From positions 1 to 35,215 of the forward strand of contig CADEGL010000033.1 in assembly GCA_902826885.1 (NCBI GenBank): a DNA stretch of 35,215 nt, written 5' to 3'. Position 1 is the stretch's first letter. Every line of letters begins with the position of its first letter. This DNA is from an uncultured Alphaproteobacteria bacterium (lineage in GTDB: Bacteria; Pseudomonadota; Alphaproteobacteria; CADEGL01). The notes under the pieces were generated by a model that worked only from the letters and a program-made list of their open reading frames with translations, was not told where the DNA came from and did no database searches. Position numbers and translations under genes: made by a program. Positions 1 to 35,215 of the stretch are shown one piece after another.

Positions 1-391
1 GGCCGGCGTGCGACTTCTCGGCCTTCGCCAGCGTCTCGAACCAGTCGGCGATCTCGTCGAAGCCTTCCTCGCGCGCGGTGCGCGCCATGCCCGGGTACAT
101 GTCGGTGTACTCGTGCGTCTCGCCCGCGACGGCGGCGGCCAGGTTGTTCGAGGTCGAGCCGATCGGCTTGCCCGTGGCGGGGTCGCCCACGATCTCCAGG
201 AATTCGAGATGGCCGTGCGCATGGCCCGTCTCGCCTTCCGCGGTGGAGCGGAACACGGCGGCCACGTCGTTGTAGCCTTCGACGTCGGCCTTCTGGGCGA
301 AATAGAGATAGCGACGATTGGCCTGGGACTCGCCCGCGAAGGCGGCCTTCAGATTGCCTTCCGTCTGACTGCCTTTCAGTTGCTTTGCCAT
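1..391 (-). CDS. Rubrerythrin, N-terminal part (cut by window edge)
   Basis: Rubrerythrins are diiron proteins that reduce hydrogen peroxide in the cytoplasm. The reading frame opens at ATG 391 and runs off the left edge, giving about 130 residues. It starts MAKQLKGSQTEGNLKAAFAG and has the family signatures AGESQANRRYLYFA, AEGETGHAHGHLEFL and ETHEYTDMYPGMARTAREEG, with the Glu and His residues of the ferritin-like four-helix diiron site. Any C-terminal rubredoxin domain would lie outside the window. A strong Shine-Dalgarno (GGGAGG) sits 5-6 bases before the ATG. The gene follows irr on the same strand after a 150-base gap that holds an Irr-box-like palindrome and a TTGACA hexamer, so it probably has its own iron-responsive promoter. 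The family is certain; the exact subtype is not. Confidence 0.9.
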   Translation of the reverse strand, partial: MAKQLKGSQTEGNLKAAFAGESQANRRYLYFAQKADVEGYNDVAAVFRSTAEGETGHAHGHLEFLEIVGDPATGKPIGSTSNNLAAAVAGETHEYTDMYPGMARTAREEGFDEIADWFETLAKAEKSHAG

Positions 392-510
392 GTCATCCTC
401 CCTTTGCAAAGCGGTGGAACACTCACGCCGTGGTCCAGGCCCCCTGCTGGGCCCAAGAACCGCCGAAGCGGCTCCAGCGTCTCTTAAAGAGTGACGCGTA
501 CCAAAGTCTT

Positions 511-536
511 TGTCAATATTTTATAGTAATTCTAAT
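511..536 (-). promoter_or_regulatory. Candidate rubrerythrin promoter with Irr-box-like palindrome
   Basis: Bases 520-536 read TTTATAG-TAA-TTCTAAT on the plus strand. This matches the Irr iron-control-element consensus TTTAGAA-N3-TTCTAAA at 11 of 14 fixed positions by my count. A TTGACA hexamer (minus strand, 511-516) abuts it on the rubrerythrin side. The -10 that would pair with this -35 is poor (CACTCT, near 488-493). The box would lie just upstream of the -35. Irr is encoded immediately upstream, so control by Irr is an inference from position and motif. Confidence 0.45.
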
Positions 537-541
537 AAAGC

Positions 542-976
542 TTACGCGCCGTTCCCCGGGGCGAGCTTGCGCACGCGAACGACCACGTCGACGCGGTCGA
601 CGACGGTGCCGGGCGGCGTTTCGGGCAAGCCCGACAACGCGACTTGATGGCCCGGGATATCGAGCAGCTCGCCATCCGCCTCGACGAAGAAATGATGATG
701 CCCGCTGACATTGGTGTCGAAGTAACGGCGCACGGGATCGACGACGACCTCGCGCAGAAGGCCGGCGTCGGTGAATTGATGCAAGCTGTTGTAGACGGTG
801 GCCAGCGAGACGCGGATACCCTCGCCGATGGCTTCGGCGTGCAATTGTTCGGCCGTCACATGCCGGTCGCCCTTGCCGAACAGAAGCCGCGCCAAGGCCA
901 GGCGCTGGCGCGTGGGTCTGAGGCCCGCGGCACGCAGGCGGCCAATGCTCTCGGTGTAAGGGCGCGTCCGGCTCAT
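542..976 (-). CDS. irr: Iron response regulator Irr (Fur family)
   Basis: This 144-residue Fur-family repressor has the winged-helix region GLRPTRQRLALARLLFGKGD and SLATVYNSLHQFTDAGLL, followed by the DTNVSGHHHFFVE segment. The triple histidine (H93-H95) is characteristic of Irr, where it binds haem or metal; Irr represses or activates iron genes according to haem status. It lacks an N-terminal GCPWHD haem regulatory motif, as in rhizobial-type rather than Bradyrhizobium-type Irr. There is no Fur-like CxxC zinc pair. The ATG at 976 has no clear Shine-Dalgarno, and no ATG, GTG or TTG lies just upstream in frame, so the N-terminus is slightly uncertain. It follows fabI with an 81-base AT-rich gap that probably carries its own promoter. 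The adjacency to fabA-fabB-fabI is, as I recall, common in alphaproteobacteria. Confidence 0.9.
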   Translation of the reverse strand: MSRTRPYTESIGRLRAAGLRPTRQRLALARLLFGKGDRHVTAEQLHAEAIGEGIRVSLATVYNSLHQFTDAGLLREVVVDPVRRYFDTNVSGHHHFFVEADGELLDIPGHQVALSGLPETPPGTVVDRVDVVVRVRKLAPGNGA

Positions 977-1032
977 GGAATGGATATAGCGATCTTTGAC
1001 GCCAATTTCCAGATCGACTCCAGGATAACCGG

Positions 1033-1061
1033 TAAATAACTGTAATATATTATATTTTCAA
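1033..1061 (-). promoter_or_regulatory. Candidate irr promoter with AT palindrome
   Basis: On the minus strand TTGAAA (1056-1061) is followed after 17 bases by TATTTA (1033-1038). The spacer contains the perfect palindrome TAATATATTA (1043-1052) and an overlapping TATAAT (1049-1054). This is an AT island in otherwise GC-rich DNA between fabI and irr. A palindrome inside a promoter spacer is a typical repressor site, so autoregulation by Irr or control by another Fur-family protein is plausible but unproven. Confidence 0.4.
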
Positions 1062-1870
1062 CCTGCGGCGGAATCGGCACCCCGCGGATCGGGCATGCCG
1101 ATGGCGTGATAGCCGCAATCGACTCGCAGCACTTCGCCCGTAACGCCCGCAGACAGGTCTGACGCCAAATACAGCGCGGCCGCGCCGACCTCATCGAGCT
1201 TCAGATCGCGGCGCAACGGCGCATGATCGCGATGCCAGTTGAGGATGCGCCGGGCGTCACTGATGGCGGCACCCGCGAGCGTGCGCATGGGGCCGGCCGA
1301 GAGCGCGTTGACGCGAATGCCGCGGGGACCGAGGTCGACCGCGAGATAACGCACGCTGGTCTCCAGCGCCGCCTTGGCCACGCCCATGACGTTGTAACTG
1401 GGAACGACGCGCTGCGAACCCTCGAAGGTCAGCGTGATCAGGCTGCCGCCCGCCGCCATCAACGGCGCCGCGCGCCGCGCGACCTCCGTGAAGGAGAAGC
1501 AGGAGATCAGCATGGTGCGGCGGAAATTCCCGCGCGTCGTGTCGCTGTAGCGGCCCTTCAATTCGTTCTTGTCGGAAAAGGCGATGGCATGGACGACAAA
1601 ATCCAGCGTGCTCCATTCCTTGGCCAGCGTGGCGAAGGCCTGATCCATGCCGGCCGCATCCTCGACATCACAGGGCAGGATGAGGCGCGCACCCAGGCTT
1701 TCCGCCAGCGGCCGCACGCGTTTGCCGAGCGCGTCGCCCTGGTAAGTGAAAGCCATCTCGGCCCCCGCCGCATGCAGCGCGGTCGCGATGCCCCAGGCGA
1801 TGGAGTGGTCGTTGGCAACGCCCATGATTAGACCGCGCTTGCCCGTCATGATGCCGTCGATGCCGGTCAT
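1058..1870 (-). CDS. fabI: Enoyl-[acyl-carrier-protein] reductase (NADH)
   Basis: FabI reduces trans-2-enoyl-ACP in the last step of each fatty-acid elongation cycle. The 270-residue protein is a divergent Rossmann SDR: GKRGLIMGVANDHSIAWGIA near the N-terminus binds NAD, and YNVMGVAKAALE supplies the catalytic Tyr159 and Lys166. NALSAGPMRTLA follows, as in other FabI proteins. The position equivalent to E. coli Tyr146 is Phe149 (LTFEGSQRVV), as in mycobacterial InhA, which is unusual for a proteobacterial FabI. The start could be ATG 1870 or the in-frame ATG at 1849 (MTGKRGLIMG); neither has a good ribosome-binding site, and 1870 is the longer choice. It is third in the fabA-fabB-fabI operon, 63 bases after fabB. 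Confidence 0.93.
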   Translation of the reverse strand: MTGIDGIMTGKRGLIMGVANDHSIAWGIATALHAAGAEMAFTYQGDALGKRVRPLAESLGARLILPCDVEDAAGMDQAFATLAKEWSTLDFVVHAIAFSDKNELKGRYSDTTRGNFRRTMLISCFSFTEVARRAAPLMAAGGSLITLTFEGSQRVVPSYNVMGVAKAALETSVRYLAVDLGPRGIRVNALSAGPMRTLAGAAISDARRILNWHRDHAPLRRDLKLDEVGAAALYLASDLSAGVTGEVLRVDCGYHAIGMPDPRGADSAAG

Positions 1871-1933
1871 GGGCGGAACGCCGGGCGCAGGCGCGCCGAA
1901 AGATGAGGGACATTCACGTCGATGGCCCGGCGA

Positions 1934-3157
1934 TCAGCCGTCGTAACGCTGGAAGGCAAGGGTCGCGTTGGTGCCGCCGAAGCCGAAGCTATTGGACAGG
2001 ACACAGTTGATGTCCACGTTATCCTGCCGCTCGCGAACCAATGGCATGCCTTCCGCCGCGGGCTCCAGATTGTCGACGTTGGCCGACGCACAGATGAAGC
2101 GGTGCTCCATCATCAGCAGCGAGTAGATGACTTCGTGCACGCCCGCGGCGCCCAGCGAATGGCCAGTCAGCGCCTTGGTCGAATTGAAAGCCGGGATGCG
2201 GTTGCGCTTGGCAAAGGCGGCCTTGATAGCCTCCAACTCCTTCACGTCGCCGACCGGCGTGCCGGTGCCGTGGGTGTTGATGTAATCGACCGGCGTGTCG
2301 AGATCGCGCATGGCCATTTCCATGCAGCGCCGCGCGCCGTCGCCCGAGGGTTGAACCATGTCGAACCCGTCGGAGGTCGCGCCATAGCCGACCAGTTCGC
2401 CGTAGATCTTGGCGCCGCGCGCCTTGGCGTGCTCCAGCTCTTCCAGCACCACCGCGCCGCCACCGCCCGCGATGACGAACCCGTCGCGGTCACGGTCGAA
2501 GGGGCGCGAGGCGGCCTGGGGCCGGTCGTTGTATTTGGAGGACAGCGCGGGCATGGCGTCGAACAGGACGGAAAGGCTCCAATGCAACTCTTCGCCGCCG
2601 CCCGCGAAGACGATGTCCTGCTTGCCGAGCTGGATCAGTTCCGCGCCGTTGCCAATGCAGTGGGCCGACGTGGAGCAGGCCGAGCTGATCGAATAATTGA
2701 CGCCCTTGATCTTGAAGAAGGTCGAGAGGGTCGCAGAGTTGGTGCTCGACATGGCGCGCGGCACCATGAACGGGCCGACATGCTTGGGGCCCTTGGTGCG
2801 CGCCGCGTCGACGGCCGCGACCTGGTTCTTCGTGGAGGGACCGCCCGAGCCCATGATGAGGCCCGCGCGCTCGTTGGAAACCTGATCCTCGCCCAGCCCC
2901 GAATCGGCGATCGCCTCCTTGAGGGCGATATAGTTGTAAGCCGCGCCGTCGCCCATGAAGCGGCGGTGGCGGCGGTCGACTTGCGCATCGATGTCGATAT
3001 GGGGCTTGCCGTGCACATGGCTGCGGAAGCCCATTTCCTTGTATTCCTCGGCGAAGCTCAAGCCCGAACGGCCTTGGCGCAGCGAGTCCAGCACTTCGCC
3101 CTTGTTGGCGCCGATGCTGGATACGATGCCCATTCCCGTGACGACGACTCGTCTCAT
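1934..3157 (-). CDS. fabB: 3-oxoacyl-ACP synthase I (FabB)
   Basis: FabB condenses malonyl-ACP with acyl-ACP and is required to elongate the cis-unsaturated product of FabA. The 407-residue protein carries the full thiolase-fold triad: Cys161 in [10 protein letters not shown], His296 in [11 protein letters not shown] and His333 in TGHSLGAAG. The [13 protein letters not shown] context favours FabB over FabF. The reading frame is open further upstream, but ATG 3157 is preferred because GGGAGGAAAGG lies just before it and the protein then begins [10 protein letters not shown], as in the family. It starts 22 bases after the fabA stop, so the two are co-transcribed and probably co-translated. Confidence 0.95.
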
Positions 3158-3179
3158 GGCCTTTCCTCCCGCGCCGCCG

Positions 3180-3731
3180 TCATTCCGGCTTCGGCGCCGC
3201 CGCAAACAATCCGACCCGCATGTCCTTGGCTTCGTAAGTCACCTGCCCGTCCGCGGTGACCGTTCCGTCCGCGATGCCAAGCACGACCTGGCGCGCGACC
3301 ACGCGCTTGATGTCCAGGTGATAGACCAGTTTCTTGACCGTGGGCAGGATTTGGCCGCTGAAGCGAACATCGCCCACGCCCAACGCACGCCCGGCGCCCG
3401 GCGCGCCCGTCCAACCCAGGAAAAAGCCCAGAAGCTGCCACATGGCGTCGAGCCCGAAGGCGCCGGGCATGATCGGGTCGGATTCGAAGTGGTACTTGAA
3501 GAACCACAGGTCCGGTTTGATGTCCTGCTCGGCGATCAATTCGCCCTTGCCATATTTGCCGCCCTTGTCCGTGATCTGGACAATGCGGTCGAGCATGAGG
3601 AGCGGCGGCAGCGGCAGCCGTGCGTTGCCAGGACCGAAGAGTCGGCCGTGGGCGCATTCCAGCAGGTCCTCGTACCCGTAACTGTTTTTCTTTTTCGTGG
3701 AATCCACGTCACATGCCGGCTGGTCGCGCAT
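3180..3731 (-). CDS. fabA: 3-hydroxydecanoyl-ACP dehydratase/isomerase (FabA)
   Basis: FabA dehydrates 3-hydroxydecanoyl-ACP and isomerises trans-2 to cis-3-decenoyl-ACP, the branch point to unsaturated fatty acids. The 183-residue hot-dog-fold protein has the active-site histidine H81 in [10 protein letters not shown] and the aspartate D95 in GLDAMWQL, the same 14-residue spacing as E. coli His70 and Asp84. Around the proline-glycine turn it reads MPGAFG where E. coli has [26 protein letters not shown] is the expected N-terminal region; the first 15 residues are extra and lysine-rich. It is first in fabA-fabB-fabI. The ATG is preceded by GGGG that falls inside a possible hairpin stem (3733-3776). 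Confidence 0.95.
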
Positions 3732-3732
3732 A

Positions 3733-3776
3733 GAGGCCCCGGCAGTCCGTGAGAACGAACCGTGACCGTGGGCCTC
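3733..3776 (-). other. Inverted repeat in the fabA leader
   Basis: GAGGCCCC (3733-3740) and GGGCCTC (3770-3776) are complementary arms around about 30 bases. The arm nearest fabA lies 1-8 bases before the ATG and contains the only G-rich stretch that could serve as ribosome-binding site. In RNA this could form a hairpin hiding the fabA start. No U-run follows, so it is not a terminator. Confidence 0.4.
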
Positions 3777-3830
3777 TGCCCTATGAAGGAATGTATATAT
3801 GAACGGGTGCCGGAAAAAACCACCCGAGCA

Positions 3831-4655
3831 TCAATGCGCGGCCAATAAACCAGGCGGGTCGTCGGTGAAAATGGCCGTCACGCCCCAATTCCACAGGCTT
3901 CGCGCGCGCCTTGCGTCATTCACTGTATAAACGGCGACGGGCAGATTCGCCGCACGCAAGGTCTCGACCCCGGCGCGATCGAGCCCCCGCGCCCCGCAAT
4001 GGATCGCGGCGGCTCCGACGCGGACGGCCCAGGCCCGCCAATCGGGCTGACGGGAATTGCGGATCAGAAGCCCGCGCGGCCAAGCGGCATCCTCGGCCGC
4101 GAGCGTGGCCAAGGCGCTCCAATCGAACGACGAGAGAAGCGGGCGCGGCCGATCGTGCGGCCAGCCCTTACGCAGCACGGCAAGCACCGCGCGCGCCGTG
4201 GCGGCGCCCTGCGCCTCTTCCGGCTTCAACTCGATATTGGCCGCGAGGTTGGACCGGATCAGAACCTTAATCGCTTCAGCAAGCGTGGGTACGCGCTCGC
4301 CCGTGAAGCGCGCACCGAACCAAGCGCCCGCGTCCAGCCGGCGCGCCTGCGCCAAGGTCAAAGCACCGAGCCGCCCGTGCCCATTCGTGGTGCGCTCGAC
4401 GGTGTCGTCATGAAACAGGACCGGCACGCCGTCACGCGTGAGGCGCACATCGAATTCGACGCAGGAGGCGCCCAAGGACGCAGCGGTGCGCAGGCCCGCC
4501 AGCGTGTTCTCCGGCGCATGACGCGCGGCGCCGCGATGGCCGATGATGGGCGGGAAGGCGAAACCCGAAGCAAAAAAGGACGGTCCCGGAGGACCGCCCT
4601 TTTCCGAAGCCTTCGGCTTTCGCGCTTGCGTCTTAGCCCTCGGCGCGCTCGCCAT
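3831..4655 (-). CDS. Glycerophosphodiester phosphodiesterase
   Basis: GDPD enzymes cleave glycerophosphodiesters from phospholipid turnover to glycerol-3-phosphate and an alcohol. The protein (274 residues from ATG 4655) has the TIM-barrel active-site motifs [12 protein letters not shown] (His40, Arg41, Glu49), [10 protein letters not shown] (Glu67, Asp69) and [12 protein letters not shown] (His82). IELKPE and FTDDP lie further on. No secretion signal is evident; the first 35 residues are basic and proline/lysine-rich. The only possible starts are GTG 4661 and ATG 4655, both inside the end of pnp, so the N-terminus overlaps pnp by about 23 bases. The terminator-like hairpin 4572-4603 is then inside the coding region. 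The catalytic domain begins right after that hairpin. The family is sure, the start is not. Confidence 0.85.
4572..4603 (-). terminator. Rho-independent terminator after pnp, inside the GDPD frame
   Basis: On the minus strand a 9-base-pair stem (arms 4591-4599 and 4578-4586, one G-U pair, loop of 4) is followed by six Ts (4572-4577) and preceded by four As, so it could also act on the opposite strand. It lies about 33 bases after the pnp stop, the expected place for the end of the rpsO-pnp transcript. A second perfect palindrome, CCGAAGCCTTCGG, lies at 4604-4616. The hairpin sequence is also codons of the GDPD frame (GGPPGPSFF). Confidence 0.75.
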
Positions 4656-6777
4656 CTTCACGCTTTTCGCGCGGCGGCGGCGTGATCTCCTGGCCGGTCT
4701 GCTGGTCGACGACCTTCATGGAGAGGCGAACCTTGCCGCGGTCATCGAGACCGATGCACTTCACCTTCACGACGTCGCCTTCCTTGACCACGTCGGTGAC
4801 TTTCTTCACGCGCTGAGCGGCCAGCTCGGAAATGTGGACCAACCCGTCGCGGGTGCCCATGAAGTTCACGAACGCGCCGAACTCGGCCACCTTCACGACC
4901 TTGCCGGTGTAGATGGTACCGACCTCGGGCTCCGCCACGATGCCGCGGATACGCTCGAGAGCCGCATCAATCGACTTGGAGTCCACGGCCGCAATCTTGA
5001 TCGTGCCGTCGTCCTCGATGTCGATCTTCGCGCCCGACGTCTCCACGATATCGCGGATGACCTTGCCGCCCGTGCCGATCACCTCGCGGATGCGGTCCTT
5101 GGGGATGTTGATCGTCACGATGCGCGGCGCGTGCTGGCTGACGCCTTCGCGGGACGTCGTCAGCGCGCGGGACATTTCGCCCAGGATGTGCAAACGGCCG
5201 TCACGCGCCTGCTTCAGCGCGATCTCCATGATCTCGCGCGTGATGGACGTGATCTTGATGTCCATTTGCAGCGCGGTGACACCGGCTTCCGAGCCCGCCA
5301 CCTTGAAGTCCATGTCGCCCAGATGGTCCTCATCGCCCAGGATGTCGGAGAGAACGGCGAACTTGTCGTTCTCCTTGATCAGGCCCATGGCGATGCCGGC
5401 CACGGGACGCGCGAGAGGCGCGCCCGCATCCATCAACGATAGCGAGGTGCCGCACACGGTTGCCATCGAGGACGAGCCGTTCGATTCGGTGATCTCGGAG
5501 ACCACGCGCATCGTATAGGGGAACGCCTCTTTGCTGGGCAGGAGCGGACGAACCGCGCGCCACGCCAACTTGCCGTGGCCGATCTCGCGGCGGCCGGGGG
5601 AGCCCATGCGGCCCGCCTCGCCCACCGAATACGGCGGGAAGTTGTAGTGCAGCATGAAGTGCTCGCGGTACTCGCCCGCCAGCGCGTCGATGATCTGCTC
5701 GTCCTGGCCCGTGCCGAGGGTGGAGACCACGAGGGCCTGCGTCTCGCCGCGGGTGAACAAGGCGCTGCCATGCGCGCGGGGCAGAATGCCCACCTCGGCC
5801 ACGATGGGGCGCACCGTCTTGGTGTCGCGTCCGTCGATGCGGCGGCCGGTGTCCAAGATCTGGCCGCGCACGATGTCGCTCTCCAGATCCTTGAAGACCT
5901 GGCCGGCCAACTGGACATTGGCGTCGGCGCCAAGCCCCTCGACCAGCGAAGCCTTGGCCGCGCCGATCTTCTCGACGCGCTGCTGCTTGATGGTGGTGGA
6001 GTAGGCGTCGCGCAGCTTGTCGGCGACCAGCTCGCGCACCTTGCCCTTCATGGCGTCGAACTCGGGCGAGGCCTGCGGCATCGGCCACGGGTCCTTCGCG
6101 CATTGCTCGGCCAGTTCGATGATGGCCTTGATGACCGTCTGGAACTGCTCGAAGCCGAACATCACGGCGCCGAGCATGACTTCCTCGGACAGCTCATGCG
6201 CTTCCGATTCGACCATCAGGACGCCTTCGGCCGTGCCGGCGACGACGAGGTCGAGCTTCGAATTCGCCATATCCTCGAGGCGCGGGTTCAGCACGTACTG
6301 GCCGTCGATATAGCCGACGCGCGCGGCGGCGATGGGACCCAGGAACGGGATACCCGAGATGGTGAGCGCCGCCGAGGTGCCGATCATGGCGACGATGTCG
6401 GGATCATTCTCGAGATCGTGGCTCAAAGTCGTCGCGACGATCTGCGTCTCGTTGCGGAACCCGTCCGCGAAGAGCGGCCGGATCGGCCGGTCGATCAGGC
6501 GCGAGGTCAGCACTTCCTTTTCCGTTGGACGGCCTTCGCGCTTGAAGAAGCCGCCGGGGATCTTGCCCGCGGCGAAGGTCTTCTCCTGGTAGTTGACCGT
6601 GAGGGGGAAGAAGTCGATCCCTTCGCGCGGCTTCTTCGCGCCGACCGCGGTGCAGAGAACCGTCGTCTCGCCGTACGTCACGAGAACCGCGCCGTCGGCC
6701 TGACGGGCGATCTTGCCGGTCTCCATGACCAGCGTGCGCCCGCCCCACTGAATTTCCTTACGATGCACTTGAAACAT
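4633..6777 (-). CDS. pnp: Polyribonucleotide nucleotidyltransferase (PNPase)
   Basis: PNPase is the phosphorolytic 3'-5' exoribonuclease of the degradosome. The 714 residues are the usual family length. They contain a first RNase PH domain (from [27 protein letters not shown]), a helical linker, a second RNase PH domain (RTCETQALV-like region reading [20 protein letters not shown]) with the catalytic stretch around [19 protein letters not shown], a KH domain with the GxxG loop [13 protein letters not shown], and a C-terminal S1 domain ending [25 protein letters not shown] precedes ATG 6777. It follows rpsO by 195 bases that hold two hairpins, like the E. coli rpsO-pnp leader where RNase III and PNPase autoregulate expression. 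A terminator follows at 4572-4603. Confidence 0.97.
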
Positions 6778-6792
6778 TTCTTTCCGTTCCTT

Positions 6793-6817
6793 CCGCTGGA
6801 CGGGCCTGTGTCAGCGG
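6793..6817 (-). other. Small hairpin before the pnp ribosome-binding site
   Basis: CCGCTG (6793-6798) and CAGCGG (6812-6817) form a 6-base-pair stem with a 13-base loop, ending a few bases before the pnp Shine-Dalgarno region. Together with the larger hairpin 6921-6950 it resembles a processed, autoregulated pnp leader. The stem is short, so it could be chance. Confidence 0.35.
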
Positions 6818-6920
6818 CTCAAGGACGTCCTGCCGTGCGCCTCATACCTTCTCCGCGCCCGAGCGTCCCGCCGCCATGTAGCGGCCCGTCATCCATATCC
6901 GCCTGCTGCCATCGCCCACG

Positions 6921-6950
6921 GCCGGCGCGCACATGCGCGCGCGCCGGCCG
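6921..6950 (-). other. GC-rich hairpin in the rpsO-pnp intergenic region
   Basis: GGCCGGCGCGC (6921-6931) and GCGCGCCGGCC (6940-6950) are perfect 11-base complements around an 8-base loop, 23 bases after the rpsO stop. There is no T-run after it on the minus strand, so an intrinsic terminator is unlikely. In E. coli the same intergenic region carries the RNase III-cleaved stem through which PNPase represses its own mRNA; this hairpin is the natural candidate for that role or for 3' protection of rpsO mRNA. The rest of the 195-base gap shows no supportable gene. Confidence 0.55.
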
Positions 6951-6972
6951 CCGAGACAACCAGTCGGTCGAG

Positions 6973-7242
6973 TTATCGGCGCAACCCGTGCCGTTCGAGA
7001 ACGGCTTCGTAACGCGCCTGGTCTTTTCCCTTGAGATAGTCGAGCAAGCGCCGGCGCTGGCCGACGAGCACGAGCAGGCCGCGCCGGGAATGCACGTCCT
7101 TCTTATGCGTGTTGAGATGCTCGGTGAGGTTCTTGATGCGCTCCGACAGAACGGCCACCTGAACTTCCGGCGACCCCGTGTCTCCGTCTTTGCGCGCATT
7201 TTCCTTGATGAGCGCAGCCTTGCGCTCCGCACTAATCGACAT
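6973..7242 (-). CDS. rpsO: 30S ribosomal protein S15
   Basis: S15 binds the central domain of 16S rRNA and nucleates assembly of the 30S platform. The 89-residue length is exact for the family. [19 protein letters not shown]-type sequence (here [19 protein letters not shown]), the [10 protein letters not shown] helix start and the [12 protein letters not shown] helix are all present. AAGGAG lies 6 bases before ATG 7242. It follows truB by 17 bases and precedes pnp, the classical truB-rpsO-pnp order. Confidence 0.98.
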
Positions 7243-7259
7243 CGGGTTCTCCTTACGAT

Positions 7260-8180
7260 TTAGAGGTTGAAACCGCGCACGGACCGGATCTGGTTGCCGT
7301 CGACCCGGATGATCGCCACCGTCCGATTACCCGAACAGGCTCGGATGGTGGCGCCCGGTTCCAACCGGTCCAACAAGGCCCGATCTTCCGTGCGAAGCAC
7401 CTCGACCGATTGGCCGCAACGCAGCCTCTCAGCTTCCATTTCGGTCAGGGCCAGAGCCGGGATGTCGTCCAGCACGGTCTCGACCGAAAAAAGGTGCTTT
7501 GAATGCGCCGCACTATGGCCGACAGACCCTAGTTCTTCCAGCGAAATCGCCTGTTTTTCATCGAACGGGCCGGTCCGGTGGCGGCGCAGCCGGGCAATAT
7601 GGCCCACAGTCCCCAAATCTTGCGCCAAGTCCCGCGCCAAACTCCGGATATAGGTGCCCTTACCGCAATCGACGACGAAATCCGCGTGGTCGGCGTCCGG
7701 CTGGCCGGTCAATTCCAGCCCGTAGACATCAACCTCGCGAGCCTTCAGCGCAACCGGTTTGTCCGCCCGGGCCAGCTTGTAAGCCCGGCGGCCCCCAACC
7801 TTGATCGCCGAATAGTCCGGCGGAACTTGGCGGATGCGCCCGGTGAAGCGCGGCAGCGCGGCCAGGATCGCCGCGCGCGTGGGCCGCGTATCGCTCTCCG
7901 CCATCACTTGCCCCGCCGCATCATCGGTGTCGCGCGCTTGGCCCCAGCGCACGGTGAAGCCGTATCGCTTCCTTGCATCCATGACATAGGCGACCGTCTT
8001 GGTGGCTTCGCCGAAGGCCAAAGGCAGGACGCCGGTGGCCAGCGGATCGAGCGTGCCGCCATGGCCGACCTTGGCGGCGCCCGTGGCGCGCTTGGCGATC
8101 CCGACGATGGCGGCGGAACTCAACCCTTGCGGCTTATCGATGATGAGCCAGCCGTTGAGCGGAAGGCCGCTTCGCGCCAT
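7260..8180 (-). CDS. truB: tRNA pseudouridine(55) synthase TruB
   Basis: TruB converts U55 of the T-loop to pseudouridine in elongator tRNAs. The 306-residue protein has [13 protein letters not shown] near its start and the catalytic motif [18 protein letters not shown] with nucleophile Asp45. RRVYKLAR-like and [26 protein letters not shown] segments follow, and a C-terminal PUA-like region ends the protein. Its ATG overlaps the rbfA stop by one base (TGATG), so translation is probably coupled. It sits between rbfA and rpsO in the transcription-translation cluster. Confidence 0.97.
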
Positions 8181-8614
8181 CAGCCGCCCTTTGGGCCCTT
8201 GGTACGCCGGCGGCGCGGCTTGGGCGCAGGCGGCGCCAGATCGCGCACGACCGCGGGGCTGCGCAGGAGCGCATCGATTTTCGCGGCGTGCCCGAAGGAT
8301 TCGTCTTCGCGGAAATGAAGATCCGGCAGCACGCGCAGCTGCAAGGCCGGCGCGATCTGGTGGCGCAGATAGGGCGCCGCGCGGTTGAGCGCCTTGACCA
8401 ACTCCGTCGCGTCGCCGCCCGTCGTGCCGAACGGCACGATAAACGCCGTCGCATGACGCAAGTCCGGGCTCATGCGCACCTCGGTCACCGTGACCGAGGC
8501 TTCCGCGAGCACGGGATCGCGGAAATGCGCGCGCTCCAGCGCCACGACCAGCGCATGGCGGACAACCTCGCCCACGCGCAGCTGGCGCTGGGACGGCTCA
8601 TGCGGGTTCTGCAT
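8180..8614 (-). CDS. rbfA: Ribosome-binding factor A
   Basis: RbfA binds immature 30S subunits and helps 16S rRNA 5' end maturation, notably in the cold. The 144 residues form a KH-like fold: QLRVGEVVRHALVVALER, then SVTVTEVRMSPDLRHATAFIVPFG, then LVKALNRAAPYLRHQIAPALQLRVLPDLHFREDES. The basic C-terminal tail (PKPRRRRTKGPKGG) is an extension beyond the shorter enterobacterial proteins. ATG 8614 follows GAGAGAGAC. It lies 60 bases after infB and overlaps truB by one base. Confidence 0.95.
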   Translation of the reverse strand: MQNPHEPSQRQLRVGEVVRHALVVALERAHFRDPVLAEASVTVTEVRMSPDLRHATAFIVPFGTTGGDATELVKALNRAAPYLRHQIAPALQLRVLPDLHFREDESFGHAAKIDALLRSPAVVRDLAPPAPKPRRRRTKGPKGG

Positions 8615-8674
8615 GTCTCTCTCGACCGTTCGAAAGGCCGCCGGTTCAGCCCGGCGGCGCGGACAGGTCGCGGC

Positions 8675-11299
8675 TTACAGCGCGCGCGCGACCTGCTCCA
8701 CCTCGTAACACTCGATCACATCGCCCTGGCGCACGTCCTGGGTGTTCTCGAACGCCATACCGCACTCCAGGCCTTCCTTGACCTCGCGCACGTCTTCCTT
8801 GAAGTGCTTGAGGCTCTTCAGCGGACCCTCGTGAATGACGACGTTGTCGCGCAGCAAGCGGAACTTCGCGTTGCGGCGGATGACGCCCTCGGTCACGCGG
8901 CAGCCGGCGACCTTGCCCGCCTTGGTGATGTCGAAGATCTCGCGCACCTCGGCGTTGCCGATGAGGTTTTCGCGGATCGTCGGCGCCAACATGCCGGACA
9001 GGTAGGCTTTCACGTCGTCGACGACGTTGTAGATGATGCTGTAGTAGCGGATGTCGACGCCGTCGCGCTTGGACAGCTCGCGCGCCTGCGGAACCGCACG
9101 CACGTTGAAGCCGATGATGAAGCCGCCCGACGCCTTGGCCAGCACCACGTCCGATTCGGTGATGGCGCCCACGCCCTGATGCAGGACGGTGGTCGCGACC
9201 TCGTCGGTCGAAAGTTTGCCCAAGGCGCCCGCGATGGCTTCGACCGAGCCCTGCACGTCCGCCTTGATGACGACGGGCAAGGTCTTGCGCGCCGCCGTGT
9301 TCATGCCCGAGAACATTTCCTCGACCGTGCCGCGCACGCCGGTGGCACCCACGCGCACGTTGCGCTGACGCCGCTGGCGGAACTCGGTGATCTCGCGCGC
9401 GCGCGCTTCGTTCTCGACCGCCGCGAACTCGTCGCCCGCCTCGGGCGTGCCGTTCAGGCCCAGCACCTCGACCGGTGCCGAAGGACCGGCGGATGGGATC
9501 GTCTTGCCCTTGTCGTCGTAAAGGGCGCGCACGCGGCCCCATTCGCCGCCGGCGATGATGATATCGCCTTGGCGCAGGGTGCCGCGCTGGATCAGGACGG
9601 TCGCGACCGAGCCGCGGCCGCGCTCCAGCTTGGATTCCACCACGATGCCCTGGGCCGGACGATCCGCATTGGCCTTGAGCTCGAGCACTTCGGCCTGCAG
9701 GAGGATGGCTTCCTCCAGCTTGTCGAGGTTGATGCCCTTGGTCGCCGAAACCTCGACGACCTGGACGTCGCCGCCCATGCTTTCCGCCACCACCTCGTGC
9801 TGCAGCAACTCGGTGCGCACGCGATCGGGGTTCACGCCCGGCTTGTCGATCTTGTTGATCGCGACGATCAAGGGAACGCCAGCCGCCTTGGCATGGTTGA
9901 TGGCTTCCGCCGTCTGCGGCTGCACGCCGTCGTCGGCCGCCACCACGAGGACAACGATGTCGGTCACCTTGGCGCCGCGCGCGCGCATGGCGGTGAACGC
10001 CTCGTGGCCCGGCGTATCGATGAAGGTGATCTTGCGGCCCGAAGCCAGCGTGACCTGATAGGCGCCGATATGCTGGGTGATGCCGCCGGCTTCGTGCGCG
10101 GCGACGTCGGTGTTGCGCAATGCATCCAACAGCGACGTCTTGCCGTGGTCGACATGGCCCATGATGGTGACGACGGGCGGGCGCGCCTTCATCGTCTCCG
10201 GCGCGTCGGCCTCGCCGCCGATGCCGATTTCGACGTCGGATTCCGCCACGCGCTTCAGCTTGTGTCCGAACTCGGCGACGATCAGCTCCGCCGTATCGGC
10301 GTCGAGTGTCTGGTTGATGGTCGCCATCACGCCCATCTTCATGAGCGACTTGATGACGTCCACGCCGCGCTCGGCCATGCGGCTGGCCAGTTCCTGCACC
10401 GTGATGGTCTCGGGCACGACGACTTCGCGGATGACCTTGAGGGGGCCGCCATTCTCGGCCTCGAGCGCCCGCTGGCGCTCGCGCTCGCGGGCGCGGCGCT
10501 GGGCCGCGAGGCTGCGCGTGCGCTCGATCGCGTCTTCGGCTCCAAGGGCTTCGACGACCGTCAGCTTGCCGGTGCGGCGGCGCGGCTCGGTGCGGCGCGG
10601 CGCCACGACCGGGCGGCGGGGTGCCGCACCCGGACGCGCGCGCTTGGGTGCGTCTTCCTCTTCCGCAGGCGCAGGCTCGGCGGCAACACCGCCGCGCGCA
10701 GCCAGGCGCTCGTTGGTGCGGCGGCGCAGATCCTCCTCGGACCGGCGGCGTGCCTCGTCGCCCGCATGGCGGGTTTCGTCGCGGCGGCCAGCCGGCGCGG
10801 CGGCGGGCGGCGGGGCGGCCTTGGCCTCTTCGGCCTGGCGCCGCGCTTCGGCTTCCGCCTGCTCCTTCTGTTCACGCTCGCGCTGCGCTTCGTCGCGCGC
10901 GCGGAGCGCGGCCTCGGTCGCGGCACGCCGGTTGGCGGCCTCGTCCTCGGAGACCGCGCCGGCAAGCGCGCGCGCGCGCGCCGCGCGTTCCTGTTCCGAC
11001 AACCCACGGCCAGCAGGACCGCGGCGCTCCTCGGCGACGGGCGCGGGACGCGCCTGCTGTTCCACCACGGGCTCGGGCGCCGGTGCGGGCGCAACCTCGG
11101 CCGGGGCCGGTGCGGCAGGCGCCGCGCCGCCAGCGCCGAAGCTGCGCTTTTTCTTGACCTCGACGGCGACCGTCTTGGTGCGGCCGTGAGAGAAGCTCTG
11201 CCGGACCTGGCTGTGCTCGATGGTCTTGCGCAACTCCAGACGCCCAGGCCGGGCGAGTTTCAGCGGCTGCTTCGGATCTTTTTCGTTCGTCTCGGTCAT
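8675..11299 (-). CDS. infB: Translation initiation factor IF-2
   Basis: IF-2 is the GTPase that brings fMet-tRNA to the 30S subunit and promotes subunit joining. About 875 residues: an N-terminal IF2-associated segment ([24 protein letters not shown]), a long Ala/Arg/Glu-rich charged linker (about 55-280), an IF2_N region ([22 protein letters not shown]), then the G domain with GHVDHGKT (381-388), DTPGHEAF and NKID, and the beta-barrel and C2 fMet-binding domains. The longest frame opens at GTG 11305, two codons upstream; I prefer ATG 11299 because related proteins begin MTETN. Neither has a strong Shine-Dalgarno. The start is about 15 bases after the ylxR stop, so coupling is likely. Confidence 0.96.
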
Positions 11300-11314
11300 T
11301 TCCACTCGGCCGTT

Positions 11315-11941
11315 TTACGGTGCAATTTTTTTGGTACGGAAGCCCGCGAGGCGGTCGGCCTCGCGGCGGATAGCATCAGCCAACGGGCCGGCGGCCACGG
11401 CGGCGTGAACGGCGTGCGCGCGCCCGAAAGCGGCGCCCAGCTCATCGCTGGCGAACAATTCCAGCACCGGAAGATCCGGCGCCAAGGCTTTGATTTTTCC
11501 GGCACCGCCCTGGGCGCCATCGGATGCGGCGAACAGAACAGCCGCGCGGCCTTCGCGCAACCATTTGTCGACGGTCATGAACCCGGCCACGGCCTTTCCC
11601 GAACGGCGGGCAAAGCCGACATAGTCGAGAACGCGCGATGCCAGAAGCGACGCCACCCGCTCGATCAGATCCTCGGGGGCTTTGACGGACGTCTTAAGGG
11701 CGCGGGAAAACGCGCCCGTCTTGACCGCTTTCTCGAGGGATGCACGGTCTGCGGAAACCCAGACTCCACGCCCGGGCAGGCGCTCGGCCACATCCGGCAC
11801 GACCGTGCCGTCCGGCCCCGCGACAAACCGGATCAGCGCATCCTTAGCACGCGCCTCGCCGGACACGATGCAGCGCCGCTCGGGCGATTCCTCGCGCGCC
11901 GCCATCGTCCGATTCTGTTTTTGCCTGAGGCGTTCCGCCAT
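11315..11941 (-). CDS. ylxR: YlxR-family RNA-binding protein with L7Ae-like C-terminus
   Basis: The N-terminal half is the YlxR (DUF448) domain, with RRCIVSGEARAKDALIRFV and the GRGVWVSADRASLEKAV stretch. The C-terminal half resembles ribosomal protein L7Ae/L30e folds (VGFARRSGKAVAGFMTVDKWLREGRAAVLFAASDG). This two-domain form is common in alphaproteobacteria. The role is not settled; its place between nusA and infB points to RNA binding in transcription or translation. ATG 11941 is chosen because GAGGA lies about 10 bases before it; the open frame extends upstream into nusA, and an internal ATG at 11905 has no ribosome site. Confidence 0.87.
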   Translation of the reverse strand: MAERLRQKQNRTMAAREESPERRCIVSGEARAKDALIRFVAGPDGTVVPDVAERLPGRGVWVSADRASLEKAVKTGAFSRALKTSVKAPEDLIERVASLLASRVLDYVGFARRSGKAVAGFMTVDKWLREGRAAVLFAASDGAQGGAGKIKALAPDLPVLELFASDELGAAFGRAHAVHAAVAAGPLADAIRREADRLAGFRTKKIAP

Positions 11942-11954
11942 GAAGCCGGGGTCC

Positions 11955-13523
11955 TCACGCTGAGCCTGCGTCGGCCGGCGCGTCACCGGCCTTGGCCGGT
12001 TCGTCGTCGAACCAATGCGCGCGCGCCGCCATGATGATGGCGTTGGCGTCGTCCTGGGTGAGATCGAAGCCTTTCAGGAAACCGCTTTCGCGGTCGACCA
12101 GCTCGTCGGACGCCAGATCCGCCAGATCGTCGCGCGTCTTGACGCCCGCCTCGCCCAACGCGACCAACATCGCGGAGGTAAGACCGGGGATCTCGACCAG
12201 GTCCTGGGCCACGCCCAGCTCGTTGCGGCGCTGGAGCAGGCGCTCCTCCCGCTCGTCGATGAAGCGCTGTGCACGGTCCTTCAGTTCGGCGGCCACGCTT
12301 TCGTCGAAACCTTCGATCGAACCCAATTCCTCGACGGGCACGAAGGCCACGTCCTCGACGGTCGCGAAGCCCTCGGCCACGAGCAGGTGCGCGATGACGT
12401 CGTCGACGTCGAGCGCTTCGATGAAGACCTGCGAACGCTCCTTCAGCTCCTTCGTGCGCTGCTCGGATTCCTCGGCCTCGGTCATGATGTCGATTTCCCA
12501 GCCGGTGAGCTGAGAAGCCAGACGGACGTTCTGGCCGCGGCGGCCGATGGCCAGCGACAGCTGCTCGTCGGGCACGATCACGTCGATGCGGTGCGCCTCC
12601 TCGTCCAGCACCACCTTGGTCACTTCGGCGGGCGCCAGCGCGTTGACGACGAACGTGGCGGGGTCCTGCGACCAGGGGATGATGTCGATCTTCTCGCCCT
12701 GCAGCTCGCCAACCACAGCCTGGACGCGGCTGCCGCGCATACCGACGCAGGCGCCGACCGGATCGATGCTGGAGTCGTGCGAGACGACCGCGATCTTGGC
12801 GCGGCTGCCCGGATCGCGGGCGACGGCCTTGATCTCGATGATGCCGTCGTACATCTCCGGCACTTCCTGGGCGAACAGCTTCGCCATGAACTGCGGATGG
12901 GTGCGCGACAGGAAGATCTGCGGGCCGCGCGGCTCCTCGCGCACGTCCTCGATATAGGCGCGCACGCGGTCGCCCTGGCGGAAGGTTTCGCGCGGGATCA
13001 GTTCCTCGCGGCGGATGATGGCCTCGGCGCGGCCCATGTCGACCAGGATGTTGCCGAACTCGATGCGCTTCACGAGGCCATGGACGATTTCGCCCACGCG
13101 GTCGCGGTATTCCATGTATTGGCGTTGACGCTCGGCCTCGCGCACCTTTTGCACGATGACCTGCTTGGCCGTCTGGGCGGCCACGCGGCCGAAGTCGATG
13201 GGCGGCAACGGATCGACGATGAAGCCGCCGACCTCGATCTTCGGATCGAGCTTGCGGCCGGCCTCGAGCGTCAGTTGCGTGGCCTCGTTCTCGATCGTCT
13301 CGACGATCTGGCGATAGCGGTAGAGCTTGATGTCGCCTGACTTGCGGTCGATCTCGGCGCGGATGTCGTGCTCGTGGCCGTATTTGGAACGGCCCGCCTT
13401 CTGGATGGCCTGCTCCATGGCAATGACCACTTCTTCGCGGTCGATGCTCTTGTCGCGCGCGACGGCGTCGGCGACCTGGAGAAGTTCAAGACGCTGAATC
13501 TGTTCGATGGCTTCGCCTGCCAT
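11955..13523 (-). CDS. nusA: Transcription termination/antitermination protein NusA
   Basis: NusA binds RNA polymerase near the RNA exit channel and modulates pausing, termination and antitermination. The 522 residues show the N-terminal polymerase-binding domain ([26 protein letters not shown]), an S1 domain, two KH domains ([19 protein letters not shown] and [19 protein letters not shown]), and C-terminal acidic helix-hairpin-helix repeats ([38 protein letters not shown]). It begins 4 bases after the rimP stop. The order rimP-nusA-ylxR-infB is the standard bacterial nusA operon. Confidence 0.97.
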
Positions 13524-13527
13524 GGTC

Positions 13528-14016
13528 TCAGTGTTCCTTCTTGTTCGCGGCCGCGATCAACTCGTCCGTCAGGACCAGCTTCGCCGCCGAAATCACGCCC
13601 AGGGGCACCGTCATCTCGCCTTCCGGCATGGCGATGCGCACCTGTTCACCCGCCAGCCCCAAGATCCGTCCGCGGAAGCGGCGGCGCCCTTCGACCGGCT
13701 CGCGCAGCTCGACCTTGGCCTCGTGGCCGGCGAAGCGTTCATAGTCCTGCGCGCGCACGAGCGGACGGTCGATGCCGGGCGAGCTGACTTCCAGCGTATA
13801 CGCGCCCGGAATAGGGTCTTCCACGTCGAGATGGGCCGACAAGGCGCGGCTGATCTCGGCGCAATCGTCCACCGACATGGCCTGCCCGTCGCGGCGCTCG
13901 GCCATCACCTGCAGAGTCTGCTGGTGGCCGCCCGACAGGCGCACGCGCACGAGATCGTAGCCCATGGGCTCGATCGCCGACGCAACCACCGTCTCGATCC
14001 GCGCTTCGCTGCTCAT
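13528..14016 (-). CDS. rimP: Ribosome maturation factor RimP
   Basis: RimP assists assembly of the 30S head around S12. The 162 residues contain the two typical domains: an N-terminal alpha/beta part (VVASAIEPMGYDLVRVRLSGG, MSVDDCAEISRALSAHLD) with the family signature YTLEVSSPGIDRPL, and a C-terminal SH3-like barrel (GRRRFRGRILGLAGEQVRI). It is the first gene of the nusA operon, with a 160-base leader holding a hairpin and a possible promoter. Confidence 0.95.
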   Translation of the reverse strand: MSSEARIETVVASAIEPMGYDLVRVRLSGGHQQTLQVMAERRDGQAMSVDDCAEISRALSAHLDVEDPIPGAYTLEVSSPGIDRPLVRAQDYERFAGHEAKVELREPVEGRRRFRGRILGLAGEQVRIAMPEGEMTVPLGVISAAKLVLTDELIAAANKKEH

Positions 14017-14060
14017 ATCCTGCCTTCGCCGGGCAACGGTCCCATGACCATGCCCAGAAA

Positions 14061-14087
14061 CAATTAAGGCGGGCGCCGAGGCCCACC
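14061..14087 (-). terminator. Hairpin with T-rich tail upstream of rimP
   Basis: On the minus strand a 7-base-pair stem (arms 14081-14087 and 14068-14074, one G-U pair, 6-base loop) is followed by TTAATTG at 14061-14067 and TTT just beyond. It is either a weak terminator for the metK-trmB transcript or an attenuator in the leader of the rimP-nusA operon. The U-tract is interrupted, so termination would be partial. Confidence 0.45.
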
Positions 14088-14143
14088 CTTCCCGTGGCTT
14101 TAATCAGCCAATCTAATGCTCTGGGGTGATTGATTACCCAATA

Positions 14144-14171
14144 GATATAACGGCTTCCGGCCCAACGGCAA
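14144..14171 (-). promoter_or_regulatory. Candidate promoter of the rimP-nusA operon
   Basis: On the minus strand TTGCCG (14166-14171) is spaced 16 bases from TATATC (14144-14149). This lies just after the end of trmB, upstream of the leader hairpin 14061-14087, and would give a leader of about 120 bases before rimP. The hexamers are only fair matches to the sigma-70 consensus. Confidence 0.35.
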
Positions 14172-14177
14172 GATGAT

Positions 14178-14882
14178 TCAAGGCCGCGCCCGCCGCCGGA
14201 AGCGCAAAAAGTAAGGTTTTCGGCCGTTTTTGACGGCCTTTTCCTCGTACCGGGTGGCCGGCCAGTCCTCGGGCCGCGTGCGCCAGTCCGCAGGGTCCCG
14301 GGCGGTCCAGACAAAGGCCGGATGATCCAGAATATGGGTCAGAATCCAGCCCAGATATGTCTGATCGTCGGTTGCGACCCGGAACTCCGCGCCGTCCGCC
14401 AGGATTCGCGCCAAGGCGTCCAAATTGGCCGGATTGACGATCCGCCGCTTGTGATGGCGCGACTTGGGCCAGGGGTCGGGGAATAGAAGGAACGCCCGCT
14501 CGATCGAGCCGTCGGCCAAGGCGGCCAGGAGGGCGCCGGCGTCGTCCGGCCAGACCCGCACGTTGCGCAAGCCCTGGCGCGCGACTTGGGCCAGCAAGCT
14601 GGCGACCCCGTTCACGAAGGGCTCGGCGCCCAGAATACCGGCCTCCGGATGGGCGGCCGCCTGCCAAGCCAGATGCTCGCCGCCGCCGAAGCCGATCTCG
14701 AGCCACACCCCGCGCGGGGCGGGTGTAAACAGGCTGCGCGGATCGAGCGTGCCGTCCGCCGGCAAGGCATCGAGCGAGACCGAGGCCAAGCCGCTGTCGA
14801 GAGCGGCCTGGCGCGCCGGGCGCAGTTTGCGGCCGCGCCGGCGGCCGTAGCTCCGGATGCGGCGGGTGTCCGCCGCGCGCAT
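14178..14882 (-). CDS. trmB: tRNA (guanine-N7-)-methyltransferase
   Basis: TrmB makes m7G46 in the tRNA variable loop using S-adenosylmethionine. The 234-residue protein has RSYGRRRGRKL at its start, the SAM-binding motif WLEIGFGGGEHL, and the family signature FLLFPDPWPKSRHHKRRIVNP, followed by VATDDQTYLGWI and the basic substrate-binding end TRYEEKAVKNGRKPYFL. The frame is open further upstream through metK; ATG 14882 lies two bases after the metK stop and gives the family's usual N-terminus. It is co-transcribed with metK, which makes its methyl donor. Confidence 0.95.
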   Translation of the reverse strand: MRAADTRRIRSYGRRRGRKLRPARQAALDSGLASVSLDALPADGTLDPRSLFTPAPRGVWLEIGFGGGEHLAWQAAAHPEAGILGAEPFVNGVASLLAQVARQGLRNVRVWPDDAGALLAALADGSIERAFLLFPDPWPKSRHHKRRIVNPANLDALARILADGAEFRVATDDQTYLGWILTHILDHPAFVWTARDPADWRTRPEDWPATRYEEKAVKNGRKPYFLRFRRRARP

Positions 14883-14884
14883 GG

Positions 14885-16111
14885 TCAACGGACGTTGAAG
14901 GCCGACTTCAGGTCCTTCACCAGATCCAGCTTCTCCCACGAGAAGCCGCCGTCCTTCTCCGGGTCGCGGCCGAAATGTCCGTAAGAGGCGGTGCGCAGAT
15001 AGATCGGCTTGTTGAGGCCGAGATGCTCGCGGATGCCGCGCGGCGACAGGTTCATCACTTGGCGCAGCGTATCGGAAAGCTTGTCTTCGTCGACCTGGCC
15101 GGTGCCGAACGTGTCGACATAGACCGACAGCGGATGGGACACGCCGATGGCGTAGCTCAACTGGATCACGCAGCGCGAGGCCAGGCCCGCGGCCACCACG
15201 TTCTTGGCCAGATAGCGCGCGGCATAGGCGGCCGAGCGATCGACCTTGGTCGGGTCCTTGCCGGAGAAGGCGCCGCCGCCATGCGGAGCCGCGCCGCCGT
15301 AGGTGTCGACGATGATCTTGCGGCCCGTGAGGCCGGCGTCGCCGTCGGGACCGCCGACCACGAACTTGCCGGTCGGGTTCACATAGAAGTGCGCGTTGTC
15401 GCACATCCAGCCCTCGGGCAGGACCTTGCGCACGTATGGCTCCACCGCGTCGCGCACGTCTTCCTGCTCGACCTCGCGGCCCGCCTTGGGGCCCTTGCCG
15501 AACTTCGCGGCGTGCTGGGTCGAGACCACGATGGCCGTGGTGCGCACCGGCTTGCCTCTTTCATATTGCAGGCTGACTTGGCTCTTGGCATCGGGCGCGA
15601 ACAGCGGTTCCTTGCCCGCGTGGCGCGCTTCCGCCATGGCATGCAGGATGTTGTGGGCGTACTGGATCGGCGCGGGCATCAGCTCCGGCGTCTCGTCGCA
15701 GGCATAACCGAACATGATGCCTTGGTCGCCAGCACCCTCGTCCTTGTTGCCCTTGGCATCGACGCCCTGGGCGATGTCGGGCGACTGGCCGTGCAGATGG
15801 ACGGCGACCTTGGCCTTCTTCCAGTGGAAGCCGCTCTGCTCATAGCCGATCTGCTTCACGACCTTGCGCGCGATGGCTTCGATCTTTTCCTTCTTCACAT
15901 GGCCGTTCTTCTCGACCAGCGAACGCGGTCCGCGCACCTCGCCCGCGATGACGATGCGGTTGGTGGTGACCAGCGTCTCGCAGGCCACGCGCGCATGGGG
16001 ATCGGCCGCCAGGAAGGCATCGACAACGGCATCCGAGATACGGTCGCAGACCTTGTCCGGATGGCCCTCGGAGACGGATTCGCTCGTAAAAACGTAGCTG
16101 CCCTTGGGCAC
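14885..16111 (-). CDS. metK: S-adenosylmethionine synthetase
   Basis: MetK joins methionine and ATP to make S-adenosylmethionine, the donor used by TrmB and also consumed by the radical-SAM enzyme MiaB nearby. The protein has [29 protein letters not shown] with the ATP/methionine-binding His, the [14 protein letters not shown] hexapeptide region, and [34 protein letters not shown] with the P-loop. The longest frame opens at TTG 16126, but that TTG overlaps the AAGGAG ribosome site. GTG 16111, six bases after AAGGAG, gives 408 residues beginning [13 protein letters not shown], so it is preferred. A leader of about 130 bases separates it from lnt. Confidence 0.95.
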
Positions 16112-16149
16112 GGTCGGCTCCTTCAAAAGAATCGGGGGACTTTGGTCGC

Positions 16150-16190
16150 GTGCGCGATCAGTGGAACGATGGGCGCCTTGCGGGGCGCAC
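16150..16190 (-). other. Structured leader candidate upstream of metK
   Basis: Two complementary hexamers (GTGCGC at 16150-16155 and GCGCAC at 16185-16190, plus-strand reading) can close a 41-base stem-loop. One arm can instead join a nested hairpin (16173-16177 with 16184-16188). The two pairings exclude each other, as in an RNA switch. I do not recognise the conserved cores of SAM-I, SAM-II or SAM/SAH riboswitches in it, so it may be only a chance structure in GC-rich DNA. Confidence 0.3.
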
Positions 16191-16218
16191 TTTTCCCAAT
16201 CCGGACCGACCCCGTCAA
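16190..16218 (-). promoter_or_regulatory. Candidate metK promoter
   Basis: On the minus strand TTGACG (16213-16218) lies just after the lnt stop. The position 17 bases on (16190-16195) reads GAAAAG, a poor -10, which is common in alphaproteobacterial promoters that depend mainly on the -35. Transcription from here would start close to the structured segment 16150-16190. Confidence 0.35.
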
Positions 16219-16240
16219 GAGAATTGGCCCCGGAAACGCC

Positions 16241-17827
16241 TCAACGGCGGCGTGATAAAGCGGGGCTTGCGATCAGGATGAGAGAAACTATCGCAATCAC
16301 CGGCCAGTTACCCGTGCGCGCGAAGAACGTAGGGGAAAGCGCCTCGGGCAAGGGCGCGTCCAAGACGCCGCGTTGGCCAAGGCGCAGTTGCGCGACAATC
16401 CGGCCATAGGGGTCGACCACGGCCGAGATGCCGGTATTTGCCGCGCGCACCAGCGGCAACCCCTCTTCCACCGCGCGCACCCGGGCGCTGGCGAAATGCT
16501 GGTAAGGGCCGGCGCTTTCGCCGAACCAGGCATCGTTTGTGACATTCAGGAGCCAGCCAGGCCGGTTACCATCCTCGGTCACGGCGCCCGGAAAGATGGC
16601 CTCGTAACAAATCAGGGGCGAGACAGGCGGCGCGCCCGGCACCTCGAGCGTGCGCGGCCCCGGCCCCGCCGAGAAATCCGTCATGCCCGGCGTGATCTTG
16701 TCGATCGGCAGGAGCCAGCGAAGCGGGACATATTCGCCGAACGGGACCAGGTGGGATTTGTCGTAGCTGAGGACGATGTTGGCGTTGGGATCGACGCCCT
16801 GGAGCGAATTCCAGACGCGGAACGGCGTCGTCTCCGTGCGCGGTTCGGCACGCAACGTACCGGTCAGCACGGCGCCGCCCTTGGGCGTCACCGCTGCGAT
16901 GGCCTGGCGCAATTCGGGCTCATGATCCAGGAAATAGGACATGGCCGTCTCGGGCCAAATCACATGGGTGATCTGTTCGAAGCCGGGCGTGACCGTCATG
17001 GCCAGGTGGGTGCGCGCGTTGGCCAGCCTCTGGTCCTCGAGCCATTTGAGCTGCTGGGCTATCGCGGGCTGAACGATGCGAAGGCGGATGCCGGGAACGG
17101 CGTCGGCGCCGGCCGCGGGCAAGGATGCGAGCCGCGCTTCGCCGCCGGCCCAGATCAATGCGGGCGTCAGGACCAGGACCGCGAGAACGGAGGCCGCGCG
17201 CCGTTTGGCCGGCACATCGGTATCCGCGATCCGCGCGGGCCATGCGGCAACAAAGACGGTCCAAAGCGTGAGCCCATACGCGCCGGTCAGGGACGCCAGC
17301 TGCAACATGGCGGGCGCGTCGGCCCACGCGTATCCGACCAAGTTCCACGGAAATCCGGTCAGCACGTGCCCGCGCAGGATTTCGAGCAAGGTCCAGGCGG
17401 CGGCCAGCACAACGATGCGCACGACGCCCCGCGCATGCAGGCGCCACGCGAGCCAGACAGCGATGGACGTGAAGATCGCGAGGCCGCCGGGCACGCCGAG
17501 AAGCGTGAACGGCACGAGCCAGGCGAAACGCTCCGGATCGGTCAGGAGCGAGAGCATGATCCAATAGAAGCCGACCACGAACTGGCCGAAACCGAACCAC
17601 CAGCCAAGCGCGAGCGCGGCGCGCGCGGGCCGGCGCGCATTCGACGAGCCGTCGAGCAGCCACACGAGACCGGTGAAGGCCGGCACAAGCGCCGGCCAGA
17701 TGAAGAAGGGTGCATCCGCGGCGGCCGAGATCACGCCCAGCGCCAGCGCCAGCGCATAGCGCCGCCAGCCCGCGAGCGCGCGGACGCGTTGGCCGAGCCC
17801 GGCCAGCCAGGCGATCGCGCGCTCCAC
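16241..17827 (-). CDS. lnt: Apolipoprotein N-acyltransferase
   Basis: Lnt adds the third acyl chain to the N-terminal cysteine of lipoproteins at the inner membrane. The 528-residue protein has a hydrophobic N-terminal half with several membrane segments, then a nitrilase-like periplasmic domain with the catalytic Glu in VIWPETAMSYFL, Lys in YDKSHLVPFGEYVPL and Cys in LICYEAIFPG. A final membrane helix (WPVIAIVSLILIASPAL) ends it. The frame is open for 280 codons upstream through corC, but GTG 17827, two bases after the corC stop, gives the correct family length. Expression is likely coupled to corC; corC-lnt adjacency is widespread in proteobacteria. Confidence 0.94.
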   Translation of the reverse strand: MERAIAWLAGLGQRVRALAGWRRYALALALGVISAAADAPFFIWPALVPAFTGLVWLLDGSSNARRPARAALALGWWFGFGQFVVGFYWIMLSLLTDPERFAWLVPFTLLGVPGGLAIFTSIAVWLAWRLHARGVVRIVVLAAAWTLLEILRGHVLTGFPWNLVGYAWADAPAMLQLASLTGAYGLTLWTVFVAAWPARIADTDVPAKRRAASVLAVLVLTPALIWAGGEARLASLPAAGADAVPGIRLRIVQPAIAQQLKWLEDQRLANARTHLAMTVTPGFEQITHVIWPETAMSYFLDHEPELRQAIAAVTPKGGAVLTGTLRAEPRTETTPFRVWNSLQGVDPNANIVLSYDKSHLVPFGEYVPLRWLLPIDKITPGMTDFSAGPGPRTLEVPGAPPVSPLICYEAIFPGAVTEDGNRPGWLLNVTNDAWFGESAGPYQHFASARVRAVEEGLPLVRAANTGISAVVDPYGRIVAQLRLGQRGVLDAPLPEALSPTFFARTGNWPVIAIVSLILIASPALSRRR

Positions 17828-17829
17828 GC

Positions 17830-18723
17830 TTAGCCGCCGTCCGGGAGGGATACGCCGCCGCGCGGCAAATTGCGCACCCGCAAGCGGCGCACGCGCCGCG
17901 CATCGCTTTCCAGCACTTCGAACTCGAGCCCATCCGGATGGCGGACCAACTCGCCGCGGCGTGGTACACGCCCCGCCAGCGCCGTGACCAGGCCGCCCAA
18001 CGTGTCGATCTCGGCGCGTTCGTCTTCGGTCAGCACGTTGCCCACGGTCTTCTCGAAATCCTCGAGCGTCGTGCGCGCGTCGGCGACAAGCGTACCGTCC
18101 GGCTTGGGCTGCAGCACCGGCGTCTCGTCGATGTCGTGCTCGTCTTCGATCTCGCCGACGATCTGCTCGACCAGGTCCTCGATCGTGATCAGCCCGTCGA
18201 TGCCGCCGTATTCGTCGACGACGAGCGCGATATGGGTGCGCGACTGGCGCATCTCGAGAAGAAGGTCGAGCGCGCGCATGGACGGGGCGACGAACAGAAC
18301 CTTGCGCAGAATCTGGGCCAGCGAGAACTGGTCCTTCCGGTCCCAATAGGTCAGCACGTCCTTCATGTGAACCATGCCGATCACGTCGTCCAAATTGGCG
18401 CGATAGACGGGCATGCGCGAATGGGCTTCGGCGCTCATGGCCTTGACCAGATTGTCGAGCGTGGTGTCGGCCTCGACGGCCACGATGTCCGCACGCGGCA
18501 CCATGACGTCCTCGGCGCTGAGTTCGCCCAGCTTGAGCACGTTGCGAATGAGGCGCGGTTCGTCGAAATCGCCGGACGCCGATTCCTCCTCGAAATCCTC
18601 GATCAGCTCCTCGACGCTTTCGCGCAAGGAATTCTCGTCGGCCTTGCCGTTGCGCCGCGCGCGCAGCCACGCGAGGAACGCGCCGACCGCGCCGGGATTG
18701 GGTTTGTTGGCAGGTTCGCTCAT
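17830..18723 (-). CDS. corC: CBS-domain protein of the CorC/HlyC family
   Basis: The 297-residue protein has an acidic N-terminal segment, a pair of CBS domains (VMVPRADIVAVEADTTLDNLVKAM and SRMPVYRANLDDVIGMVHMKDVL, then LLLEMRQSRTHIALVVDEYGGIDGLITIEDLVEQIVGEIEDEHD) and a C-terminal CorC_HlyC (transporter-associated) domain. CBS pairs bind adenosyl ligands. Relatives are linked to magnesium and cobalt efflux, and old annotations call them haemolysins; the molecular role here is not shown by sequence. It lacks the membrane DUF21 domain of larger relatives. It lies between ybeY and lnt, as in many proteobacteria (ybeZ-ybeY-ybeX-lnt). Confidence 0.92.
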   Translation of the reverse strand: MSEPANKPNPGAVGAFLAWLRARRNGKADENSLRESVEELIEDFEEESASGDFDEPRLIRNVLKLGELSAEDVMVPRADIVAVEADTTLDNLVKAMSAEAHSRMPVYRANLDDVIGMVHMKDVLTYWDRKDQFSLAQILRKVLFVAPSMRALDLLLEMRQSRTHIALVVDEYGGIDGLITIEDLVEQIVGEIEDEHDIDETPVLQPKPDGTLVADARTTLEDFEKTVGNVLTEDERAEIDTLGGLVTALAGRVPRRGELVRHPDGLEFEVLESDARRVRRLRVRNLPRGGVSLPDGG

Positions 18724-18732
18724 TGCATCATC

Positions 18733-19271
18733 TCAAACGGAGGCACGGTCGGCATAGGGATCGGGAATGCCGAGGGAGGCCAGGCTTTTGCGCTCCAGCC
18801 GCTCCATGCGCCGCGCCTCCGCGTCGCCCCCGTGGTCATGGCCGAAAAGATGGAGCACGCCGTGGACAACAAGATGGCTTAAGTGGTGCGACGGCTTCTT
18901 GCCACCCGCCGCCGCTTCGCGCAGCACGGTGCCGCGCGCCAGCACGACGTCGCCGAGCAAGATTGGCGTTCCGGCGGGCAGGCGCGGCATCGCGCGCTCG
19001 AGGCCCGGGAACGACAGCACATTGGTTGGTTTGTCCTTGCCGCGATGGCGGCGGTTCAGCGCGCGCACGAACGCGTCGCCGGCCAGTACGATATCGATCG
19101 TGCCCTTGGGCACGGATTTGCCCAGATGGCCGAGCGCCGCGCGCGTGGCCGCGCGGCACAAGGCCGGCGCGCGCGGCAGGTCGCGCAGCCAGGCGCGATC
19201 GGGCACGGACACGATGACGCGAACGGGCGGGCGCCGCGCCGCGCGCGGCCGCCGTCTTGGTGGAGGTTCGC

Positions 19272-19275
<4 letters not shown>
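18733..19275 (-). CDS. ybeY: Endoribonuclease YbeY
   Basis: YbeY is a zinc-dependent RNase involved in 16S rRNA 3' maturation and late 70S quality control. The 180-residue protein carries HGVLHLFGHDH (138-148), whose His138, His142 and His148 bind zinc, and the upstream signature NRRHRGKDKPTNVLSFP and ILLGDVVLA. The first 18 residues are an arginine/proline-rich extension. The start is GTG 19275, which overlaps the phoH stop in GTGA, so it is translationally coupled. phoH (ybeZ) and ybeY are functional partners in other bacteria. Confidence 0.95.
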
Positions 19276-20251
<976 letters not shown>

Positions 20252-20255
<4 letters not shown>

Positions 20256-21631
20256 CCAATCCCCTCCATGGTGATTCGCCGTTCTCCGCCGTCCGAGGCG
20301 CCGAACGGCACCGTTGGGTCCGATGATACCACTTCGCCCGAGACACTGTTGTTATAAGCGGCGTCGATACGAACCGAGGCTAGGGTGCCCCGCGCGGCGC
20401 CCGTGGCATGGACCGACTGCATATATGGGCTGCGTCCGATGGACTGGCCAGGGCGCGCGCCGGGCCGGTCGAACAGCACCTCGACCGTGCGGCCGATCGT
20501 GGCCTGGTTGAAGGAAAGCTGCATGTCGTTCAGGACGGCCTGAAGCCGCTCCAGCCGCTCGGACTTGACCTCTTCCGCGACAGTCTCCGCCATCTCAGCC
20601 GCGGGCGTACCCGGCCGGGGGCTGTATTTAAAAGAATACGCCTGGGCATAGCCGACCGCTTGGGCCAGCGCGAGGGTGGCCGCGAAATCGGCTTCGGTCT
20701 CGCCCGGGAAACCCACGATGAAGTCCGACGACAACGCCAAGTCGGGCCGCGCGTTGCGCAATCGCCCGATCGCCCGCCGGTAATCGTCCGCCGTGTGACG
20801 CCGGTTCATGGCGGCCAGGATGCGGTCCGAACCGGACTGCACGGGCAGATGCAGGAAGGGCATGAGTTGCGGCACGTCGCGATGCGCCGCCACCAGATCG
20901 TCGTCCACATCGCGCGGGTGCGAGGTGGTGTAACGGATGCGCGTGATGCCGTCGATCTCGGCCACCCGGCGGATCAATTCGCCAAGGCCGGTCGCGCCGT
21001 GGCGATACGCATTGACGTTCTGGCCCAAAAGCGTGATCTCGCGCGTGCCGTGCGCGGCCATGCGCCGCGCTTCGTCCAAAATATCGGTCACGGGGCGCGA
21101 GAATTCCGCGCCGCGCGTATAGGGCACGACGCAGAAGGTGCAGAATTTATCGCAGCCTTCCTGGATGGTCAGGAACGCCGCCGCGCCGCGCGCGGCGCCC
21201 TCGCCCGCGCCGGCGAACTTCGCGGACGCCGAGAAATCGACATCGATCGCGCCCGCCTGGCCGCGCGCGGCTTCTTCCAAGAGAGAGGGAAGCCGGTGAT
21301 AGGCCTGTGGCCCCACGACCACGTCGACATGGGGCATGCGGCGCTGGATTTCCTCGCCTTCGGCCTGCGCCACGCAACCCGCGACACCCACCGACAAGGT
21401 CCGGCCTTCGCGCGCGCGCTCTTCCTTCAGCATGCGCAGACGGCCCAATTCGGAGAAAACCTTCTCCGACGCCTTTTCGCGGATGTGACAGGTGTTGAGG
21501 ATCACCATGTCGGCCTCCGCCGGCGAATCCGCGGAGACGTAGCCGAGAGGCGCCATGACATCCGCCATGCGGGCGGAGTCATAGACGTTCATCTGGCAGC
21601 CGTAGGTTTTTATGAAAAGTTTTTTCGCCAA
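20252..21631 (-). CDS. miaB: tRNA-2-methylthio-N6-dimethylallyladenosine synthase MiaB
   Basis: MiaB is a radical-SAM methylthiotransferase modifying A37 of tRNAs that read UNN codons. The 459-residue protein has the N-terminal UPF0004 domain with three cluster cysteines (Cys12 in KTYGCQMN, Cys48 in [10 protein letters not shown], Cys86 in GVAGCVAQA). It then has the radical-SAM CxxxCxxC motif (Cys160, Cys164, Cys167 in GCDKFCTFC) and a C-terminal TRAM domain ([14 protein letters not shown] onward). The start is TTG 21631: the next ATG is in MNVYDSAR and would lose the first essential cysteine. A possible promoter lies at 21700-21727. The stop overlaps the ybeZ start by four bases. Confidence 0.95.
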
Positions 21632-21699
21632 GCGCTTACGGTTGGTGCGTGGCGCGCGTCAAAGCGCGGTGCTTCACGAGAAGCGTGAACATAATCAAG

Positions 21700-21727
21700 A
21701 CACTAGCATCGCTCGACCGGGAGTCAA
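21700..21727 (-). promoter_or_regulatory. Candidate miaB promoter
   Basis: On the minus strand TTGACT (21722-21727) is separated by 16 bases from TAGTGT (21700-21705), in the 105-base gap after olsA. A small hairpin, TTCACG with CGTGAA (21673-21678 and 21684-21689), lies in the predicted leader. This would give miaB-ybeZ-ybeY-corC-lnt a start site independent of the fur-ols genes. Confidence 0.45.
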
Positions 21728-21736
21728 GCAAGCCCC

Positions 21737-22537
21737 TCATGCGGGCATCGGCGCGGGCAAGGCGCGGCCCGAAAGCGCCGAGGCGATGCCATTCGCGATC
21801 ACCGATTCGCAATGGCGGGCCAAGGCCTTGCGGTTGGGGAAATCCGGCGGGCTGACCGGCGGATGGAACTCGACCACCACGGTCGCCGTGCCCAAAGCCA
21901 TCACGTTCAGAACGTGGGAGGCCAGGTCCATGTCGCCATACCAGGCATAAAGCGGACGCAGATTGCGCCCAAGCGGCATGCCATCCAGCCGCGTGTAGGT
22001 GACGGATACGGGTTGCACCACCACGGGCCGGCCGCGCACCTCGATCGACGCCGCGCTGAACAACGCGCTCTTGAACGGCAACGTGCCGTTGCCGTGGCTG
22101 CTGGTGCCTTCCGGGAACAAGATCAGATCGTCGCCGTCTTCCAGGCGGCGCGCGATCTCGTCGCGTTGGGCGCTGGGGTCGCGCGCGCCGCGGTCGACGA
22201 AGACCGTGCGCTGCAACCGCGCCAGCCAGCCGAACAGCGGCCAGTCCTTGACCTCGGCCTTGGACACGAACGAGCCGTGGGTGGCGGCGCCCAGCACCGT
22301 GATGTCGAGATAAGAGGTGTGGTTCGCGATGAAAAGCGTCGGCCCGTGAGACACCCGCGTGCCTCGAATCTCGAGCTTGAGCCCCAGGATGCCGCAACAC
22401 ATGCGGTGAAACGTCGTGGGCAGCGTCTTCGCGCGCCGCGAGCCAACGGCCAGAAACAACGCCTGCACCGGCATCAGGGCGAAGGTCAGGCTGAGATAGG
22501 TGACGAGGCGGCAGAGGGCGCGAAGCGGAGAGCCCAT
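21737..22537 (-). CDS. olsA: Lyso-lipid acyltransferase, probably OlsA (PlsC family)
   Basis: The 266-residue protein is a membrane acyltransferase with the HX4D motif NHTSYLD (His73, Asp78), FVDRGARD, and the glycerolipid-binding FPEGTSSHGNG (from Phe141). Hydrophobic N-terminal residues 8-32 form a membrane anchor. OlsA acylates lyso-ornithine lipid; PlsC acylates lysophosphatidate. I favour OlsA because it starts four bases after the end of an OlsB-like gene. A general 1-acylglycerol-3-phosphate acyltransferase activity, alone or as well, is not excluded, as no other plsC is in view. Confidence 0.8.
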   Translation of the reverse strand: MGSPLRALCRLVTYLSLTFALMPVQALFLAVGSRRAKTLPTTFHRMCCGILGLKLEIRGTRVSHGPTLFIANHTSYLDITVLGAATHGSFVSKAEVKDWPLFGWLARLQRTVFVDRGARDPSAQRDEIARRLEDGDDLILFPEGTSSHGNGTLPFKSALFSAASIEVRGRPVVVQPVSVTYTRLDGMPLGRNLRPLYAWYGDMDLASHVLNVMALGTATVVVEFHPPVSPPDFPNRKALARHCESVIANGIASALSGRALPAPMPA

Positions 22538-22540
22538 GGC

Positions 22541-23380
22541 TCAGTCGAGCAAGCCCGAATCGCGGCCTTCCTCGCGCGCGTAGTGGCGCGAGTATTTTTC
22601 CGTGACCCAGTCCGACTTCACGATGATGCAGACATCGGTCGTGTTGAACTGCTCGTCGATCACGGCACCGTCGCCGATGAAGCCGCCCAAGCGAAGATAG
22701 CCCTTGATCAAGGGCGGCAGCACGGCCTGGGCGCGCTTCGGGTCGATGTCGGGCCGCTCGACCAGGCGCATGTCGGTATAGCGTTCGGCCAGAGCGCGCG
22801 GGCGAAGCGCCGGCGGCGCCAGATGATAGTGATAGAGATAGGCCAGGGATGTCGCGACGCGCGACGGATCGGTGCCCGGCAGGCTGGCGCAGCCGAACAT
22901 GATCTCGATCTTATGGTGAAAGACATATTGCGCGATGCCGCGCCACAAAAGCTGCATGCCCGCGCGGTTGCGATACGCCGCGTTGACGCAGGAACGGCCG
23001 AGTTCCAGGATTTCCCCCGGGTACGACAAGAGAACGCCGATATCGTATTCGCCCGCCGTGTAGAAACCGCCATGCTTGTTGGCGACCGTCCGGCGCAGGA
23101 GGCGATACGTGCCGACCACGGCCTCCGCGCCCTCCCCGCGCTCCGCGTCGAACACCAGGAGGTGGTCGCAGATCCCATCGAAATCGTCGAAGTCCTGGCG
23201 CCGCGCCGCCATCTCCGGCGTCGGCTTCGCAGACATCTCTTCGTAGAACACTTGATAACGAAGCGACTGGGAGGCCGAGATTTCGGCGGCGCTTTCGGCC
23301 AAACGAACCGACAGGCTGCCGGAACTGGCATCCACGGCGCGCTCGGCCTCACGTTTGCGGAACGGCACGGTGTTGCTCAT
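22541..23380 (-). CDS. olsB: Ornithine N-alpha-acyltransferase OlsB-like (GNAT)
   Basis: OlsB moves a 3-hydroxyacyl group from ACP to ornithine, making lyso-ornithine lipid, a phosphorus-free membrane lipid. The 279-residue protein shows the family pattern: LRYQVFYEEMSAKPT, the DDFDGICDHLLVFD motif, VVGTYRLLRR, ILELGRSCVNAAYRNRAGMQLLWRGIAQYV and MFGCASLPGTDP. Such proteins are often misnamed haemolysin. The open frame extends upstream to 23458, into fur; ATG 23380 is chosen because it begins after the fur stop and matches family length. It lies between fur and olsA. Confidence 0.85.
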   Translation of the reverse strand: MSNTVPFRKREAERAVDASSGSLSVRLAESAAEISASQSLRYQVFYEEMSAKPTPEMAARRQDFDDFDGICDHLLVFDAERGEGAEAVVGTYRLLRRTVANKHGGFYTAGEYDIGVLLSYPGEILELGRSCVNAAYRNRAGMQLLWRGIAQYVFHHKIEIMFGCASLPGTDPSRVATSLAYLYHYHLAPPALRPRALAERYTDMRLVERPDIDPKRAQAVLPPLIKGYLRLGGFIGDGAVIDEQFNTTDVCIIVKSDWVTEKYSRHYAREEGRDSGLLD

Positions 23381-23417
23381 CCGGCCAAATCCGTTCTCGG
23401 CACGGTGGCGCGGCCTG

Positions 23418-23864
23418 TCATTCGGAGCCCGTACGCTTTCGCTTGATCGGCGTGCCATACAGGGCCAGCCGGTGGTTCACCAGGTCATAGCCCAATTGCC
23501 GCGCCACGCGGCGCTGAAGCTGCTCGATTTCTTCGTTGCGAAACTCGATCACCTTGCCGCTCTGCACGTCGATCAGATGGTCGTGATGCCGTTCGGGCAC
23601 TTCCTCATACCGCGCGCGGCCTTCGCCGAACTCCAGCCGCTCCAGGATCTGGGCGGCCTCGAGCAGACGCACGGTGCGATAGACGGTGGCCAAGCTGATG
23701 CGGTGGTCGATTTCGGCGGCGCGCCGGTAGACCTGCTCGACATCCGGATGGTCTTGCGATTCGGACAGAACCTGCGCGATGACGCGGCGCTGGCCCGTCA
23801 TTTTCAAGCCTTTTTCGACGCAGCGCCGTTCAATGCGGGACAGCTCGGTGTTTTTGCCAGGCAT
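23418..23864 (-). CDS. fur: Fur/Mur family metal-responsive repressor
   Basis: The 148-residue protein is a classic Fur dimeric repressor: MTGQRRVIAQVLSESQDHPDVEQVYRRA and ISLATVYRTVRLLEAAQILERLEFGEGRARYE form the DNA-binding domain. ERHHDHLIDVQSGKVIEFRNEEIE contains the metal-binding HHDH (93-96). There is no C-terminal CxxC zinc site, as is usual for the alphaproteobacterial Fur/Mur branch, many members of which respond to manganese rather than iron. GAGGA precedes ATG 23864. It is one of two Fur-family genes in the window; Irr is at 542-976. It follows rimI and precedes olsB. Confidence 0.93.
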   Translation of the reverse strand: MPGKNTELSRIERRCVEKGLKMTGQRRVIAQVLSESQDHPDVEQVYRRAAEIDHRISLATVYRTVRLLEAAQILERLEFGEGRARYEEVPERHHDHLIDVQSGKVIEFRNEEIEQLQRRVARQLGYDLVNHRLALYGTPIKRKRTGSE

Positions 23865-23884
23865 GCTTCTTTTCCTCGGGCCGG

Positions 23885-23913
23885 AGTATAGACGAAAGCG
23901 CGCGGACCGGCCA
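23885..23913 (-). promoter_or_regulatory. Candidate fur promoter
   Basis: A good -10, TATACT (minus strand, 23885-23890), lies about 20 bases before the fur start. The expected -35 region 17 bases upstream reads TGGCCG, which is weak. The gap between rimI and fur is only 64 bases, so fur may also be read from upstream. Confidence 0.35.
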
Positions 23914-23928
23914 TGCCACCCGGCCGCG

Positions 23929-24393
23929 TTAGGTTATTTTCCCCACCGGAAATGTGAGTTTGAGCACCAGCGCGTCGGCATCCTGTCCATCCACGCGGCG
24001 ATAATAGCGGGACCGCCGGCCGACCGCACCGAAGCCATGGGTGCGATAGAACGCGAGAGCCGCCCGATTGTCTTCCGCGACCTCGAGGAAAAGCGACGCG
24101 ACCCCTGCGGCCAACAGCGAAACGACCGCCGCTTCCAAAAGCGCCGTGGCGATTCCGTGACGCCGGACAGAGGGGAGCACGCCGAGCGACAGAATCTCGG
24201 CCTCGTCGGCCACGACGCGCCAGAGCATGAAGCCGGCCGGCGCCGCATCCGACGCCAGCACCGCGAAAACACCCGGCTGTTGCAAGAGCGTCCCGATATC
24301 CGCGGCGGGCCACGCCTCTTCGAGGCAAGCGGCGTGCAACGCGGCGAGCACATCCGCGCGCGACACATCCACGGTCTCGATGCGCGCATCCAT
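23929..24393 (-). CDS. rimI: Ribosomal-protein-alanine N-acetyltransferase RimI-like
   Basis: The 154-residue GNAT protein has the acetyl-CoA-binding stretch ILSLGVLPSVRRHGIATALLEAAV (R-x-x-G-x-A) and the RimI-type ending FLEVAEDNRAALAFYRTHGFGAVGRRSRYYRR. RimI acetylates the N-terminus of S18 in E. coli. Here it is directly coupled to tsaB, an arrangement common across bacteria. ATG 24393 overlaps the tsaB stop by one base; GTG 24396 one codon earlier is an alternative with a four-base overlap. Confidence 0.9.
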   Translation of the reverse strand: MDARIETVDVSRADVLAALHAACLEEAWPAADIGTLLQQPGVFAVLASDAAPAGFMLWRVVADEAEILSLGVLPSVRRHGIATALLEAAVVSLLAAGVASLFLEVAEDNRAALAFYRTHGFGAVGRRSRYYRRVDGQDADALVLKLTFPVGKIT

Positions 24394-25076
24394 CACGCGC
24401 GGGCGACCGTCACGTCCGGCGCGCGCAGATATAGGGGGCGCGGCGGAAGCAGCACCCCATCCGCGGCAAGCCGGGCGGCGGCGGCCGTGGCGACATGCGC
24501 GGCATCGGGGTGGACGGCGCCGGCCATGACCGACGCGCGACGGCCGCCCGCGGCCAACGCGTCCGCCGCCCGAATGGCGGCATCGCCCGCCACGGCCAAG
24601 CCGCCCGGCGGAACATGGGCGGACAGATGTTCCGGCAGAATCGCCGCGGGCGCGTCGAGCGGGGACAGGTCGGCCGCGAAAGACTGCACGAACAATTCCT
24701 GCCGCTTGGATTCGATCGCGACCAGCAGAACGGCGCCCTCGCGCGCGCGCGCATCGACCGCGCGGGCCACGGCCTCCAGCGTGGTCACGCCGCCGATCGG
24801 CTTGCCCGCCGCGAGTGCTAGGCCCTGCGCGGCCGCGAGGCCCACGCGCAAGCCCGTGAACGCGCCGGGCCCGACCGTGACCGCGATATGATCGAGAGCC
24901 GCGTACGCCACGCCGCTTTCGGTCATCACCGTTTCGATCAACGGCACCAACGCCTGGGCATGGCCGGTCGTCATGGGCGCGAAGCGGTGCGCGGCGATTG
25001 TGCCGCCGGACAAGACAGCGGCGGAACAGGCCGCCGTCGCCGAATCGAGCGCCAGGATGGTCAAGCGATCGCGCAT
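24393..25076 (-). CDS. tsaB: tRNA threonylcarbamoyladenosine biosynthesis protein TsaB
   Basis: TsaB is the ASKHA-fold partner of TsaD in making t6A37 in ANN-decoding tRNAs. The 227 residues begin [19 protein letters not shown] and include [37 protein letters not shown] and the [12 protein letters not shown] region, all as in the family. The reading frame is open upstream, but ATG 25076 gives the usual N-terminus; it lies inside the last 16 bases of the rutE-like gene. It is translationally linked to rimI. Confidence 0.93.
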
Positions 25077-25651
25077 GTCTCCTCGAACGTCAGGCGCGGA
25101 TTGCGCGGATCGAGACCGGTGCGGTCGCCATAGCCGAGATTGCACAGGAAATTCGACTTCACGCTTCCGCCGGGGAAGAACGCGGCATCCACCTTGGCGT
25201 TGTCGAAGCCCGACATGGGACCGCAATCGAGGCCGAGGGCACGGGCGGCCAGCATGAAATAAGCGGCCTGGAGCGAACCGTTGCGCAGCGCCGTCACTTC
25301 GGCGGTCTTGGCGTTGCCCGCGAACCACGAGCGCGCGTCGGCCTGGGGATAAAGCCGGGGCAGAAGATCGTAGAACAAGAGGTCGTAGGCGAAGATGGCC
25401 GTCACCGGCGCCGTCATGGTCTGCGTCAGGTTGCCCGCGCTCAAGGCCGGCTTGAGCCGCGCCTTGGCTTCGGGCGAGCGGACGAAGACGATACGCGCGG
25501 GGCTGCAATTGGCGCTGGTGGGTGCCCACTTCATCAGGTCGTAGGCGGCGCGCAGGGTTTCGTCCGGCACCGGCCGGTCGATCCAATGGCGCAACGTACG
25601 CGCATCGCGGAAGATGATGTCCAGATCCTTGTCGGTCACGCGCGCGTCCAT
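25061..25651 (-). CDS. rutE: RutE/HadB-like nitroreductase (malonic semialdehyde reductase)
   Basis: The 196-residue flavoprotein has the same length as E. coli RutE and reads very like it along its whole length, as I recall that sequence: [19 protein letters not shown]-type segment (here [19 protein letters not shown]), [46 protein letters not shown] and NLGYGD. RutE reduces malonic semialdehyde to 3-hydroxypropionate in pyrimidine degradation. No other rut gene is present, so here it may serve general semialdehyde or nitro-compound reduction. AAGGAG lies before ATG 25651, which overrules a longer frame starting at 25705. Its last 16 bases overlap tsaB. Confidence 0.85.
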
Positions 25652-25750
25652 GGTGGGCTCCTTGCCTCTGTTCGCCCATTGTCCGCGATGGTGGCGCCTT
25701 CCCACAAGCGAGCGGCTTGGCGCGACGGCGCGCCGTGGCTAGGGTCGTGC

Positions 25751-26791
25751 ATGAAACGGAGCATCCCGCCCATCCGGTTTTACCTGCGCGCGGCCCTTCT
25801 CGCGCTGTCGGCCGTCATCGCCACGCCCGTCGCGGCGGCCGATTCGGCGGTAATCGTTCTCTATCACCGCTTCGGCGAAAACCAGTACCCCACCACCAAC
25901 ATCCGGCTCGAACAGTTCGAGGCGCATCTGAAGGAACTGAAATCGGGCGGCTACACCGTCCTGCCGCTGACCGAGATCATGGCCGCCTTCGCCGAGGGGC
26001 GCGCGCTGCCCGACAGGACGGTGGCCATCACGATCGACGACGCGGTGGCCTCGGTCTACACGCGCGCCTGGCCGCGCCTCAAACAAGCAGGGCTACCGTT
26101 CACGCTGTTCGTCTCGACGGACGCGCACGACAGGCATTTCAAGGATTACATGACCTGGGACCAAATCCGCGAACTGAAGCAGGCGGGCGTCACCATCGGA
26201 AATCATTCCGTCACGCATGGCCACATGGTGGACGCGACGGCGGAAGAGAACGCGGCCGAGATCGAAAAATCCAACGCGCGCTTCAAGGCCGAACTGGGCG
26301 AGGCTCCCAGCTTGTTCGCCTATCCTTATGGCGAGTACGCGAACGCGCCGCGCGCGGCGGCCGAGAAGGCCGGCTTCAAGGCCGCGTTCGGCCAGCATTC
26401 CGGCGTGGCTTATGCGAGCGCCGACCGCTTCACGCTGCCGCGCTTCGCCCTCAACGAACATTGGGGTGAAATCGGACGGTTCCGCGAGATCGCGAACGCC
26501 CTGCCCTTGCCCATCACGGTGGTCGTGCCAGGCGACACGCGGGTGACGCAGCCGAATCCGCCGCCGTTAACGTTGGTGGTCTCGCCGGAGGTCGGACCGC
26601 TCACCAAGTTCGCATGTTACGCGCCGTCGAAAATCACGATGAACATCGACGGACACGACCGCGCGGCGAAGGCCAGCTTCGCACAGCCCTTCACGCGGGG
26701 TCGCAATCGGGTCAACTGCACCATGCCGGGCCCGGATGGGCGCTGGCGCTGGTGGGGTATCCAGTTTTACGTGCCGAACAAGACGCTCTAG
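25751..26791 (+). CDS. Secreted polysaccharide deacetylase (NodB fold)
   Basis: The 346-residue protein has a signal peptide (residues 1 to about 30, ending TPVAAADS) and a NodB-type deacetylase domain: VAITIDDAVASVY (Asp96, Asp97), NHSVTHGHM (His152, His156) and FAYPYGEY. The usual TFDDG motif is TIDDA, with both aspartates kept. The last 100 residues form a separate region with two cysteines (289 and 323) and a tryptophan-rich end. Substrate is unknown: N-acetylglucosamine polymers or peptidoglycan are possible. The frame is open far upstream, but ATG 25751 follows AGGGT and opens the signal peptide. It is one of only two plus-strand genes here and ends on a CTAG shared with the bax-like stop. 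Confidence 0.88.
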   Translation: MKRSIPPIRFYLRAALLALSAVIATPVAAADSAVIVLYHRFGENQYPTTNIRLEQFEAHLKELKSGGYTVLPLTEIMAAFAEGRALPDRTVAITIDDAVASVYTRAWPRLKQAGLPFTLFVSTDAHDRHFKDYMTWDQIRELKQAGVTIGNHSVTHGHMVDATAEENAAEIEKSNARFKAELGEAPSLFAYPYGEYANAPRAAAEKAGFKAAFGQHSGVAYASADRFTLPRFALNEHWGEIGRFREIANALPLPITVVVPGDTRVTQPNPPPLTLVVSPEVGPLTKFACYAPSKITMNIDGHDRAAKASFAQPFTRGRNRVNCTMPGPDGRWRWWGIQFYVPNKTL

Positions 26792-27750
26792 GCGCCGCGC
26801 GTGCCGGCCGGCGGGCGCCGCTCGAGCCGCGCGCCGTCGAACGCACGAAGCTGGTTCGACTGAATCATGGCTCGAACGTCGCGGATATAGTCGGGGCCGC
26901 GCTCCGAATATTTGCTGATGTTGGTCGCCAACTCATAGCCGTCCAGGGGACGGTTCTGCACGCGCAGGCCCGCGCGCCGGTCGCGGAATTCGCGATAGGC
27001 GTTGTGGGTGTTGAGATTGTGCACGTAGGCCCGCACCCCTTCCGCCAAACCGTTGAAGGCATGGATCTGATAGTCGTCATCCGAAAGTCCGACGGGCGTC
27101 ATGCCGGCATCGGGATTGAACACCTTTTGACCGAACAGCGCCTGACCCTCGCGCGCGAAACGCGACGTTCCCCAGCCGCTTTCGATCGCGGCCTGCGCCA
27201 TGGCGAGGGAGGGCGGCACCGCGTCGACCCGGCGCAGCAATTGCTGGAAGTTCACGCCGTCGACTTCGTAACGCTCCGCCAGACGTTCGAGCCATGCCTG
27301 CTCGTGCGGAGAGATCGTCTCGCCCGCGGCCAGACGCTGCTCAAGCGCGACCAATCGCGCGCGGTCGCGCAGAACGGCCTCGTTCGCGTCCAGCATCAGC
27401 GGCAACAGCGTGCGGAAGAAAAGCGCCTTTCGGTCCGCGGTGGACTCGATGGTGGCCAGATCGTCCGGCATCCGGTGCAAGAGGATGCGCGGCACGTCGA
27501 TCAGCCCTTCGCGCACGTCCTGCAGATGATAGTCCATCTGGGAATAGAGATCGGACAAGGCGTCGGCGCCGCGCACGTCGCGCACGAACATCGAGCCGTT
27601 GAGCGTGGCGCTGCCCTTCAGCGAGCCGCCCACGACGCCTGCCGCGTCGGGCGCGGTCAGGAAGATAGAGCCCGCGACGAGAATGGCGCAGACACCGGCG
27701 GAAAGAAGGGTGCGATCACGTAGGTTCGCCCGCAGCAACAACTGGCGCAT
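26788..27750 (-). CDS. Bax-like glucosaminidase-family peptidoglycan hydrolase
   Basis: The 320-residue protein has an N-terminal membrane anchor or uncleaved signal (residues 13-33), a central helical region, and a C-terminal glucosaminidase domain (about 165-300) with the catalytic Glu190 in QAAIESGWGTSRFAREGQALFGQ, then HAFNGLAEGVRAYVHNLNTHNAYREFRDRR. This is the pattern of the Bax/FlgJ group that cleaves the glycan strand of peptidoglycan. AGGAG precedes ATG 27750. It is convergent with the polysaccharide deacetylase, so a joint role in cell-wall or extracellular glycan turnover is possible but inferred. Confidence 0.87.
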   Translation of the reverse strand: MRQLLLRANLRDRTLLSAGVCAILVAGSIFLTAPDAAGVVGGSLKGSATLNGSMFVRDVRGADALSDLYSQMDYHLQDVREGLIDVPRILLHRMPDDLATIESTADRKALFFRTLLPLMLDANEAVLRDRARLVALEQRLAAGETISPHEQAWLERLAERYEVDGVNFQQLLRRVDAVPPSLAMAQAAIESGWGTSRFAREGQALFGQKVFNPDAGMTPVGLSDDDYQIHAFNGLAEGVRAYVHNLNTHNAYREFRDRRAGLRVQNRPLDGYELATNISKYSERGPDYIRDVRAMIQSNQLRAFDGARLERRPPAGTRGA

Positions 27751-27819
27751 CGATCACTCCTGGTACGTAGAGGGATTCGAGCCGCGCCCCCGCCTGCTCG
27801 ACGCAATCGCAATGGTCAA

Positions 27820-27848
27820 AGAATAACACAAACCGGTAGGCACGAGAA
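27820..27848 (-). promoter_or_regulatory. Candidate extended -10 promoter of the bax-like gene
   Basis: On the minus strand TATTCT (27820-27825) is preceded by TG in the extended -10 arrangement (TGTTATTCT). TTCTCG (27843-27848) stands 17 bases upstream. Transcription would start near 27812 and give a leader of about 60 bases. The remaining 84 bases up to the nfu stop show no gene and no clear terminator. Confidence 0.4.
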
Positions 27849-27932
27849 TCGACCGCGCGGTTACTGGGATCGTGTTCCCATCATGCCGAACCGCACGATA
27901 GGTCAACCTTGGAACGGTCGAAGGAAATGGAA

Positions 27933-28481
27933 TCAGGCCGCGCGGACTTCCACGACCTCGGGAACATAGTGCTTCAGCATATTCTCGATGCCCATCTTCA
28001 GCGTCGCCGTGGAGCTGGGACAGCCGGAGCAGGAACCGCGCATGTGCAAGAAGACGACGCCGTCCTCGAAACGATCGAACTCGATATCGCCGCCGTCGGA
28101 AGCGACCGCGGGACGCACGCGCGTGTCGAGCAGATCCTTGATCTGCTTCACCACCTCGTCGTCATCCTCGCCCGACGCGGCCACGGGCGCGTTCTCGTCG
28201 CGCAAAACCGGCGCGCCAACCGTGAAATGTTCCATGATCGCGCCCAAGACCGCGGGCTTCATCACGTGCCATTCGCGATCAGCACTCTTGCTAACGGTAA
28301 TGAAGTCGGAACCCAGGAATACGCGCGTCACGCCCTCGACGCGGAACAAGCGCTCGGCCAAAGGCGAGCGCGCCGCATCCTCGGCGGACGGAAAGTCGAT
28401 CGTGCCGGTCTTCATCACCGCGATGCCGGGGATGAATTTCAGCGTGGCGGGATTAGGTGTGTCTTCAGTCTGAATGAACAT
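27933..28481 (-). CDS. Nfu/NifU-type iron-sulfur scaffold protein
   Basis: The 182-residue protein has an Nfu N-terminal domain (MFIQTEDTPNPATLKFIPG) and a C-terminal NifU-like domain with the cluster-binding CxxC (Cys151, Cys154 in RGSCSGCPSSTATLK). It resembles mitochondrial Nfu1 in layout, and carries assembled Fe-S clusters to apo-proteins such as lipoyl synthase. ATG 28481 is chosen since AAGGAA precedes it and the protein then starts with the family signature; the frame opens slightly further upstream at 28502. MiaB in this window is one possible client, by inference. It is divergent from the cyclase. Confidence 0.93.
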   Translation of the reverse strand: MFIQTEDTPNPATLKFIPGIAVMKTGTIDFPSAEDAARSPLAERLFRVEGVTRVFLGSDFITVSKSADREWHVMKPAVLGAIMEHFTVGAPVLRDENAPVAASGEDDDEVVKQIKDLLDTRVRPAVASDGGDIEFDRFEDGVVFLHMRGSCSGCPSSTATLKMGIENMLKHYVPEVVEVRAA

Positions 28482-28525
28482 CGACGTTCCTTCGCACAGC
28501 ACCGGGCCGGGCCTCGGATGGGTGT

Positions 28526-28554
28526 AAAATGTGATGAGGAGCGGTTCGTTTCAA
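28526..28554 (-). promoter_or_regulatory. Candidate nfu promoter
   Basis: On the minus strand TTGAAA (28549-28554) and CATTTT (28526-28531) are 17 bases apart in the divergent gap between nfu and the cyclase. Transcription would start near 28519, about 38 bases before the nfu ATG. Confidence 0.4.
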
Positions 28555-28559
28555 CCTAA

Positions 28560-28579
28560 CCGCCCAAATCTTCGGGCGG
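28560..28579 (+). other. Hairpin in the nfu-cyclase intergenic region
   Basis: CCGCCC (28560-28565) and GGGCGG (28574-28579) pair around an 8-base loop, ahead of an AT-rich stretch leading to the cyclase ATG. It could be leader structure of the cyclase or an operator; nothing decides between these. Confidence 0.3.
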
Positions 28580-28607
28580 CAGTCTCCTATTTTCTATTGA
28601 ATTCAAC

Positions 28608-29843
28608 ATGTTGTACGGATTACCGCGCGCCATGCAAAATGCATTTTCCGATGGAATCGCAACCATCCCGGCCCTCCCGGCGGCATCCGCCGCGCCCGTC
28701 GTGCAATGGCTCCTGGCCGAAGGGCGGCGCAGCACCGACATCCGCGCGTTGATCGCGGAGTTGGCGCGGCGCATGAACGACATCGGCGTGCCGGTCGCGC
28801 GCATCAACATCAGCATCCCCACCCTCCATCCGCTCGTCTATGCCCACACCTACCGGTGGACGCGGGGCATGGACCAGGCCGAGCAGACGCCGCGCAAGCA
28901 TACGATCCGCGACTCGCCCGAATATCAGGTCAGCCCGCTCAAGCCTGTATACGAAGAAAACCGGATTATCCGGCGGCGCCTCGACGTGCCCAGCCCGATC
29001 CTCGACTTTCCCATCCTGAAGGAATTTCAGGAACAGGGCCTGACCGACTACCTGGCCCTGCCAGCGCAAGGCCGGGTGGGACACCGGATGGCCGTGACGT
29101 GGGCGACCGACCGGCCCGGCGGTTTCGACGAGGACGACATCGCGCGGCTGGGCGGCATCCTTCCCGTGTTGAGCTTGGTGCTCGAAATCCACTCGCAGGA
29201 ATCGATCACGCGCACCTTGCTCGACACCTATATCGGGCGGCATTCCGGCACGCGCGTGCTGGACGGGTCGATCCGGCGCGGCAGCGGCGAGACAATTCAC
29301 GCCGCGTTATGGATGTGCGATTTGCGCGGCTCGACCGAGATGGCCGAGCATTTGCCGCGCGATGCGATGCTGGGGTCGCTCAACGCGTTTTTCGAAGCCG
29401 TCGTGGAACGTGTCCACAATCATGGCGGCGAAGTGCTGAAGTTCATGGGTGACGGCCTCTTGGCCATCTTTCGGCCCGACCTGGTCGGCGAAGGGCTTTG
29501 CGTCTGCAACGCCATCGATGCGGCCGACGAGGCATTCGGCGCTGTCGACACCTTGAACGCCGCGCGCATCGCGGTCGGCGAACCTGCGCTGCGATTCGGC
29601 CTGGGCTTGCATCTCGGCGACGTGATGTACGGCAATATCGGCGCGCCGGACCGGCTCGACTTCACGGTGATCGGGCCCGCGGTCAATCTGGTCTCGCGCC
29701 TGGAAGGTCTGACCAAGACCGTGAACCGGCCGCTGTTGATGTCGTCCGAATTTGCGAAGTTGTGCCCGCGCCCCACGCAGTCCCTGGGCCGCCACGCCCT
29801 GCGCGGCGTGGCGGAGCCGCACGAGGTGTTCGCTCTGTCCTGA
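28608..29843 (+). CDS. Class III adenylate/guanylate cyclase with sensor-like N-terminus
   Basis: The C-terminal half (about 225-411) is a class III nucleotidyl cyclase with all key positions: metal Asp238 (CDLRGST), purine-selecting Lys278 and second metal Asp282 (VLKFMGDG), Asp351/Thr353 (LDFTVIGPAVN), and transition-state Asn360 and Arg364 (NLVSRLEG). A single polypeptide would dimerise to form two sites. The first 225 residues are soluble and unassigned; the segment MAVTWATDRPGGFDEDDIARLGGILPVLSLVLE looks like the end of a GAF-type domain, so it may sense a small ligand. ATG 28608 has no Shine-Dalgarno; ATG 28632 is an alternative. It is plus-strand and ends four bases from the usp stop. 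Confidence 0.9.
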   Translation: MLYGLPRAMQNAFSDGIATIPALPAASAAPVVQWLLAEGRRSTDIRALIAELARRMNDIGVPVARINISIPTLHPLVYAHTYRWTRGMDQAEQTPRKHTIRDSPEYQVSPLKPVYEENRIIRRRLDVPSPILDFPILKEFQEQGLTDYLALPAQGRVGHRMAVTWATDRPGGFDEDDIARLGGILPVLSLVLEIHSQESITRTLLDTYIGRHSGTRVLDGSIRRGSGETIHAALWMCDLRGSTEMAEHLPRDAMLGSLNAFFEAVVERVHNHGGEVLKFMGDGLLAIFRPDLVGEGLCVCNAIDAADEAFGAVDTLNAARIAVGEPALRFGLGLHLGDVMYGNIGAPDRLDFTVIGPAVNLVSRLEGLTKTVNRPLLMSSEFAKLCPRPTQSLGRHALRGVAEPHEVFALS

Positions 29844-29847
29844 GCGG

Positions 29848-30336
29848 TCAGGTGAGGACGTCGATCTGCTCGTCGGTGAGGGCGCCCGGCACGATGGTCA
29901 TCGGCGTGTGCAACCGGCTCGAAAATTTTCCCGTGAGCGCCGCGATCAAGGGGCCGGGGCGACGGCCCTTGGCAGCACCCAGCACCAGGATCGAGATGCT
30001 GGGCTCCTCGTCCATCAGTTTGAGAAGCTGATCGCGGCGCGAACCCTTGCGGATGTAGAGGATCGGCATGTCGCCGGTCCATTCTCCCACGAAAGCCGAC
30101 AGTTTCTGCAGGCGCTCCTCGGCCGCCGTGCGCAACTCCTCCTCGCGCAGGCGCTCCGCGGTCGACCAATGCAACGCCTCGGGTTCGATCACGTAGAGGA
30201 GAGCCACCCGCCCTCCTGTGCGCACCGCGCGCCGGCAGGCATAGCGCAACGCCACCTTGAGCTCCTCGCTGTCGTCGACAACCACCAGGAAAACGCGCTG
30301 GGCGGATGCGGGTTGGCTTTGCGTCTGGTCGGACAT
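29848..30336 (-). CDS. Universal stress protein (UspA family)
   Basis: The 162-residue protein has a single Usp domain: VFLVVVDDSEELKVALRYACRRA at the start (beta-1 with the Asp of the nucleotide site), ALLYVIEPE, and the C-terminal ATP-binding loop LVLGAAKGRRPGPLIAALTGKFSSRLHTPMTIVPG. GAGGGG precedes ATG 30336. It ends tail to tail with the cyclase, four bases apart, and follows the TIGR02186-like gene by 31 bases, so it may be the last gene of the tauE operon. Confidence 0.9.
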   Translation of the reverse strand: MSDQTQSQPASAQRVFLVVVDDSEELKVALRYACRRAVRTGGRVALLYVIEPEALHWSTAERLREEELRTAAEERLQKLSAFVGEWTGDMPILYIRKGSRRDQLLKLMDEEPSISILVLGAAKGRRPGPLIAALTGKFSSRLHTPMTIVPGALTDEQIDVLT

Positions 30337-30367
30337 GCTCGTTTCCCCTCGTTCGCGTTCGCGCGCG

Positions 30368-31129
30368 TCAGATGCGCCTGAACGCCACGCTTGCGCCCCA
30401 TCCGGCCGCCAGCGCCAGGAAGATGGCGATGATGCCGTAGAAGATGGAATGGGCGTGGGCGAAATACTGGATGTCCGCGCCCACGCCCGCGTTGCTGACG
30501 ATGAACGGAATTGTCTGCGCGCCCACGACCTGGCCTTCGCGGATGAAATAGACCTCGACCGAATAGGTTCCGATCGGCACGTTGGCGGGAATGTAAAAGT
30601 CGCTGCGGAACAGTCGGCCGGTCAGGAACGAGACCTTGAACGGCTCGGCGAAGTAGAGCTTCTGCCGCAGCTTGTTCCGGAGCAGGCCCTCGCGGAATTC
30701 CTGATTCTCTTCCTTCGGCACCGCGCGCTTGGCGGCCAGCCGCATATTCTCGAGACCGATGTCGTGGCGCTTCAGAATATCGGGTGGCGCCAGCTCGCCC
30801 AACGGGCGCGAGGTTGCGACCAAATAGAACAGCGGCACGCCGACGAACTGCAGCTCGTTCTCGTTTACCCAGATACCGGCGATACGTCCCTTGTGGCGGA
30901 CGGTGATGTCGCGCTCGGGGCCCTTCACCACGATGGCCACGTCGCCCTCGCCTTCCACCGCGCCGAAGACCACGACGTTCGTGCCCGTGAAACCCGCGGT
31001 GATGGCGACCAGATGGTCGGAGATGTCGGCGACCAGCGCTTGCGCCACGGCCGGACGCGCGGCCAAAGCGGGTGCCGCGAACGCCACCACCGCGACGAAA
31101 AGCAAGCGGAGGGTGAAGCGCGCGCTCAC
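30368..31129 (-). CDS. TIGR02186-like membrane-anchored periplasmic protein
   Basis: The 253-residue protein has a signal peptide (FVAVVAFAAPALAARPAVAQA), a predicted extracytoplasmic region of beta character (about 35-220), and one C-terminal membrane helix (SIFYGIIAIFLALAAGWGASVAF). It matches my memory of the alphaproteobacterial TIGR02186 family: LVADISDHLVAITAGFTGTNVVVFGA, and then FLTGRLFRSDFYIPANVPIGTYSVEVY. The function is unknown. The start is GTG 31129, overlapping the stop of the TauE/SafE gene in GTGA. This tight coupling suggests it is an accessory subunit of that permease. Confidence 0.83.
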   Translation of the reverse strand: MSARFTLRLLFVAVVAFAAPALAARPAVAQALVADISDHLVAITAGFTGTNVVVFGAVEGEGDVAIVVKGPERDITVRHKGRIAGIWVNENELQFVGVPLFYLVATSRPLGELAPPDILKRHDIGLENMRLAAKRAVPKEENQEFREGLLRNKLRQKLYFAEPFKVSFLTGRLFRSDFYIPANVPIGTYSVEVYFIREGQVVGAQTIPFIVSNAGVGADIQYFAHAHSIFYGIIAIFLALAAGWGASVAFRRI

Positions 31130-32049
31130 AGATCCACCGGCACGACGGCGATGGAATAAAGGTCGGCCGGCCGCACGACCAGGTCGAACAAAAGCTTGCC
31201 GCAGACCGCCAGCACCATGAGCGCCAAAAGCCCGCGCAACTGGGCCGCCGGCAAGCGCGCGCCGAAGCGCGTGCCGTACTGGGCGCCGACCACGGCGCCG
31301 ACGAGAAGGATGGCGGCCAGGACGATATCCACCGTCTGGTGGCTGACGGCTTGCAGGAACGTGACGTTGGCGGAGACGAAGATGATCTGGAACAGGGACG
31401 TGCCCGCGACCATCGCGGTCGGCATGCCCAGAAGATAGATCATCGCCGGAATCAGGACGAAGCCGCCGCCCACGCCCATGATGGCCGACAGGATGCCGAC
31501 GAAGAAGCCGATGCCGAACGGCAGAAGCGCGCTGATGTAAAGCCGCGACTTCTGAAACCGCAATTTGAGCGGCAAGGCTCGAACCCAGTTCGGGTGGCGC
31601 GTCCGGCGCGCGGGCGGCGCCTTGTTCAGGTGGCGCATGATGGCGCGCACGCTTTCCATCAGCATGAAAACACCGATCGTGCCGAGGAACAGCACGTAGG
31701 AGACGGAAATCGTCAGGTCGATCTGGCCGAGCTTACGCAGGATGCCGAACAGCCAGACGCCGAAGCCCGAGCCCAAGAGGCCGCCCACGAGAAGCACGCC
31801 GCCCATGCGGAAATCGACATTCTTCCGCCGCCAATGGGCCATGGCACCCGAGACCGAGGCCGCGATCAGCTCGTTGGCGACCGAGCCCACGGCCACGGGC
31901 GGAGGCACGCCCATGAAGATCAGGAGCGGGGTGAGGAGAAACGCGCCGCCGGCGCCGAACAGGCCCGAGAGGAAGCCGACCGCGCCGCCAAGCCCGAGGA
32001 TGACGAACGCATCCACGGAAACTTCGGCGATGGGCAGGTAAATCTGCAT
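31126..32049 (-). CDS. TauE/SafE family anion permease
   Basis: The 307-residue protein has about eight membrane helices in two related halves, each opening with the family motif: GAVGFLSGLFGAGGAFLLTP in the first and FFVGILSAIMGVGGGFVLIP in the second. TauE/SafE proteins move sulfite, sulfoacetate or other organosulfur anions across the inner membrane. The two halves are joined by a basic cytoplasmic loop (about 140-168). The substrate cannot be read from sequence. It is translationally coupled to the TIGR02186-like gene. The 126-base gap before it shows no strong promoter. Confidence 0.9.
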   Translation of the reverse strand: MQIYLPIAEVSVDAFVILGLGGAVGFLSGLFGAGGAFLLTPLLIFMGVPPPVAVGSVANELIAASVSGAMAHWRRKNVDFRMGGVLLVGGLLGSGFGVWLFGILRKLGQIDLTISVSYVLFLGTIGVFMLMESVRAIMRHLNKAPPARRTRHPNWVRALPLKLRFQKSRLYISALLPFGIGFFVGILSAIMGVGGGFVLIPAMIYLLGMPTAMVAGTSLFQIIFVSANVTFLQAVSHQTVDIVLAAILLVGAVVGAQYGTRFGARLPAAQLRGLLALMVLAVCGKLLFDLVVRPADLYSIAVVPVDL

Positions 32050-32175
32050 GAACGGCTGCCAGATCCGCCCGGACGGCTACGGGAGCCGGACGCCCTCTGG
32101 CGCGGCCGGTCGCGGGTCTGCATCACGTTAACGCGCTGTGCCGAAAGGACAAAGTATTTTCGGCGCAAGCGTCCT

Positions 32176-33174
32176 TCAGGGACGCAGGAAACCGACCGTG
32201 TCCTGGACCTCGCGCAGAATGGGCTGGGCGATCGCGTTCGCGCGCTCGGCACCGTCGCGCAGCACGGCGTCGATCTGCCCTTGGTCCTGCATCAGCTCGC
32301 GCATCCGCTCGGCGATGGGGTTGAGCTTTTCGATCGCCAGTTGCGACAAGGCGTCCTTGAAGACCGAAAAAGTCTTGCCGGCGAACTGGGCCACCACCGC
32401 GTCGCGCGAAAGGTCGCCGAGCGCCGCATAGATATTGACGAGGTTGGCCGCCTCCGGCCGCGCCTCGAGGCCAGCGGCATTGTCCGGCAACGGCTCGGGA
32501 TCGGTCTTGGCCTTACGGATCTTCTGCACGATCTGGTCGGCCGAATCGGTCAGGTTGATGCGCGACATGTCCGACGGCTCGGACTTGCTCATCTTCCGTG
32601 TGCCGTCTCTGAGGCTCATCACCCGCGTGGCCTCGCCCAGGATCAAGGGCTCGACGACCGGGAACGTCTCCGTCCCGTAATCGTGGTTGAACTTCTGCGC
32701 GATGTCGCGGCAGAGCTCGAGATGCTGCTTCTGGTCCTCGCCCACCGGCACGTGGGTCGCCTTGTAGGCCAGAATGTCCGCCGCCATCAGGTTCGGATAG
32801 ACGTAGAGACCGGCCGAAGCGTTCTCGCGATCCTTGCCCGCCTTCTCCTTGAATTGGGTCATGCGGTTGAGCCAGCCCAGGCGCGCGACGCAATTGAAGA
32901 TCCACGCGAGTTCCGCATGGGCCGAGACCTGGCTTTGGTTGAACAGGATGCAGCTCTTGGGATCGATGCCCGAGGCGATGAAGGCGGCCGCCACTTCGCG
33001 CGTGCTGGCGCGCAGTTCCTTTGGGTCCTGCCATACGGTGATGGCGTGCATGTCGACCACGCAGAAGATGCACTCGTATTGCGTCTGCAGCCGCACCCAA
33101 TTCCGGATGGCGCCGAGATAGTTGCCGAGATGCAGGTTTCCGGTCGGCTGGACGCCGGAGAAGATGCGCGCCAT
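32176..33174 (-). CDS. trpS: Tryptophanyl-tRNA synthetase
   Basis: TrpRS charges tRNA-Trp. The 332-residue class I synthetase has [18 protein letters not shown] with the HIGH-equivalent HLGN, the KMSKS loop [12 protein letters not shown] (194-198), [29 protein letters not shown] in the tryptophan pocket, and the usual C-terminal helices. AAAGGG precedes ATG 33174. It lies between murJ and the tauE-like gene. Confidence 0.97.
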
Positions 33175-33203
33175 GGGAGAGCCCTTTGGTATCGAGGCGG
33201 CTG

Positions 33204-34787
33204 TTATGGCTGCGCGGGCGGCGGCTGGTCAACCCGGCGCGGCGCCCGGCGCAGCGCGGCGCGCACCTCGTCGAGCCTGGCGCCGCCCAGAAGGACGGCA
33301 AGCCCGCCATAGAGCGCCACCCCGCCCGCGATCAGAGCAGCCAGCGCCGCTCCTTCGGCCAGCACATGCCCGCCGTGCAGAGCATGGTCGAGCAGAACAG
33401 AGCCGCCGATCAGCGCCGCCGCCATCAAGATCGCGGCCATGAGCATGCGCGGCGCGCGGCGCGCGAGACGCGCATCCGGCGTGAAATGGCCGCGGCGGCG
33501 CAAGACCCAGGCCAGAAGGCCCGCGTTGATCCAGGACGACGCGGCGGTCGCGAGCGCGATGCCGACGGCGCCGAACGGATGAACCAGCGTCAAGGCCAGC
33601 GCCACGTTGGCACCCAGCGCCACGCAGGCAATGCGCACCGGCGTCGCGATGTCCTCGCGCGCGTAGAAGCCGGGCAACAGCGCCTTCACCAGCACATAGG
33701 CCGGCAGGCCGAGGGCGAAGGCGGCCAAGACCCACGCGGTGGCGCGCGTGATGCTGGCGGTGAACTGGCCGCGCTCGAACAGAACCGAGACGATGGGCTC
33801 GGGGATCGCGATCAGGGCCGCCGCCGCGGGCAGCGTCAGCACGAGGGTGAACTCGATGGCGCGGTTCTGGCTGGCCGACGCCGCCGCCATGTCGCCGGCC
33901 TTGAGCTGGCGCGAGAGCAGCGGCAGAAGCGCCACGCCCACCGCCACGCCGATGACGGCCAAGGGCAGTTGGTTGAGGCGGTCGGCGTAATAGAGGATCG
34001 AGACGGCACCCGCCTCGAACGAGGCGATGATCGTGCTGACGAACAGGCTCAATTGCTGCACGCCCGCGCCGACCATGCCGGGCAGCATGAGGCGCAGAAG
34101 CTTCTTCACGTTTGGCGTCAGGCGCGGCCGGCGGAAGAAACGGATCGACACGTTGTTGCGCTTGGCCGACCAGACGAGCCACAGAAGCTGCGCGATACCG
34201 GCCGTGAAGGTCGACCAGGCCAGCGCATGGCCCGCCGTGTCGAGGGTGTCGTGAAAGCCCAGCAGAGCCAGGATCATGATCCCGTTCATCAGGATCGGCG
34301 CCGCGGCCGCCGCCGAGAACCGGTAGAAGGCGTTGAGCACGCCGCCGAACAACGCGACCACCGCCATGCAGGTGAGGTAGGGAAAGGTGATGCGCGAATA
34401 TTCCGTCGTCAGGCGGAATCGTTCGGCATCGCCGGTGAAGCCGGGCGCTAGAAGCGCGACCAGCGCCGGCATGGCGATCTCGGCGATAACCAAGACCGCC
34501 AGCATGGCGGCCAGCATGACGGCCAGCGCCTCCTCGGCGAAGCGCAGCGCTTCGGCCTTGCCTTCGCGCTCGACGGCGCCCGAGAACATGGGCACGAAAG
34601 CCGCGGAGAACGCGCCTTCGGCCACCAGGCTGCGGAACATGTTGGGCAGCCGCTGCGCCACGAAGAACGCATCGGCCACGGGACCCGCCGCCATCAGCGC
34701 CGCGATCATGACGTCGCGCACGAAGCCCAGGATGCGGCTGGCCATGGTGTAGCCGCCGACGGTCGCGGTGTGGCGCAGAAGCCCCAT
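33204..34787 (-). CDS. murJ: Lipid II flippase MurJ
   Basis: MurJ flips lipid II across the inner membrane for peptidoglycan synthesis. The 527-residue MOP-superfamily protein has about 14 hydrophobic helices. It starts with [21 protein letters not shown] and contains [29 protein letters not shown], whose arginines match the conserved lipid-II cavity residues, and [27 protein letters not shown] 34787 has no clear ribosome site, and it follows glnD by only 17 bases, so translation may depend on glnD. glnD-murJ adjacency is common in alphaproteobacteria. Confidence 0.95.
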
Positions 34788-34804
34788 GATGCGCGGAACG
34801 CCGT

Positions 34805-35215
34805 CTACTGGGCGGCCACGACCGGCTCGACCGGCGCGCGCGACGCGGGATCGGCCAGCGCCGCCAGCAGCGCGGCCCGCGCTTGCTGCAACAGCTTGGG
34901 ATGGGTGACCTGCAGTCCGAACGCGTCCTTGACGTAGAACACGTCGACCACGCGCTCGCCATAGGTCGAAATCTTGGCGGAGGAGACCTGTAGCTTGAGG
35001 TCGGCCAAGGCGCGGGTCAGCGCATAGAGAAGCCCCGGCCGGTCGCGGCCGTTGACCTCGATCACCGTGTGGGTGGCGCTGGCCTTGCCGTCGATCAGGA
35101 CGCGCGCGGGCACCTGGAAGACATGGGTGCGCGCGGGCAGGCCCCGGCGGCTGGCCAGGATCGTGCCCGGGTCCAACTCGCCCTCGAGGCTGCGCGCGAT
35201 CATGGCGCGCAGGTT
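34805..35215 (-). CDS. glnD: PII uridylyltransferase GlnD, C-terminal end (cut by window edge)
   Basis: The frame enters from the right edge and its last 136 residues are visible. They include the GlnD C-terminal ACT domain, HTVIEVNGRDRPGLLYALTRALADLKLQVSSAKISTYGERVVDVFYVKD, preceded by RTHVFQVPARVLIDGKAS. GlnD uridylylates PII proteins at low glutamine and removes UMP at high glutamine; the ACT domains sense glutamine. The nucleotidyltransferase and HD domains lie outside the window. A short frame starting at ATG 35203 is only an internal methionine. Confidence 0.95.
   Translation of the reverse strand, partial: NLRAMIARSLEGELDPGTILASRRGLPARTHVFQVPARVLIDGKASATHTVIEVNGRDRPGLLYALTRALADLKLQVSSAKISTYGERVVDVFYVKDAFGLQVTHPKLLQQARAALLAALADPASRAPVEPVVAAQ

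Follow-up and report, generated by a model that had tools for sequence, protein, structure and literature searches.

A TauE/SafE-family membrane protein and an anchored Alph_Pro_TM protein form a near-obligate gene pair that probably encodes one two-subunit transporter

The window, the whole 35,215-nucleotide stretch of DNA that we analysed, carries on its minus strand a gene for a TauE/SafE-family membrane protein (hereafter TauE), followed by a gene for an Alph_Pro_TM protein (hereafter Alph). The pair, its parts and the gene directly behind it are laid out as follows.

31126..32049, minus strand: TauE/SafE-family membrane protein, the proposed transporter core, 307 aa, ATG start (PF01925, 162.4 bits; AF2 model; A3 orthologs)
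31915..32010, minus strand: TauE helix 1, residues 14-45, Gly-rich, broken and putatively re-entrant (model, charges and fold match)
31432..31527, minus strand: TauE helix 5, residues 175-206, Gly-rich (GVGGGF), the putative re-entrant counterpart (the model shows one continuous helix)
31126..31129, minus strand: GTGA overlap of the TauE stop and the Alph start (ORF coordinates; same four-base overlap in relatives)
30368..31129, minus strand: Alph_Pro_TM (PF09608; TIGR02186-like), the proposed accessory subunit, 253 aa, GTG start (Pfam and NCBIfam scores)
31043..31129, minus strand: putative signal peptide of Alph, about residues 1-29 (hydrophobic N-terminus and model helix 2-23; cleavage site from reading of the sequence)
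30488..31042, minus strand: predicted extracytoplasmic Ig-like sandwich of Alph with a helical insertion, about residues 30-214 (model, fold search and conservation)
30371..30484, minus strand: C-terminal amphipathic and transmembrane helix of Alph, residues 216-253 (Y231, G232, A239, G243, F250, R251), found as a TauE fusion in a SAR11-like family
29848..30336, minus strand: universal stress protein (Usp), 31 bases downstream of Alph, not an obligate part (PF00582, 46.3 bits)

The minus-strand order of genes is the end of a GlnD-like ORF, a MurJ-like ORF, TrpS, TauE, Alph, Usp and, further on, Nfu, where the names GlnD and MurJ come from reading of the sequence and the other neighbour names are Pfam results. 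The MurJ-like ORF lies two genes upstream of the pair. Two further ORFs were seen in this part of the window: a protein with a class III nucleotide cyclase domain lies beside Usp on the opposite strand (28608-29843, plus strand; PF00211, 25.1 bits, cut-off 21.9), and a Bax/FlgJ-type glucosaminidase-like ORF, named from reading of the sequence, lies at 26788-27750 on the minus strand. The source genome (3.87 Mb) contains both genes of the pair, with one Alph and with three further TauE homologs besides the partnered TauE.

The two genes had been described as overlapping by four bases, and their ORF coordinates indeed share 31126-31129 (GTGA), an arrangement that likely couples their translation. 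The same four-base overlap is present in 35 of 57 loci, 5 of these 57 being without a usable start, and in 68 of 106 loci of a second set, from which 4 of the 110 supplied loci dropped out without a scorable pair; the two sets share some genomes. Because the overlap recurs at this frequency in both sets, it is not due to chance.

The Alph protein scores 258.1 bits against PF09608 (gathering cut-off 24.5) in the Pfam search. It also matches the NCBIfam model TIGR02186 with 190.7 bits over positions 9-260 of 261, and since this near end-to-end match stays under the curated equivalog cut-off of 255.25, 'TIGR02186-like' is the right wording. The AF2 model of Alph (pLDDT 92.9, pTM 0.79) is composed of an N-terminal helix (residues 2-23), beta strands between residues 32 and 213, a helical insertion within the beta region (about residues 108-160), and two C-terminal helices (216-226 and 228-252). 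This model agrees with the original prediction of a signal peptide, an extracytoplasmic domain and a C-terminal helix, the signal peptide being assigned from sequence features. Ectodomain residues K80, G85, W87, N89, P99, P181 and G187 are invariant or nearly so. Across the whole protein, 26 sequences show no variation at G56, W87, P99, L173, P181, G187 or Y231, and K80 is kept in 25 of the 26. The anchor helix is followed by 2.1 Lys+Arg and preceded by 2.0 Lys+Arg that are balanced by 2.1 Asp+Glu (26 sequences), flanking charges that would place its end inside and its start outside.

Fold searches with the Alph ectodomain returned generic Ig/FnIII sandwiches alone (top Z 9.8, rmsd 2.4, 97 aligned), many unrelated entries lying within 1-2 Z of the top match. 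A sequence search for a specific relative of the ectodomain in the PDB gave nothing credible (3 matches, best E 0.17), and a search of phages for Alph gave no match. The second protein had been likened to an accessory subunit rather than an enzyme, a view that our results support.

The TauE protein matches PF01925 far above the gathering cut-off (32.6 bits) and over profile positions 2-237 of 237, and it is 42-74% identical to its orthologs in alignment A3. Its AF2 model (pLDDT 81.9) finds BacA/UppP as its best structural match, with a Z of 11.0, an rmsd of 4.6 and 234 residues aligned (next fold, Z 5.3; Foldseek E to BacA, 7e-3), a match that is to be read with the caveat that mostly helical models can score high Z by chance. 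When the A3 profile was run against the PDB, no chain was found up to E 10; the profile is narrow, missing also the three TauE paralogs of its own genome, and this null does not extend to the whole TauE family. None of these paralogs reaches E 1e-3 with the A3 profile, and the Alph partner therefore goes with one TauE subfamily.

According to an excerpt of its structural report, BacA crosses the membrane with six helices, contains two re-entrant pairs and has periplasmic termini, the assignment of sides being the authors' own proposal from the positive-inside rule (PMC5852022). The same report proposes that BacA binds the anionic head group through two arginines and through backbone amides in its two re-entrant loops (PMC5852022). 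The TauE stretches that match the BacA re-entrant loops are Gly-rich (GVGGGF type), and in all 26 sequences helices 1 and 5 have no D, E, K or R at residues 14-45 or 175-206. The numbers of Lys+Arg per sequence (26 sequences) were counted for segments that were drawn by hand: N-terminus, 0.0; loop 2-3, 3.2; loop 3-4, 1.0 (with 1.3 Asp+Glu); central loop, 11.0; loop 5-6, 0.2; loop 6-7, 0.04; loop 7-8, 2.6; C-terminus, 0.5 (with 1.9 Asp+Glu). Among these segments loop 3-4 is the least clear. By the positive-inside rule, this distribution of charges favours a topology in which the N-terminus is outside, helices 1 and 5 are re-entrant and the C-terminus is outside, which is the topology of BacA. 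For helix 5 we infer the re-entrant course, the model drawing a single continuous helix.

We searched 397 genomes of the phylum, requested with a completeness of 90 or more, separately for PF09608 and, with an E limit of 1e-60, for the A3 profile that represents the partnered TauE. PF09608 is present in 126 of the 397 genomes and the A3 TauE in 126 of the 397, and the two sets are identical. All 126 pair-bearing genomes belong to the window's class; 20 of the 271 genomes without a match are listed, and 126 is no measure of the share within that class. In 124 of the 126, TauE and Alph are adjacent on the same strand, while the other two genomes, G431 and G188 (L173, L174, L175, L176), keep both genes but on separate contigs, where neither gene has another copy of its partner next to it. 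The 126 include G341, in which the weak PF09608 match (19.8 bits, under the cut-off) is a fusion that is described below. These counts uphold the original view of the two genes as a unit, and the TIGR02186-like gene is not often found without TauE, as a TauE ortholog accompanies PF09608 in 126 of 126 genomes.

Further linkage counts rest on sets that share some genomes. TauE lies directly upstream in all 57 loci found by PF09608. From 540 confirmed places the best 80 TauE loci were taken, and in 76 of these Alph lies behind TauE. Among the four exceptions, L074, L097 and L137 meet a contig end, and L093 (8082-8999) has a TauE ortholog with no adjoining Alph in a genome with a complete pair elsewhere. 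The L074 genome has its Alph on another contig, and searches of the L097 and L137 genomes, both drafts with TauE at a contig end, found no Alph. In a Rhodobacterales-like family the pair is present in 30 of 30 fetched loci, and 373 of the 394 genomes of this family match the Alph of a Salipiger plasmid, each exactly once as listed, so that this search showed no extra Alph copies in informative contexts. Among plasmids and chromids, 17 records match, and the 5 that were inspected all have a 'sulfite exporter TauE/SafE' upstream. Laboratory strains that carry the pair include Ruegeria sp. TM1040 and a strain of Sinorhizobium meliloti. Three genomes (L071, L179, L180) have two TauE copies in a row, followed by one Alph. 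The pairing of TauE with Alph is thus near-obligate.

The order to which G341 belongs, which we label SAR11-like on account of genome size, has streamlined genomes of about 0.9-1.5 Mb, and a TauE ortholog is present in 70 of its 78 genomes. In family f128 (34 genomes), the TauE open frames are 308-332 aa long, and each of the 30 fetched loci has Alph behind TauE (two cut by a contig end). In family f63 (36 genomes), the TauE open frames are 351-386 aa long; all 13 loci inspected (L172, L214-L225) have no Alph gene next to TauE, and all 13 carry a TauE with an in-frame C-terminal extension that ends in a helix. The only part of the Alph profile that this helix matches is the final 30 to 40 positions. 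The extensions score 11.0-22.8 bits, and no other ORF among 17,110 entries (a few loci being counted twice) has a C-terminal-only match above 2.9 bits. Alignment of the f63 extension to the Alph profile by hhalign gives a probability of 96.3% and an E of 1.6e-9 over 37 columns, corresponding to Alph residues 216-252. A whole-genome search of G341, one f63 genome, found no separate PF09608 domain.

The Alph anchor helix is therefore naturally fused to TauE in the f63 loci inspected. Because these loci keep only that helix, and keep it as a fusion, the anchor helix is the part of Alph that goes with TauE. A periplasmic TauE C-terminus, as favoured by the charge distribution, suits this fusion and is required by it. 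The fusion also suggests that the Ig domain, or ectodomain, of Alph is dispensable in f63, which counts against the two-subunit picture.

The chromosomal contexts that recur around the pair are MurJ-TrpS-pair-Usp-Nfu, Nfu-...-BMP/ABC-PNP-pair and Sel1/PG_binding-pair, the Sel1/PG_binding protein lying upstream in several Rhizobiales loci. Ten of the recurrent chromosomal neighbours were annotated by Pfam and some others were labelled from reading of the sequence; among the recurrent neighbours named in this way there are no sulfur genes. Usp had been suggested as a possible part of the unit. Among 71 named loci that span at least 9 kb, 19 have Usp directly behind the pair and 17 have it about 9 kb away; it is not a required partner, and we rejected it as a third subunit. 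Of 41 relatives, 29 have the pair and 4 have Xsc, the gene for sulfoacetaldehyde in taurine catabolism, over its cut-off, and 25 of the 29 pair-bearing genomes are without Xsc over cut-off; in the source genome the best Xsc-like match reaches 252 bits versus a cut-off of 676.4. On these counts sulfonate catabolism was rejected as the role. Furthermore, NIR_SIR, indicating a sulfite or nitrite reductase, was found in 0 of the 78 genomes of the SAR11-like order, with 11 of 14 controls positive. The pair thus does not require Xsc, sulfite reductase or Usp as a partner.

The neighbourhood that could reveal the cargo is on plasmid pPABY1 of Salipiger abyssi (L234:461-6654), where the pair closes the series TctC-sulfatase-TctB-TctA-TauE-Alph, next to which a LysR gene is divergently oriented, and where the sulfatase scores 138 bits (PF00884). 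In Palleronia, a TctC gene precedes the pair. Excerpts from the literature describe TauE/SafE members as exporters of sulfite, sulfoacetate and 3-sulfolactate (PMC10413263), a TSUP member that is needed for alpha-ketobutyrate uptake (PMC12671195), and a TauE homolog of Pseudomonas that restored growth of an E. coli cysA mutant and is linked to sulfate uptake (PMC11535334). Because TauE/TSUP members also serve the uptake of alpha-ketobutyrate or sulfate, neither cargo nor direction follows from the family. Anion export, with sulfite as one candidate, was the function first put forward, and it fits the TauE family, the Gly-rich helices and the one plasmid sulfatase group. The evidence for a sulfur oxyanion, namely the reported family members and one plasmid gene run, is thin, and export of a small oxyanion is our best guess for the pair.

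We consider it probable that the pair encodes one two-subunit inner-membrane transporter, a single two-part machine, because the genes are almost always kept together and the anchor is fused onto TauE in the streamlined group. TauE would form the core, built as an inverted repeat in which two helices rich in Gly are re-entrant and both ends are periplasmic. Alph would be secreted and stay anchored through its C-terminal helix, which would pack against TauE and hold the Ig-like domain over the periplasmic side, where this domain may gate the core, stabilise it or receive cargo. The physical TauE-Alph complex, its topology and its gating are what we infer from these data. As a tentative guess, the cargo could be a small oxyanion of the sulfite/sulfate class, held at the Gly-rich re-entrant loops of TauE with the Ig domain on the periplasmic side, and exported. 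Counted against the two-subunit transporter are the two genomes with unlinked genes, the two drafts in which no Alph was found, and the rmsd of 4.6 in the BacA match.

Two subunits would also be retained if the pair were a housekeeping transporter, conserved across Alphaproteobacteria including the streamlined lineages, in which an anchored Ig-like subunit controls a BacA-like inverted-repeat core and the cargo is a non-sulfur anion or a lipid-linked phosphate of central envelope physiology, which we regard as rather unlikely. TauE-family proteins elsewhere act without such a partner, and the source genome has three further TauE homologs and one Alph, as would be expected if TauE were an ordinary lone permease and Alph, perhaps an independent sensor of envelope stress, only shared the operon with it. 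However, the same 126 genomes hold both genes, including the two in which the genes are unlinked, the Alph anchor helix is fused to TauE in f63, and the failure of the genome's own paralogs to reach E 1e-3 with the A3 profile ties the partner to one TauE subfamily, making a lone permease unlikely. Handling of a lipid-linked phosphate, for instance as an undecaprenyl-phosphate carrier, is raised by the BacA-like fold and by MurJ/PodJ-like neighbours: no structural match other than BacA is prominent, the second gene upstream is a MurJ-like ORF, a Sel1/PG_binding protein is upstream in several Rhizobiales loci, and 25 of 26 sequences keep TauE Ser28, as 25 of 26 keep Arg272, residues that may correspond in position to BacA Ser27 and Arg261. 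DedA (PF09335), presumably a polyprenyl-phosphate carrier family, is nevertheless present in 74 of the 78 genomes of the SAR11-like order (DUF368 in 0 of the 78) and leaves no gap to fill, so that the pair was rejected as the missing polyprenyl-phosphate carrier. In addition, TauE helices 1 and 5, being free of Asp, Glu, Lys and Arg, offer no counterpart of BacA Glu17, Glu21 and Arg174, and a role in lipid-linked phosphate handling is highly unlikely.

Import of sulfate or of another sulfur source for assimilation draws on the excerpt in which a Pseudomonas TauE homolog rescued growth of the E. coli cysA mutant (PMC11535334), but the SAR11-like order, with NIR_SIR in 0 of 78 genomes (11 of 14 controls), keeps the TauE ortholog in 70 of the same 78; we rejected this role and hold it to be very improbable. 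The pair may instead act as a housekeeping overflow valve through which organic weak acids or some other metabolite anion leave the cell, in line with the TSUP member needed for alpha-ketobutyrate uptake (PMC12671195, excerpt) and with annotated recurrent contexts that are without sulfur genes. Nothing specific counts against this role; no organic-acid gene is prominent among the annotated neighbours either, and we think it quite unlikely.

For the preferred reading of a two-subunit transporter, a full-text literature search for TIGR02186, PF09608 and Alph_Pro_TM found no paper, none of the matches listed concerned the TauE-Alph pair or the fusion as judged by title or abstract start, and a search with guessed S. 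meliloti locus tags gave podJ2 alone. TauE/SafE proteins are usually treated as single-subunit permeases. Both families are known from databases, one as a permease and the other as a hypothetical protein, and together they probably make a TauE-type transporter with a dedicated membrane-anchored subunit. The fusion points to a likely contact between the Alph anchor helix and the C-terminus of TauE, and a dedicated partner together with a natural fusion offers a direct way into a transporter family that has been little characterised. Even genomes of 0.9-1.5 Mb retain the pair or the fusion, which makes the function worth finding, and G188 and G431, with their unlinked genes, are natural cases for whether TauE and Alph still act together.

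Among known systems, MamO, which has a TauE-like C-terminal domain, is a weak match of the core (E 1.1e-5), and MamO identity was set aside at 24 bits versus a cut-off of 800, over only positions 534-648 of a 648-position model. The C2-sulfonate TauE system of Cupriavidus necator differs in its Xsc, for which the source genome has no match over cut-off. To BacA/UppP, an undecaprenyl-pyrophosphate phosphatase, TauE may be alike in its predicted fold and probable topology, with two re-entrant elements, six crossing helices and periplasmic ends; the catalytic Glu17, Glu21 and Arg174 described in an excerpt of the BacA report (PMC5852022) are without counterpart in TauE helices 1 and 5, and the possible likeness is a structural one. 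The accessory subunit is a member of PF09608, a family that, like TIGR02186, is named merely as putative transmembrane or hypothetical, and its score below the TIGR02186 equivalog cut-off is what one would expect of a divergent member. By its Pfam score the core is a member of the TauE/SafE (TSUP, DUF81) permeases of PF01925, within which it represents one subfamily that has a dedicated partner and that is accompanied by Xsc over cut-off in only 4 of 29 pair-bearing genomes.
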